This document shows positions 1 through 51,608 of a DNA stretch of 51,608 nt, piece by piece. The stretch is from Candidatus Falkowiibacteriota bacterium (GTDB taxonomy: Bacteria; Patescibacteriota; Patescibacteriia; Patescibacteriales; UBA12465), in the NCBI GenBank assembly GCA_903847415.1, contig CAINDR010000018.1, forward strand, positions 1 to 51,608, written 5' to 3'. Each line of letters opens with the position of its first letter. Position 1 is the stretch's first letter. Made by a program: the position numbers and the translations under genes. The notes under the pieces were generated by a model, which was given only the letters and a program-made list of their open reading frames with translations, did no database searches and was not told the DNA's origin.

Positions 1-108
1 TCGGACGGATATTTCGTTTCAACTGTAGGCGTTGATGAGAAACAACTCAGGCGATACATACAGCTTCAGGGGCAAGAGGACAGAGGACAAGCGAAGCTTG
101 AGATATAA
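1..108 (+). CDS. IS200/IS605-type transposase TnpA, C-terminal fragment (5' end outside window)
   Basis: The first 35 codons read in frame 1 and end at TAA 106-108. They begin S-D-G-Y-F-V-S-T-V-G and continue with D-E-K-Q-L-R-R-Y-I-Q-x-Q-G. This matches the usual end of Y1 (HUH) single-strand transposases, in which a Gly-Tyr-Phe-x-(S/T)-(S/T)-Val-Gly strand precedes a final helix of the type 'IxxYIxxQ'. The HUH motif and catalytic tyrosine would lie upstream of the window, so activity cannot be judged. The hairpin immediately downstream fits the 3' end of such an element. The family call is fairly good given the short length; whether it is an IS200 transposase or a REP-associated domestic relative is open. 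Confidence 0.7.
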   Translation, partial: SDGYFVSTVGVDEKQLRRYIQLQGQEDRGQAKLEI

Positions 109-111
109 AAT

Positions 112-133
112 ACCGAGTCCGTCAGGGCTCGGT
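112..133 (+). mobile_element. Hairpin just 3' of the transposase, probable right-end structure of the element
   Basis: A 9-bp stem (112-120 with 125-133, one G-T pair) closes a GTCA tetraloop 3 bp after the transposase stop. IS200/IS605 and REP-type elements carry subterminal imperfect hairpins recognised by TnpA. No T-run follows, so an intrinsic terminator is less likely. The exact element end and cleavage site cannot be set without the left end. Confidence 0.5.
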
Positions 134-259
134 AGGTTATTATTATGGAATTATTTCACAACTCTTTTTCTTTCGTTTTACGAAACAGGTACAAGGACGC
201 TTAATTATTTTTATTTTTTTTAATTTTTATGCTAGTATTTAAAAGTAATCATTATTTAT

Positions 260-568
260 ATGCACAATGAAATGTTTTCTTCGGAAAATTTAAAATTTTC
301 CGAGAAAGCGGAGATGGTTCGAAAAGTTCGAGAATTTGGTTTTTCGGCTGAAAATGAAAGACTAGTTCTTTTGGTGGCAATGAAAGAAATGTCTTTTGCC
401 GAATTAGAATTTCCTGCTGGGCCGACCGCCGCAATGAAAGCCATTGATTTCTTAGATGCTTTTGGTCTTTATATTATTATTAAAGATTCTAGTCATTTCT
501 CTAAAATTATTATTGTGAATAATCAAGATGATTTTGAAACATTGGAAAATGAAAATTTAAAAAAATAA
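260..568 (+). CDS. Conserved-looking small protein of unknown function
   Basis: A 102-residue soluble, acidic protein. I do not recognise the family. The N-terminal half is helical and charged, with a segment around residues 20-60 rich in Glu, Met and Ala; the C-terminal part holds a beta-prone run (Y-I-I-I-K and K-I-I-I-V-N-N). There is no signal peptide or membrane segment. The ATG at 260 follows an A/T-rich stretch without a Shine-Dalgarno. The YgjP-like gene starts 7 bp after the stop, so the two are probably co-transcribed. Two shorter frames on the opposite strand overlap it, but the forward frame fits the operon direction and its downstream spacing. Confidence 0.6.
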   Translation: MHNEMFSSENLKFSEKAEMVRKVREFGFSAENERLVLLVAMKEMSFAELEFPAGPTAAMKAIDFLDAFGLYIIIKDSSHFSKIIIVNNQDDFETLENENLKK

Positions 569-575
569 CATTATC

Positions 576-1115
576 ATGATCGATTTTCCTTATAAAATCA
601 GAAAAAGTCGTTTAGCAAAGAATTTGCGTTTAGAAATCTCTCGCGCTGACGGAGTAACATTGGTGGTACCTGCAAGGGTGCCGTTATTTTTGGCAAAGAG
701 TTTTTTGACTTCCAAGGCAGGGTGGGTAAAAAGTCGTTTAGCAGAGCAAAGTCTAAAAAAATCACAAATTTTTCCTAATTTAAGTCCGCAGGAAGAGCTT
801 CTTGCCAGGAAAAATGCTCGTCGCTTGATTGGGGAGAGAGTTCATTTTTTTGCAACTATTCTCAATTTACAATATAAAATTGTTGCAATTCGTGATCAGA
901 AAACTCGTTGGGGTAGTTGTTCTCGTGATCAGAATTTGAATTTTAATTTTCGCTTAATTTTTATCAATCCTGAACTTTTAGATTATGTCGTGGTTCATGA
1001 ACTCTGTCATTTGAAAGAATTAAATCATTCTCCTCGTTTTTGGTCCTTAGTAGAGCAAGTATTGCCGGATTATCGCCGTCGCCGTTTAGAGTTAAAACGG
1101 CTTAGTCTTGATTAA
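576..1115 (+). CDS. YgjP/SprT-like zinc metallopeptidase (M48-type, DUF45)
   Basis: A 179-residue protein of the YgjP family, normally 160-240 residues. The zinc motif H-E-L-C-H is at residues 141-145 (HExxH), with a further His in L-N-H-S-P-R-F-W that would be the third ligand. The family hallmark R-W-G-S-C-S lies about residues 111-116. An N-terminal beta-rich region (K-S-R-L-A-K-N-L-R-L-E-I) is also typical. The protein is cytosolic with no signal peptide. E. coli YgjP has been linked to UTP hydrolysis and the related WLM/SprT proteins to DNA-protein crosslink repair; the substrate here is unknown. It follows the 260 gene by 7 bp and precedes tRNA-Leu. Confidence 0.85.
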   Translation: MIDFPYKIRKSRLAKNLRLEISRADGVTLVVPARVPLFLAKSFLTSKAGWVKSRLAEQSLKKSQIFPNLSPQEELLARKNARRLIGERVHFFATILNLQYKIVAIRDQKTRWGSCSRDQNLNFNFRLIFINPELLDYVVVHELCHLKELNHSPRFWSLVEQVLPDYRRRRLELKRLSLD

Positions 1116-1150
1116 GTTAATCTTTACAAAATACCATTTTTGTGTAAAAA

Positions 1151-1159
1151 TGTTATTAT
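1151..1159 (+). promoter_or_regulatory. Extended -10 promoter element for tRNA-Leu
   Basis: TGTTATTAT (TG-n-TATTAT) ends 5 bp before the mature 5' end of the tRNA. No good -35 sits at 17 bp, so this would be an extended -10 promoter with a very short leader, as is common for tRNA genes. Confidence 0.4.
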
Positions 1160-1164
1160 TCAGA

Positions 1165-1248
1165 GCCCGGATGGCGGAATTGGTAGACGCGCTAGCTTCA
1201 GGTGCTAGTTTTTGAAAGAAAGTGGGGGTTCGAGTCCCCCTTCGGGCA
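1165..1248 (+). tRNA. tRNA-Leu (anticodon CAG)
   Basis: A complete cloverleaf can be drawn. The acceptor stem is 1165-1171 with 1241-1247 (one G-T pair) and discriminator A1248. The anticodon stem is 1192-1196 with 1204-1208, around loop TTCAGGT with anticodon CAG at 1199-1201. A long variable arm around 1209-1223 makes it class II, as expected for leucine. The T-arm 1224-1240 has five G-C pairs and a TTCGAGT loop. The 3' CCA is not encoded (CACA follows), so it must be added by the CCA-adding enzyme at 47716. Confidence 0.95.
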
Positions 1249-1331
1249 CAGGAATATAGCCGAATAATGACATAAAATAAAATTAAATAACTAGAATCAA
1301 GGCCTTGGCCTTATTTTATTATTGGAAATAT

Positions 1332-3182
1332 ATGGAAGAAATACCAAAGACGAAGTTAGAATTATTAGCTCCAGCCCGGAATTTGATGGTCGGAAAATTA
1401 GCAGTCATGGCTGGTGCCGATGCAATTTATTTTGCCGGGCCGAGTTTTGGTGCTCGCCAGTCAGCTGGTAATAGCATTGATGATCTTCAGAAAATGACAG
1501 ATTTTGCCCATCTGTTTGGAGTTAAGGTTTATTTGGTATTAAATACTATTTTGTTTGATGAAGAAATATCACAAGCTCAAAAAATAGCTCAACAAGCATT
1601 TGAAGTCGGTGTTGACGCCTATATTGTCCAAGACTGGGGACTAGTTAATGCTGGCCTTCCGCCTTTGCCAATTTTTGCTAGCACACAAATGGATAACCGG
1701 ACGCCAGAACACGTGGCTTTCCTGGAAGAACTTGGTTTTAAAAGAGCGATTTTGGCTCGTGAGTTGAGCTTGGATCAGATTAAAAAAATTAAGACGGCTG
1801 CTCCAAAAATAGAATTAGAATCTTTTGTTTCTGGTGCTCTTTGTGTTAGTTATTCCGGACGTTGTTATTTTTCCCAAGCTTCACTTGGCCGTAGTGCAAA
1901 TCGTGGCGCTTGTGCTCAAATTTGTCGACAGCAGTTTACTTTGCGAGATTCTCAGGGTCAAATTATGGCTCATAATAAATTTCTTCTTTCTTTGAAAGAC
2001 TTAAATTTAGGAGCAAAGCTTGATGATTTGATTGCAAGCGGCGTTACTTCTTTCAAAATCGAAGGGCGTTTAAAAGATGGTGCTTATGTTGCTAATTTAG
2101 TTTCTTATTTTCGTCAGGAGCTGGATAAGATAATTGCACAGGACAGTAGATATCAAAGAGCTTCTTTGGGAAAAGTTTTTCCCTCATTCATCCCTGATCC
2201 AGCGAAAACGTTTAATCGGGGTTTTACGGAATATAATATCACCGGAAAGATCAAGGGTTCGGTAGCGTCATTGGATAGTCAAAAGTCACTGGGAAAGTTT
2301 ATTGGAAAAATAAAAAAGAGTGGTCGTGGATGGTTGGTTCTTGATCGTGAACATAAGTTAAAAAATGGTGATGGCATCTGTTATTTGGATAAAAATGGTG
2401 ATTTAGCTGGAGCCTATGCTAATGCAATTAAAGATGATCGGATCCTTTTGCATCGTCATGAGGAGGCACCAGTTGGTGCTGAACTTTACTGCAATCAAGA
2501 TCTCACTTTTGAAAAAGCAGCCACCGGTGGAGTGCATCGGGCGATTGCTTTGAATTTGAAAGTTGAAGAAAAAAAAGGTGAAATTATTGTGACGGCAACT
2601 GATGAGCAATTGTTAAAAACCAGTGTTTCTCTTGGTGTTGGCGAGGTAGCCGAAAAACCAGAAGCAGCAGAATTAGCCACAAAAGAGTCTTTAGCGAAAT
2701 TGGGTGAAACTATTTTTTATTGTCAGGAGATAGAGCTCAAATGGAAACAAGCCAAGTTTTTTTCGCGCGCGGCTTTAAATGAGGCTCGTCGGGAATTAGT
2801 GGCCAAATTATTATTACTAAGAGAGAAGTCTTATACTCGAGAAGAATCAGTGCTTAAAAAATCTGAGGCAAAATATTACTTAAAAGAGGCAGATTTTAAT
2901 TTTAATGTTTCTAATGATTTTTCTCGTCGTTTCTGGGAAGAACATGGCGTTAATATTAAAGAAGATGCTTTGGAGTTGCAAATGCGCAAAGGTAAAAAGC
3001 CATTAGGAAAAGTTTTAATGACCAGTAAACATTGTTTAAAAAGGGAATTTGGTTATTGCCCAAAAAATGAAAAAGCAAAAAGTGGTTTGCGAGAACCATT
3101 GTCCCTGGAGAGAGAGGGGAAGCGTTACCCCCTTCGTTTCGATTGTCGCAAATGTCAGATGGAGGTTTTGGATTGGGAATAA
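1332..3182 (+). CDS. U32 family protein (RlhA/TrhP-type, 23S rRNA or tRNA hydroxylation)
   Basis: Start ATG 1332 is chosen because the family begins close to L-E-L-L-A-P-A-R-N; the frame extends upstream but without family-like sequence. The 616-residue length is near that of RlhA-type U32 proteins. The N-terminal TIM-barrel-like part has G-A-D-A-I-Y-F-A-G and V-Q-D-W-G. The central S-G-R-C-Y-F-S and N-R-G-A-C-A-Q-I-C-R-Q motif (about residues 175-197) supplies the conserved cysteines. The C-terminus ends with a Cys-rich F-D-C-R-K-C-Q-M-E-V. Characterised U32 proteins in E. coli act in prephenate-dependent hydroxylation of tRNA U34 or 23S rRNA C2501 rather than proteolysis; which RNA is the target here cannot be told. 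It is cytosolic. Confidence 0.85.
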   Translation: MEEIPKTKLELLAPARNLMVGKLAVMAGADAIYFAGPSFGARQSAGNSIDDLQKMTDFAHLFGVKVYLVLNTILFDEEISQAQKIAQQAFEVGVDAYIVQDWGLVNAGLPPLPIFASTQMDNRTPEHVAFLEELGFKRAILARELSLDQIKKIKTAAPKIELESFVSGALCVSYSGRCYFSQASLGRSANRGACAQICRQQFTLRDSQGQIMAHNKFLLSLKDLNLGAKLDDLIASGVTSFKIEGRLKDGAYVANLVSYFRQELDKIIAQDSRYQRASLGKVFPSFIPDPAKTFNRGFTEYNITGKIKGSVASLDSQKSLGKFIGKIKKSGRGWLVLDREHKLKNGDGICYLDKNGDLAGAYANAIKDDRILLHRHEEAPVGAELYCNQDLTFEKAATGGVHRAIALNLKVEEKKGEIIVTATDEQLLKTSVSLGVGEVAEKPEAAELATKESLAKLGETIFYCQEIELKWKQAKFFSRAALNEARRELVAKLLLLREKSYTREESVLKKSEAKYYLKEADFNFNVSNDFSRRFWEEHGVNIKEDALELQMRKGKKPLGKVLMTSKHCLKREFGYCPKNEKAKSGLREPLSLEREGKRYPLRFDCRKCQMEVLDWE

Positions 3183-3204
3183 TTATTTTTTAATATTTAA
3201 AAAT

Positions 3205-3822
3205 ATGAAAACTAAATTTTTCTTTGTTACTCTTTTAGTCTTTGGACTTTTTCCCTTAAAAGCACAAATGGCTAGTGAAAAAATTTGTACAATGGAATAT
3301 CGTCCAGTTTGTGGTGTTGATGGAAAAACCTATGGCAATCTTTGTGCCGCTGGAGAAGTAAAAATTGCCAACGAAGGAGAATGTCTTCCCAAAAAATGCC
3401 AAATTATGTGTTTACGTTATGATCCAGTTTGTGGCTCTGATGGCAAAACCTATGGTTGTGGTCAACCAGAAGCTGATTGTTATGGAATTAAGGTTGTTAG
3501 TGTTGGTGAGTGTTTAAAAAAAGTTGATTCAGAGAAATCCTGCGCGCTAAGTGATTTAAAAAATAAAAAACTTTGCGAGACGCTTAAAGAAAAAGCTTTA
3601 TTTGAAAACTATCTAAGAGTAAATATTTCTAAACTTTCAAAAACTAAGGCTGTCTTGGGAGGTAAATTTTATGTCACCGCCATTAAATGGAAGCCAGGTC
3701 GAGTCGCGGTTATTGAATACGAGGATGGGCATATTTCTTTGAGGGCAAAGACACAATTATTGCCAATAGAGAAAAATGGTAAAGTCATCGGCGTAAAAGT
3801 AAAACATTGGTTTAATTACTAA
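3205..3822 (+). CDS. Secreted protein with two Kazal-type protease inhibitor domains
   Basis: Start ATG 3205 gives 205 residues with a clear signal peptide (M-K-T-K then about 15 hydrophobic residues, probable cleavage after P-L-K-A). Two Kazal modules follow. The first has Y-R-P-V-C-G-V-D-G-K-T-Y-G-N and the second Y-D-P-V-C-G-S-D-G-K-T-Y-G (about residues 27-57 and 62-96), each with the paired Cys pattern. The last 90 residues are Cys-poor and basic, without a recognised domain. Kazal domains inhibit serine proteases, so a defensive or host-contact role at the cell surface is plausible but inferred. A longer upstream in-frame start is possible but would bury the signal peptide. It shares a terminator with the convergent lipoprotein gene. 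Confidence 0.8.
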   Translation: MKTKFFFVTLLVFGLFPLKAQMASEKICTMEYRPVCGVDGKTYGNLCAAGEVKIANEGECLPKKCQIMCLRYDPVCGSDGKTYGCGQPEADCYGIKVVSVGECLKKVDSEKSCALSDLKNKKLCETLKEKALFENYLRVNISKLSKTKAVLGGKFYVTAIKWKPGRVAVIEYEDGHISLRAKTQLLPIEKNGKVIGVKVKHWFNY

Positions 3823-3826
3823 ATAA

Positions 3827-3856
3827 AAAAGCGGACTTTTAAAGTGGTCCGCTTTT
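3827..3856. terminator. Bidirectional intrinsic terminator
   Basis: A 10-bp perfect stem (3827-3836 with 3847-3856) has a GCGGAC/GTCCGC core with A-run and T-run flanks, 5 bp after the Kazal gene stop and 8 bp before the end of the convergent lipoprotein gene. The A/T flanks are symmetric, so it can act on both strands. Confidence 0.85.
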
Positions 3857-3864
3857 TGTTTGTT

Positions 3865-5646
3865 TTAATTTAGACCGCCATTTTTGGCAACATCTTTGAG
3901 CAGCTCGTTTCCATTTTGGAAGGTTTCTTCCGGTTGGAAATTTCTTAAGTTGCAGGCAATCTGGTTTAATTGCCAGAGCAGTATTTTTGTAACCTGATCT
4001 TTGGCTTCGGTAAAAGGTTTGATCATTGTTTTTACTGTAGCTACATCATTTTCTTGGTATTCAGAAAATTTTTGGCTGAATATACCAAGAAATTGATCGT
4101 TTTGATAATTGACCTGTATTTTTCTGGTTTGGTCATAGACACTAATTCGACCGGATGTTTTATGATCAGCAACGTTTAACCAACTTTTCTTGATTTCTTC
4201 TTTCGAGGTTGGCTTTAGTTTTCCTTCCTCATATTCAGAAATAATAGTTGTGGTGGTTTCTTCGCTAATTGAGCTTGAAGCATCCAAAATGAAGACACAG
4301 TAATTGTTTTTAGTTTTGAACATCACAATGTTCACCGGTTTGTCTTGTTCTTTGTCATATCGATAGTATTCAACATCTTTTTGAGTCCAGTTTTCGGAAT
4401 ATCCGCCACCGAGAGCTCTTCCTGTACCACCACCAAGTAGTCCACCACCAATTAGTCCAGGCCAACCACCAAAGGCAAACCCAAGCAAAGAGCCTAGGCC
4501 ACTACCTAATAAAGTTCCGGTGCCGTCATCAGGGTGGTATTTTTTTCGAAAATTATAACGATCGGTTTTATTTTTTTTCCAGATCGTAACATTTTTTTTA
4601 AAACCCATTTCACTGGGGCGCGCACTAGAGAGTTTTCCCTGGTAGGAACCAAATACCGAATTTAATCCGAACAACACATCATTGATGTTAATATTCTCAC
4701 GTTGGAGAGTGTTCCCGTATCTGTTAAGACAGAAACCGTGTAGCAATCTGATCGCCTCGTAATCTTTTTCGTCTATTTGGCCATTCATTGTAATATCATC
4801 TGCCCAATTAATCATTAGATTATTATCTGCGTCAGTTTTTAGTAGATAATCAACTACTTCTTCGTTAGTTTTGCCTGTTTTTTTCTTAATAATCTCTACT
4901 GATTCCAAGCCAATTGGGATAGCAGTATTGCGATCAGTTGGTAAAATAATCGAATGGTTTTTAGCGTCAAAAGATTCTGTTAACAGTTTTTGTTGGGTGG
5001 AGTTAAGTTTGACATGTCTCATTTCACTCAGTAAACGATCTGATATTTCTAAGCGATTATCCTTATTAATGTCAGTTACTAAAATATTAGCACCAAAAAT
5101 TTTTTTGGATATTCTAAATTCAGAGAATCTGTCACTCAACTCTTTGTGCCAGACTTGATACCTTTCTTTTTGGTCAGGATCTTCTGGTTCAGATCTTCGA
5201 TAATAATCTTCTGGTCGGTCAGTAACCACATAATCATTGCCAACAAGATAACAATTGCGACCTTGATTGTTTATTTGAGCAATCAACTTGTTATTTTGAA
5301 GATTAATAAAAAAGTATTGCACTTTTTCGTACCGGGTTCTGTCTGATACATTTAGAAATCTAATGATTACTATTTGACTATCTACTGTTAGCACTGATGG
5401 TGTTAAATTCTCGGATCGAAATATTTTGCTTTGTTGCCCATTATCATCGCTAAGTTGATTCTCATGGTAGATGAAGATTTCTTTTTCATCTTTTTCCAGG
5501 ATCATTGTTTTGTAGGGGCTTCGGTCAATTTTCAGTTTTAATTTTCCGAATTGAGAGTCAAAATTAAGGACTTCAACATTTTTTTTGGTACAGCCACAAG
5601 CAGTTATTACTGCAATTATGGCTAATAAAAATAGATTTTTTTTCAT
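3865..5646 (-). CDS. Large lipoprotein with EF-hand-like motifs and a glycine-zipper segment
   Basis: A 593-residue protein with a lipoprotein signal peptide (M-K-K-N, hydrophobic run, I-T-A-C-G-C-T; lipidated Cys near residue 17 or 19). I do not recognise the family. Visible parts: a beta-rich N-terminal region; a Ca-loop-like D-I-N-K-D-N-R-L-E-I-S-D (about residues 190-201); a weaker D-x-N-G-x-I-D-E-x-D loop near 285-295; and a Gly-rich stretch (about 373-415) with repeated G-x3-G spacing, flanked by a basic K-K-Y-H-P patch. The C-terminal third is soluble and charged. Dockerin-like calcium binding and membrane insertion through the glycine zipper are inference. It is one of few minus-strand genes here. 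Confidence 0.7.
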   Translation of the reverse strand: MKKNLFLLAIIAVITACGCTKKNVEVLNFDSQFGKLKLKIDRSPYKTMILEKDEKEIFIYHENQLSDDNGQQSKIFRSENLTPSVLTVDSQIVIIRFLNVSDRTRYEKVQYFFINLQNNKLIAQINNQGRNCYLVGNDYVVTDRPEDYYRRSEPEDPDQKERYQVWHKELSDRFSEFRISKKIFGANILVTDINKDNRLEISDRLLSEMRHVKLNSTQQKLLTESFDAKNHSIILPTDRNTAIPIGLESVEIIKKKTGKTNEEVVDYLLKTDADNNLMINWADDITMNGQIDEKDYEAIRLLHGFCLNRYGNTLQRENININDVLFGLNSVFGSYQGKLSSARPSEMGFKKNVTIWKKNKTDRYNFRKKYHPDDGTGTLLGSGLGSLLGFAFGGWPGLIGGGLLGGGTGRALGGGYSENWTQKDVEYYRYDKEQDKPVNIVMFKTKNNYCVFILDASSSISEETTTTIISEYEEGKLKPTSKEEIKKSWLNVADHKTSGRISVYDQTRKIQVNYQNDQFLGIFSQKFSEYQENDVATVKTMIKPFTEAKDQVTKILLWQLNQIACNLRNFQPEETFQNGNELLKDVAKNGGLN

Positions 5647-5701
5647 TTTTTGTTTTTTTATTTGATTGTAAATGTTCTAATGTTAGTTTGTCTAACCAGA
5701 A

Positions 5702-5730
5702 AGATTAGTATAAATATAGAAATTAGTCAA
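5702..5730 (-). promoter_or_regulatory. Probable promoter of the large lipoprotein gene
   Basis: Read on the minus strand: -35 TTGACT (5725-5730), 17-bp spacer, -10 TAATCT (5702-5707). A TATACT hexamer overlaps one step downstream. The leader to the ATG would be about 50 bp. Confidence 0.45.
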
Positions 5731-5883
5731 ATTTATTGACTGTGAACAGGGTGGTATGTTAAAAACTAAAAAGTGGTTGCTTAGCTTGGTTGATTGGAGT
5801 ATTTTGGTTTGTATCATCGGGAGTAGTGATTAAAGTTTATTAGCAAGCCATTGTGATTCTTTTTTTGAGCAAGGGGTTTTTCT
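5731..5883. other. Intergenic region without a supported gene
   Basis: Between the promoters of two divergent genes. Only a 25-codon frame (5756-5833, M-L-K-T-K-K-W) is present, without a recognisable ribosome binding site. It could be a decayed gene. I see no tRNA, repeat or terminator. Confidence 0.4.
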
Positions 5884-5912
5884 TTGATTTATATCCATAA
5901 ATATGCTAAAAT
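5884..5912 (+). promoter_or_regulatory. Probable sigma70-type promoter for the holin-like/Gmad2 operon
   Basis: TTGATT (5884-5889), 17-bp spacer, TAAAAT (5907-5912), about 25 bp before the ATG at 5938. Confidence 0.5.
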
Positions 5913-5937
5913 AAAGAAAAAATAACTTTAATTCTTT

Positions 5938-6282
5938 ATGATCATTTTATTTCGCTGGTTATTAAATGCTTTTTTTGTTCTTTTGGGATCTTATTTTTTG
6001 AGCGGGGTAGAGATTGCTAGTTTTTTCTCAGCCATGATTGCGGTGTTATTTCTTTCAATAGTTAACGCAATTATTAGACCAATCTTAATTTTATTAACTT
6101 TACCAATTAATATCCTTACTCTAGGCCTGTTTACTTTAGTAATTAACAGTTTAATGGTTTTATTAGTGGCAAGCATTGTGAAAGGCTTTAATGTCTCTGG
6201 ATTTTTACCAGCTTTGAGTCTTTCTTTGTTATTATGGCTTGGTTCAATGCTAGGAAGTTTATTGCTTAAAGAAAAAAAATAA
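5938..6282 (+). CDS. Phage_holin_4_2/YvlD-like four-helix membrane protein
   Basis: 114 residues that are almost entirely hydrophobic, with four predicted membrane helices. The family signature is the central N-A-I-I-R-P-I-L-I-L-L-T-L-P-I-N motif followed by L-T-L-G-L-F-T-L-V-I-N. This is the Phage_holin_4_2 family (B. subtilis YvlD and relatives). Despite the name it is a chromosomal inner-membrane protein widespread outside phages, and nothing around it is phage-like. The function is not established. It is the first gene of a tightly packed set; the Gmad2 protein starts 1 bp after its stop. Confidence 0.85.
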   Translation: MIILFRWLLNAFFVLLGSYFLSGVEIASFFSAMIAVLFLSIVNAIIRPILILLTLPINILTLGLFTLVINSLMVLLVASIVKGFNVSGFLPALSLSLLLWLGSMLGSLLLKEKK

Positions 6283-6283
6283 A

Positions 6284-6793
6284 ATGAATTTAAATAATAA
6301 AGAAAAATTTGCAATTATTTTTATTGGTTTTTTAGTTTTGTTTTCTCTTGGTCTTCGACTTTTCCGTTTTTTAAATAATCAGCAAGAAGAAGTTGTCCAG
6401 CCTATTACAAGTAATGTAGTGGCTAGTTCAACAACTCCAATTGACTCGTCATCAACCACTACCAAGGAGATTATTGTTGATCAACCTTTGTCCGGAGAAT
6501 CATTTGAGAGTCCCTATGTGGTGACCGGTAAGGCACGCGGCAATTGGTTTTTTGAGTCCTCTTTTCCTTTAAATGTTGTTAATGAACAGGATCAGGTGAT
6601 TGGAAGTGGTCTCGCTAATGCTCAAATGGATTGGATGACTAGTGATCTGGTTCCTTTTGTTGGATTTATTCAATTTCTATCAGATAAAATTCCAGCAACT
6701 GGTACTAAAGTTTTTCTAGTTTTATCAAAAGATAATCCAAGTGGCTTGCCCGAACACGACGCTTCACTTAAAATGCCAATTATTATTAAGTAA
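6284..6793 (+). CDS. Membrane-anchored Gmad2 immunoglobulin-like domain protein
   Basis: 169 residues. One N-terminal membrane anchor (about residues 9-27) is followed by a Ser/Thr-rich linker (S-S-T-T-P-I-D-S-S-S-T-T-T) and then a C-terminal beta domain from about residue 62. The domain carries I-I-V-D-Q-P-L-S-G, Y-V-V-T-G-K-A-R-G-N-W-F-F-E-S-S-F-P and the F-V-G-F-I-Q-F-type strand, which are the hallmarks of Gmad2. In Bacillus this domain occurs in spore-germination proteins (GerM-associated); in CPR bacteria it occurs as stand-alone surface proteins. The topology implies the domain lies outside the membrane. It is co-transcribed with the preceding holin-like gene. Confidence 0.85.
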   Translation: MNLNNKEKFAIIFIGFLVLFSLGLRLFRFLNNQQEEVVQPITSNVVASSTTPIDSSSTTTKEIIVDQPLSGESFESPYVVTGKARGNWFFESSFPLNVVNEQDQVIGSGLANAQMDWMTSDLVPFVGFIQFLSDKIPATGTKVFLVLSKDNPSGLPEHDASLKMPIIIK

Positions 6794-6798
6794 AAAAT

Positions 6799-7128
6799 AT
6801 GAAATTTAATTTTGATTCTCCGTCAGGAGGAAATACTGCTGATATTTTTCATCCAGAAGATGAGAGGCCAAAACCAAAAATAGTTGGGAGCATTGATTTA
6901 TCTTCTTTTCAAAAAAAAGTTGAACGAAAAAGTGAGTTTAATCCAGAAAAATATTCAAGGGAAATGGCCAATATTTTGGCTACTCAAAGCCAAGAGGTAA
7001 ATAATTCTTATGGCAAATTACTAGACGAAGACATGAAAATAGAAATGTCTGGTTTTTATGCTGGTGAGAATAGAAAAATTATTGAATTAGAAAACAAATT
7101 TTTAGATGATGATAAAAAAATGTTTTAA
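6799..7128 (+). CDS. Unknown protein, N-terminal part of a probably frameshifted gene
   Basis: 109 residues, hydrophilic and charged (F-N-F-D-S-P-S-G-G at the start). Helical segment 48-109 includes M-A-N-I-L-A-T-Q-S-Q-E and I-E-M-S-G-F-Y-A-G-E-N-R-K-I. The frame stops at TAA 7126-7128, shortly after a seven-A run (7114-7120). Shifting one base back at that run continues as ...K-K-N-V-L-K-I-E-S-N-F-A-S-K-E-G-L and joins the next frame (7215-7727) without a stop. So this is most likely the first half of one gene of about 309 codons. Family unknown; no membrane segment. Confidence 0.6.
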   Translation: MKFNFDSPSGGNTADIFHPEDERPKPKIVGSIDLSSFQKKVERKSEFNPEKYSREMANILATQSQEVNNSYGKLLDEDMKIEMSGFYAGENRKIIELENKFLDDDKKMF

Positions 7129-7214
7129 AAATCGAAAGTAATTTTGCAAGCAAAGAAGGTCTTAGTTTTGAGGCTTGGCGCAAGAAAAAAGATCAGAAAA
7201 ACAAAGCTCCGGAA

Positions 7215-7727
7215 ATGGCAGAAATGGCAGTAACAGCTCTATTGCATAAATTTATTGGTAAGGATTTTATTGTAGCCAGAGCCTCTGATTATGATGATTA
7301 TAAAAATGGCGTTGACACCGTCTTGATTGATAAAAAAACTGGTGCGGTTATTTGTGGTTTTGATGAGGTTCTTGGATCTTTTGGTGATAATGGTGGCGAG
7401 ATCAAGGAAGAAAAGATTTTGAAAAAAATGCAGTCAGGAGGAACAGCTTTGCGTTATGGAGCAACGATTGAGGAAGGCGTTTTAAAGAAAAGAAGCTTTG
7501 ATAATTTGCCAACATTTTATTTGTCGTTATCAAAGGAGGAATTAATGCTTTTACTTGAGGCATTAGTAAAAAATAATCCAGATGGAGAAGATATTGAAAA
7601 GAAGATTTTTAATAAGTTTATCTCTTTGATTAAAAAGCAAATACAAAAAAATCAGAACCTTGAATTAGATGAAAATTTAAAAAATAATTTATTATCTAGC
7701 GAGGAAATGATTAATCGACTAAATTAG
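7215..7727 (+). CDS. Unknown protein, C-terminal part of the same frameshifted gene
   Basis: The frame is open upstream of this ATG to about 7119 and encodes E-G-L-S-F-E-A-W-R-K-K-K, good evidence that ATG 7215 is internal. From 7215 there are 170 residues. The core A-L-L-H-K-F-I-G-K-D-F-I-V-A-R-A-S-D-Y-D-D-Y-K-N-G-V-D and V-L-I-D-K-K-T-G-A-V-I-C-G-F-D-E-V looks like a nuclease-like beta-alpha fold with acidic residues (D-D-Y, D-x-V, F-D-E). That resemblance is only suggestive. The C-terminus is helical and Lys/Asn-rich. It may be expressed as part of the fused product with the 6799 frame. cysS follows 15 bp later. Confidence 0.6.
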   Translation: MAEMAVTALLHKFIGKDFIVARASDYDDYKNGVDTVLIDKKTGAVICGFDEVLGSFGDNGGEIKEEKILKKMQSGGTALRYGATIEEGVLKKRSFDNLPTFYLSLSKEELMLLLEALVKNNPDGEDIEKKIFNKFISLIKKQIQKNQNLELDENLKNNLLSSEEMINRLN

Positions 7728-7742
7728 TAAATATTTTTATTT

Positions 7743-9149
7743 ATGATTAGCCCTTTATTTCTCCACAACACGCTTAGTGGTAAAAAAGAAGAATTTAAGA
7801 CCCAGTCACCTGAGGTGGGTTTGTATACTTGTGGGCCAACAGTTTACAATTTTGCCCACATTGGTAATTTGCGAACTTATATTTTTGAAGACTTATTAAA
7901 GCGCACACTATATTATCTCGGCTATCCAGTTAAACATGTAATGAATATTACTGACGTTGGTCATTTGACTGGCGATATGGATATGGGTGAAGATAAAATG
8001 GAATCCGGCGCTGCCAGAGAAGGGCGGAGCGCTTGGGAGCTGGCTTCATTTTATACTGATGCTTTTAAGTCAGATTTGAAAGCATTGAATATCATGGAGC
8101 CAGATATTTATTGTCGAGCAACTGACTATATCAAAGAACAGATTGCCTTAGTTTCTCGTCTTGAAGAAAAAGGTTTTACTTATAAAACTAGCGATGGAAT
8201 CTATTTTGACACCTCTTTAGTTTCCGATTACAACAAACTAAGTCATCTGCCACTGGAAGAACTTCAGGAGGGTGCTCGAGTTGAGAAAAATTTGGAAAAG
8301 AAAAATTTTACTGATTTTGCTCTCTGGAAATTTTCGCCAGTTGGCACGAAACGTCAAATGGAATGGGATTCTCCTTGGGGAGTTGGTTTCCCAGGATGGC
8401 ACATTGAATGCTCAGCGATGAGTTTGCGTTTGCTTTCTGGCCAATTGGATATTCATTGCGGTGGAGTTGATCATATTAATATTCACCATACCAACGAAAT
8501 CGCCCAGAGCGAAGCGGCTACTGGCGAAAGGTTTTTTAATTACTGGTTGCACGGTGCTTTTCTCATTGTTCCTGGTGGTAAGAAAATGGCCAAAAGCTCT
8601 GGAGACTTTCTCACTCTTGAAAATACTTTTATTGCTAAAAATATTGACCCTTTGGCTTATCGTTTTATGCTGCTTCAGGGGCACTACCGCAAACCAATGG
8701 AATGGCGGACGGATTCAGCGTTGAATGCTCTAAATGGACTGGAAAGTTTGCGACGACGAGTGTCTGAATTAAAGAGTGAAACTACTGGCGAAGGGAAACT
8801 TATTGAAGAATTTGTTCTTCGCTTTAAAGCCATTTTATCTGATGACTTAAACGTTCCCCAGGCTTTAGCGTTAGTACAAGAAGTTTTGAAATCTAGTGCA
8901 GACGCTAACGATCGCCTAAAAACTATTTTAAGTTTTGATCAAGTTCTTGGACTTGACTTATCTCATTCCTCAGGAGATTCTTTAGAAGTGGGTAGCTTGC
9001 CGGAAGATATCATTAAACTTCTTGATGCTCGTCGAGTGGCTAGGGATAGTAAGGATTTTTCTGAATCAGATCGCTTGCGAGAGGAAATTCGGGTTCGTGG
9101 TTTTCTGGTTGAGGATACTAAAGAGGGAGTAAAAATTAGTAAAGTATAA
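7743..9149 (+). CDS. cysS: Cysteine--tRNA ligase
   Basis: 468 residues, the usual length. It charges tRNA-Cys with cysteine in the cytosol. The class I signature is clear: Y-T-C-G-P-T-V-Y (zinc Cys, about residue 29), H-I-G-N (HIGH-type, about 39), G-W-H-I-E-C-S-A-M (second zinc Cys, about 222), H-H-T-N-E-I-A-Q (further zinc ligands) and the KMSKS-type loop K-K-M-A-K-S-S-G (about 280). The C-terminal helical domain has the A-R-x2-A-R-x-S-K-D-F-x-x-S-D-x-L-R motif. It is followed at 1 bp by dus, so they form an operon. Confidence 0.97.
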   Translation: MISPLFLHNTLSGKKEEFKTQSPEVGLYTCGPTVYNFAHIGNLRTYIFEDLLKRTLYYLGYPVKHVMNITDVGHLTGDMDMGEDKMESGAAREGRSAWELASFYTDAFKSDLKALNIMEPDIYCRATDYIKEQIALVSRLEEKGFTYKTSDGIYFDTSLVSDYNKLSHLPLEELQEGARVEKNLEKKNFTDFALWKFSPVGTKRQMEWDSPWGVGFPGWHIECSAMSLRLLSGQLDIHCGGVDHINIHHTNEIAQSEAATGERFFNYWLHGAFLIVPGGKKMAKSSGDFLTLENTFIAKNIDPLAYRFMLLQGHYRKPMEWRTDSALNALNGLESLRRRVSELKSETTGEGKLIEEFVLRFKAILSDDLNVPQALALVQEVLKSSADANDRLKTILSFDQVLGLDLSHSSGDSLEVGSLPEDIIKLLDARRVARDSKDFSESDRLREEIRVRGFLVEDTKEGVKISKV

Positions 9150-9150
9150 G

Positions 9151-10110
9151 ATGAGAGATAATTTTTGGAAAAATATTAAAAGGCCAATTCTGGCTTTAGC
9201 ACCGATGGCGGGTTTTTCAGACTCGCCTTTTCGCATAATTACAAGTGATTACGGTGCTGATATTGTTTACAGTGAAATGGCTTCAGTTGCTTCAATATTT
9301 TTTCATCAAGATGAGCTAGATCATCGCACTTTTGATATCTTAAAATTTGAACCACAACAAAAGGCAAAATATGTTGTTCAACTTTTTGGTTCAGATCCAG
9401 AACACTTTGCTGTTGCTGCCAAGTTAGTGGAGAAGGTAATAAACCCAGATGGGATTGATTTGAATTTTGGTTGTCCAGTTGGCAAAGTTATTAAGCAGGG
9501 GGCGGGTGCTGATTTAATGAAAGATTTGCCACGAGCTCGGGAAGTTATTCAGGCAGTTCTAGAAAATACGAGTCTGCCGGTTTCAATCAAGATTCGGGCG
9601 GGAGCTGGAGTAGTTTCAGCACTAGATTTTCTAAAGAATGTCTCTGATTTACCAGTGTCCGCGGTGATGATTCATGGGAGAACTTTGGCGCAAGGATTTA
9701 TTGGAGAAATTAATTGTGAATTAATTAAAGAGGCTCGCCAGTATTTCTCAGGTGTTATTTTGGCAAACGGCGGAATTAATAATTTGGCACAGGCACAAAA
9801 TATTTTAGAAAAAAGTGGTGCAGATGGCCTTGGTTTGGCACGAGGAGTTCTTGGGAGGCCATGGTTGTTTCAAGAGATAAAAGAAAACAAGGAAATTGAA
9901 TTATCCAAGTTAGAAGTTGCGACCATCGCTATTCGTCACGCCCGCCTAGAAGAAGAATTAAAAGGTTCTGGAGCGATTGTGGACTTACGTAAGCATCTTT
10001 GCTGGTATGCCCAGGGATTTTCTGGGGCAAGTCATTTACGTAGCCAATTAGTGAAAGTTTTTAATGCTCAAGAAATTGAAGACATCTTTAATGCTTGGGT
10101 GAAAGAATAA
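9151..10110 (+). CDS. dus: tRNA-dihydrouridine synthase (DusB-like)
   Basis: 319 residues. It is an FMN-dependent reductase of uridine to dihydrouridine in tRNA D-loops. Evidence: L-A-P-M-A-G-F-S-D-S-P-F-R at the N-terminus, Y-S-E-M near residue 40, V-Q-L-F-G-S-D-P, D-L-N-F-G-C-P-V-G-K-V with catalytic Cys108, I-K-I-R-A-G and V-M-I-H-G-R-T (phosphate and FMN contacts), then I-L-A-N-G-G-I. The order and length fit the DusB/bacterial Dus barrel plus C-terminal helical domain. It starts 1 bp after cysS and ends next to a tsaB-like gene, so the operon serves translation. Confidence 0.93.
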   Translation: MRDNFWKNIKRPILALAPMAGFSDSPFRIITSDYGADIVYSEMASVASIFFHQDELDHRTFDILKFEPQQKAKYVVQLFGSDPEHFAVAAKLVEKVINPDGIDLNFGCPVGKVIKQGAGADLMKDLPRAREVIQAVLENTSLPVSIKIRAGAGVVSALDFLKNVSDLPVSAVMIHGRTLAQGFIGEINCELIKEARQYFSGVILANGGINNLAQAQNILEKSGADGLGLARGVLGRPWLFQEIKENKEIELSKLEVATIAIRHARLEEELKGSGAIVDLRKHLCWYAQGFSGASHLRSQLVKVFNAQEIEDIFNAWVKE

Positions 10111-10115
10111 ATACT

Positions 10116-10517
10116 ATGAAAAAAGTAGAATTAATTTTAAGTATCGATACCGCTTCAGCGACTGAAATTATTATCCTTCTGAAAAGTGGGGATAAAATAT
10201 TGAGTCGCAAAAAATTTTTAGCGCCAAAGAAACAGGCTGAAAAATTACTACCAGCAATTGAAAAGCTAATAATTAAAAATTATTTTAGTTTGAAAGATTT
10301 GTCAGGCATTGAAGTTGTTACTCAAGGCGGAACTTTTACCAGTCTCCGCATTGGCGTCATTACCGCTAATGCCCTGTCTTTTGCTTTAGGAATTCCAGTC
10401 TTGGCGATTAATAAAGAAGGAAATCCGGTGAAGGGAGATATGCGCAGTGCTGGCGGAATAACTATTGCCGCCCCACATTATGACGCTGAGCCAAATATCG
10501 GAAAGAAGAAAGAGTAA
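10116..10517 (+). CDS. tsaB: Short TsaB-like protein (t6A tRNA modification, N-terminal lobe only)
   Basis: Start ATG 10116 (M-K-K-V-E-L-I-L-S-I-D-T-A) gives 133 residues; a GTG-type upstream start would overlap dus. The ASKHA-fold N-terminal lobe is recognisable from I-D-T-A-S-A-T and from T-Q-G-G-T-F-T-S-L-R-I-G-V-I-T-A-N-A-L, the TsaB counterpart of the G-P-G-S-F-T-G-L-R-I-G-V motif. TsaB is the partner of TsaD in making N6-threonylcarbamoyl-adenosine. Full-length TsaB has about 220-230 residues, so the second lobe is missing; the end after G-I-P-V-L-A-I-N is not conserved. Minimal TsaB-like proteins of this length would be expected to keep only the dimerisation lobe; function is inferred. 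Confidence 0.8.
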   Translation: MKKVELILSIDTASATEIIILLKSGDKILSRKKFLAPKKQAEKLLPAIEKLIIKNYFSLKDLSGIEVVTQGGTFTSLRIGVITANALSFALGIPVLAINKEGNPVKGDMRSAGGITIAAPHYDAEPNIGKKKE

Positions 10518-10527
10518 TTTTAATGAT

Positions 10528-11076
10528 ATGAAAGAATTGCTAACTTTAGTTAATGATCAGGATGAAGTAATTGGTTCCGATGTTCGCGATAATATTCACG
10601 AGAAAGGCTTGTTGCACAGAGGAGTTAGTGTTTATTTTGTTACCCCAGATAAGCAGATTATTTTTCAGCATCGATCTAAAGACAAGCGGATATATGCTGA
10701 TTTATTAGATTCAACAGTCGGCGGTGGGGTTGTGTTGGGCGACAGCTATGAAAAGACGGCAATTAAGGAAACCCTTGAAGAAACTGGCGTCGAGCTTTGT
10801 GAGAAAGATCTATTATTTATTAAAAAGTCTAAGGAACTTTTGGATGATGATAATTCTGAAAAAATTTGTAATTCTTTTGCCTCCAGGTATTTGTATGTTT
10901 ATCGTGGAAGAATGGAAGATTTAAAACCAGAAGAAGGGAAGGTTATCGGATTTGAATCTTGGCCCATCGGGAAATTGCTAAACTTAAACGAATCTGAACG
11001 AGCAAGATTTATTCCCGAAAGACTTAGATTTGTAATCCAAGATTTAGCCGATTTTATTCAAGATTTGAAACTTTAG
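10528..11076 (+). CDS. Nudix hydrolase, first of a tandem pair
   Basis: Start ATG 10528 (M-K-E-L-L) is chosen because the adjacent paralogue begins the same way; the reading frame extends upstream into the previous gene. 182 residues. The Nudix box reads G-G-V-V-L-G-D-S-Y-E-K-T-A-I-K-E-T-L-E-E (about residues 70-89). It keeps the E-E metal ligands, but has D for the first E and K for R of the consensus. The N-terminal V-N-D-Q-D-E-V-I-G and H-R-G-V-S-V-Y match isopentenyl-diphosphate isomerase/YfcD-like Nudix proteins. The substrate is unknown; nucleotide clean-up is a guess. It is cytosolic and lies 8 bp before its paralogue. Confidence 0.88.
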   Translation: MKELLTLVNDQDEVIGSDVRDNIHEKGLLHRGVSVYFVTPDKQIIFQHRSKDKRIYADLLDSTVGGGVVLGDSYEKTAIKETLEETGVELCEKDLLFIKKSKELLDDDNSEKICNSFASRYLYVYRGRMEDLKPEEGKVIGFESWPIGKLLNLNESERARFIPERLRFVIQDLADFIQDLKL

Positions 11077-11084
11077 TTAATAAT

Positions 11085-11633
11085 ATGAAAGAATTATTAA
11101 ATGTAGTAAATGAAAATGATGAAGTGATCAGCACCGAAGAACGATATAAGATCCATCAAGAAGGATTATTACACCGTGAGGTTCACGTTTATTTTATTAC
11201 TCCGGGTAGGGAGGTGGTTTGTCAACATCGTGCCAAGGATAAAGATATGTTTCCTGATTTACTAGACGCCACGGTTGGTGGTCACGTTGAAGTTGGTGAT
11301 AGTTATGAAAAAACCGCAATCAAAGAAACCCAAGAAGAAACAGGCGTTGCGATTAGCGAAAATGATTTAATTTTTATCAGTAAAAATGAGTTTAATTATC
11401 ACGACAATGTGACTGGGAAAATTAACCATAATTTTTTGTCTCGTTACCTTTATGTTTATCGTGGTAAATTTGAAGATCTCCAATTGGAGGAGGGAAAGGC
11501 TATTGGTTTTGAGCTTTGGAAAATTGAAGAGTTGAAAAATTTGGATGAACAAGGAAAGAAGCGATTTATTTTGCCAATCTATGATTTTATGAGTAAAGAC
11601 CTGACAGAATTTATTAAAGATTTAAAACTATAA
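11085..11633 (+). CDS. Nudix hydrolase, second of a tandem pair
   Basis: 182 residues, the same length as its neighbour and clearly paralogous along the whole length (shared M-K-E-L-L, H-x-E-G-L-L-H-R, Q-H-R-x-K-D-K, D-S-Y-E-K-T-A-I-K-E-T and F-I-K-D-L-K-L/F-I-Q-D-L-K-L ends). The Nudix box is G-H-V-E-V-G-D-S-Y-E-K-T-A-I-K-E-T-Q-E-E, closer to the consensus than that of copy 1 (G-H-V-E rather than G-V-V-L). The pair arose by tandem duplication and has diverged. It is followed 4 bp later by a deoxyribosyltransferase-like gene. Confidence 0.88.
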   Translation: MKELLNVVNENDEVISTEERYKIHQEGLLHREVHVYFITPGREVVCQHRAKDKDMFPDLLDATVGGHVEVGDSYEKTAIKETQEETGVAISENDLIFISKNEFNYHDNVTGKINHNFLSRYLYVYRGKFEDLQLEEGKAIGFELWKIEELKNLDEQGKKRFILPIYDFMSKDLTEFIKDLKL

Positions 11634-11637
11634 ATTT

Positions 11638-12054
11638 ATGAAAATTGTTATTTGTGGGAGTATGAAATTCTCTGAGGAGATGCTTGATTTAAAGTTAAAA
11701 TTAAATTCTTTAGGCTTTAATCAAGTAGTAGTTCCTCGAAATACCGAAAAATACGCTATTAAAGAAAAACAATTCGAAGTAAGTAGTGAATCCGTGAAAA
11801 ACAAAATTGATCACGATTTAATCAGAGAGTATTATCAAGAAATTAATTCGGCGGATGCTGTTCTGATTGCTAATTATGACAAGAATGGCGTTAAAAATTA
11901 TGTCGGCGGTAACTCTTTTCTGGAGGCAGCCTTTGCGCACGTCTTAAATAAGAGGCTCTATTTTCTCAATGACATTCCTGAAATGAGCTATAGCGATGAG
12001 ATGAAAGCACTCCAACCAATTATTTTAAATGGCGATTTAAATCAAATAAAATAA
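11638..12054 (+). CDS. Nucleoside 2-deoxyribosyltransferase-like protein
   Basis: 138 residues. Begins K-I-V-I-C-G-S-M-K-F, a first strand typical of the nucleoside 2-deoxyribosyltransferase fold (compare I-Y-L-A-G-P/C-G-S). Later S-A-D-A-V-L-I-A-N-Y-D resembles the 'aDavvA' strand, and G-G-N-S-F-L-E-A-A-F-A-H (about residues 88-99) resembles the 'GtxxElgyA' helix holding the catalytic Glu. The C-terminal Y-F-L-N-D-I-P matches the next strand. Similarity is at superfamily level, so base exchange or nucleotide hydrolysis cannot be assigned. Position right after two Nudix genes and before a terminator suggests a nucleotide-handling set. Confidence 0.6.
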   Translation: MKIVICGSMKFSEEMLDLKLKLNSLGFNQVVVPRNTEKYAIKEKQFEVSSESVKNKIDHDLIREYYQEINSADAVLIANYDKNGVKNYVGGNSFLEAAFAHVLNKRLYFLNDIPEMSYSDEMKALQPIILNGDLNQIK

Positions 12055-12074
12055 TTCTAAAAATATTATAAAGC

Positions 12075-12105
12075 AAAAAAATCCTCCCTCTTGGGAGGTT
12101 TTTTT
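12075..12105 (+). terminator. Intrinsic terminator after the deoxyribosyltransferase-like gene
   Basis: Stem CCTCCC (12083-12088) pairs with GGGAGG (12093-12098) around TCTT. It is flanked by A-run and T-run (seven T), about 28 bp after the stop. Confidence 0.9.
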
Positions 12106-12146
12106 ATTTCAAAACTCCTTCAAAGTTTTCCACAGGGTAAAATTTG

Positions 12147-12175
12147 TTGACGCCTGGGGGCTGGTGGGGTATAAT
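12147..12175 (+). promoter_or_regulatory. Promoter of the mraZ/dcw operon
   Basis: TTGACG (12147-12152), 17-bp spacer, perfect TATAAT (12170-12175). The spacer is unusually G-rich. This is the expected site for the division-cluster promoter controlled by MraZ. Confidence 0.85.
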
Positions 12176-12185
12176 AACACTTGAA

Positions 12186-12211
12186 AGGTGAATTGTGGTG
12201 ACAGGTGGTGA
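12186..12211 (+). promoter_or_regulatory. MraZ operator (three direct repeats)
   Basis: Three hexamers AGGTGA (12186), TGGTGA (12196) and TGGTGA (12206) are spaced exactly 10 bp apart, between the -10 box and the mraZ start. MraZ is known to bind tandem G-T-G-G-(G/T)-type repeats with 4-bp spacers in front of its own gene. The position overlaps the transcribed leader, so repression of the operon is the likely effect. Confidence 0.8.
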
Positions 12212-12225
12212 ATTTTAAAAAATAT

Positions 12226-12657
12226 ATGTTCATCGGCGAATACAATCACAACCTAGATGACAAAGGACGCTTAGCAATTCCTGCGAAGTTTCGGGCCATC
12301 TTAAAAAAAGGTGCGGTAGTTACCAAAGGCTTGGATAACTGCCTGTTTTTGTATTCCAAAGAACAGTTTGAAATCATTGCTCAAAAATTTGCAAGCCTAC
12401 CAATTAGCCAAGCAAAAGCACGCGCCTTTGCTCGTCATATGTTGGCTGGAGCAATGGATGTTGATTTTGATGTTCAGGGGAGAATTAATTTACCAGAGTA
12501 CTTACGAGTTTTTGCTGGCTTAAAAAAAAGTACGATTGTTGCCGGACTATACAACCGTTTAGAAATTTGGGATGAACGCCAGTGGAATAATTATAAAGCT
12601 AGTGCTGAAAAAAATAGTAACGCGATTGCTGAAGAGCTTGGCGATTTGGGAATTTAA
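12226..12657 (+). CDS. mraZ: Transcriptional regulator MraZ
   Basis: Start ATG 12226 (M-F-I-G-E-Y-N-H-N-L-D-D-K-G-R) is the standard MraZ start; upstream GTG codons lie inside the operator. 143 residues. Two SpoVT/AbrB-like halves each hold the D-x-K/Q-G-R motif: D-D-K-G-R-L-A-I-P-A-K-F-R near residue 11, and D-V-Q-G-R-I-N-L-P-E-Y-L near residue 83. MraZ forms a ring that binds the repeated operator upstream and controls the division and cell-wall operon. The gene precedes rsmH by 3 bp as in most bacteria. Confidence 0.95.
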   Translation: MFIGEYNHNLDDKGRLAIPAKFRAILKKGAVVTKGLDNCLFLYSKEQFEIIAQKFASLPISQAKARAFARHMLAGAMDVDFDVQGRINLPEYLRVFAGLKKSTIVAGLYNRLEIWDERQWNNYKASAEKNSNAIAEELGDLGI

Positions 12658-12660
12658 TTT

Positions 12661-13587
12661 ATGTATTCCCATATTTCAGTAATGTTGCCAGAAGTTCTTG
12701 AATATTTAAAACCGAAAACAGGAGAGAGAATTTTTGATGGAACTTTGGGTGGAGCAGGTTATTCACTTGCGATTGCCAAGGCTGTTGGCCCCACCGGCGA
12801 AGTCTTTGCCACCGATTTGGATTTATTAGCAATTAATAATGCCAAAAAACGTGCCAAAGAAGAGGGAATTAAAAATTTGAATGTTATCAACGATAACTTT
12901 GGTAATCTGGCGGAAATTGCTTCTGAATTTGGTCCTTTTGACGGAGCGGTATTTGATCTCGGACTTTCCTCCGCACAGCTTGATGACGAAGAACGAGGTT
13001 TTTCTTTTCAAGGGGATCGACCACTTTCCATGTCGTTTAATGCTGATAATGCTGAAGGGGAGGAGACAGAAAATATTCTTCGTTATTACAATTTATTAAA
13101 ATTAACGGAAATATTTCGCGTTTATGGTGATGAACCAAAAGCCTATTATGCCGCCAAGCTAATTGTTGAATATCGTAAACAGAAGCCAATCAAAACCACT
13201 GGTGATTTATTAGAGGCTTTGGCACCAATCATGAAAGGTTATCACCGCACAAATCCGGCGACCAGAATTTTTCAGGCGCTGAGAATTGAAACCAATAAAG
13301 AATATAAAAATTTAGAAAATGCGCTAGCCGCTTTACCGAATGCTTTGAAACCAGGAGCGAGAGTGGTGTTCGTTTCTTTCCATAGTGGGGAAGATCGAAT
13401 TATTAAAAATTTCTTTCGTCAAGAAAGCCAAGATTGCATCTGTCCATCTCGAGCCCTGCTTTGTTCTTGTGGTCACAAAGCTACTCTAAAAATTATCACT
13501 AAAAAACCGCTTATCCCAAGTAACCAAGAAAGTGCTGAAAATCCACGAGCCCGTAGTTCTAAACTCCGAGCTGCAATCAGAATCTAA
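12661..13587 (+). CDS. rsmH: 16S rRNA (cytosine(1402)-N(4))-methyltransferase
   Basis: 308 residues, the normal length. The SAM-binding motif I-F-D-G-T-L-G-G-A-G-Y-S is near residues 24-35 and D-L-G-L-S-S-A-Q-L-D near 100. The C-terminal signature A-L-R-I-E-T-N-K-E, V-V-F-V-S-F-H-S-G-E-D-R and the end N-P-R-A-R-S-S-K-L-R-A are all present. It methylates N4 of C1402 in 16S rRNA. The insert C-I-C-P-S-R-A-L-L-C-S-C-G-H has four cysteines, as in many homologues. It lies directly downstream of mraZ and upstream of an ftsL-like gene. Confidence 0.96.
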   Translation: MYSHISVMLPEVLEYLKPKTGERIFDGTLGGAGYSLAIAKAVGPTGEVFATDLDLLAINNAKKRAKEEGIKNLNVINDNFGNLAEIASEFGPFDGAVFDLGLSSAQLDDEERGFSFQGDRPLSMSFNADNAEGEETENILRYYNLLKLTEIFRVYGDEPKAYYAAKLIVEYRKQKPIKTTGDLLEALAPIMKGYHRTNPATRIFQALRIETNKEYKNLENALAALPNALKPGARVVFVSFHSGEDRIIKNFFRQESQDCICPSRALLCSCGHKATLKIITKKPLIPSNQESAENPRARSSKLRAAIRI

Positions 13588-13609
13588 AATTATTTTTCGA
13601 ATTTTATTT

Positions 13610-13963
13610 ATGATCGTCACTAAAAAAACCACAAACTTAAAACATCCTTATCATGGTGCTAGAAAAAATAGCAAACCTTCTTCTTTTTTTCGCTATGTAA
13701 ATACTGCTTTGTTTTCTGTTTTTTTGATGATTGGGTTTTATTATTTGGTTAGCGCAAATGACTTGGTTGTTAAAGGGGTTGTGATGCAAGGTTTGAAAAA
13801 TCAAGCAAAAAATTTAGACGAAGATAAGAGGGTTTATGAAAACAAAATTCTTGCCTTGCAATCTTATGGGAGTCTTAAGGTGAGAGTGCAAAGTTTGAAT
13901 ATGGTGGCAGTGGGTAATGTTGACTATTTAACTATTAAAAATCCAAACTTTGCCAAAAAATAG
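13610..13963 (+). CDS. FtsL-like division protein
   Basis: Start ATG 13610 gives 117 residues; the longer frame would overlap rsmH. A basic cytoplasmic tail (K-H-P-Y-H-G-A-R-K-N-S-K) is followed by one membrane helix (about residues 29-48) and a periplasmic coiled-coil-like stretch (L-K-N-Q-A-K-N-L-D-E-D-K-R-V-Y-E-N-K-I-L-A-L-Q-S). It ends with a short beta segment (V-D-Y-L-T-I-K). Sequence identity to FtsL is too low to see by eye, but topology, length and the position between rsmH and ftsI are those of ftsL. FtsL would link FtsB/FtsQ with the septal transpeptidase. Confidence 0.7.
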   Translation: MIVTKKTTNLKHPYHGARKNSKPSSFFRYVNTALFSVFLMIGFYYLVSANDLVVKGVVMQGLKNQAKNLDEDKRVYENKILALQSYGSLKVRVQSLNMVAVGNVDYLTIKNPNFAKK

Positions 13964-13982
13964 TTTCTTCTGAATAAAATAT

Positions 13983-16025
13983 ATGTGGCGTGATTCTGAA
14001 AAATTTGCTCGTTCGGAAAAAAAAGAATTAAACAACCGCCTCCGCTTAGTGGTGGTGGTGGTTTTTTTATTGTTAGGTCTTGTAGCTGGCCGGCTTTTTT
14101 TGTTGCAAGTAAAAAATAATGATTATTACACCGCTCTTGCTTCTAGTCAGCAACAGATTTTTAGCAAGCTTAGTCCGGAGCGGGGACAGATATTTTTCAG
14201 TAGCACAATGCCCGGAGAAAATAATGGACTTCTTTTTCCTCTAGCTACCAATAAAAATTTTGCCCTTCTATATGCTATTCCCAAAGACATTGAAGATCCA
14301 CAAGCTCTGGCTGAAAAGTTATATAATTTTTTTGATAAACCACGTTTAGAAAAAGAGAATCTTAAAACTAAAGAGAATAACGAAAAAAATCGCTTGGAAG
14401 CAATCCAAAGTATTCAAAATAATCCTTCTTTAAGTCCAGAAGAAAAAATATTGAAAATATCAGCAGTGGCAGTCGATCCAGTTTTTTCTGCGGATGCCAA
14501 AAAAGACGAAATTATCAGTGCCTATTTAAAGCGCTTAGATAAACCAGGGGATCCATATGAGCCGCTTGTGAATAAAATGTCCACCGACGATCTTTTGTCG
14601 CTCTATGCCTCAATTGACTCAGAATCAACCAAGACGCCTGTCGCTGGGAGTGATCTCGATATTTTTCACAATGAAATTGTTAACAAAAAAAATAATGATC
14701 AAGTCTTAAAAATAAAGGGGCTTGGTTATGAGTTTGTTAAATATCGTTATTACCCCGAAGAGGATAATGCTGCCCATTTGGCGGGTTTTGTTAATTATGT
14801 TGATGGTGTTGGAATTGGAAGATATGGTTTGGAGGGATTTTTTAACGAAGAACTTTCTGGTAAATTCGGGTTTTTACGGGCTGAAAAAGGGGTTGGAAAA
14901 AACATGTTAATTGTAAATGACCAGGAACACGTGAAGCCAGAAAATGGAAGTGATCTTATTTTAACCATTGATCGTAATGTTGAATTTGCTGTTTGCGACC
15001 AACTAAAACAGGGGATAAAAGATTATCGAGCTACTGGCGGCAGTGTTATTGTTGGCGATCCAAAAACTGGAGCGATTATTGCTATGTGTTCCTATCCAGC
15101 CTTTAATCCCAATGAATATAAAATGGTTAGTGATCTTAAATACTTTAACAATCCAATTGTTTTTTATCAGTATGAACCTGGATCAGTTATGAAAACAATC
15201 ACAATGGCGGTTGGTATTGATCAGGAAAAAGTGTCCCCCAACACTACTTACACCGATCCCGGGCAAATGTTTATTAAGGGGTGGCCAAAACCAATTAGCA
15301 ACTCCGATTATTCTACGAAGGGTGCTCATGGCGTTGTCGACATGAACTTTGTTTTGGAAAATTCCTTAAATACGGGAGCAATTTATGTGATGAGGCAGGC
15401 AGGACCAAAAATATTTTTAGATTATGTAAAAAACTTTGGTTTTGGTCAAAAAACAGGGATAGAATTAGCTTCAGAAGCTTCTGGTAATATCAATAATATT
15501 TTACAAAGAAGAGTCCCAGAAATTGATTATTCTACAGCTTCATTTGGCCAAGGAATTTCCGTTACACCACTTCAAATGATTGTTTCTTATATGGCTTTAG
15601 CCAATAAAGGCTTGATGATGAAGCCTTATTTAGTTAAACAAATTAATAATCCCGATGGCAGTAAGACCGAAATTAAACCGAAGGTTGTTCGACAAGTTGT
15701 TTCAGAAAAAACGGCTAGTACTATTTTGGCAATGTTGACAAACGTTGTTGAGAAGGGGCATTCTAAGAAGGCAGCAGTTAGTGGATACTATATTGGTGGA
15801 AAAACCGGAACTGCTCAAGTGGCCTCAAATGGCTCTTATAGTAAAAGTGATTTTATTCACACTTTTGTTGGCGTCGTGCCAATTGAAGACCCAAAATTTG
15901 TAATTCTCACTAAAATTGATAATCCCCAAGGGATTGAATACGCCGAAGGAACAGCTGTTCCTTTAGCGCAGGGAATTATTGATTATTTGTTGAAGTATTA
16001 TCAAGTACCGAAAACAAGAAAATAA
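13983..16025 (+). CDS. ftsI: Penicillin-binding protein, FtsI/PBP2-type transpeptidase
   Basis: 680 residues. N-terminal basic tail and one membrane helix (about 21-40), then a dimerisation/pedestal domain with R-G-Q-I-F. A charged helical insertion (about 110-240) makes it longer than the usual 550-600. Transpeptidase motifs: S401-V-M-K404 (catalytic serine), S461-L-N463 and K607-T-G609. No PASTA domains. It crosslinks septal peptidoglycan. The position after mraZ-rsmH-ftsL supports FtsI rather than an elongation enzyme. murF follows 11 bp later. Confidence 0.92.
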   Translation: MWRDSEKFARSEKKELNNRLRLVVVVVFLLLGLVAGRLFLLQVKNNDYYTALASSQQQIFSKLSPERGQIFFSSTMPGENNGLLFPLATNKNFALLYAIPKDIEDPQALAEKLYNFFDKPRLEKENLKTKENNEKNRLEAIQSIQNNPSLSPEEKILKISAVAVDPVFSADAKKDEIISAYLKRLDKPGDPYEPLVNKMSTDDLLSLYASIDSESTKTPVAGSDLDIFHNEIVNKKNNDQVLKIKGLGYEFVKYRYYPEEDNAAHLAGFVNYVDGVGIGRYGLEGFFNEELSGKFGFLRAEKGVGKNMLIVNDQEHVKPENGSDLILTIDRNVEFAVCDQLKQGIKDYRATGGSVIVGDPKTGAIIAMCSYPAFNPNEYKMVSDLKYFNNPIVFYQYEPGSVMKTITMAVGIDQEKVSPNTTYTDPGQMFIKGWPKPISNSDYSTKGAHGVVDMNFVLENSLNTGAIYVMRQAGPKIFLDYVKNFGFGQKTGIELASEASGNINNILQRRVPEIDYSTASFGQGISVTPLQMIVSYMALANKGLMMKPYLVKQINNPDGSKTEIKPKVVRQVVSEKTASTILAMLTNVVEKGHSKKAAVSGYYIGGKTGTAQVASNGSYSKSDFIHTFVGVVPIEDPKFVILTKIDNPQGIEYAEGTAVPLAQGIIDYLLKYYQVPKTRK

Positions 16026-16036
16026 TTTTAATTATT

Positions 16037-17326
16037 ATGAAAAAGATCTTGCAATTTAAATTAAAAATTTTAGCTGGCTTGATCTTAAAAAAATATCAGC
16101 CAGAAGTAGTTGGCATCACTGGTAGTGTTGGAAAAACGACCACTAAAGAGGCGGTCTCGGTGGTTTTGGCATCAAAGTTCTCAGTGAGAGCCCCTTTGAA
16201 GAATTATAATAACGAAATTGGCGTTCCTTTAACAATTATTGGGGCTGATTCGCCAGGTTCCAGCCTTTTTGGCTGGTTTTTGGTTTTTTTGAAAGCCACC
16301 TTCTTAATTATTTGGCGTGATAAAAATTATCCCAAAATTATTATTCTGGAACTTGGCGTGGATCGTCCGGGAGATATGAAATATTTAACTAAGTTGGCTA
16401 AGCCAAGTATTGGTATTGTTACTGCGGTTAGTCATTCTCATTTAGAATTTTTTGGTGGTTTAGAAAAAATTAAAAAAGAAAAACAAGGATTAATCGAAGC
16501 TTTGCCATCAAAAGGGTTGGCGGTGTTAAATGCTGATTCTGACTTGGTAATTAGCATGGCAACTGCTAGTAGAGCCAAAGTTTTGTCCTATGGTTTTGGC
16601 AAAGATGCTGACTTGCGAGCCGTTGATATTCGCTATAATTTTGATAAAGGCGAAGGATTTTTGCCCGGATTGTCTTTTAAGTTGGAATATAACGGTTCAA
16701 GTGTGCCAGTTTTTTTGCGGGAGGCAATTAGCGATAAGGCTGTTCTTTCAGCTTTGTCAGCGGCAGCAGTGGCAATATATTTTAATTTTAATTTAGTGGA
16801 GATTGCTAAATCTCTCGAAAATTTTAATTTGCCGAAAGGGCGTTTACAGGTTTTAAGAGGAATTAAGAAGTCTTTTATTATTGATGATACTTATAATGCT
16901 TCTCCTGATTCGACAATAGCTGCTTTGGAGGTTTTAAGAAAAGTTACTTTAATTAATTCAGGAGTCAAAATCGCAATTCTTGGTGAAATGCTGGAACTTG
17001 GGTCATACACAGAAGAAGGCCATCAATTGGTTGGCAAAAAGGCTTTTGAAGCGGGAGTATCACAATTAATTTTGGTTGGTGAGCGAGCGAGACATATTGC
17101 TGTTGGTGCTAAAAATGCCGGTTTTCAAGAGGATGATATTTTTTATTTTTCTTATGCCAACGAGGCTGGAAATTTTGCCGTTCAGAGGATTAATCAAGGA
17201 GATTTAATTCTGGTTAAGGGATCACAAGGAGCAAGAATGGAGAAGGCTATTTTAGAAATTATGGCCGAACCGCAGCGTGCCGGTGATCTACTAGTAAGAC
17301 AAGGCGAGGAATGGGAAAATAAATAA
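16037..17326 (+). CDS. murF: UDP-N-acetylmuramoyl-tripeptide--D-alanyl-D-alanine ligase
   Basis: 429 residues. The ATP-binding loop G26-I-T-G-S-V-G-K33-T-T and the Mur ligase signatures E-L-G-V-D-R-P-G-D (about 111-119) and I-T-V-like G-I-V-T-A-V-S-H-S-H-L-E-F are present. The C-terminal domain has D-D-T-Y-N-A-S-P-D-S (about 279-288) and I-L-G-E-M-L-E-L-G, which are typical of MurF. It adds D-Ala-D-Ala to the UDP-MurNAc peptide in the cytosol. murE, mraY, murD, ftsW, murG and murC, usual partners, are not in this window. The enzyme is somewhat shorter than E. coli MurF (452). Confidence 0.9.
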   Translation: MKKILQFKLKILAGLILKKYQPEVVGITGSVGKTTTKEAVSVVLASKFSVRAPLKNYNNEIGVPLTIIGADSPGSSLFGWFLVFLKATFLIIWRDKNYPKIIILELGVDRPGDMKYLTKLAKPSIGIVTAVSHSHLEFFGGLEKIKKEKQGLIEALPSKGLAVLNADSDLVISMATASRAKVLSYGFGKDADLRAVDIRYNFDKGEGFLPGLSFKLEYNGSSVPVFLREAISDKAVLSALSAAAVAIYFNFNLVEIAKSLENFNLPKGRLQVLRGIKKSFIIDDTYNASPDSTIAALEVLRKVTLINSGVKIAILGEMLELGSYTEEGHQLVGKKAFEAGVSQLILVGERARHIAVGAKNAGFQEDDIFYFSYANEAGNFAVQRINQGDLILVKGSQGARMEKAILEIMAEPQRAGDLLVRQGEEWENK

Positions 17327-17330
17327 AACT

Positions 17331-18191
17331 ATGAAAGTAGTAATTCTTGGTTCTCAGGGAAATTTAGGTAGTCAATTGGTTCAGGTTTTTTTAAACGAAG
17401 AAGTGGTGGGCTTGGACAACGTTGATGTAAATTTTTTGAACTGGGAACAATTAAAAACTAAACTGGAAAACGAAAATCCAGAATTAATTATTAATACTGT
17501 TGCTTATAATGCCGTTGATCAATGTGAGGTTGAAGGAGCAGAAAGGGAATTGGCAATTCAATTGAATGTTAATTTGCCCTCTTTTTTGGCAGATTTTTGT
17601 TTCGCGAGAAAAATTTTACTAATTCATTATTCAACCGATTACGTGTTTTCGGGAACTAGTCAGAACACCGCTTTCGCAGAAACAGATTCACCAAATCCGA
17701 TTAATTTTTATGGCCAGAGCAAGGCGGATGGTGAAAAAATAATTCTTGATTATCTTACTCAGGGATTAAAAGGGTATTTAATTAGAACCTCAAAACTTTT
17801 TGGCCCGATTGGCTTGAGTGCTTTCTCAAAGCCAAATTTTTTTGAGATTATTCGCTCTTTGGCAAGAAGTGGAAAAATAATTAGATCAGTCGATGAGGAG
17901 TGCAGTTGTTTTACTTATACCCCCGACTTAGCTGAAGCTACCAGTAAACTGATTAGTTCATCGGCGGTTTATGGGGTTTATCATCTTGTTAATGAGGGGG
18001 CAGCCACTTGGTACGAAGGAGTTTTGGAGCTTTTTCGTCTTCAAAAAATAGAAAATGATGTTGTGCCAGTTAAAAGTAGTGATTTCCCTCGTTCCGCCAA
18101 AAGACCAATTTTTTCAATATTAAAAAATACCAAACAACCAAAGCTTCGCTCTTGGCAGGAGGCATTAGCTGAATATTTAATTAAAAATTAA
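17331..18191 (+). CDS. rmlD: dTDP-4-dehydrorhamnose reductase-like protein
   Basis: 286 residues, the typical size. The Rossmann loop G-S-Q-G-N-L-G-S-Q-L (about 7-16), N-T-V-A-Y-N-A-V-D-Q-C-E, the S-T-D-Y-V-F-S-G catalytic region and Y-G-Q-S-K-A-D-G-E (YxxxK) fit the RmlD/RfbD branch of short-chain reductases. The enzyme makes dTDP-L-rhamnose, the last step of that pathway. It is 4 bp after murF and 12 bp before rmlA, so envelope sugar synthesis is transcriptionally joined to the division cluster. rmlB and rmlC are not in the window. Confidence 0.87.
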   Translation: MKVVILGSQGNLGSQLVQVFLNEEVVGLDNVDVNFLNWEQLKTKLENENPELIINTVAYNAVDQCEVEGAERELAIQLNVNLPSFLADFCFARKILLIHYSTDYVFSGTSQNTAFAETDSPNPINFYGQSKADGEKIILDYLTQGLKGYLIRTSKLFGPIGLSAFSKPNFFEIIRSLARSGKIIRSVDEECSCFTYTPDLAEATSKLISSSAVYGVYHLVNEGAATWYEGVLELFRLQKIENDVVPVKSSDFPRSAKRPIFSILKNTKQPKLRSWQEALAEYLIKN

Positions 18192-18203
18192 TTTAATTAT
18201 ATT

Positions 18204-18929
18204 ATGCGGGGAATTATTCTGTCTGGTGGCAGTGGCACCAGATTAAGACCGTTAACTAAAATTACTAGCAAACAATTGTTGCCGATTTATCATCGTCCAA
18301 TGATTTATTATCCTTTAAACACCTTAGTGAAAGCTGGTATTAAGGAAATTTTGATCATTGTTTCGCCGGAAAGAGCGGGCGATTATCTCAATTTATTAGG
18401 TAGCGGTAAAGATTTTGGTGTTAAATTTACTTATGAAATCCAGGATAAGCCAGAAGGATTGGCGCAAGCCTTTTTGATTGGTAGTAAATTTATTGACAAT
18501 GAGGATGTCACGATGATTCTCGGTGATAATATTTTTGAAGATGATTTTTCGGAAGAAGTGAAAAATTTTAAAGGTGGTGCTAAAATCTTTGCCAAAGAAG
18601 TTTCTGATCCAGAGCGTTTTGGAGTTGTTAAATTTGATCAAAATCATCGGGCAGAAAAAATAGTTGAAAAACCTCAGGAGTATCTTAGTAATTATGCAGT
18701 GACTGGTATGTATATTTATGACAAAAGGGTTGTGGAAGCAGCAAAAAGCTTAACTCCTAGCATTCGAGGTGAATTAGAAATCACTGATTTGAATAATTGG
18801 TATTTAGAAAAAGGTGAATTAGAGGTGGCAATGGTGACCGGAGAATGGCTTGATGCTGGCACTTTTGATAGTTTATTAAGAGCTCAGCAAATTGCTAAAG
18901 ATAAATTAGCCAGTAAAATGGTGATTTAA
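18204..18929 (+). CDS. rmlA: Glucose-1-phosphate thymidylyltransferase-like nucleotidyltransferase
   Basis: 241 residues. The nucleotidyltransferase signature G-G-S-G-T-R-L-R-P-L-T (residues 8-18) is followed by S-K-Q-L-L-P-I-Y, M-I-Y-Y-P-L and M-I-L-G-D-N-I-F (Asp metal site). Later V-E-K-P and T-G-M-Y-I-Y-D, with W-L-D-A-G-T near the end, are as in RmlA. Length (240) is that of the short, non-allosteric-tail form rather than the 290 of E. coli RmlA. It likely forms dTDP-glucose, the entry to rhamnose synthesis with the adjacent rmlD; the exact base used (dTTP or UTP) is not certain. Confidence 0.87.
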   Translation: MRGIILSGGSGTRLRPLTKITSKQLLPIYHRPMIYYPLNTLVKAGIKEILIIVSPERAGDYLNLLGSGKDFGVKFTYEIQDKPEGLAQAFLIGSKFIDNEDVTMILGDNIFEDDFSEEVKNFKGGAKIFAKEVSDPERFGVVKFDQNHRAEKIVEKPQEYLSNYAVTGMYIYDKRVVEAAKSLTPSIRGELEITDLNNWYLEKGELEVAMVTGEWLDAGTFDSLLRAQQIAKDKLASKMVI

Positions 18930-18947
18930 AAGAAAATATTTTTAATT

Positions 18948-19907
18948 ATGAAATTATTTATTGGTTTGGTTACTTACGGAGAATCTTCTTTAAAATACTT
19001 ACCGGAGAGTTTATTGTCTTTACAGAACGCTTTGAAGTTTTTCAGTCCAGATGATTATCAGGTGGTTATTTTTGATAATAGTGAATTAGGAGACAAAAGA
19101 AATCGAGAGTTTATTTCTCAGCATTATCCAAAATTTCAAATTAATTATCAGGAACAAAATTTAGGGTTTGCCAAAGCTTATAATATTTTAATTAATCAAG
19201 CTCGTGAAAAGCAGGTGGAATATTTTTTCATGATGAATCCGGATATTCTCTTGAAAGAGGACTCCCTTGAGCTCTTAGTGAATGCCTTAGAAAAAAATAG
19301 AGGTCTTGCTACTGCTTGTCCAAAAATTTATCATTGGCCATTTCCGGACAAGCCAAAAGAAAAAATTATTGATACTTGCGGCTTAGTGCTTGCTTCTGGT
19401 TTGAAATTTTCTGACTTAGGGCAAGGAAGATTGGATGACGCTTCATTTGATTATGTTCAAATACTAGGGCCATCTGGAGCCGCGGGGATTTTTCGTCTTG
19501 CGGATTTGGTGAAAGTTGCAGTCGATAAAGTTGGCAAAAAAGAGTACTTTGATGAAAGAATGTTTATGTATAAAGAGGATTGCGATCTAGCTTATCGTTT
19601 ATCCTTATTAAATTTAAAGACAATTCTGGTTAAAGAGGCGATTGCTTGGCATGACCGGAGCGTTTCTGATCCCGGTCGAGGTTTCTTTGCTACCCTAAGA
19701 GATCGGCGAAATAAAAGCAAACAGGCTCGTCGCTGGTCTTTTGTTAACCAGCATTTGATTTTTATCAAGCATTATTCACAGGAAAATTTTGTTTCAAGAT
19801 TTAAAATTATTTTTTCAATTTTGGTCATGTTTGGTTTTGTTCTGGTTCGGGAGAGATTTTTACTAAAAGAATATCAGAATGTTTTGTTTAAAATAAGGAA
19901 AAAATAG
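18948..19907 (+). CDS. GT2-family glycosyltransferase (rhamnosyltransferase-like)
   Basis: 319 residues. GT-A fold features: V-T-Y-G-E-S-S at the N-terminus, V-I-F-D-N-S-E, N-L-G-F-A-K-A-Y-N near residue 70, then M-M-N-P-D-I-L-L as the metal-binding N-P-D motif (about 94-101). M-Y-K-E-D-C-D-L-A-Y-R-L (about 205-216) is the acceptor-region E-D-x-D-L motif. A C-terminal hydrophobic stretch (I-I-F-S-I-L-V-M-F-G-F-V-L-V) may anchor it to the membrane. With rmlA and rmlD upstream it is likely to transfer rhamnose or a related sugar to a surface glycan; the acceptor is unknown. Confidence 0.85.
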   Translation: MKLFIGLVTYGESSLKYLPESLLSLQNALKFFSPDDYQVVIFDNSELGDKRNREFISQHYPKFQINYQEQNLGFAKAYNILINQAREKQVEYFFMMNPDILLKEDSLELLVNALEKNRGLATACPKIYHWPFPDKPKEKIIDTCGLVLASGLKFSDLGQGRLDDASFDYVQILGPSGAAGIFRLADLVKVAVDKVGKKEYFDERMFMYKEDCDLAYRLSLLNLKTILVKEAIAWHDRSVSDPGRGFFATLRDRRNKSKQARRWSFVNQHLIFIKHYSQENFVSRFKIIFSILVMFGFVLVRERFLLKEYQNVLFKIRKK

Positions 19908-19934
19908 AGATAATTGCTAGAAGTTGCCTTTCTA

Positions 19935-19963
19935 TTGACTAAAAAATGTTATTATGATAGGAT
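19935..19963 (+). promoter_or_regulatory. Probable promoter of the sigma-region-4/HARE gene
   Basis: TTGACT (19935-19940), 17-bp spacer, TAGGAT (19958-19963), with TATGAT and TATAAC nearby. The leader to ATG 20026 is about 55 bp. Confidence 0.5.
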
Positions 19964-20025
19964 TATAACTGAATAAAAAATTAGCGTGTCAGTCAATAAT
20001 ATTTTTTTTGAGTGACCATTATAAT

Positions 20026-21057
20026 ATGGACAGTATTTTGGAGACCCTAATTAAAGAAAAAAAAGGCGAAGAAGTTTCACGGCTAAATGCTGTCAAAATT
20101 GTTGACGGTCTTTTTAATGATTTGATGGACCGCGAAAAAGATGTTTTGGTTCGTCGCTTTGGCTTGAGTGGAAACAAAAAGGAGACTCTTGAAAAAATCG
20201 GGAAACTTCATCAATTAACTCGAGAAAGGGTTCGACAGATTGAATCTTCTAGTTTAAAAAAGATTAAAAAGCTAAACACTCTTGAAGATGATTTATCAGT
20301 TCTTCGAGATGTTGTAAATTCTCTTTTAGAACAGCACGGTGGCTTGATGCGCCGAGAATATCTTCTGGATATTTTAACCGTATTTTGTCTAGAAATTCTT
20401 GACGAGAAAGTTGAGTTTAGTGATCAAGAAAAAACTTCTTATCGAAATCATTTTGATTTCCTATTATCTAAAATTTTAAGTCATCATTTTGATTTTGTTG
20501 CAGAGTCTGAAGATTTAAACGCTTCTTTGAAGACAAAAGATCTTGAGACTAATCATTTGGAAGAATTAGCAAATGATTTAATGTCTAAGGTGGAAAAAAT
20601 CAAAAAAACCTTAAGCACAGAAGAGTTACTGGAGATGCTTAAGGATCTTGATTCTTACAATAAAAATCAGGAAAAATATAATCTTGGAAATAACATCGAT
20701 TTGTCTGCAATTTTAAAAAGTGAAACCTTTCCTGATCAGGCCAATTTGATTAATAGTAACAAAATTCTGTATTCTTTGATGCAGGCTATTAAGAATTTAG
20801 AGAGAAATAAGTTCGGTCACTGGGGTTTGACTTCTTGGCAGGAAATAAAACCAAAAACTATTAATGATAAAATATTTTTAGTTTTAAAAAATGCCGGCGA
20901 ACCTTTGCATTTTACGGAAATTGCCAATCGAATCAATAGCGTTGCTTTTGATAAGAAAGTTGCTAATCCAGCGACAGTTCACAATGAATTAATCCTCGAT
21001 AATCGTTATATTCTTACTGGTCGTGGTATGTATGGCTTGAAAGAATGGAATAAATAA
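20026..21057 (+). CDS. Sigma-70 region 4 protein with C-terminal HARE-HTH domain
   Basis: Start ATG 20026 (M-D-S-I-L-E) is preferred to a TTG 18 bp upstream. 343 residues. Residues about 20-80 are a sigma region 4 helix-turn-helix: L-M-D-R-E-K-D-V-L-V-R-R-F-G-L, T-L-E-K-I-G, then R-E-R-V-R-Q-I-E recognition helix. A helical middle follows. The last about 65 residues (I-F-L-V-L-K-N-A-G-E-P-L-H-F-T-E-I, then G-R-G-M-Y-G-L) form a HARE-HTH domain as in the RNA polymerase delta subunit. No sigma region 2 is visible, so it probably does not act as a complete sigma factor. It is monocistronic, with its own promoter and terminator. Confidence 0.8.
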   Translation: MDSILETLIKEKKGEEVSRLNAVKIVDGLFNDLMDREKDVLVRRFGLSGNKKETLEKIGKLHQLTRERVRQIESSSLKKIKKLNTLEDDLSVLRDVVNSLLEQHGGLMRREYLLDILTVFCLEILDEKVEFSDQEKTSYRNHFDFLLSKILSHHFDFVAESEDLNASLKTKDLETNHLEELANDLMSKVEKIKKTLSTEELLEMLKDLDSYNKNQEKYNLGNNIDLSAILKSETFPDQANLINSNKILYSLMQAIKNLERNKFGHWGLTSWQEIKPKTINDKIFLVLKNAGEPLHFTEIANRINSVAFDKKVANPATVHNELILDNRYILTGRGMYGLKEWNK

Positions 21058-21083
21058 ATTTTTTAAGATTTATCAATAAAAAA

Positions 21084-21120
21084 TCACCTCAGAACTAGTT
21101 CTGGGGTGATTTTGTTTTTA
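21084..21120 (+). terminator. Intrinsic terminator after the sigma-region-4 gene
   Basis: An 11-bp stem (21084-21094 with 21099-21109, one T-G pair) around CTAG, followed by a T-rich tract. It lies 27 bp after the stop. Confidence 0.85.
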
Positions 21121-21165
21121 AGAGTTTATATGATAAAATAAAAGATATTTATCATCATCCTTGCT

Positions 21166-22596
21166 ATGGATATCGTTATTAATCTTGCGCCGCTTTTAGA
21201 TTTTTTTCATCTCCCCCCTGAACAATTGCTGTGGAAGTTTTTTTTGTATTTTGGTTGGATGATTTTAGCCTGGATCTTTATTTTGGGGGCTCTTCAGTTG
21301 TGGTTAATCCGCAAGGAAGCATTGTGGTCAGAAACGATCAAGTTTGCATTGTTAGCAATTGATATTCCAAGAGCAAACGAACAATCACCAAAGGCCACTG
21401 AAAACCTGTTTACGTATTTAGCTGGAGCGCATGGGGCGATTAGTTTTTTTGAAAAATGGTTTGAAGGGATGTATCAATTATCTTTTAGCTTTGAAATTGT
21501 TAGTATTGATGGCTATACGCAGTTTCTCATTAGAACACCAGTTGCTTCCAGAAATCTCGTTGAAACTGCAGTTTATTCTCAATATCCTGATGCCGAAATC
21601 ACGGAGGTTGATGACTACACCAATGGTGCTCCTTTGCGATTTCCTGATGAGGAATATGATATTTGGGGGGCAGAATTTATTCAGCAAAGGCATTTTTGCT
21701 ACCCAATCAAAACCTACGAGCAGTTTGAGCACAAGATGGGGCCAAGTGAGACTCAATTCAAAGACCCAATGGCCTCTTTGATGGATTTGTGCAGTTCTTT
21801 GCGTCCTGGTGAGCAGTTTTGGTATCAGATTTTAGTAACTCCCTGTGGCTTTGATTGGATTAAAAAAGCCGATGATGAAGTTAATAAAATTCTTGGCAAA
21901 AAAACTAATTCTGGTTTTGATTTATTGTCCTGGTTAGAGCCAATTATTCACGGTTTTAGTGAGACAGTCTTTGAATTATTTGGTCCTTATACGCCAACGA
22001 AAAAAGAAGAAAAAAAATCTTTATCAATGATGGAATTGACTCCTGCGCAAAAGAAAAAGATTGAATTTATTCAAAAAAAAGCTTCACAATTAGGTTTTGA
22101 AGCCAAATTAAGAGTTGTTTATTTATCAAAAAAAGAAGTGATGAATAAGCCAAAGGTGGGTAGTGGTTTTGTTGGCTATATTAAGCAATTTATTGATTTA
22201 GATTTAAATAACTTTAAACCAGATGGAGACTACACGATGACTAAAACGGCTTATTTTAATAAGTCTGCTCGGTTGTTAGAGAAAAAAACGAGGTTGATTA
22301 ATAATTATATTGGTCGCTCAGTTGGCGCTGGTAGACCATCTGGAATTTATACAATTGAAGAGTTGGCAACTATTTGGCACTTTCCAATTGAAGCTTCTTC
22401 TAAGGCACCGATGGTCCAAATGGCTCCTGGCAGAAAAGCGGAAGCGCCAGCAAGTTTACCTTTGTTTATGGAGGATAAATATACTCCTGATGATATTTTT
22501 AATGAAAAAACTAGCCAAGATAAAAATCTGAGTCTTGAAAAATTAGATAAAACGATAGAAAAGGAACTGCCTCCGGAAAATCTACCTTTCGCCTAA
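21166..22596 (+). CDS. Conserved membrane-anchored protein of unknown function
   Basis: 476 residues. One membrane helix (about residues 24-46: F-F-L-Y-F-G-W-M-I-L-A-W-I-F) follows a short N-terminal tail; the rest is soluble and probably cytosolic. A region with F-L-I-R-T-P-V-A-S-R-N-L-V-E and S-Q-Y-P-D-A-E-I (about 120-145) resembles a beta-alpha domain seen at the N-terminus of conjugation-type (VirB4/TraC) membrane-associated ATPases in CPR bacteria. No Walker motifs follow, so an ATPase is not encoded here. The C-terminus (D-D-I-F-N-E-K-T-S, proline/acid-rich) is low-complexity. Function unknown; the resemblance is weak and from memory. Confidence 0.6.
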   Translation: MDIVINLAPLLDFFHLPPEQLLWKFFLYFGWMILAWIFILGALQLWLIRKEALWSETIKFALLAIDIPRANEQSPKATENLFTYLAGAHGAISFFEKWFEGMYQLSFSFEIVSIDGYTQFLIRTPVASRNLVETAVYSQYPDAEITEVDDYTNGAPLRFPDEEYDIWGAEFIQQRHFCYPIKTYEQFEHKMGPSETQFKDPMASLMDLCSSLRPGEQFWYQILVTPCGFDWIKKADDEVNKILGKKTNSGFDLLSWLEPIIHGFSETVFELFGPYTPTKKEEKKSLSMMELTPAQKKKIEFIQKKASQLGFEAKLRVVYLSKKEVMNKPKVGSGFVGYIKQFIDLDLNNFKPDGDYTMTKTAYFNKSARLLEKKTRLINNYIGRSVGAGRPSGIYTIEELATIWHFPIEASSKAPMVQMAPGRKAEAPASLPLFMEDKYTPDDIFNEKTSQDKNLSLEKLDKTIEKELPPENLPFA

Positions 22597-22608
22597 TCCA
22601 GACCAACC

Positions 22609-23760
22609 ATGAAAAATAACAAAAAACCAAAAATTGGAATTGACGCTCGCTTCTATGGCCCAAGTGGTAAGGGTTTGGGGCGCTATACTCAAGAAATTAC
22701 TGATCGAATTATCGCTCTTGATTCTGAGGCGGATTATATAGTTTTTTTGAGTGAGGATAATTTTGATAGTTTTCAAATTGTTGGAGAAAACTGCAAAAAA
22801 ATAAAAATTAATATTCGTTGGTATTCTTGGCAGGAGCAGTTTATTTTGCCATTCATTTTTTTAAAAGAAAAATTAGATTTGCTTCATTTTACTCATTTTA
22901 ATGTTCCAATTCTTTATAATCGTCCCTTTGTTGTGACTATTCATGATTTAATTCTCACTAAATTTCCATCACTCAAAGCGACGCTTTTGAGTCCGGTGAT
23001 GTACTATCTAAAAAATATTGCCTATCGTTTAGTTATTAATCATGCAATTAAACAATCAAAAGCAGTGATTACGGTTTCTCAATTTACCGCCAACGATATC
23101 ATTCAACAATTTAAAGTTTCCCCTCAGAAAGTAGAAATTACTTACGAAGGAGTTGCTGATTCTTTTTTTGGAAACGATTCTCAGAGTAGCCAGTCTGTTC
23201 TAAAAAAATACGGGATTGAAGGAAAATATTTTTTGTATGTGGGAAACGCTTATCCTCATAAAAATTTAGATGGTTTATTGAAGGTTTTTTTGAATTTTCA
23301 AAAACGACATGCGGAGAAAATTTCTTTGGTTTTAGTTGGCAAGGAAGATTATTTTTATACTCAAATTAAAAAAATCGCCGCGAACCTCAAGGTTGAAAAC
23401 GTTTATTTTCCGGGATACGTTTCAGACCAAGAATTAATTTCTTTTTTTAGTCAGGCTATTTTTTATGTTTTCCCGTCTTTTTATGAGGGTTTTGGTCTTC
23501 CTCCTCTAGAAGCAATGACTCGTGGTTGTCCAGTTTTGAGTTCAAGTCAGGGAAGTCTTCCGGAGATTCTTAGCAGTGCTGCTCATTATTTTAATCCTTA
23601 TTCAAGTGATGATTTTTTGAAAAATCTTGAAGAAATGTATGAAAACGAAGAATTAAGAAGTAGGTTGCGATTAGCTGGCTTTGAAAGAATTAAAATGTTT
23701 AGTTGGCAAAATTGTGCCAAGCAAACTCTTGATATTTATAAAAAATGTTTGATTAATTGA
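22609..23760 (+). CDS. GT4-family glycosyltransferase
   Basis: 383 residues, GT-B fold. N-terminal I-G-I-D-A-R-F-Y-G-P-S-G-K-G-L-G-R-Y (residues 8-25) and V-T-I-H-D-L are typical of mannosyl/rhamnosyl GT4 enzymes. The C-terminal domain has Y-V-G-N-A-Y-P-H-K-N-L-D (about 207-218), V-L-V-G-K-E and the nucleotide-sugar region S-F-Y-E-G-F-G-L-P-P-L-E-A-M (E-x7-E, about 287-300). It is expected to be cytosolic or membrane-associated. It overlaps the DUF4012 gene by 1 base (TGATG), so the two are translationally coupled and may build one surface structure. Confidence 0.9.
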   Translation: MKNNKKPKIGIDARFYGPSGKGLGRYTQEITDRIIALDSEADYIVFLSEDNFDSFQIVGENCKKIKINIRWYSWQEQFILPFIFLKEKLDLLHFTHFNVPILYNRPFVVTIHDLILTKFPSLKATLLSPVMYYLKNIAYRLVINHAIKQSKAVITVSQFTANDIIQQFKVSPQKVEITYEGVADSFFGNDSQSSQSVLKKYGIEGKYFLYVGNAYPHKNLDGLLKVFLNFQKRHAEKISLVLVGKEDYFYTQIKKIAANLKVENVYFPGYVSDQELISFFSQAIFYVFPSFYEGFGLPPLEAMTRGCPVLSSSQGSLPEILSSAAHYFNPYSSDDFLKNLEEMYENEELRSRLRLAGFERIKMFSWQNCAKQTLDIYKKCLIN

Positions 23761-26177
23761 TGTCTAAATCTACTCAAAAAAATAAGAAATTTTCTTTAAA
23801 TATTTCTCTCAATGATATCCAAAAGGATCATTCGCTTTTTGTAATTAATTTAAAAAATAAAAAAACCCCATCCCCAGAAGCCTCTTTGTCTAATTCAACT
23901 TTGAAATCTTCGGCAAAAAATTATTGGCGGGTCAAAAGAGTTGCTGGTTCATTACCTTTTTTCTTTAGACCATTAACCAGGCATCATCACTCTGGGATTT
24001 TTTTAAACAAAAGAGCTGAAGAAGTGAGGGACCGTTTTAGTCAATTTGAAAGAAAATTGTTTAAAAAAACAATTATTGGAAAAATTAGTTCTTTTCTTTT
24101 AGCTTTATTTATTATTTTTATTCCCTTAAAGCTATTAGCTTACTATAAATTGTTTGACCCCTTTGCGCTAAAAGAGCGGGTTAGCGGTAGCTCTCATTTG
24201 GCCCTTCGCGATTTGAGTTCCGCGGCTTCAGCTGCTTCTGAATTTGACCTTAAATTAGCTTCGAATGATTTTGCTGATGCGGCTAACCATTTTTTACAAG
24301 CCGAAGGGGATTTGAAAAATATCGATCAATCGCTATTAAATTTAGTTGCTTTGTCTGGAAGAAAAGATTTGCGTCTTGCCGCTGAAGGGAAAAATTTCTT
24401 GCAAGCTGGTGCTAAGGCATCTTCTTTGGGAAAGCATCTCTCCTTGGCTCTTGATGGCTTATTTTCCAAGGGTGACCCAGAAAAGTCTTTGCAAATTTTT
24501 ATTCAAGAGGGGAATCAAGCGCTCCAAGATTCTAATGATTTAGTGAAAATTATTCAGAAAATTAATCCGGAGTCCTTACCAGAAGAATATCGTCAACAGT
24601 ATTTGGGTGTGGAGAAAAAAATAAACATCTTAAATGAAGCTTTAAGCGAGTTTATTCCCATGGCTAGTCAAATTGGTGATCTTTTTGGGGTGCATCGAGA
24701 TCGGAGATATCTTTTGATTTTTCAAAATAATACGGAAATGAGAGGCGCTGGTGGGTTTATGGGTAGTTATGCTTTGGTCGATTTCAGTGGTGGTAAAGTT
24801 AAAAATTTAGAAATTCCTGGTGGTGGAACTTATGACATGAAGGGTGGGCTGAAGGCTTTTGTGAAATCGCCACAAGCTCTTCGTTTGATTGCTCCTCGTT
24901 GGTATTTTTGGGACGCCAATTGGTTTCCAGATTGGGCTTTATCCGCAGAAAACATTCGTTGGTTCTATGAAAAAAGTGGCGGACCAACAGTAGATGGAGT
25001 GATTGCTTTTACTCCTGATATTATTTCTGGTCTTTTAGCCATTACTGGGCCGATAGATTTGACTAATGAATATGGAGTGATTGTTGATCAAAATAATTTT
25101 TATGAAGTTACTCAACAAATTACTGAAAAAGATAATTTAGTTAAAGATGGGGAGTTGTCTAAAGATGATTTTACCGGATTGAAGTTGTCTTCTGATTTAA
25201 GTAATTCGCCGATTGAAATTAAACAAGACTTGGAGAGGAATGTTGGTAAAAAGCCAAAAAAAATTATCGGTGATTTGACCGCAAAAATTCTAAAAGAATT
25301 ACCAAAAAAGATTGATCGAGCGAATGCTCTTAAGCTGGTTGATCTATTGGAAAAAAGTCTCGCCCAGAAACAGTTAATGTTTAATTTTAGTGATCCTCAG
25401 CTACAAAAAGAAGTAGAAAAATATAATTGGGCTGGCAGACAATTTGAAGGCGATGGCGATTATTTAATGGTGGTAAATTCAAATATTAGTGGTGGTAAGA
25501 GCGATTATCGAATTACTGAGAGAATTGAACAAAGTACGGAAATTCAAGCAGACGGAAAGATCTTGAATACAGTGAGAATCACCAGGAAGCATAATGGTGT
25601 AAAGGGTGAAAAATTATTTGGCATGACTAACGTGAATTGGTTGCGAGTTTATGTTCCTTTGGGTAGTCGTTTAATTTCTTCTTCTGGTTTTGTTTCTCCT
25701 GATCCAGCTTTGTTTAAAAAATCATCAGAAGATTGGGATGAAAGATCAGTTATTAGTCAGGGGGAGGGAATGGCACTAGCCGACGACCAAGGTACAATGA
25801 CATATAATGAAAACAAGAAAACTGTTTTTGCCAATTGGTTAATGGTGGAGCCTGGGGATGAAAAAACTGCTGAATTTAGTTACTATCTTCCTTTTTCAGT
25901 TTCTCCTAGTCGCGATTCTTTGCCAATTTGGCAAAAAAACTTAGAGCGTTTTGTTTTTGGCGAGAAAGATAAATTAGCAAAATATTATTTAATTGTTCAA
26001 AAGCAACCTGGAGGAAAATCTTCGGAATATTATCATCAAATTAATTTGGCGAGTCAACGATTTTCTAGTCTCTGGGTTTACCCAGAACAAAAAGATACGA
26101 GCTCACCGTCACTGAATCAATCAGCGACGCTTGATCGTGATCAAAATTTCGGTTTAATTTTCAAAAGTAATTATTAA
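23760..26177 (+). CDS. DUF4012 surface protein
   Basis: Start ATG 23760 overlaps the previous stop (TGATG); the TTG just upstream is less likely. 805 residues. Basic, Ser-rich cytoplasmic N-terminus (about 1-100), one membrane helix (about 104-124: S-F-L-L-A-L-F-I-I-F-I-P-L), then a helical extracytoplasmic segment. The DUF4012 domain starts near residue 318 with Y-L-L-I-F-Q-N-N-T-E-M-R-G-A-G-G-F-M-G and continues through G-G-G-T-Y-D-M-K-G and W-F-P-D-W. A C-terminal beta-rich region follows. DUF4012 proteins are common in CPR and Gram-positive bacteria next to glycosyltransferases, but their activity is unknown. Confidence 0.87.
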   Translation: MSKSTQKNKKFSLNISLNDIQKDHSLFVINLKNKKTPSPEASLSNSTLKSSAKNYWRVKRVAGSLPFFFRPLTRHHHSGIFLNKRAEEVRDRFSQFERKLFKKTIIGKISSFLLALFIIFIPLKLLAYYKLFDPFALKERVSGSSHLALRDLSSAASAASEFDLKLASNDFADAANHFLQAEGDLKNIDQSLLNLVALSGRKDLRLAAEGKNFLQAGAKASSLGKHLSLALDGLFSKGDPEKSLQIFIQEGNQALQDSNDLVKIIQKINPESLPEEYRQQYLGVEKKINILNEALSEFIPMASQIGDLFGVHRDRRYLLIFQNNTEMRGAGGFMGSYALVDFSGGKVKNLEIPGGGTYDMKGGLKAFVKSPQALRLIAPRWYFWDANWFPDWALSAENIRWFYEKSGGPTVDGVIAFTPDIISGLLAITGPIDLTNEYGVIVDQNNFYEVTQQITEKDNLVKDGELSKDDFTGLKLSSDLSNSPIEIKQDLERNVGKKPKKIIGDLTAKILKELPKKIDRANALKLVDLLEKSLAQKQLMFNFSDPQLQKEVEKYNWAGRQFEGDGDYLMVVNSNISGGKSDYRITERIEQSTEIQADGKILNTVRITRKHNGVKGEKLFGMTNVNWLRVYVPLGSRLISSSGFVSPDPALFKKSSEDWDERSVISQGEGMALADDQGTMTYNENKKTVFANWLMVEPGDEKTAEFSYYLPFSVSPSRDSLPIWQKNLERFVFGEKDKLAKYYLIVQKQPGGKSSEYYHQINLASQRFSSLWVYPEQKDTSSPSLNQSATLDRDQNFGLIFKSNY

Positions 26178-26180
26178 TAT

Positions 26181-28097
26181 ATGCCAAGAAAAAAAATTGA
26201 GCCTCATTTTATCGAACGGCCGATGCCATCTTCAAAAGAGATTCGTGATTTTGAACGGCAAGTTCGAAACGAAGAACGAGGCGAGGAAATAAATGGGCGT
26301 TTATCAGAAATTTATCGAGATCAGAAAGGTCGTTTAGTTGATGTTCGAAAATTAGAACAAAGAGCAAAACGGCAAGTGATTGTGACAATTTTTCGATGGC
26401 TTTTTGGTCTGTCTTTTTTAGGGATAGCAGTTTGGCTTGGTTTACTATTTTTTCCGAAGAATCAAAATAATGAAATAGAATTATTAATGAAAGCCCCAGA
26501 AAAGGTTCGTCTTGGTCAAGAGTTTTCTTATCAAATTATTTATAAAAATAATTCACGAGAAACAATTAGATCTTTAAAATTGGAGTTGGCTTATCCAGAG
26601 AATTTTATTTTTACTAGCGTCGATGTTGCGCCGGTTTCACGTGATAATTATTGGACTTTAGCTGATTTACCAGCCGGAGCTGAGGGAAAATTGGAAATAA
26701 AAGGGATGATTATCAATCAGGAAAATTCTGCCAATATGGTTTATGCGAAGTTGTTATATCAACAAGCAAATTTTTCCAGTGAATTAAAAAAAGAGCTTTC
26801 GTTAGTCACGGTTGTCGACGATTTTGGTTTTCGGGCAGAACTTGATTATCCAAGTGCGGCCCTCTTGGATGGTGAGAATAATTTATTAATTAAATTTTCA
26901 AATCTTAATTTAGCCCTTGTTGATAAATTTCGGATTGATTTTGAGACGCCATCTTCAGTTGCGATTATTGGGCCAACAATCTCAAGTTCAAGTCCTTGGC
27001 AGTTAATAAATCAAAACAACTCTTTTGAGTTATCTGGGTTAAATGCTTCTTCTTCTGATTTTGAGATTCCTTTTGTTTTTAAAATTAAAACTGCTAATCA
27101 AGATCGAGCTGAAATTATAGTTCGCTTCTCTTATTTGGATAAAAATGGCAATCTTTTGAATTTTTTTGAAAAAAGGGCGGGAATCGATATTATTAAAAAT
27201 GATTTAAATTTAGCTTTAATGGTTAATGGTGGCCAAGGTGATCGTTCTGTTAATTTTAATGACACTTTAAATTACTCGGTTTCTTATATGAACAAAGGTG
27301 CTTCTAGTTTGCAAAATATTGCAATTAGTGCCATTGTTGATAGTTCTTTCGTTGATTGGAGTACTTTAGTGGTTAGTTCTGGCGGCAAACTTAAAGATGG
27401 CACAATTACCTGGACTAAGGATGAGGTTCCTTCTTTGGCGGAGATCAAACCAGGACAAGAAGGTGATTTGAATTTTTCCGTTCGTTTAAAGAAATTTGCT
27501 AGTTCTGATCTTGGTAATAATTTTCAAGTAAAAAGTTATGCAAAATTTAATATTAACAATAACACTTCGGACAGTGAATTAAATCGAAGTAATTTAATCA
27601 CCAGTCGTTTAAATAGTGATTTGGTTTTTTCCGAGAAAGTTTTATATTTTGATGAAAACAATTCACCAGTTGGCGAAGGACCTCTTCCGCCAGAAGTTGG
27701 CGAAAAGACACTGGTTAGAGTTTATTGGAATTTAAAAAACACTTTACATGAGTTAGACAAGGCTCGCGTTTCTCTTGATCTCCCTCCAAATACGAGTTTT
27801 GCCGGTTTAACCAAGATTCAAGCTGGAAATATTTATTATGATCAAGCATCGAATCAAGTAGTTTGGGAGATTGGCAGAATTCCTTTATCAGTAACAGAGG
27901 TGAAGGGGGAATTTAGTCTTAGTCTAATTCCAACTCCTAACGATCGTAATAAAATTTTAGTTATTTCCCCTGGCGCCACAGTCAGTGCTATCGATTTAGA
28001 TAATAATGCGGAAATTAAATTAAATAGCTCTCCTAAAACAACTAAATTAGAAGATGATGATATTGCTGCTTTAAGTAATTCTGGAAAAATTCAATAA
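26181..28097 (+). CDS. Membrane-anchored protein with DUF11/CARDB-like beta-sandwich repeats
   Basis: 638 residues. N-terminal charged cytoplasmic segment (E-R-Q-V-R-N-E-E-R-G-E-E), one membrane helix (about residues 70-93) and then a long extracytoplasmic beta-rich region. Repeat units show the style of DUF11/CARDB adhesive domains: F-S-Y-Q-I-I-Y-K-N-N-S (near 115), L-N-Y-S-V-S-Y-M-N-K-G (near 363) and V-R-V-Y-W-N-L-K-N (near 513), each an aromatic/Asn-containing 'tYtItvtNtG'-type strand. The C-terminus is acidic and not anchored. It follows the DUF4012 gene by 3 bp and probably belongs to the same surface system. No enzyme motif is seen. Confidence 0.75.
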   Translation: MPRKKIEPHFIERPMPSSKEIRDFERQVRNEERGEEINGRLSEIYRDQKGRLVDVRKLEQRAKRQVIVTIFRWLFGLSFLGIAVWLGLLFFPKNQNNEIELLMKAPEKVRLGQEFSYQIIYKNNSRETIRSLKLELAYPENFIFTSVDVAPVSRDNYWTLADLPAGAEGKLEIKGMIINQENSANMVYAKLLYQQANFSSELKKELSLVTVVDDFGFRAELDYPSAALLDGENNLLIKFSNLNLALVDKFRIDFETPSSVAIIGPTISSSSPWQLINQNNSFELSGLNASSSDFEIPFVFKIKTANQDRAEIIVRFSYLDKNGNLLNFFEKRAGIDIIKNDLNLALMVNGGQGDRSVNFNDTLNYSVSYMNKGASSLQNIAISAIVDSSFVDWSTLVVSSGGKLKDGTITWTKDEVPSLAEIKPGQEGDLNFSVRLKKFASSDLGNNFQVKSYAKFNINNNTSDSELNRSNLITSRLNSDLVFSEKVLYFDENNSPVGEGPLPPEVGEKTLVRVYWNLKNTLHELDKARVSLDLPPNTSFAGLTKIQAGNIYYDQASNQVVWEIGRIPLSVTEVKGEFSLSLIPTPNDRNKILVISPGATVSAIDLDNNAEIKLNSSPKTTKLEDDDIAALSNSGKIQ

Positions 28098-28102
28098 TAT
28101 TT

Positions 28103-29260
28103 ATGTTTAAATTTAAAACTGATCAAAACTCCAATTTGCGAGTAGGCAAATTGAAAACAAACCATGGCATTTTGCAAACACCCTTTTTTATGCCAGATGC
28201 AACAAGGGGTTTTGTGAAGTTGGCAACCACAAAAGATGTCTTAGAAACGGGGACCGAAGCTTTAGTTGTTAATACTTTTCATCTTTATCTGCAACCGGGA
28301 TTAGATTTAATTAACAAGGCTGGTGGAGTTCATCAATTTATGTCCTCGAAGCAACCACTTCTTTCCGATAGCGGTGGTTTTCAAGTTTTTTCTTTGATTC
28401 ACCGTAGTAGTAAGATGGGAAAAATTGACGACGAAAAGGTGACATTCAAATCGCCACTCGATGGATCTCTCCATGAGTTAACTCCCGAAAAATCAATTCA
28501 AATTCAATTTATTCTTGGCACAGACATGATTGTTTGTCTCGATGATTGTCCACCAAATGAATTTTCCCGTACACAAATGGAAAAATCAGTCGAAAGAACT
28601 TTGGCTTGGGCAAGGCGTTGTAAAAAGGAATACTTAAGACAAATTAAAAAAAGAAAAATAACTGACGCCAAGCGTCCTTTGCTTTTTTCGGTAGTTCAAG
28701 GCGGTAAAGAAATTGATTTGAGACGTTATTGTGCTAGCGAGTTAGCAAAAATTGGCTTTGATGGCTATGGATTTGGTGCTCGCCCAGTTGACGCTGATGG
28801 AAATTTTTTAGCAGAAATTCTTTTTGAAACAGCCCAGTCTATTCCAAAGGAGTCTTTGCGCTTTGCTTTAGGGGTGGGGACTCCAGAAGATATTTATCGT
28901 TGTGCTCTGATGGGCTGGGATATGTTTGATTGTGTTATTCCAACTCGCGAAGGACGTCATGGTCGTTTATTCTTTTTTAAGGATGATTTTAAAATTAAAA
29001 CCCTTCCTGATCTCAAAGGACCGATTGAGCAAGCACCAGATTTTTATGAAGCGATTAATATTGCCAATACTTCTTGGTCTCAAGATTTTTCGCCGATTAA
29101 TCAAAATAGCAAGATACCAGAATTAAGGACTTATTCGAAATCTTTTCTTCATCATCTTTTTCGCCTCAAAGAACCATTAGGACAGAGATTAGCAGCACTG
29201 CATAATCTGGAATTTTTTCAGGACCTTTTGTTGAAGATAAGAGAAAATAAACTAAAGTAG
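28103..29260 (+). CDS. tgt: Queuine/preQ1 tRNA-ribosyltransferase lacking the zinc cysteines
   Basis: 385 residues, normal length. It exchanges guanine-34 of tRNAs (His, Asp, Asn, Tyr) for a queuine precursor. Evidence: T-P-F-F-M-P-D-A-T-R-G near residue 22, D-S-G-G-F-Q-V-F-S (general-acid/base Asp, about 89), V-Q-G-G (about 198), and F-D-C-V-I-P-T-R with the catalytic nucleophile Asp (about 275). The C-terminal zinc site usually reads C-x-C-x2-C...H. Here the aligned residues are Ser, Ile and Leu (S-K-I-P-E-L), although the downstream Y-S-K-S-F-L-H-H-L keeps the His. The insertion-free alignment argues for substitution rather than frameshift. Activity without zinc is uncertain. Confidence 0.88.
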   Translation: MFKFKTDQNSNLRVGKLKTNHGILQTPFFMPDATRGFVKLATTKDVLETGTEALVVNTFHLYLQPGLDLINKAGGVHQFMSSKQPLLSDSGGFQVFSLIHRSSKMGKIDDEKVTFKSPLDGSLHELTPEKSIQIQFILGTDMIVCLDDCPPNEFSRTQMEKSVERTLAWARRCKKEYLRQIKKRKITDAKRPLLFSVVQGGKEIDLRRYCASELAKIGFDGYGFGARPVDADGNFLAEILFETAQSIPKESLRFALGVGTPEDIYRCALMGWDMFDCVIPTREGRHGRLFFFKDDFKIKTLPDLKGPIEQAPDFYEAINIANTSWSQDFSPINQNSKIPELRTYSKSFLHHLFRLKEPLGQRLAALHNLEFFQDLLLKIRENKLK

Positions 29261-29281
29261 TAATCTCTAGCAGATAAGCTC

Positions 29282-29310
29282 TTTTAATTTTATGATTTTT
29301 AGTTTATACT
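29282..29310 (+). promoter_or_regulatory. Possible promoter of pyk
   Basis: A weak TTTTAA at 29282-29287 and TATACT at 29305-29310 with a 17-bp spacer. The -10 is good, the -35 poor, and the leader to the ATG 29375 is about 60 bp. Confidence 0.3.
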
Positions 29311-29374
29311 TGGTTTAGACATCCAAAAAACATGTCTTTTTATTTTGAAGTTATTAATAATTTATCGATATTTT

Positions 29375-30400
29375 ATGTCCACAAAAATTGTTGCCACGAT
29401 TGGCCCTCGTTCTGAGTCGCCAGAAATGATGAATGCTTTGTTGAAAGCAGGAGTTGATGTTGTGAGAGTTAATTTCTCTCATGCCGCTTATGATCAATAT
29501 AAAAACATTAAAGCGCAAATTGATGCTTACAATGAAGCAAACAATGCCAAAGTCGCGATTTTATTAGATCTTCAAGGACCAAGAATCCGGGTCGGAAAGA
29601 TGCCTGATACCGGTTTATTGTTGAAAAAGGGTGAAACTTATCGCTTCTCTTATTCCGAAAAGGCTTATGAAAAGGGAGGAATTATTCCAATTGATAACGC
29701 TGACTTGGCTAAAGATATTAAAAAAGATGAACCTTTGTTTCTTTGCAATGGGGCAATTGAATTGAAAGTGTTAGATGTTAAAAATAAAGTAATTAGCGCT
29801 AAAGTTACTGTCGGAGGTCTTCTTTTGTCTCGCAAAGGAATCAATGTCCCTTATACCAATCTCAAGGGTGGCGGCTTAACTCCTAAGGATATTAAAGATT
29901 TAAAATTTGGCTTAAAAGCCGGAGTTGATTATCTTGGACTGTCTTTTGTTCAAACTGAAGCAGATGTTTTACAATTACGAAAATTAATCGGAAAAAATAA
30001 GGCAAAAATTGTTTCAAAAATTGAAAGAGCAATTGCCTTAAAAAATATTGATAAAATTATTGCGGTTTCTGATGTTATTATGATTGCTCGTGGTGACTTG
30101 GGAATTGAAATTCCAATTGAAGAATTGCCGATTGTTCAAAAGAATTTAGTTCGTCATTCTCATTGGCATGACAAGCCAACAATTTTAGCCACTCAAGTGA
30201 TGATGTCAATGATGACTAATCCAACACCAACTCGCGCTGAAGTGAGTGATATCGCTAATGCTGTTTTTGATGGCGCTGACATGGTGATGCTTTCTGATGA
30301 AACTGCCATGGGTGCTTATCCACTTGAAGCGGTAAAAATTTTGAAAAAGGTGATTGATCGGACAGAGATGAGCATCTATAAGCGTAATGTGGCTGAATAA
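29375..30400 (+). CDS. pyk: Pyruvate kinase, short form without the C-terminal domain
   Basis: Start ATG 29375 ([12 protein letters not shown]) is chosen over the upstream TTG that adds ten untypical residues. 341 residues. The catalytic barrel is intact: R-V-N-F-S-H-A near residue 33, [13 protein letters not shown] (catalytic Lys region, about 219), [20 protein letters not shown] and [10 protein letters not shown]. The protein stops soon after the A domain, so the regulatory C domain of the usual 470-residue enzyme is missing. It would make ATP and pyruvate from PEP without classic allosteric control. eno follows 26 bp later. Confidence 0.93.
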
Positions 30401-30426
30401 TTTTTTATAAATTTAAGTTTAAGTAT

Positions 30427-31716
30427 ATGAAGATTAAATCAATTAAGGCATGGGAAATTCTTGACTCCCGAGGGAATCCAACGATCGCCGCCGAAGTTTG
30501 TCTTGAAAATAATTTAACTGGTCGCGCTGGTGTGCCTAGCGGGGCTTCCACTGGAAGCTATGAAGCAGTTGAACTTCGTGATGGTGATCAAGGACGCTAC
30601 AATGGCCTTGGAGTTTTAAAGGCAATTAAGAATGTTAACGAAATTATTGCCCCCGCGTTAATTGGTTTTGATGTTTTAGATCAAAGTGGTTTGGATCAAA
30701 AAATGATTGAACTTGATGGCACTGAAAATAAAGCAAAACTTGGTGCAAATGCTATTTTAGCAGTTTCTTTGGCTTGTGCTCGTGCGGCCGCAGCTTCACT
30801 TCATCAACCTTTATATTCTTACCTCAGCAAGTTTAATCCTAATTTTGATGGCAAATTTATTCTTCCAGTACCAATGATGAATGTGTTGAATGGGGGGAAA
30901 CATGCTAATTGGGCCACTGATATTCAGGAATATATGATCCTGCCAATTGGCGCAAAACATATTAATGGTGCTGTCAGAATGTGTTCAGAAATTTATCAAT
31001 CCTTGAAAAAAATTCTGAAAGATCGCGGTTACGGAATTAATATTGGTGATGAAGGTGGTTTTGCTCCCGCAGTAAGTTCTAATGAGGAGACTTTTCATTT
31101 GCTTTCCGAGGCTGTAGTTGCCGCTGGCTACTCTTTGGGTGAAGAAGTCGTTTTTGGTATTGATGCTGCTGCCACTGAATTTTTTGCTGATGGCGTTTAT
31201 AATTTGAAGAAGGAAGGGAAAACTTTGTCTTCTTCGGAGATGATTAGTTTCTACCAAAATTTAGCAGAAAAACATCCAATCGTTTCTTTCGAAGATGTTT
31301 TAGCTGAAGATGATTGGGCTGGTTTCAAGTCTTTTTCCGAAGTCTTCAATAACGAAGTTCAGTTGGTTGGGGATGATTTGTATGTTACCAATGTTACCCG
31401 CCTCAAAAGAGGGATTGAAGAGAAAACTTCCAATTCAATTTTAATTAAATTAAATCAGATCGGAACCTTAACTGAAACTATTGCTGCAATTAATTTGGCT
31501 TTAGCAAGTGGCATGACAGCGGTTATTTCTCATCGCAGTGGTGAAACCGAAGATTCTTTTATTGCTGACTTATCGGTAGCGATGGGAACTGGACAAATTA
31601 AAACGGGGGCTCCTGCACGTAGCGAGAGAACTGCCAAATATAATCGATTATTAGAAATTGAAGCTGAACTTGGTGAAGATGCTTCTTATGCAAATTTTCC
31701 GTTTTCGATTCGTTAG
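30427..31716 (+). CDS. eno: Enolase
   Basis: 429 residues, full length. It interconverts 2-phosphoglycerate and phosphoenolpyruvate. Motifs: [12 protein letters not shown] (residues 9-20), [19 protein letters not shown], metal ligands in G-I-D-A-A-A-T-E-F and [11 protein letters not shown], catalytic Lys in [10 protein letters not shown], and [14 protein letters not shown]. It lies directly downstream of pyk, so consecutive glycolytic steps are co-located. The last residues are conventional. Confidence 0.97.
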
Positions 31717-31735
31717 AACTTTTAATTAATAAAAA

Positions 31736-32866
31736 ATGATTAAAAAAATTACTAGTCATTTTCTAGTTATTTTATCTTCCTCGGTATTTTTGTTGATTTC
31801 TGGGCATTTTTTGTTTTATTTAATTTTACTGGATGTTTTATCATTTTTATCTGTTTTTCCGTTTATCTTAACCATATCCTTTCTTGCTTGTTTTTTTGTT
31901 AGTATCTTCTTGGCTCAATTTTTAGTAAGTCGTTTTGATAATCTTTATTCTAGTACTTATTATTTTTTTATCGCCTCTCTCCTGGGTATTTTCTGGCAAT
32001 CAGTTTTGGTCTATTTTGTGTTAATCAGTGCTCGTTTCTTTTTCTCTTTCTTTTTTGTTATTGATCCAATTATTTTTGCGTGGTCTTTTCTTGGATTAAC
32101 AGCTTTCTTATCTGCTTATGGTTTTCGCAATGCTTTTTCTCCTCGAATTAAAGAGGTTGACGTTGAAATCCAAGACTTACCAGATTTCTGGGATCGCAAA
32201 AAAATTGTGCACTTATCCGACATTCATCTCGGAGCGGTTTATCGTCATCGTTTTTTAACTAAAGTTTCTAAATTGGTAGACAATATCAAGCCAGAATTAG
32301 TTTTGATTACTGGCGATTTATTCGATGGAACTGATGGTGATTTTTCGGAGGCAGGTAAACAGTTATTACAACTTCATGCACCATTGGGGGTCTATTTCAT
32401 CTATGGTAATCATGAAAATTATCTTGGTCGCTTAGAGGTCGCTAGACATTTATTGGGCAGTGGAATTGAAATCCTTGATGATCGTCTGACTAAAATTAAT
32501 GGTTTACAAATTATTGGTATTTCTTATCCGAAAGAGGGAACTCGTCATTTTGATTTAGCTAAAAAAATTCAGTTTTTGTCTGGCAGCAAACTCGATTCGC
32601 CGAGTATCTTAATGTTTCACGAGCCAATCCAATTTAAAGAAGTTTCTCAATTAGGCGTTAATATTTATTTGGCTGGACATACTCATCGCGGACAAATGTT
32701 TCCTTTTAATTTAATTACCAAAATAATTTATCATGGTTATTCGTTTGGGATTAGGAAATTTCAACAAATGACAGCAATTATTTCGACTGGAGTTGGCACT
32801 TGGGGGCCACCGTGCCGAACTTTGAGTAGGAGCGAGATTATCGCAATCACTCTTTTAAAAAAATAA
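31736..32866 (+). CDS. Membrane-anchored metallophosphoesterase
   Basis: 376 residues. Four or more hydrophobic helices fill residues about 8-135, followed by a calcineurin-like phosphoesterase domain: H-L-S-D-I-H-L-G (about 160-167), L-I-T-G-D-L-F-D-G, Y-G-N-H-E-N-Y and L-A-G-H-T-H-R-G-Q. This layout is that of the YkuE/YaeI group, whose members act on phospholipid or UDP-sugar substrates or are uncharacterised. The catalytic domain orientation cannot be seen directly. It follows eno by 19 bp and precedes rlmN by 33 bp. Confidence 0.87.
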   Translation: MIKKITSHFLVILSSSVFLLISGHFLFYLILLDVLSFLSVFPFILTISFLACFFVSIFLAQFLVSRFDNLYSSTYYFFIASLLGIFWQSVLVYFVLISARFFFSFFFVIDPIIFAWSFLGLTAFLSAYGFRNAFSPRIKEVDVEIQDLPDFWDRKKIVHLSDIHLGAVYRHRFLTKVSKLVDNIKPELVLITGDLFDGTDGDFSEAGKQLLQLHAPLGVYFIYGNHENYLGRLEVARHLLGSGIEILDDRLTKINGLQIIGISYPKEGTRHFDLAKKIQFLSGSKLDSPSILMFHEPIQFKEVSQLGVNIYLAGHTHRGQMFPFNLITKIIYHGYSFGIRKFQQMTAIISTGVGTWGPPCRTLSRSEIIAITLLKK

Positions 32867-32899
32867 CAGAACCTTTAACGAAGAATTTCTGATAAATTT

Positions 32900-33910
32900 A
32901 TGGATATTTCATTATTACACGGAGCCTTGAAAGAGGAAAAAAAGTTTAGACACACTCAGGCTGATAAGGCGGTTTTTGTTGATTTAATTGAAGATTGGTC
33001 CCAAGCAAGTATTTTTCCGCTTAGCTTGCGAGAAAAATTAAATCAATCTTGTCCATTGGAAATAAAAGCTGAGCTAAGTCATGGTAATAGTAAAAAGGGG
33101 GCAGTGAAAGCTTTAATTACTCTTGCTGACTTTGAACAAATTGAAACCGTTTTAATCCCCCAAGCGGATGGGCGTTTTTCAGTGTGCCTTTCTTCTCAAG
33201 TTGGTTGTCCTTTGGCTTGTGTTTTTTGTGCAACCGGGATGCAGGGATTTACTCGCAATCTTCGAGCAGAAGAGATTGTTGAGCAATTTTTATTTTGGGC
33301 AAGATATTTGAAAAAAGAAAATTATGGACGAATTGATAATGCTGTTTTTATGGGGCAAGGAGAGCCATTTCTCAATTATGAAGAAGTGATGAAGTCAATT
33401 AAGATTCTTAATGATCCGGAAACTTTTAATTTTGGAGCTCGTCGTATTTCAATTTCTACGGCAGGAATAGTTAATGGGATCAAAAGATTGTCTGGGGAGA
33501 AGTTGCAAGTTAATTTAGCGATTTCATTACATGCTCCAAATGACGCTCTTCGCTCTAATATTATGCCAGCGGCAGGACAAACTCCAATTAGAAAACTATT
33601 GGAAGCGGTTGATAATTATATTGAAAAAACTGGTCGCCGAGTGATGTTTGAATATCTGTTAATTAAAGAGCTCAACGACCGAGATGAAGACGCAATCATG
33701 CTGGCGAAAATTTTAAATAAACCATTGTATCTAGTTAATCTTATTCCTTACAACCAAACTGGTCGCTTTCAGCCAAGTTCTCCAGCTCGTACGGCTCGTT
33801 TTATGGAGCTTTTGGAAAGGGCGGGTCTTCCAGTTACCGCTCGTAGAAGTTCTGGCCAGGAAATTGACGCCGCTTGTGGCCAGCTAGCTGGAAAAAGAAA
33901 AAAGAGTTAA
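32900..33910 (+). CDS. rlmN: Dual-specificity RNA methyltransferase RlmN
   Basis: 336 residues. A radical SAM enzyme that methylates C2 of A2503 in 23S rRNA and A37 in tRNA. The Fe-S motif C103-x3-C107-x2-C110 is in G-C-P-L-A-C-V-F-C-A-T-G. F-M-G-Q-G-E-P near residue 150, I-S-T-A-G-I and I-S-L-H-A-P follow, and the catalytic Cys near the end lies in D-A-A-C-G-Q-L. The N-terminal tRNA-binding part is short compared with E. coli (384 residues). The cluster requires iron-sulfur assembly, which may come from the IscS/IscU genes later in the window. Confidence 0.94.
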   Translation: MDISLLHGALKEEKKFRHTQADKAVFVDLIEDWSQASIFPLSLREKLNQSCPLEIKAELSHGNSKKGAVKALITLADFEQIETVLIPQADGRFSVCLSSQVGCPLACVFCATGMQGFTRNLRAEEIVEQFLFWARYLKKENYGRIDNAVFMGQGEPFLNYEEVMKSIKILNDPETFNFGARRISISTAGIVNGIKRLSGEKLQVNLAISLHAPNDALRSNIMPAAGQTPIRKLLEAVDNYIEKTGRRVMFEYLLIKELNDRDEDAIMLAKILNKPLYLVNLIPYNQTGRFQPSSPARTARFMELLERAGLPVTARRSSGQEIDAACGQLAGKRKKS

Positions 33911-33953
33911 ACTGGTATTAGTAAGTTTTTAAATTATTTATTATTAAAATTAT

Positions 33954-34550
33954 ATGTTTATTTTAAATGAATTACCTTTCGGAGCGAGCGCTCTTGAGCC
34001 ATATATTTCTGAAAAAACTATTCAATTTCATTACGGAAAGCATCATCAAGCCTATCTTGATAATCTAAACAAATTAGTAGCCGGTACTGAGCTGGAAAAA
34101 TTATCTCTTCCCGAGGTAATTAGCAGTAGCGCTAATAATCCGGAAAGATTGGGTATCTTTAACAATGCAGCTCAGGTTTATAATCATGATTTTTTTTGGC
34201 AGTCTTTGCGGACGAACGCGGAACAAGGAATAATTTCTGAAAATCTTTCTTCATTAATTAATAATTCTTTCGGTAGTTTTGATAATTTTAGAGAAGAGTT
34301 TAAAAATTTAGCTCTTTCACAGTTTGGTAGCGGTTGGGTGTGGTTAGTTCAGGATGGTGAAAAGTTGGTTTTTTTAAAAACAGCAAATGCTGATACCGCT
34401 TTTTTGCACCAAGTTAAGCCTTTGTTGGTGATTGATGTTTGGGAACATGCTTACTATTTAGATTATCAAAATCGTCGAGCTGATTTTGTTTTGGCAATTA
34501 TCGATAATTTATTAAATTGGCAATTTGCTTCAAATAATCTGAATAATTAA
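33954..34550 (+). CDS. sod: Superoxide dismutase (Fe/Mn type)
   Basis: 198 residues, normal length. It dismutates superoxide in the cytosol (no signal peptide). Metal and structural motifs: F-H-Y-G-K-H-H-Q-A-Y (first His ligand, about residue 25), N-H-D-F-F-W-Q-S-L (second His, about 77), G-S-G-W-V-W-L and D-V-W-E-H-A-Y-Y-L-D (Asp and His ligands, about 162-171). The metal cannot be decided confidently by eye. It is 2 bp from the downstream histidine-phosphatase gene. Its presence beside an anaerobic-type hydrogenase locus suggests at least occasional oxygen exposure. Confidence 0.94.
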   Translation: MFILNELPFGASALEPYISEKTIQFHYGKHHQAYLDNLNKLVAGTELEKLSLPEVISSSANNPERLGIFNNAAQVYNHDFFWQSLRTNAEQGIISENLSSLINNSFGSFDNFREEFKNLALSQFGSGWVWLVQDGEKLVFLKTANADTAFLHQVKPLLVIDVWEHAYYLDYQNRRADFVLAIIDNLLNWQFASNNLNN

Positions 34551-34552
34551 TT

Positions 34553-35224
34553 ATGATTTTCCAGTTTAAATCAAAATTACAAAAGAAAGATCGAGAGCCA
34601 TACACAACAATTTATTTGGTTCGTCATTGTAATCCTGACTATAGTCTGGAGGCAAAACTTGGCTCAGAAAATATGCCACTTTCTGAAGTTGGACTCAAGC
34701 AGAGAAAATTTTTAACCAAAAAATTATTAACTTTGGATATTGATCTCATCTATACCAGTGCTTTTAAGCGAGCCAAAGAAACGGCTGAGCTATTTGCTAA
34801 ACAGGTAAAAAAGAGAGCTGTTGTTGATCCACGTTTTAATGAAATTGATTGGCTGGAATGGCATCGAGTAAAATTTTTTCATATTGCCGAGGAAAATCGT
34901 CACAAACATTTGAAGGGTTATCGCAAGATGGATAAAAAACTTGATGAAATTCAGGCTACCGCTCGGTTGGCGTTAACTGATATCTATCGCAAAAACAAAG
35001 GAAAAACAGTGGCCGTTTTTTCTCATGGAAACTTGATTAAGGCAATTATTACTGGTGTTTTGGATGCTGATATTATTGGCTTTTTGTCTTTAGAGATTTT
35101 TCAGTCATCAATTAGTAAATTAATGATTGATAAAGATGGGGTAGTTAAAATAAATTTTATTAATAGTGTTGGGCATTTAAAGAATCCGCCGCTGGAAGAT
35201 TTATTTATTACCCTAAAGAGTTAA
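34553..35224 (+). CDS. Histidine phosphatase family protein
   Basis: 223 residues. The R-H-G signature appears here as L-V-R-H-C-N-P-D (about 22-29), an accepted variant. The second His is in F-S-H-G-N-L-I-K-A (about 159-167), and the R-x2-E-T motif S-A-F-K-R-A-K-E-T-A-E-L supplies the remaining phosphate contacts. Members dephosphorylate sugar phosphates or proteins, and the substrate is not predictable. No signal peptide. It is co-transcribed with sod; the last gene before the rpsB promoter. Confidence 0.83.
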   Translation: MIFQFKSKLQKKDREPYTTIYLVRHCNPDYSLEAKLGSENMPLSEVGLKQRKFLTKKLLTLDIDLIYTSAFKRAKETAELFAKQVKKRAVVDPRFNEIDWLEWHRVKFFHIAEENRHKHLKGYRKMDKKLDEIQATARLALTDIYRKNKGKTVAVFSHGNLIKAIITGVLDADIIGFLSLEIFQSSISKLMIDKDGVVKINFINSVGHLKNPPLEDLFITLKS

Positions 35225-35240
35225 ATGTCAGTTTTTATTA

Positions 35241-35269
35241 TTGACACGAATCTCATTTTCCCGTATTAT
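35241..35269 (+). promoter_or_regulatory. Strong sigma70-type promoter of the rpsB operon
   Basis: Perfect TTGACA (35241-35246), 17-bp spacer, TATTAT (35264-35269). The leader to the rpsB ATG 35426 is about 150 bp. Confidence 0.88.
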
Positions 35270-35280
35270 ATAGGAAAAGA

Positions 35281-35410
35281 GCTTAGAAAATTCTAAGCCC
35301 TTTAATATTTTTAGCTAATATTTAATTAATTATCATGCCTCAACATTTTCTTGCCGGCCATTTTTGGTGTCGGGAAGGAGGCAGAAGCTCGAGCATCTTT
35401 GATGCCGGGG
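35281..35410 (+). promoter_or_regulatory. Structured 5' leader of rpsB-tsf (possible autoregulatory RNA)
   Basis: A GCTTAGA/TCTAAGC hairpin (35281-35298) comes first. After an A/T gap, a G+C-richer domain shows an outer helix TGCCTC/GAGGCA (35336-35341 with 35378-35383) enclosing a CCG-GCC/GGT-CGG stem-loop, then a small GCATC-TTT-GATGC hairpin (35393-35405). Ribosomal protein S2 is known to repress rpsB-tsf through its leader in E. coli; that this leader does the same is inference. A 51-codon frame (from 35335) also crosses it. Confidence 0.5.
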
Positions 35411-35425
35411 TAAAAAGAAAAAATT

Positions 35426-36109
35426 ATGGTAAAGATTCCAAAAATGGAAGACATGTTAAAAGCCGGAATGCACTTTGGTCATCGGACTAATCGCTGGCAT
35501 CCAAAAATGAAACAATTTATTTTTGGCGAAAAGAATGGCATTTATATTATCGACCTCTCCAAGAGTCAGGAAAAATTAAAAGAGGCTCTTGAATTTATTC
35601 AAGCTTTGGTAAAAGAAGAAAAGAGTGTTTTATTTGTTGGCACTAAAAATCAAGTGAAGGAGCCAATGAAAAAGATGGCTGAAGTTGCTTCAATGCCTTA
35701 TATTGTTGGTAAATGGCTTGGTGGTTATTTAACTAATTTTGTTGTTGTTAAAAAATCAGTCAAGAAATACATTGATTTAAATGAAAAAAAGAAAGCTGGT
35801 AAATTAGAAAAATATACAAAAAAGGAACAACTCGATTTTGATCGTGAAATTAAAAAATTAGAAGTTCGTGTTGGTGGTTTAGTAAACTTAAACAAGTTGC
35901 CTGACGCTTTGTTTGTTTGGGATATTAAGGAGGAAGAAACAGCGGTTGCTGAAGCAATTAAAAAGAATATCCCAATTATTGCAATTTGTGATACTAACGT
36001 TAATCCTGAATTGGTTAATTATCCAATTCCAGCTAACGATGACTCCACAAAGACAATTAAGTTAATTCTGGAGACCGTTAAAGAAGCGATTCTTGACGCT
36101 CGCAAATAA
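35426..36109 (+). CDS. rpsB: 30S ribosomal protein S2
   Basis: 227 residues, usual size. The start M-V-K-I-P-K-M-E-D-M-L-K-A-G-M-H-F-G-H-R-T-N-R-W-H-P-K-M has the classic S2 signature, and N-G-I-Y-I-I-D-L, G-T-K-N-Q, W-L-G-G-Y-L-T-N-F and P-I-P-A-N-D-D-S are present. S2 joins the small subunit late and depends on bS1-type interactions in other bacteria. ATG 35426 is preceded by an A-rich stretch. tsf follows 30 bp downstream, the common arrangement. Confidence 0.97.
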   Translation: MVKIPKMEDMLKAGMHFGHRTNRWHPKMKQFIFGEKNGIYIIDLSKSQEKLKEALEFIQALVKEEKSVLFVGTKNQVKEPMKKMAEVASMPYIVGKWLGGYLTNFVVVKKSVKKYIDLNEKKKAGKLEKYTKKEQLDFDREIKKLEVRVGGLVNLNKLPDALFVWDIKEEETAVAEAIKKNIPIIAICDTNVNPELVNYPIPANDDSTKTIKLILETVKEAILDARK

Positions 36110-36139
36110 TTTTTATTTATTTTTTTATTTCCTAATTAT

Positions 36140-36934
36140 ATGGAATTACTCAAACAATTACGCGAAATGACTGGTGCGGGTATGGTTGATTGCAAAAAAG
36201 CCCTTGATGAGGCAAATGGTGATTTAAGTGCCGCAGTTGAAATTTTACGCAAAAAAGGAATCGCCAAGTCCGCGAAACGTGCTGATCGTGAAACTAGTGA
36301 AGGTGTTGTGGCTGTTGCTGTTAATGCTGATGCCACCGAAGGTTATGCTATTGAAGTTGACTCGGAAACCGATTTCGTTTCTCGTAGTGATAAATTTCAA
36401 GATTTTGTTGCTAAAGCTTTAGAATTAGTGAAGCAATCAAAGCCAGCTAACGTTGAAGAATTATTGTCCTTGGATATGAATGGCTTAACTGTCGCTGATA
36501 CCCTTAATACTTTGAGTGGAATTATTGGTGAAAAGTTAGCTGTTAAAAATCTAGCTGTTTTAAGCGGAGCTACCGTTGCTTGTTATTCTCATCTTGGTGG
36601 AAGAATTGGTGTTTTAGTAGCTATTGATGCTTCTGGAAAGCAAACTGAAGCAGTTGATGTTGCAATGCAAGTGGCTGCCAGTAATCCAAAATATTTAGTT
36701 CCAGCAGAAGTATCGATTGAAGAAATGGATAAAGAGAAAGAAATTTATCGCGAGCAATTAGTTAAAGAAGGAAAACCAGAAGCAATGGTTGAAAAAATCT
36801 TGGAAGGGAAAATGGCTAAATATTATTCTGAAGTTTGTTTAATGGAACAAGAATTTATTAAAGATGACAAGAAAAAAGTTAAAGAAGTTTTAGGTGGAGC
36901 AAATGTTTCAGCTTTTGTTCGATTTAGTCTTTAA
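36140..36934 (+). CDS. tsf: Elongation factor Ts
   Basis: 264 residues. It exchanges GDP for GTP on EF-Tu. The N-terminal UBA-like domain L-R-E-M-T-G-A-G-M-V-D-C-K-K-A-L (about 6-21) and the core motif V-D-S-E-T-D-F-V-S-R (about 73-82), the site that inserts into EF-Tu, are conserved. V-A-C-Y-S-H-L-G-G-R-I-G-V and the end V-S-A-F-V-R-F are usual. It is directly followed 3 bp later by the RicT-like gene. Confidence 0.97.
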   Translation: MELLKQLREMTGAGMVDCKKALDEANGDLSAAVEILRKKGIAKSAKRADRETSEGVVAVAVNADATEGYAIEVDSETDFVSRSDKFQDFVAKALELVKQSKPANVEELLSLDMNGLTVADTLNTLSGIIGEKLAVKNLAVLSGATVACYSHLGGRIGVLVAIDASGKQTEAVDVAMQVAASNPKYLVPAEVSIEEMDKEKEIYREQLVKEGKPEAMVEKILEGKMAKYYSEVCLMEQEFIKDDKKKVKEVLGGANVSAFVRFSL

Positions 36935-36937
36935 TTT

Positions 36938-37753
36938 ATGAGAATTGCTGAGATTCAATTTGTTTCTTGGGATAAAACTTATCATTTTTCTACTGAAGAT
37001 GAATCTTTAAAAAATGGTGATTTTGTTCTGGTTAACACTGATTTGGGTCGAGAGGTCGGGAAAATCATCGCTTTTAATCAAGATCACGAGACTGATGATT
37101 TAAAGGAAGTTTTGCGTCGTGCAGAAAAATCAGAGATTATTCGTTCTCAAGATCAAGAGAGAAAAGACAGGGCTTTAGAGGTCTGCAAGGAAATTGCCGA
37201 AAGATTAAAATTAGACATGAAATTGGTTGACGTTCATTTTTCTTTTGAGGGTAACCGTTTAAATTTTGCTTTTATTGCCGATGGAAGAGTAGATTTTCGG
37301 GAGCTAGTAAAAGAATTAACCGCCCAGTTTAATGCCAATATTCGCTTAACTCAAATTGGTGCACGTGATGAGGCTCGTTTGACCGGCGATTGTGGTGGTT
37401 GTGGCAAAAAACTTTGTTGTCAGGGTTCAGTGAAGGATTTTTCTTCTGTTACCTCAGAAATGGCGGAAGTTCAACAGGTTGTTCATCGGGGTAGTGATCG
37501 AATTTCGGGGATGTGTGGTCGTTTGATGTGTTGCTTGGCCTATGAATATGAGGGTTACAAGGAATTACGAGAAAAAATGCCAGCTTATGGCGCCAAGGTA
37601 AATGTTGACGGGCGCAGAGGAGTGGTTGTTGGTCATCATGTCTTGAAGCAATCAGTTGACGTTCGTTTCCCAGCCGAAAAGAAGGGGGATCGGGATACTG
37701 TTTTAGAGATTGACTTGAATCGTAAAAACAAGAAAGAGGACAAGAAGAAATAA
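36938..37753 (+). CDS. PSP1/RicT-like iron-sulfur-related protein
   Basis: 271 residues. It matches the PSP1 C-terminal domain family that includes B. subtilis RicT (YaaT). Features: V-L-V-N-T-D-L-G-R-E-V-G-K-I (about 29-42), R-V-D-F-R-E-L-V-K-E-L, then two cysteine patches D-C-G-G-C-G-K-K-L-C-C-Q-G (about 151-163) and G-M-C-G-R-L-M-C-C-L-A-Y-E-Y-E (about 190-204). The Cys pairs are of the sort that hold Fe-S clusters in the Ric complex. RicT in Bacillus acts with RicA and RicF in RNase Y-dependent RNA processing; such partners are not in this window, so the role here is open. Confidence 0.85.
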   Translation: MRIAEIQFVSWDKTYHFSTEDESLKNGDFVLVNTDLGREVGKIIAFNQDHETDDLKEVLRRAEKSEIIRSQDQERKDRALEVCKEIAERLKLDMKLVDVHFSFEGNRLNFAFIADGRVDFRELVKELTAQFNANIRLTQIGARDEARLTGDCGGCGKKLCCQGSVKDFSSVTSEMAEVQQVVHRGSDRISGMCGRLMCCLAYEYEGYKELREKMPAYGAKVNVDGRRGVVVGHHVLKQSVDVRFPAEKKGDRDTVLEIDLNRKNKKEDKKK

Positions 37754-37773
37754 TCAAATATCAAATATTAAAG

Positions 37774-37805
37774 AAATACTTACCAGTTGGTGAGTATTTT
37801 TTTGT
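37774..37805 (+). terminator. Intrinsic terminator of the rpsB-tsf-ricT operon
   Basis: An 11-bp stem (37774-37784 with 37789-37799, one T-G pair) around AGTT, followed by a T-run, 20 bp after the stop. Confidence 0.85.
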
Positions 37806-37833
37806 TTAATATTAAAGGTAATGTTGCTAATGA

Positions 37834-37862
37834 TTGACAATATTATTATTTTATGTTATAAT
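37834..37862 (+). promoter_or_regulatory. Consensus sigma70 promoter, copy 1
   Basis: Perfect TTGACA (37834-37839), 17-bp spacer, perfect TATAAT (37857-37862). A TG one base before the -10 makes it also an extended -10. Among the strongest-looking promoters in the window. Confidence 0.93.
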
Positions 37863-37902
37863 TTTAGCATCGTTCCAGTACCTTGAAAACTTTCATCTAT
37901 TA

Positions 37903-37960
37903 TTTTAATTGTTGGTTTAGTTTCGAAAAAAAATCTTCGATGTTGAACCAACAATTAAAA
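37903..37960 (+). promoter_or_regulatory. Long hairpin in the leader, copy 1
   Basis: A perfect 15-bp stem (37903-37917 with 37946-37960) encloses a loop with a second TCGAA/TTCGA helix (37923-37927 with 37936-37940). It ends 10 bp before the ATG at 37971. No T-run follows, so it is not a terminator; it may stabilise the mRNA or control initiation. Confidence 0.8.
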
Positions 37961-37970
37961 ATCAAAAAAA

Positions 37971-38423
37971 ATGAAAAAAATAATTTTGTTATTAGTTGTA
38001 ATAATTTTTTGTTCCTGCGAAAAGGAGCAAAACTGTTATCAAGTTTGCTACATCAGCAAAAAGATGGTAACAGATAATCCTAGTGAGTTTCAACTCATTC
38101 AGGAGGTAGTTATTTTTTATAAGCCAGATACAGCGATGGCTTATCAAATGTTATTTGATTGTTTTATGCCCAAAATAGGGGAAAAAATAATCGAATCAAC
38201 TATTAGTTTGGTGGCATGTGTTCCGCAAACTAATAACACTTGGAAATTTACTTTCCAAGCGAATAAATGGTGGCGATTTTGTAACGCCCCATCTTCCTGC
38301 TTCTGGTATCCAGAAGACATGGACCCAGAAAGAATAAAAAAAGACATTATTTCCTCCAAAATAAAGGAATTAGGAGGGATTGAGGCGGTCGACACGATCT
38401 TTGTCGTTATGCCCAAAATTTGA
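37971..38423 (+). CDS. Small Cys-containing lipoprotein of unknown function
   Basis: 150 residues. Lipoprotein signal peptide: M-K-K-I-I-L-L-L-V-V-I-I-F-C-S-C, with the lipidated Cys probably residue 16 (F-C-S-C-E). The mature part is hydrophilic with further cysteines (N-C-Y-Q-V-C, D-C-F, A-C-V, F-C-N, S-C-F) that may form disulfides outside the membrane. It has W-W-R-F and W-Y-P-E-D near residue 100. I do not recognise the family. It is a single gene with the repeated promoter-hairpin leader and its own terminator; the neighbouring gene with the same leader encodes a different exported protein. Confidence 0.75.
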   Translation: MKKIILLLVVIIFCSCEKEQNCYQVCYISKKMVTDNPSEFQLIQEVVIFYKPDTAMAYQMLFDCFMPKIGEKIIESTISLVACVPQTNNTWKFTFQANKWWRFCNAPSSCFWYPEDMDPERIKKDIISSKIKELGGIEAVDTIFVVMPKI

Positions 38424-38433
38424 TTTAGTGTCT

Positions 38434-38467
38434 AAATCCTCGTTATTTGATTAACGAGGATTTTTTT
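38434..38467 (+). terminator. Intrinsic terminator after the lipoprotein gene
   Basis: A perfect 12-bp stem (38434-38445 with 38452-38463) around TTTGAT, ending in a T-run. It lies 10 bp after the stop. Confidence 0.92.
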
Positions 38468-38532
38468 AAAGGCAAAAAAAGAGGCGTTCGAAAGGTTATT
38501 TTGTCTAAAATATCAGATAAATTAGCAATTTA

Positions 38533-38561
38533 TTGACAATATTATTATTTTATGTTATAAT
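38533..38561 (+). promoter_or_regulatory. Consensus sigma70 promoter, copy 2
   Basis: TTGACA (38533-38538), 17-bp spacer, TATAAT (38556-38561), identical to copy 1. Confidence 0.93.
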
Positions 38562-38601
38562 TTTAGCATCGTTCCAGTACCTTGACAACTTTCATTTATT
38601 A

Positions 38602-38655
38602 TTTTAATTGTTGGTTTAGCCTCGAAAAATCTTCGATGTTGAACCAACAATTAAA
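38602..38655 (+). promoter_or_regulatory. Long hairpin in the leader, copy 2
   Basis: A 14-bp perfect stem (38603-38616 with 38642-38655) plus the inner TCGAA/TTCGA helix. The loop is 3 bases shorter than in copy 1, while the arms are identical. This pattern of conserved stems and changed loop supports a selected RNA or DNA structure. Confidence 0.8.
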
Positions 38656-38665
38656 TATTAAAAAA

Positions 38666-39520
38666 ATGAAAAAAATAATTTTAGTAATTATGATTTTGTC
38701 CATCGGCATAGCCTTTGGACAAAAAAAAGATTTAGTTCTACCAAAAAATATCGACATTTCATGGTCGACTGACGGTAGCGACCAGAAAGTGACTACTAGT
38801 TATGCCAGATCTTGGTATCAACTAGAGGCGGAGTCAACTGGAAAAAAATTTTTTTCTCTTGGCGGTAGTGCCTTCGGACATTGGTCGGTCGGAAAAAACC
38901 AAACAATTAGATTTGGCATGAAAATGAAATATTGGGAAAAGGTAACTGCAAAACAAAATGAATTACCAGGAACGACCTTTAAACAAGGAAGTTTCCAATA
39001 TTTTCTTCTTTTTTCCGATTTGAGAAGACGAGGTGGAGTGATTAGAGAGTTCCAACTTCATTCTCAAAATACCATTTTTTCTGGTGGTAAATATGCCATC
39101 AGTTTAGTTGGTAGACTGGAGATGAAGGGAAGAAATCTTGGCAAAGCTGAGGTTTTCTCAATCAATCCTTATTTTTCTGGAAGCTTGTATAACGAGTCAG
39201 CCAGAAATTTGCCAGATTTAAAAAATTTCATAATCGGTGCCTCCCTAAAGAGCTATGATTATCAGAAGTTTTATTCCCGGGAAGTGGTTTCCTTGGAATA
39301 TCAAAACAATGCTTCGGTTTTTGGACCAAAACATTGTTTAAATCTAAGAATTAATTTTTTAGGAGTTTGGGATTTATTTAAACCAGCTCCAAAAAAAGAA
39401 AATAAAATTACCTACTACAACTATTTTCCTCAAAAGGAGGAGATTGTTCTAGAGGTAAAAAAAATATCTTTAGCAGAATATCAAAAGTTTACTGATTTCG
39501 AAGTTTGTCGTCATCAGTAA
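38666..39520 (+). CDS. Exported protein of unknown function with cleavable signal peptide
   Basis: Start ATG 38666 (M-K-K-I-I-L) is chosen because it lies just after the hairpin and gives a signal peptide; the longer frame would start at a TTG inside the leader. 284 residues. Signal peptide with probable cleavage in I-A-F-G-Q. The mature part is rich in aromatic and Ser/Gly residues with alternating patterns (F-G-H-W-S-V-G-K, Y-F-L-L-F-S-D, S-L-G-G-S-A-F-G) that suggest beta strands, perhaps a beta-barrel or beta-helix surface protein. I do not recognise the family. It carries the same leader as the preceding lipoprotein gene. Confidence 0.75.
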   Translation: MKKIILVIMILSIGIAFGQKKDLVLPKNIDISWSTDGSDQKVTTSYARSWYQLEAESTGKKFFSLGGSAFGHWSVGKNQTIRFGMKMKYWEKVTAKQNELPGTTFKQGSFQYFLLFSDLRRRGGVIREFQLHSQNTIFSGGKYAISLVGRLEMKGRNLGKAEVFSINPYFSGSLYNESARNLPDLKNFIIGASLKSYDYQKFYSREVVSLEYQNNASVFGPKHCLNLRINFLGVWDLFKPAPKKENKITYYNYFPQKEEIVLEVKKISLAEYQKFTDFEVCRHQ

Positions 39521-39529
39521 ATCAGTCTT

Positions 39530-39568
39530 AGCTCACTTTTTGAAGAAAGTGGGCTTTTTTATTTTTTT
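39530..39568 (+). terminator. Intrinsic terminator before gapdh
   Basis: A 10-bp stem (39530-39539 with 39546-39555, one T-G pair) around a 6-base loop, then a long T-rich tract. It lies 10 bp after the stop. Confidence 0.88.
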
Positions 39569-39576
39569 GTCATTTA

Positions 39577-39585
39577 TGTTATAAT
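39577..39585 (+). promoter_or_regulatory. Extended -10 promoter of the gapdh/hydrogenase operon
   Basis: TGTTATAAT (TG-n-TATAAT) at 39577-39585, about 40 bp before the gapdh ATG. No good -35 at 17 bp because the position is inside the terminator T-tract. Confidence 0.55.
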
Positions 39586-39624
39586 TTAAATAATTAATAA
39601 AATTAATTTAAAAATCATCTCTAT

Positions 39625-40641
39625 ATGTTTAATCGCAAAATTAATATTGCTATCAATGGTTTTGGTCGGATTGGTCGAGCTGCTTTCAAGATTATTTTAG
39701 ATTCACATCCTAAATTAAATATCGTCGCTATTAATGATCTAACAGACACAACGGTTTTGGCACATTTGTTGGAATACGATACTTGTTATGGAAAATATCA
39801 GCGAAAAATTTCTCATACCAAAGAATGTTTGGTGGTTGATTCTAAAAAATATCCAGTTTTTTCCCAAAAAGATCCAAGTTTATTGCCTTGGAAAAAATTG
39901 AAGGTTGATATGGTTTTGGAGTGTACCGGTAAATTTCGCAGTGCTGATGAAGTTCAGGCACATCTTGATGCTGGCGCTCAAAAAGTGATTATCAGTGCTC
40001 CGGCAAAAGGAAAAGTGAAGACAATTGTCATTGGGGTTAATGAAGATAAAATTACTAAAACTGACGATGTTGTTTCTTGCGCCTCTTGCACAACAAATTG
40101 TTTAGCGCCAGTGACTCTGATTATTAAAAATAATTTTGGCATCAAAAAAGCTTTAATGACGACAATCCACTCTTATACAGCTGATCAAAATTTGGTTGAC
40201 GGACCTCATCAAGATTTGCGTCGGGCTCGAGCAGCTGGGGTTAATATTGTTCCGACAACCACTGGTGCGGCTTCAGCGGTTGCCGAAACTATTCCTTCTT
40301 TAAAAAATAATTTTGATGGCCTCGCTGTTCGAGTTCCCACTCCAGTTGGCTCTCTTTGTGATACCGTCTTTTTGTTGAATAAAAAAACAAGTATTGAAGC
40401 AGTTAACAAGTCTTTTTCAGATGCTGCTAAAGGAAAGTTGAAAGGAATTCTGGAAGCCTCCAACGCCGAATTAGTTTCCTCAGACATCATTGGCAATGCT
40501 CATAGTTCAATTGTTGATCTAAAATCAACGATGTTAGTTGGTGGAGATTTATTAAAAGTTGTTTCCTGGTATGACAATGAATGGGGTTACTCTAATCGCT
40601 TAGTTGAGCTTTCTTATTTACTTAAAAAATATTTAAAATAA
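39625..40641 (+). CDS. gap: Glyceraldehyde-3-phosphate dehydrogenase, type I
   Basis: 338 residues. I-N-I-A-I-N-G-F-G-R-I-G-R (residues 6-18) is the NAD-binding loop and V-A-I-N-D-L-T-D (about 34-41) keeps the Asp that favours NAD over NADP. The catalytic Cys is in S-C-A-S-C-T-T-N-C (about 152-160), with downstream T-I-H-S-Y-T-A-D-Q and S-W-Y-D-N-E-W-G-Y-S. It makes NADH in glycolysis. A NuoF/HydB-like gene starts 10 bp after its stop, so the enzyme and a putative NADH-oxidising hydrogenase appear to be co-transcribed. Confidence 0.97.
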   Translation: MFNRKINIAINGFGRIGRAAFKIILDSHPKLNIVAINDLTDTTVLAHLLEYDTCYGKYQRKISHTKECLVVDSKKYPVFSQKDPSLLPWKKLKVDMVLECTGKFRSADEVQAHLDAGAQKVIISAPAKGKVKTIVIGVNEDKITKTDDVVSCASCTTNCLAPVTLIIKNNFGIKKALMTTIHSYTADQNLVDGPHQDLRRARAAGVNIVPTTTGAASAVAETIPSLKNNFDGLAVRVPTPVGSLCDTVFLLNKKTSIEAVNKSFSDAAKGKLKGILEASNAELVSSDIIGNAHSSIVDLKSTMLVGGDLLKVVSWYDNEWGYSNRLVELSYLLKKYLK

Positions 40642-40651
40642 AAAATTACAG

Positions 40652-41704
40652 ATGCTTAGTAAAAATGTTTTAAATTTAATTAAAAAAGCAAAGCTACGTG
40701 GTCGAGGAGGAGCAGATTTTCCTGTGGATCTGAAATGGCAGAGTGTTAAAAACCAAGCCGAAAAAAGTGGTCAGTCAGTAGCGATTGTGATTAATTGTTC
40801 TGAGGGGGAGCCTGGTGTTTTTAAGGATGCTCATGTTTTAGAAAATTATTTACCAGAATTCTTTCTTGGTTTACGGCATGCCGTTGAATTTTTTTCAAAA
40901 GAAAAAGTTTTTGGCATCTATTTTTTTACGAGTACCGACTACGCAAAAGAATTTTTACCAAAAATTGAAAAAGAATTAAATAAAAACGAGAATTCAGCGC
41001 TTCAAAAGCGATGGCATAATCACCTGAAGAGTGGCCATTCCTATATTAGTGGCGAGGAGAGTGCTCTTTTGAATGTGATCGAATTTTCATTAGCTGAGCC
41101 GAGACTAAAACCACCTTATCCTTCAGAGAAAGGGTTATTTGGTCTTCCTACCTTAGTTAATAATCTTGAGACTTTTTATAATGTTGGCTTGGTGGTTAGT
41201 GGGAAGTTTAAAAAGGAAAGGTTTTATTCGATTACTGGTGCAGTTAAAAATCCAGGGGTTTATCCAGGCTTAGAAGATGCTAATATCGAAGATATTTTAA
41301 AATCTACAAATAATTTTCCGTTTACAGATTTTTTTGTGATTGTTGGTGGCGATATGAGTGGTGAAGTGTTAAATCAAAAGCAGTTAAAGCGTCCGGTTGG
41401 TGGTGCTGGCTCAATTCGAGTTTATCCAGCAAAGATTAATCCTCGACAGGTAGTGCGTGAATGGTTAGATTTTTATGTTGCCGAAACATGTGGTCACTGC
41501 ACCCCTTGTAGAGAGGGAACTTTTCGTCTCTTGGAACTATTCAAAAAAGATCCCGATGATTTTTTGAAATTTAAAGGCGAGGTCAGAAATTTAATTGATA
41601 ATTTATCTGTTTCTAGTTTTTGTGCTTTAGGAGCTAGTTTACCGACACCGTTAAATAGTTATGCTAAAAATATTTTAAAAATAAAAAATAGTAAAAATTC
41701 TTAA
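40652..41704 (+). CDS. NuoF/HydB-like NADH-binding diaphorase subunit, short form
   Basis: 350 residues. FMN/NADH domain: G-R-G-G-A-D-F-P-V-D-L-K-W (about 17-29), N-C-S-E-G-E-P-G-V-F-K-D (about 49-60), E-E-S-A-L-L-N near 135 and P-P-Y-P-S. An SLBB-like segment follows (Y-S-I-T-G-A-V-K-N-P-G-V-Y). The last domain holds the 4Fe-4S site C-G-H-C-T-P-C-R-E-G-T (about 277-287), plus a fourth Cys in S-F-C-A-L-G. The family signature usually reads G-R-G-G-A-G-F-P-T-G; here A-G is A-D and T-G is V-D. The N-terminal lead and the two extra ferredoxin domains of bifurcating HydB are absent. Confidence 0.88.
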   Translation: MLSKNVLNLIKKAKLRGRGGADFPVDLKWQSVKNQAEKSGQSVAIVINCSEGEPGVFKDAHVLENYLPEFFLGLRHAVEFFSKEKVFGIYFFTSTDYAKEFLPKIEKELNKNENSALQKRWHNHLKSGHSYISGEESALLNVIEFSLAEPRLKPPYPSEKGLFGLPTLVNNLETFYNVGLVVSGKFKKERFYSITGAVKNPGVYPGLEDANIEDILKSTNNFPFTDFFVIVGGDMSGEVLNQKQLKRPVGGAGSIRVYPAKINPRQVVREWLDFYVAETCGHCTPCREGTFRLLELFKKDPDDFLKFKGEVRNLIDNLSVSSFCALGASLPTPLNSYAKNILKIKNSKNS

Positions 41705-41714
41705 TTAAAATTTT

Positions 41715-42491
41715 ATGGAAAATAAAAAAGTCGCGAACATTAAGTTGGCGAAAAAAAAATTAATACCAACCTTTGATTTATTTGAAAATTCTTGGCAGAT
41801 TTATCGGGCCAACTTCAAAAGTTTAATCAGCATTTCCTTATATGGATTACTTGGCTTAGCAGTAATAGCAGTTGGCGTTGCTTTAATCTCAGGTTTAGTT
41901 GTTTTTTTGAATGTGAAAGGTGATGGGTCTTTGGTTATGAATATTATTCTTGGAATTCTAATTGTCTTGGTGGCAGCCGCTACAATCGCGTTGGCAATTT
42001 GGTATAGCACTCGCTCCAAGATTGGCACCTATCTTTTGATTAAAAATGATTTTAAATCGGTTAAGGAATCTTGGGAGGATAGTAAGGAGTTATTTTGGCC
42101 ATTTTTCTGGTTAAGTTTATTGGTCGCAGTTTTTGTTATTTTGTGGTCATTTTTGCTTATTATTCCTGGTTTGGTATTTGCTGTTTTTTCTAGTTTTGCA
42201 ATTTTATTGTTTATTTTTAACGGTCAAACTGGAATGAAAGCAATTGTAGCTAGTAAGGCGTTGGTGAAGGGTTATTGGTGGGCAGTGTTTGGTCGTTTTG
42301 CTTTTTTATTTTTAGTTTTTTATCTATTCAGCTTAGTACTTGGTTTGCCAAATAGTTTTATGGAGGAAAATAGCGCCCCGTCTAATATTTGGGGCATGAT
42401 TAGCTCAATTGGTATTTTTCTAGTTTCTCCATTTCTTTATGTTTATAGTATTCTTTTATTTAAGAATATTACGGAAGTTAAAAATAATTAA
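41715..42491 (+). CDS. Polytopic membrane protein of unknown function
   Basis: 258 residues with about six hydrophobic helices (about residues 36-66, 76-98, 132-152, 156-176, 188-212, 226-248). The N-terminal T-F-D-L-F-E-N-S-W-Q-I-Y-R-A-N-F-K recalls the start of DUF975/'glycerophosphoryl diester phosphodiesterase membrane domain' proteins that use a single-helix repeat of this kind. There are no hydrogenase-subunit motifs and no conserved charged pair as in ion-pumping subunits. Lying between the two hydrogenase-type genes (10 bp after one, 6 bp before the other) it is probably co-transcribed, but a role with the hydrogenase is inference. Confidence 0.65.
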   Translation: MENKKVANIKLAKKKLIPTFDLFENSWQIYRANFKSLISISLYGLLGLAVIAVGVALISGLVVFLNVKGDGSLVMNIILGILIVLVAAATIALAIWYSTRSKIGTYLLIKNDFKSVKESWEDSKELFWPFFWLSLLVAVFVILWSFLLIIPGLVFAVFSSFAILLFIFNGQTGMKAIVASKALVKGYWWAVFGRFAFLFLVFYLFSLVLGLPNSFMEENSAPSNIWGMISSIGIFLVSPFLYVYSILLFKNITEVKNN

Positions 42492-42497
42492 TTTTTC

Positions 42498-44195
42498 ATG
42501 TCTAAGCCGATCAATTTTAAATTAAATGGTAAAAAAGTTTCTTGTGATCCTGGGGAGACTATTTTAGATGTTGCTAAAAAGAATGGTCTTCAGATTCCTG
42601 CTTTGTGTCACCATCCAGACTTGAAGGTTAAGGCTAATTGTCGGGTGTGTGTGGTTGAAATGAAGGGAAGAGAAAAATTATTTGCTTCCTGTTCAACACC
42701 AGCAGAATCCGGGATGGAAATTTTTACTGATAGCCCAAAAGTAAGAGCGAGTCGCAAAGAAAATCTGAAATTGTTATTTGCCGAACATGCTGAGAAATGC
42801 GCAACTTGTCCTCGTCTTTTTGATTGCGATCTCCTGCGTTTAGCTAAAGAATATAAAATAGTTCCCAACGCTTTTCCACTACGAAAAGGTCGTCGTAAGG
42901 TTGAAACTTTTGGTGGTGGAGTTTTAGAATTTGATCATAGTCAATGTATCGATTGTAATAATTGTGTCGATGCCTGTGCTGATTTACAAAAAATAAATTT
43001 TTTTGAAGCCAGCGGTCAGGGAACTGAAAAAATAATTAAGATTGTTAAAAAAGATTCGGCCTGCATTTCTTGTGGTCAATGTGTTCTTCGTTGTCCGGTG
43101 TCTGCGGTTCAAGAAAAATTTTCAGTTACCAAATTGGAAAAATCTTTGAAAAATAAAAAACAAATCATGATTGCTCAGTTTGCTCCTTCAATTAGAGCAG
43201 CAATTGGTGAAGAATTTGGGATTCCTTTCGACGATAAAATGCCTGGAAGAATCGCCAGCGCCTTGAAGATGTTGGGCTTTGATTATGTTTTTGACGTTGA
43301 TTTGGGTGCAGATATTACCACAATGACTGAGGCTGAAGAATTGGTTGCTAGGTTGCAAGATAAAAAAGCAGTCATGCCAATGACCACTTCTTGTTGTCCA
43401 GCTTGGGTTCGTTATGCCGAACATTATCACCCAGAAATCTTAGCTCATCTCACCAGCGCTCGCTCACCACACATGCATTCTGGTGGCTTAATTAAATCTT
43501 GGTGGGCAGCAGAGCAGAAGATTAACCCAAAAAGAATTCAGGTAGTGTCAGTGATGCCATGTACTGCCAAAAAATTTGAAATCATGCGCCCCGAGTTTCG
43601 CCTCAAAGGAGGTGTGATGCCAGTTGACGAAGTTATTACCACCAGGGAATTTGCTTTTATGATTAAACAGGCAAGGATAGACTTTGCCAAATTAAAACCA
43701 GTTGCTCATGATCTCTGTTTGAATAATGGTTCAGGTGCAGGGGCGATTTATGGCGCTTCAAGTGGGGTGATGGAGGCTGCCCTTCGTTCTGCTAAATTTT
43801 TGTTAGATGGTGTTCGTTCCAAGAAGATTGCCTTTCAAGCTGTTCGAGGCATTTCAGGCCTCAAGGAAGCGGTGGTGAAGATTGCTGGGAGAAATTTGCG
43901 AGTGGCAGTAGTTAATGGAATTGGCAACATTGAGCCGGTGATTAAAAATTTAAAAAAGTATGACTATATTGAGGTGATGTCTTGTCCAGGAGGCTGTCTT
44001 GGTGGTGGTGGACAACCAATTCCAACCACCGAAAAAGAAAGAAAATCTCGGATGGAAGCTCTTTATTCACTAGACGAAAATTTGCCAATGCGTTCGGCTC
44101 ACGATAATCAAGCAGTTGTTGATTATATGAATTGGGCGAGAAAGAATAAAAGGTATCAAGAATTATTGCATACTAAATTTAAAAAAAGAGCTTAA
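42498..44195 (+). CDS. hydA: [FeFe] hydrogenase catalytic subunit
   Basis: 565 residues. N-terminal 2Fe-2S domain (C-H-H-P-D, C-R-V-C-V-V-E, A-S-C-S); His-Cys cluster H-A-E-K-C-A-T-C-P-R-L-F-D-C (about 94-107); two 4Fe-4S sites C-I-D-C-N-N-C-V-D-A-C (about 151-161) and C-I-S-C-G-Q-C-V-L-R-C-P. The H-cluster has all three signatures: L1 T-S-C-C-P-A-W (about 296-302), L2 M-P-C-T-A-K-K-F-E and L3 M-S-C-P-G-G-C-L-G-G-G-G-Q-P, so the catalytic site and proton-transfer Cys look intact. It reduces protons to H2 or the reverse; M3-type domain order. Maturases HydE/F/G are not in the window. Confidence 0.95.
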   Translation: MSKPINFKLNGKKVSCDPGETILDVAKKNGLQIPALCHHPDLKVKANCRVCVVEMKGREKLFASCSTPAESGMEIFTDSPKVRASRKENLKLLFAEHAEKCATCPRLFDCDLLRLAKEYKIVPNAFPLRKGRRKVETFGGGVLEFDHSQCIDCNNCVDACADLQKINFFEASGQGTEKIIKIVKKDSACISCGQCVLRCPVSAVQEKFSVTKLEKSLKNKKQIMIAQFAPSIRAAIGEEFGIPFDDKMPGRIASALKMLGFDYVFDVDLGADITTMTEAEELVARLQDKKAVMPMTTSCCPAWVRYAEHYHPEILAHLTSARSPHMHSGGLIKSWWAAEQKINPKRIQVVSVMPCTAKKFEIMRPEFRLKGGVMPVDEVITTREFAFMIKQARIDFAKLKPVAHDLCLNNGSGAGAIYGASSGVMEAALRSAKFLLDGVRSKKIAFQAVRGISGLKEAVVKIAGRNLRVAVVNGIGNIEPVIKNLKKYDYIEVMSCPGGCLGGGGQPIPTTEKERKSRMEALYSLDENLPMRSAHDNQAVVDYMNWARKNKRYQELLHTKFKKRA

Positions 44196-44213
44196 TAAAT
44201 ATTTTGAAGTAAT

Positions 44214-45488
44214 ATGAAAAATAAAAAAATAAACCTCTGTCTTTTTTCTTTAATTTTTGTCGCCTCTTTTTTCTTGGTTGCAAATGTAAAAGCAGAAACT
44301 ATTTCGGAGAAATGTCAGCTAGATAAGGAATCTTCCGAATTAGATATCACAAGAGAATACAATTTAGCCAAGCAAAAAGCCGATAATTATCAATGGATTG
44401 TGAGCACTAAAGCCTTAGCTCAAAAGAACGAGGCCTTAAAAAAGGCAAAAACAAAAAAGGCAAAAACATTAGTAATTTCAAATTATAATAAGGCGATTAC
44501 TGCTGCCAAGAAGGCTAGCAAGGGGATTGTGGATAATGCCAGCAAGGTTGTTGCTCAAAAGAAAGTAAAAGCGAAAAAAGATCTTGATAAATGTCTAATG
44601 ATTTCTCCAGTCTTGGGTGATAATGAGTATCAATATGGGATGAAACTCTTGCTTGCAAAAAATAAAGATTATGGCGACCAAACTGTCCGCGCCGGTGAAG
44701 TGAGAACAAAAATTGCTTCTTTTGTGTTTACTAATCACAGTCCTGAAGTAGTAAAAATAAATTCAGTTAATTTTTCGGTGGATTATAACGGATTATCAGC
44801 TGACAAATTTAGTGATTTTGGTTTAATGATTAATGGCAGCCTTTTTGGTTTAAGAGTTCCGAATATTTCATCAAATATTTTTGGTATTTATTATGATGTT
44901 CCAGTTGGAGAAAGCGTCACTATCGATTTAACAGCAAGTGTTGACCAGACGGTTGCCGGAGCAGTTAAAGCGAAAATAACCGCTAAGAGCACCGGAAAGA
45001 TGTCTAATCTAAAAAATGATTATTCTCTCGATGGGCAATTAATCGGTTTTAAAGAGGGGGCGACTAATGGCATTACGATTAGTAAAAATGATGCATTATC
45101 TGATCAACTAGTTACTGCTGGTCACGCAAAGCGATTAGTTGGAAATTATTTTGTCACGAACAATAGTGATGCTCCAGTTGATATTTCGGCAATTTGGCTC
45201 TCATCAAATAGTGCAAATTTTTTTAGCGGAATTTATACAATGTGGAATGAGGGGGCGCTAAGTGAAAGAATCCCAGTTTCTAGCGATAATCAGCGGATTA
45301 TTTCTGCTTATCATTTGAATTCCCGTCAACGGGTTCATTTTTCTGTCTACGCAGATATTAGCCCTAACGCATTAGAATCTAATAAGTTCTCATTATTTGT
45401 ACAAAGTCCAGATCCAAGTGGAGGAAACGCTTTTATTGTCTCAAATTCTTCTTTAGGGCAAACAATGACAATTGTTAAAAATGATTAA
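44214..45488 (+). CDS. Exported protein with coiled-coil N-terminus and two beta domains
   Basis: 424 residues. Signal peptide (N-L-C-L-F-S-L-I-F-V-A-S-F-F-L-V, cleavage near A-N-V-K-A). Residues about 30-120 are Lys/Ala-rich and helical (A-K-Q-K-A-D-N-Y, A-L-K-K-A-K-T-K-K-A-K). Then two similar beta domains with a shared lead: V-R-A-G-E-V-R-T-K-I-A-S-F-V-F-T-N (about 160-176) and V-T-A-G-H-A-K-R-L-V-G-N-Y-F-V-T-N (about 301-317). This points to internal duplication of a sandwich-like domain. The family is unknown; the layout fits an envelope or appendage protein. It follows hydA by 18 bp. Confidence 0.75.
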   Translation: MKNKKINLCLFSLIFVASFFLVANVKAETISEKCQLDKESSELDITREYNLAKQKADNYQWIVSTKALAQKNEALKKAKTKKAKTLVISNYNKAITAAKKASKGIVDNASKVVAQKKVKAKKDLDKCLMISPVLGDNEYQYGMKLLLAKNKDYGDQTVRAGEVRTKIASFVFTNHSPEVVKINSVNFSVDYNGLSADKFSDFGLMINGSLFGLRVPNISSNIFGIYYDVPVGESVTIDLTASVDQTVAGAVKAKITAKSTGKMSNLKNDYSLDGQLIGFKEGATNGITISKNDALSDQLVTAGHAKRLVGNYFVTNNSDAPVDISAIWLSSNSANFFSGIYTMWNEGALSERIPVSSDNQRIISAYHLNSRQRVHFSVYADISPNALESNKFSLFVQSPDPSGGNAFIVSNSSLGQTMTIVKND

Positions 45489-45516
45489 TTTTTTTAAATT
45501 TATTAATTTTAAAAAT

Positions 45517-46047
45517 ATGAAAAAAGTAATCATTGCATCATTAGCAGTTTGTGCCGTAATGCTTTCTGGTTGCACTTTGGGCCCAGCTCAAAAAATTGAA
45601 AAAATTGATCTTAGTAATCTGGAGAATCAGTTAGCAAGTGTGTCTACTGATATCAAAGCAATCAGAGAAGTTGTAGAAAAACAAGTTTCGCAAGTCGCCA
45701 CTCCGGTTAGTAGTACGACCGTGGTGAAAACTGAGGATCCCGCAATTGCTTACCAAAAGTTTGGCTTTGATCTTACTTTGCCAGACAAAGGCGTCTTGGT
45801 GGAGAAGGGTGATGGTCCGATCGGTCGATATATTACCAATTTTTATTATAGTGATGAGAAAAATACTGATGTTTTTGCTATTTCCGTTTATACTTATGAG
45901 CAATGGAAAAGAGTTCAAAATCAAGCAGGGCCAAAGCCAACCAAGTTAGCTGATAATGGAAACTATATTTATGGCGTTTCTTTCAGTCAAACCGTTCCTT
46001 CTGACTACGCCAAGCCAATTTTAAAATCTTTTATAACTATTCAGTAA
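45517..46047 (+). CDS. Small lipoprotein of unknown function
   Basis: Start ATG 45517 (M-K-K-V-I-I-A-S-L-A-V-C-A-V-M-L-S-G-C) is chosen because it gives a standard lipoprotein signal with lipidated Cys about residue 19; upstream starts in the same frame overlap the previous gene. 176 residues. A coiled-coil-like segment (D-L-S-N-L-E-N-Q-L-A-S-V-S-T-D-I-K-A-I) leads to a soluble beta-rich domain with F-G-F-D-L-T-L-P-D-K-G. The family is not recognised. It is probably co-transcribed with the exported protein upstream, and ends at a terminator. Confidence 0.75.
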   Translation: MKKVIIASLAVCAVMLSGCTLGPAQKIEKIDLSNLENQLASVSTDIKAIREVVEKQVSQVATPVSSTTVVKTEDPAIAYQKFGFDLTLPDKGVLVEKGDGPIGRYITNFYYSDEKNTDVFAISVYTYEQWKRVQNQAGPKPTKLADNGNYIYGVSFSQTVPSDYAKPILKSFITIQ

Positions 46048-46073
46048 GAGTGTTTAATTGAATTATTTTTTTG

Positions 46074-46100
46074 AAAAAACCGCTTATTTGGCGGTTTTTT
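46074..46100 (+). terminator. Intrinsic terminator after the lipoprotein gene
   Basis: AACCGC (46078-46083) pairs with GCGGTT (46091-46096), flanked by A- and T-runs that extend the stem to 10 bp, 26 bp after the stop. Confidence 0.9.
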
Positions 46101-46130
46101 GTTTACTTTTAGCCCTATTTCCCCATCCTA

Positions 46131-46159
46131 TTGACAAAATATAATAACTATGATATACT
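46131..46159 (+). promoter_or_regulatory. Strong sigma70 promoter of the 46316 gene
   Basis: Perfect TTGACA (46131-46136), 17-bp spacer, TATACT (46154-46159). The leader to ATG 46316 is about 150 bp, long for this genome. Confidence 0.88.
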
Positions 46160-46232
46160 TTCTTTTGTTAGTATTTCTTTAATAATTTATCATCTTTTCT
46201 GTTTTTGAAGCATCTTTTCTTCTTACAGTTTT

Positions 46233-46286
46233 TGTCTGAATTATCGTGAAATTAATTATGCTATTGATTTCACAATAATTCAGACA
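46233..46286 (+). promoter_or_regulatory. Near-perfect 24-pair hairpin in the 46316 leader
   Basis: Arms 46233-46256 and 46263-46286 pair at 23 of 24 positions (one C-A mismatch, one G-T pair) around a 6-base loop. The 3' arm ends 30 bp before the ATG and no T-run follows, so it is not a terminator. Between it and the gene lies a GGAGG (46296-46300), 15 bp before the ATG and preceded by a 7-codon mini-frame (46287-46310). Confidence 0.75.
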
Positions 46287-46315
46287 ATGTCGTCTGGAGG
46301 AAAAAAATAAAAAGA

Positions 46316-46765
46316 ATGGAAAGTTTAAATAATTTATTGGCAAATAATCCAATGTGGACAATTTGTCTAATTATTGCAATGGCGGGAGTTATTGTAATGT
46401 TGATGGTTGATGCTTCAAAAAAAGCGTCAAAAAACAATGAATTAAAACAGGATGTAATCCTGTTTGCAAAATCATTATCGCTGCTTCTTAGGTCAGGAGC
46501 AAGTGGATATAATATCCACGATCTTTATTTGACAAGGCAAGGATACTTTAATGGAGTTGAGTACAAGGAGGAAAACCTCATTAACTTAGCAACGGAAGCC
46601 CTTTTAATTAATCTAAAAAAATCAATTGATTACGAAAAAACGATTAAAATTGGAGATCCAAGGTTAAAGGCTTTGGAACAATTTGATAACAATAGTTATC
46701 GCACGATGATGCAACAGCTTTCCCAAAAAAAGTTGTTGGATTACTCCGAGGAAGTAGAAAAATAG
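46316..46765 (+). CDS. Small single-span membrane protein of unknown function
   Basis: 149 residues. A short lead and one membrane helix (about residues 15-33: I-C-L-I-I-A-M-A-G-V-I-V-M-L-M-V), then a soluble helical domain with many Lys/Glu/Asp residues. That topology puts the domain in the cytosol if the N-terminus is out. I recognise no family. A dense GGAGG lies 15 bp upstream of the ATG, one of very few Shine-Dalgarno-like motifs in the window though too far for optimal use. The gene is single, with a long hairpin leader and its own terminator. Confidence 0.7.
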   Translation: MESLNNLLANNPMWTICLIIAMAGVIVMLMVDASKKASKNNELKQDVILFAKSLSLLLRSGASGYNIHDLYLTRQGYFNGVEYKEENLINLATEALLINLKKSIDYEKTIKIGDPRLKALEQFDNNSYRTMMQQLSQKKLLDYSEEVEK

Positions 46766-46781
46766 GTTTAATACCCAATTC

Positions 46782-46813
46782 AAAAGACTGCATTAAAAAA
46801 TGCAGTCTTTTTT
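46782..46813. terminator. Bidirectional intrinsic terminator
   Basis: A 13-bp perfect stem (46782-46794 with 46799-46811) with A/T flanks, between the 46316 gene and the convergent SIMPL gene. It can serve both strands. Confidence 0.92.
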
Positions 46814-46837
46814 CTTTAGTCTAATTGGCGTGTAGTT

Positions 46838-47572
46838 TTATTTAACTTCGTAAGTGAGAGTGACTTCTACTTTAATTTCATTCTGGCCGCTAGCAATTTC
46901 GGGACTGCTAATTGAAACTTCTCCGGCAGCCATGTCCATTTTAGCATTAGCATACATCGGGATAAGACGACCTTCATTTGAGCTTTCGGAAACACTTTTT
47001 ACTTCGCCAAGTTTCATTCCGGATTGCTTGGCAATTAACATCGCTTTTTCTTTAGCTTTAGCAATCGCTAATTCACGAGCTTGGTTTTTTAAAGCAAACT
47101 CATCATCAATAGTGAAATTAATTCCACCAACTTGGTTTGCTCCTTTTTCGGTGCTGCGAGCGATAATGTCGCCAATTTTGTTGAGATCTCTAATTTTGAG
47201 ACTTAAATTTTGATATACTTCATAACCAACCAATTCCTGACCCTTGGTATTGGTGTAGTTATAAACTGGATTGAGGCTGTAGTTGCTTGTTTTAATGTCT
47301 CGATCTTCGATTCCTAAATTCTTAATCGCTTTAATAATGTCATTGATTTTAGCACTACCTTCAGCGGTTGCTTCGGCAGCGGTTTTCTTGGTTTCAGTTT
47401 TAAAACCAAGGTCAATGCTAGCAATATCTGCTTTAGCATAGACTACTCCTGAACCAGAAACAGAGAAGCGGTCTTCATTTTTTTGTTCTCGGTTGAAAGC
47501 AAAGGCACTGATGACAATTGCGGTGATGGCAATAATTAAAAGCGTTGAGAGAAAAACATTTTGTTTGTTCAT
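46838..47572 (-). CDS. SIMPL-domain (DUF541) exported or membrane-anchored protein
   Basis: 244 residues. A hydrophobic N-terminal helix (about residues 8-26), then the SIMPL domain: F-S-V-S-G-S-G-V-V-Y-A-K-A-D-I-A (about 37-52), K-D-I-x-T-S-N-Y-S-L-N-P, Y-E-V-Y-Q-N-L-S-L-K-I-R-D-L and A-I-A-K-A-K-E-K-A near residue 168. The family includes the mouse SIMPL and bacterial periplasmic proteins (E. coli YggE); its biochemical activity is unclear, linked to oxidative stress in some reports. The gene is convergent with the 46316 gene and divergent from cca. Confidence 0.9.
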   Translation of the reverse strand: MNKQNVFLSTLLIIAITAIVISAFAFNREQKNEDRFSVSGSGVVYAKADIASIDLGFKTETKKTAAEATAEGSAKINDIIKAIKNLGIEDRDIKTSNYSLNPVYNYTNTKGQELVGYEVYQNLSLKIRDLNKIGDIIARSTEKGANQVGGINFTIDDEFALKNQARELAIAKAKEKAMLIAKQSGMKLGEVKSVSESSNEGRLIPMYANAKMDMAAGEVSISSPEIASGQNEIKVEVTLTYEVK

Positions 47573-47602
47573 AGTTTTAATAGTTATTTTTTTGTTATTT
47601 AT

Positions 47603-47611
47603 ATTATATCA
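47603..47611 (-). promoter_or_regulatory. Possible extended -10 promoter of the SIMPL gene
   Basis: Minus-strand TGATATAAT ends at 47603, about 30 bp before the ATG (47572). The -35 is poor. Confidence 0.45.
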
Positions 47612-47662
47612 TATTAACGAGAAGAGCGGTAAAAAGTAACAAATAACCTTTAATAAATTAAT

Positions 47663-47691
47663 TTGTCAAATTGCTTATTATAGGTTATAAT
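47663..47691 (+). promoter_or_regulatory. Sigma70-type promoter of cca
   Basis: TTGTCA (47663-47668), 17-bp spacer, TATAAT (47686-47691). It lies about 25 bp before the cca ATG. Confidence 0.85.
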
Positions 47692-47715
47692 TGATAAGCG
47701 TTTTAGTGAAAATTT

Positions 47716-49221
47716 ATGGTGATTCCTGAATATATTTTAGAATTGTTGCGAAAATTAGAGGAAAAAGGCTTTGAAACCTATATCGTTGGCGGCTGTGTTC
47801 GTGATTTTTTGTTATCAAAAGAGCCTCAGGACTGGGATTTAACAACCAACGCTTTGCCGGAAGAAATTTTGAAAATTTTTAGCAATGCTAAATATGAAAA
47901 TCAATTTGGTACTGTTTTATTGCCATTAAGGAAAAAAACGGATTCTGGCGAAAAAGGGGAGCTGTTGGACGTTATTGAAATCACTACTTACCGTAGCGAA
48001 CAGGGATATTCAGATAACCGTCATCCCGACCAGATTCGTTTTGAAACCGAAATTGACAAAGATTTGGAAAGGCGCGACTTTACCATTAATGCTTTAGCCC
48101 TTGGTTTTGTGAAGAGTGGGGCGATTTTAAAACCCTATCGGGAATTGATTGAAATTGATGGTCAATCTTATGAATTAGTGGATCTTTTTCGTGGGCGTCG
48201 TGATTTGAAGGACAAGATGATTCGCGCGGTTGGTGAGCCCACAGAACGCTTCAAGGAAGATGCTCTGCGAATGATTAGAGCAATTCGTTTTTCTTCTCAA
48301 TTAGGGTTTGAACTAGAAGAAAAAACAAAGCGAGCAATCTTAAAATTAGCAGGAGCAATTAAATTTATCTCCAAAGAACGTGTTCGTGATGAATTGATTA
48401 AAATTATTAAGTCAGATCGACCAGCTGTCGGGATTCGTTTGCTTCATGAATGCAAACTTTTGCAATACATTATCCCCGAACTAGAGGAGGGTGTTGAAAT
48501 GGAACAAAATCATCATCATTTGTTCAAAGTTTTTGATCATAATGTTAATGCTTTAAAAAATTGCCCAAGTGCTGATTGGCAGGTTCGTTTAGCAGCTTTA
48601 TTTCATGACATTGGGAAACCAAAAACTCGAAAATTTATTGATGGCGCAGCTACTTTTTATAATCATGAATATGTTGGTGCTAGACAAGTAGAAAGGATTA
48701 TGAAGCGCTTGAAGTTCTCGACAGAAGATTCTACTAGAGTGGTTAATCTGGTTAGAAATCACATGTTCTATTATAATGTAGGAGAAGTGACTGCTGCCTC
48801 AGTCCGCCGCTTAATTGTGAAGGTTGGCAGGGAAAATCTGAAAGATTTAATTGATCTGAGAATTGGTGATCGCCTTGGATCAGGAACACCAAAAGGGATG
48901 ACTTATAAATTACGTCATCTGGAGTATATGTTAGAAAAAGTTCAAAATGATCCCATTTCTGTAAAAATGTTGAAAATTAATGGTCATGATTTAATTAGCG
49001 ATCTTGGTTTAGTGCCAGGACCAAAAATTGGCGCTATTCTTGATGTTTTACTTTCAGAAGTGATCGAAAATCCAGATTTGAATACAAAAGAATTTTTACT
49101 TCAGAAAGCTAACGAGCTTCAAAATTTTAATTTAGCAGAGCTTGCTGAAAGAGCTAAAGAAAAAATTGAAGAGCGTCGTGAAGAGGAGGATAATAATTTA
49201 AAAAAAAGCTTTCAAGTTTAA
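47716..49221 (+). CDS. cca: CCA tRNA nucleotidyltransferase with HD domain
   Basis: 501 residues. Class II polymerase head: Y-I-V-G-G-C-V-R-D-F-L-L (residues 22-33), D-W-D-L-T-T-N-A catalytic aspartates (about 39-46), E-R-R-D-F-T-I-N-A-L-A-L (about 118-129). The neck/body has R-F-K-E-D-A-L-R-M-I-R-A-I-R-F. A C-terminal HD phosphohydrolase domain has H-D-I-G-K-P-K (about 297). It adds or repairs the 3' CCA of tRNAs; the one tRNA gene in the window lacks an encoded CCA. The tail is Glu-rich. Confidence 0.94.
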   Translation: MVIPEYILELLRKLEEKGFETYIVGGCVRDFLLSKEPQDWDLTTNALPEEILKIFSNAKYENQFGTVLLPLRKKTDSGEKGELLDVIEITTYRSEQGYSDNRHPDQIRFETEIDKDLERRDFTINALALGFVKSGAILKPYRELIEIDGQSYELVDLFRGRRDLKDKMIRAVGEPTERFKEDALRMIRAIRFSSQLGFELEEKTKRAILKLAGAIKFISKERVRDELIKIIKSDRPAVGIRLLHECKLLQYIIPELEEGVEMEQNHHHLFKVFDHNVNALKNCPSADWQVRLAALFHDIGKPKTRKFIDGAATFYNHEYVGARQVERIMKRLKFSTEDSTRVVNLVRNHMFYYNVGEVTAASVRRLIVKVGRENLKDLIDLRIGDRLGSGTPKGMTYKLRHLEYMLEKVQNDPISVKMLKINGHDLISDLGLVPGPKIGAILDVLLSEVIENPDLNTKEFLLQKANELQNFNLAELAERAKEKIEERREEEDNNLKKSFQV

Positions 49222-49242
49222 GAGAGCTAACCAAAAAATAAT

Positions 49243-50040
49243 ATGAAAAAATATTTTCTTTTTTCCTTGTTAGTCGTTGCTACTTTGACGCTTAGTGCCT
49301 GTGGCACCAGCACTGAAACTCCACCAGTAACACCTATTAATGCTGATGAAGAGGCTTTAAGCACTGGCAGTAGTGGTGGCAGTCAAAGTGCCAATAGTAT
49401 TGGTAATGAAAATGTTGATAAAAATAAACTTAAACAAGAATTCTCTGGGATTTCTGACACCAATTCGTCGGTTACGACAAATGATGTTGAACAAACGGAA
49501 GAATTAAAAAATAATATGATGAATGTTGATCAAAATAAATTTGAAAATTTAACGGCAAAATATAGCCAGGCGATTTTCAAAACTAATCAAGGAAGCTTTA
49601 CTATTAAGTTTTACAACGAGAAAGCCCCACAGACCGTTAATAACTTTATGAACCTCGCAAAACTTGGTTATTACGATAATGTGAAGTTTCATCGGGTGAT
49701 TGCTGATTTTATGATTCAGGGTGGTGATCAAAATACCAAGGACAACGCTTTAATTAATAGTTGGGGAATGGGTGGGCCTGGATATGCAATTACCGATGAA
49801 TTTGGCGCTGGCCTTTCTAATGTTTCCGGAACTATTTCAATGGCAAATGCCGGACCAAATACCGGTGGATCTCAGTTTTTTGTTAACGTGCATGATAATA
49901 GTTATTTAGATGGCAAGCACGCAGTTTTTGGTGAAGTTTTAGCTGGAATGGATGTAGTTACTGCTATTTCTAAGTTACCAGTTGATTCTTATGACCGACC
50001 AAGTCCAGCGGTTGTGATCGAAAGCATTAGCTTGAAATAA
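49243..50040 (+). CDS. Cyclophilin-type peptidyl-prolyl isomerase lipoprotein
   Basis: 265 residues. Lipoprotein signal with T-L-S-A-C-G (lipidated Cys about residue 20), a Ser/Thr/Asn-rich linker (about 25-95), then a cyclophilin domain: V-K-F-H-R-V-I (about 148-154), F-M-I-Q-G-G-D and S-Q-F-F-V-N-V near the active site, with H-A-V-F-G-E-V at the end. It would catalyse proline isomerisation outside the cytoplasmic membrane and so assist exported protein folding. It starts 21 bp after cca and is followed 1 bp later by the cysteine desulfurase gene. Confidence 0.93.
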   Translation: MKKYFLFSLLVVATLTLSACGTSTETPPVTPINADEEALSTGSSGGSQSANSIGNENVDKNKLKQEFSGISDTNSSVTTNDVEQTEELKNNMMNVDQNKFENLTAKYSQAIFKTNQGSFTIKFYNEKAPQTVNNFMNLAKLGYYDNVKFHRVIADFMIQGGDQNTKDNALINSWGMGGPGYAITDEFGAGLSNVSGTISMANAGPNTGGSQFFVNVHDNSYLDGKHAVFGEVLAGMDVVTAISKLPVDSYDRPSPAVVIESISLK

Positions 50041-50041
50041 G

Positions 50042-51199
50042 ATGAAAGTTTATCTTGATAATGCTGCGACCACTAAAGTGGATGCGCGTGTTTTGAAGTC
50101 GATGTTACCATATTTCTCGACTGATTATGGCAATGCTTCTTCTATTCACACAATGGGCCAGGAAAATTTTAATATTTTAACTCAGTCTCGAGCAAAAATT
50201 GCAAAAATTCTTGGTGCTAATGAGCGGGGAATTGTATTCACTAGCAGTGCAACTGAAGCCAATAATTATCTAATTAAAGGGATCGCTCGAGCTAATCAAA
50301 AGAAAGGCGACCATATTATTGTTTCAGCTATTGAACACCCTTGCGTGAGAGAGTCGGCTCGTCAATTAGAAAAAGAAGGTTTTCGAGTTTCAATAATTCC
50401 CGCTAATCGCGATGGTTTGATTGAAGCACAGGAACTAGAAAAATTAATTGATCAAAAAACAATTTTGGTTTCAGTGATGATGGTTAATAATGAAATTGGC
50501 ACAATCCAAAATATTGCTGAATTAGCTAAGGTAGCAAAAAAACATGGTGCTTTTTTTCATACGGATGCCGTTCAGGCAGTGCCGTATTTGAAAATTGATA
50601 TTAAGGAATTGGGCGTTGACGCCTTAAGTCTCTCTGCTCACAAATTTGGTGGACCGAAGGGAATGGGGCTTGCTTATTTGAATCCAGCGGTTTATGCCGA
50701 ACCACTAATTATTGGTGGCGGACAAGAAGATGGTAAAAGGGCAGGGACTTATAATCTTCCTGGAATTGTTGGTATGACTACCGCCCTAGAATTAGCCTAC
50801 AAAGAACGCTCAGAATATTTGAAACGTGTTAAAAAATTACGTGACCGCCTTTGGGATGGTCTCAAAAAGAAGCTACCAGACATTCAAATTAATGGTAGTA
50901 TTAAAGAAAGAGTTCCAGCAAACTTGAATGTAATGTTTGGTTATGTTGAGGGAGAAGCAATTCTAATTGATTTGTCCTATAAAGGAGTTTTTGTTTCTAC
51001 TGGCTCAGCTTGTTCAGCAACAAATCTAAAGGCTTCTAGCGTTCTGGCAGCGATTGGTTTGAGTAAACACTTCTTAAATAGTAATATCCGTTTTTCCCTA
51101 GGCAAAGAGACGACTGAAAAAGAAATCGATTATACAATTAAAATGGTGACGGAAACTGTGGGGCGCCTCCGGGAATTTTCCCCAGTTTCACATCTCTAA
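50042..51199 (+). CDS. iscS: Cysteine desulfurase (IscS/NifS-type)
   Basis: 385 residues. PLP enzyme that takes sulfur from cysteine. V-Y-L-D-N-A-A-T-T-K at the start, T-S-S-A-T-E-A-N-N (about 74-82), A-I-E-H-P near 100, F-H-T-D-A-V-Q, and S-A-H-K-F-G-G-P-K-G (PLP-Lys about residue 202) are conserved. The active-site Cys loop is G-S-A-C-S-A (about 325). It precedes iscU by 8 bp, giving a minimal Fe-S assembly pair. Either IscS- or NifS-like naming is possible; length and short N-terminus fit NifS-like forms. Confidence 0.95.
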   Translation: MKVYLDNAATTKVDARVLKSMLPYFSTDYGNASSIHTMGQENFNILTQSRAKIAKILGANERGIVFTSSATEANNYLIKGIARANQKKGDHIIVSAIEHPCVRESARQLEKEGFRVSIIPANRDGLIEAQELEKLIDQKTILVSVMMVNNEIGTIQNIAELAKVAKKHGAFFHTDAVQAVPYLKIDIKELGVDALSLSAHKFGGPKGMGLAYLNPAVYAEPLIIGGGQEDGKRAGTYNLPGIVGMTTALELAYKERSEYLKRVKKLRDRLWDGLKKKLPDIQINGSIKERVPANLNVMFGYVEGEAILIDLSYKGVFVSTGSACSATNLKASSVLAAIGLSKHFLNSNIRFSLGKETTEKEIDYTIKMVTETVGRLREFSPVSHL

Positions 51200-51207
51200 A
51201 TAAATAT

Positions 51208-51608
51208 ATGGCTTTAAAATATACTAAGAAAACTATTGATAATTTTCTTCACCCAAAAAATATTGGCAAAATAGATCGTCCAGATGGTTTTGCGGAGATT
51301 GGTAATATGGTTTGCGGTGATCAATTGAATTTCTACTTGAAAATTAATAAAGGAAAAATTAAAGATGTAAAATTCTTATCTTTTGGCTGCGCTTCTAATA
51401 TTGCGACTGCATCTGTTATGACTGAGAAAATAAAAGGAATGACCATTGAAGACGCCAAGAATTTTAAATGGAAAGAAATTGTTGAAGATCTTGGTGGCTT
51501 GCCTCAACAAAAAGTTCATTGTTCGATTATGGCTGTTGAGGGACTGCAAAAAGCAATTAAAAATTACGAAAAAAATATCAGCGAAGATCCGAAGCCAGAA
51601 GTCCAAGA
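51208..51608 (+). CDS. iscU: Iron-sulfur scaffold protein IscU/NifU_N (3' end outside window)
   Basis: Open from ATG 51208 to the window end (133 codons seen). The three scaffold cysteines appear as M-V-C-G-D (about residue 36), F-G-C-A-S (about 64) and V-H-C-S-I (about 107), and the end of the visible part passes the normal end of IscU. N-P-K-N-like H-P-K-N-I-G-K lies near residue 15. It would receive sulfur from the adjacent desulfurase and build clusters for RlmN, the hydrogenase and the diaphorase. A C-terminal tail (E-D-P-K-P-E-V) continues beyond the window. Confidence 0.9.
   Translation, partial: MALKYTKKTIDNFLHPKNIGKIDRPDGFAEIGNMVCGDQLNFYLKINKGKIKDVKFLSFGCASNIATASVMTEKIKGMTIEDAKNFKWKEIVEDLGGLPQQKVHCSIMAVEGLQKAIKNYEKNISEDPKPEVQ

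Follow-up and report, generated by a model that had tools for sequence, protein, structure and literature searches.

An undescribed RNA control element stands before dozens of unrelated genes, many of them encoding surface or secreted proteins, in a family of tiny, mostly uncultured bacteria. That it is a cis-acting structured leader RNA, selected for pairing and re-used before unrelated genes, is well supported. In the genome studied here (G000; 0.93 Mb in 64 contigs) the leader family has the layout promoter, box GNNCNTTNAMAAA, 33-bp hairpin and ATG. The window, which is the whole stretch of 51,608 nucleotides that was analysed, is contig C18 of this genome. Its first end (1-141) and the ends of several other contigs share exact overlaps of 120-141 bp, as expected of assembly-graph ends.

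Two single-gene units, each made up of promoter, leader, hairpin, gene and terminator, lie in the window between a ricT-like PSP1 gene and gapdh. They form a direct repeat (37833-37987 in unit 1 and 38532-38682 in unit 2) with 94% identity, which runs from the -35 hexamer into the signal peptide codons, beyond which the units are unrelated. In total, the repeat units span ~160 bp (37833-37994 and 38532-38690), and blastn widens them to 37797-37994 and 38496-38690, the identity then being 87%. The hairpin sequence of the two units has no other match within the window. The ricT-gapdh gap (37754-39624 in the window) was compared with relatives, among them loci L030, L033, L044, L048, L052, and L055. 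In many of them it is ~100 nt long and contains no gene, in others its genes are different ones, and it is therefore a variable site. The best explanation for the window pair is a duplication of the promoter-leader-signal peptide segment. The original prediction had described a mobile or copied cassette; a copied control element is what we find, but mobility is not borne out at this site, as none of the ten neighbouring proteins matches a recombinase or transposase family. Together with a leader in G060, a genome from a different genus of the same bacterial family, units 1 and 2 make up the three copies that we call family A.

Both unit promoters (37834..37862 and 38533..38561, forward strand) have the exact consensus TTGACA-N17-TATAAT and are the same throughout, spacer included. 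The perfect promoter predicted for the paired units is thus confirmed, and the window has no other exact match. The genome holds 13 (the unit promoters being 2 of them), and 0 matches to a reversed control pattern. The leader hairpins, also on the forward strand, comprise 18 bp, a 2x2 internal loop, 5 bp and an 8-nt loop in unit 1 (37903..37960) and 18 bp, a 1x1 mismatch and 5 bp in unit 2 (38603..38655). Compared with dinucleotide shuffles, the hairpins fold with z scores of -7.4 (unit 1) and -9.9 (unit 2), 0 of 200 shuffles being as good. As had been predicted, the outer arms of 14-15 bp do not differ between the units and the hairpin ends shortly before the ATG, at a distance of 10 nt in both. 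The 3-base indel and the substitutions that distinguish the two hairpins are present too, but they had been assigned to the loop, whereas some of them adjoin internal loops. On inspection of the sequence, the hairpin is followed in both units by an A-rich stretch and then the AUG; an intrinsic terminator or attenuator was rejected, given this A-rich stretch in place of a U run. A leader-encoded peptide was likewise rejected, the stretch being in frame with the gene of unit 2 but out of frame with that of unit 1. The terminator of unit 1 (38434..38470, forward strand) has a perfect 12-bp stem and a T run.

The sequence CUUUCAU 5' of the hairpin could pair with the AUGAAA start and mask it, which would make the leader a start-codon switch or a thermosensor. 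In each of the three family A leaders, the minimum-energy fold pairs the AUG with CUUUCAU, and the predicted unpaired probability of the AUG is 0.01-0.27. However, shuffling the 5' flank with the hairpin kept gave equally good masking of the AUG 3 to 37 times in 200, so that in two of the three leaders the masking is no better than chance. In another hairpin leader the AUG is open, and the predicted masking is nearly constant with temperature, which argues against an RNA thermometer. We regard masking of the start codon as quite unlikely to be what the leader is for.

The genes of the two units share only their first codons, so that the predicted lack of relationship past the first residues holds. 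ORF1 (37971..38423, forward strand) encodes a lipoprotein-like orphan of 150 aa that starts MKKIILLLVVIIFCSCEKEQ, and ORF2 (38666..39520, forward strand) an orphan of 284 aa that is predicted to be exported. Neither has a Pfam match, nor does ORF1 have one in NCBIfam; ORF1 has no relative among the 98 genomes searched, and ORF2 has a single one among the genomes searched, in G060. The structure models of the two proteins have a mean pLDDT of 45-46, and no reliable fold match was obtained for that of ORF2. Of the pair foreseen originally, a lipoprotein and a beta-rich secreted protein, the lipoprotein-like character and the signal peptide stand, while the beta-rich fold appears only in a low-confidence model. 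A phage origin was considered and rejected, as viral collections contained no relatives of either protein or of the stem.

The element is not limited to one duplicated pair, as the original prediction had it. The covariance-model search it had proposed for further copies in related genomes found homologous leaders, and a single-pair duplication is ruled out by this order-wide result. The model R2, built from three leaders of the same genome outside the window (family C, with copies on contigs C11, C13, and C30), first yielded further members in that genome and one in G009. Across the order, leaders were matched in 33 of 111 genomes, including 31 of the 39 in the bacterial family of G000, with about 87 full-length matches and up to 11 copies per genome. 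Tandem copies ~1 kb apart, as in the window, are found in G003 (contigs C6 and C9) and G015 (contig C32).

Thirty leaders from the R2 matches were aligned (alignment A7). In this alignment, 92.4% of the cells pair, both-sided changes occur in 22 of 33 base pairs (shuffled mean 10.1; 0/500 shuffles) and the covariation score is 0.350, higher than in any of the 500 shuffles (0.187 shuffled, at most 0.088 in slid controls); these pairing and covariation counts are inflated by fitting to a model of the same structure, and the slid and shuffled controls lie far below them. The promoter was absent from the model, and TTGAC is nevertheless found at most 48 nt upstream in 30 of 30 leaders, compared with 4.3% at random positions. 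The lower stem and the box are conserved in sequence across genera. Compensatory stem changes, which the original prediction had proposed to look for, are missing from the three copies of family A but abundant in the 30 members of A7. The perfect arms of family A, over 14-15 bp, would also suit a palindromic DNA operator to which a regulator binds, the RNA hairpin then being incidental. We find this very improbable because A-U/G-U alternations and compensatory changes preserve RNA pairing in alignments A4 and A7, and G-U pairs serve an RNA and not a DNA palindrome.

The proteins downstream of the 30 leaders include only two related pairs. A hydrophobic N-terminus is present in 19 of the 30, compared with 325 of 1221 genes in general (p 3.5e-5), signal peptides being called with a simple hydrophobicity rule. 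The idea that exported proteins are placed under one element thus stands as regards unrelated proteins, but in roughly one gene in three the N-terminus is not hydrophobic. Neither the window units nor the leader family matches Rfam release 15 at the gathering threshold, in agreement with the earlier statement that no named family was known for the leader. With its strong covariation and no Rfam match, this is apparently an undescribed structured RNA family, and it occurs in bacteria whose gene regulation is almost unknown.

A second model, R3, was built from the 30 A7 leaders with family A left out. It matches unit 2 at 38565-38694 (41.1 bits, E 2.6e-4), unit 1 at 37866-37994 (32.1 bits, E 0.019) and the G060 leader (30.1 bits, E 0.048), the E-values being rough owing to a shortened calibration. 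With the filters off, the scores are 41.0 bits for unit 2 and 34.8 bits for unit 1, and over 1.3 Mb the top-scoring matches that look unrelated reach 23-25 bits. The family A box AGUACCUUGACAAC aligns under the box of the leader family. Family A leaders are divergent members of the leader family, with unit 1 and G060 marginal when taken alone. On contig C17 of the same genome, the leader of a 412-aa exported protein (L082 2051-2182, minus strand) scores 30.3 bits with R3 (E 0.044) and is likely another divergent member.

The repeat and hairpin surveys of the genome took in 628 kb of its 928 kb as stretches, the remaining third being searched only. An all-against-all comparison of the 628 kb revealed two further sets of duplicated promoter-hairpin leaders before unrelated proteins, families B and C. 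Family B consists of 46128-46322 in the window and a twin in L138 (G000:C20:23779-23971) with 78% identity; it is unrelated in sequence to the window pair and has GGAGG ahead of the ATG. The window copy, on the forward strand, includes a promoter (46131..46159; twin G000:C20:23782-23810), a boxA-like box TTTCTTTAATA (46174..46184; 10/11 to GYTCTTTAANA) and a hairpin (46232..46287) in which two pairs are altered on both sides relative to the twin. The two genes encode mutually unrelated membrane-anchored orphans, of 149 aa in the window (46316..46765, forward strand) and of 114 aa in the twin.

Further structured elements were noted alongside. Two hairpin leaders on the minus strand of L114 (G002:C2; starts 4112 and 9698) end 7 nt before the ATG, and their loops, CTCGTGTTTTTT[CT]GTAG, resemble each other. 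The gene behind one of them is IscU-like, and the two leaders are perhaps another leader RNA class. On the minus strand of L086 (G000:C1), the same 11-bp TATTTGTTATT hairpin lies 5 nt before each ATG of two nearby BRO-N-like genes of 276 aa (~4642 and ~5596). The IscU-like and BRO-N-like genes are named by sequence appearance only. Rfam identifies 16668-16935 of L158 (G000:C54) as a group I intron, at 88.5 bits.

Upstream of the hairpin, the A7 leaders have a conserved box, TAGNNCNTTNAMAAATAAG, which resembles boxA and whose positions G, C, T, T, A, and A are conserved in 28-30 of the 30 leaders. The best-known examples of boxA come from rRNA operons, from phages and from a few mRNAs, and in rrn and nut sites it occurs together with a stem-loop or with one strand of a long helix that covaries. 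For E. coli, boxA is described as necessary and sufficient to recruit the components of the rrn antitermination complex (PMC10250234), and in suhB it acts in the mRNA leader near the start codon (PMC5725501). Scored with a matrix built from 8 other leaders, the window boxes on the forward strand are GTACCTTGAAAAC in unit 1 (37878..37890; score 7.0, 40/2000 shuffles as good) and GTACCTTGACAAC in unit 2 (38577..38589; 11/2000 shuffles as good). Taken as GTACCTTGACA and GTACCTTGAAA, these boxes fit the published boxA consensus GYTCTTTAANA (PMC5725501) less well. At 5-32 nt past the -10, boxes with at least 10/11 matches to this consensus precede 13 genes in the sampled relatives and 7 in G000 (controls 0, 1, and 0 in each case). 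The family C matrix gives a box peak 9-17 nt after the -10 in sequences outside the matrix set. From its sequence and position, we hypothesize that the box is a boxA and that the leader would work through it. Box-like sites also occur upstream of two 23S genes, in G033 and G009, but alignment shows that these sites are not at matching positions. A simple-motif search of the sampled stretches found no NusB candidate.

Many box-bearing genes have short leaders without a hairpin, and therefore box and hairpin may act separately. In L104, L118, L126, and L134, among others, short hairpin-free leaders carry a boxA-like box 6-20 nt past the -10, and many of the genes concerned are ordinary ones. boxA may be a general 5' feature of mRNAs in this lineage, and the results suggest that it is common at mRNA 5' ends in these bacteria. 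The occurrence of the box without a hairpin is also compatible with a different role for the leader, in which the hairpin is a 5' stabiliser or an RNase III switch that protects the mRNA or is the substrate of a double-strand nuclease, with the box as an unrelated general leader feature. In keeping with this, the hairpins of 23-33 bp sit just before the AUG, and strong hairpins at most 40 nt from the ATG precede 21 of 317 genes with intergenic upstream regions, compared with 2 after shuffling. However, the covariation and the conservation of lower stem and box across genera exceed what a generic double-strand blocker would need. We consider stabilisation or nuclease control a serious contender, with somewhat less than an even chance of being right.

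We think it probable, with some reserve, that each unit is a single-gene expression module with a structured leader RNA, which the bacterial family has re-used before unrelated accessory genes. In such a module, a strong promoter of the sigma-70 type would start transcription ~7 nt after the -10, and a boxA-like box, the putative NusB-S10 site, would lie within the first 10-25 nt of the transcript, followed by a long AT-rich hairpin and, 3-30 nt beyond it, the AUG. The box would recruit NusB-S10 to the nascent RNA and tether the RNA to RNA polymerase while the hairpin folds; this tethering may keep a weakly translated transcript from being terminated early or degraded, and the hairpin may tune the access of ribosome or nuclease at the AUG. 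Transcription from the leader promoter, NusB-S10 binding and an effect on termination, decay or initiation are what we infer for these steps. An argument against antitermination is the lack of an obvious use for it in genes of 0.4-1.2 kb, each of which ends at a terminator of its own. More broadly, and more tentatively, Patescibacteria of this family may control tens of accessory genes, many of which encode exported or membrane proteins, as one regulon in which a portable boxA and hairpin leader feeds nascent mRNA to NusB-S10 and modules are exchanged between genes and genera; we see this as possible, with the balance somewhat against it.

The leaders of rrn, lambda nut and the suhB 5' UTR (PMC10250234, PMC5725501) resemble those described here in having a boxA-consensus motif near the transcript 5' end, and the boxA of E. 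coli suhB is likewise part of an mRNA leader, close to the start codon (PMC5725501). In contrast to these systems, the leaders here precede tens of unrelated accessory genes, which are single and short rather than rRNA or long operons, the hairpin is downstream of the box and abuts the AUG, and NusB binding is putative. The LoaP-dfn leader is another 5'-leader hairpin and acts on elongation, an effect that is only proposed here (PMC12691694). The dfn hairpin is of the UNCG type and serves long gene clusters with internal terminators (PMC12691694), whereas the hairpin here is long and AT-rich, with no leader terminator after it.

The G060 copy, which was detected through a protein search, bears on how the leaders spread. 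Unit 2 and G060 have 94% DNA identity over 199 bp of promoter, leader and signal peptide, and the unit 2 terminator (39531..39560, forward strand) matches that of the G060 gene over 32 bp at 97%. By comparison, the whole proteins are 28% identical, the mature region has ~35-46% DNA identity over most of its length, and aligned vertical segments of the two genomes mostly have 69-78%. The 5' module is more similar than the gene body and so apparently shares a later ancestor. As the leaders are more alike than the genomes at large, transfer or an exchange of modules is indicated, although the leader may instead be under very strong constraint. The best explanation for unit 2 and the G060 gene is that the 5' module was exchanged recently and that the protein bodies are old and have diverged. 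This suggests mobility of the leader element. A DNA search with the leader in 60 relatives and a sample of the class gave only short promoter or A-rich matches outside G000. If modules are exchanged, they offer tiny genomes a route to place newly acquired surface proteins under existing control.

A conserved leader, signal peptide and 3' terminator around a diverged protein body, along with the tandem units in other genomes, would also fit a cassette for surface-antigen variation, with the 5' module as a recombination handle for shuffling coding regions. Such a system is known in Mycoplasma bovis, where a conserved non-coding stretch (70 bp) and signal peptide similarly precede variable exported proteins (PMC3365025). 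However, the vsp genes form one cluster, which adjoins a tyrosine recombinase gene, and their description includes no covarying leader (PMC3365025), whereas the leader copies here are few per genome, scattered, present in many genomes and followed by mostly unrelated proteins. The lack of a recombinase beside the window pair and the third of genes without a hydrophobic N-terminus also count against antigenic variation, which we judge unlikely, although variation by recombination could coexist with the module mechanism proposed above. G060 and G000 also share a probable insertion-sequence end (L021 4302-4442 and L088 122-262) with 96% identity, far above the vertical identity.
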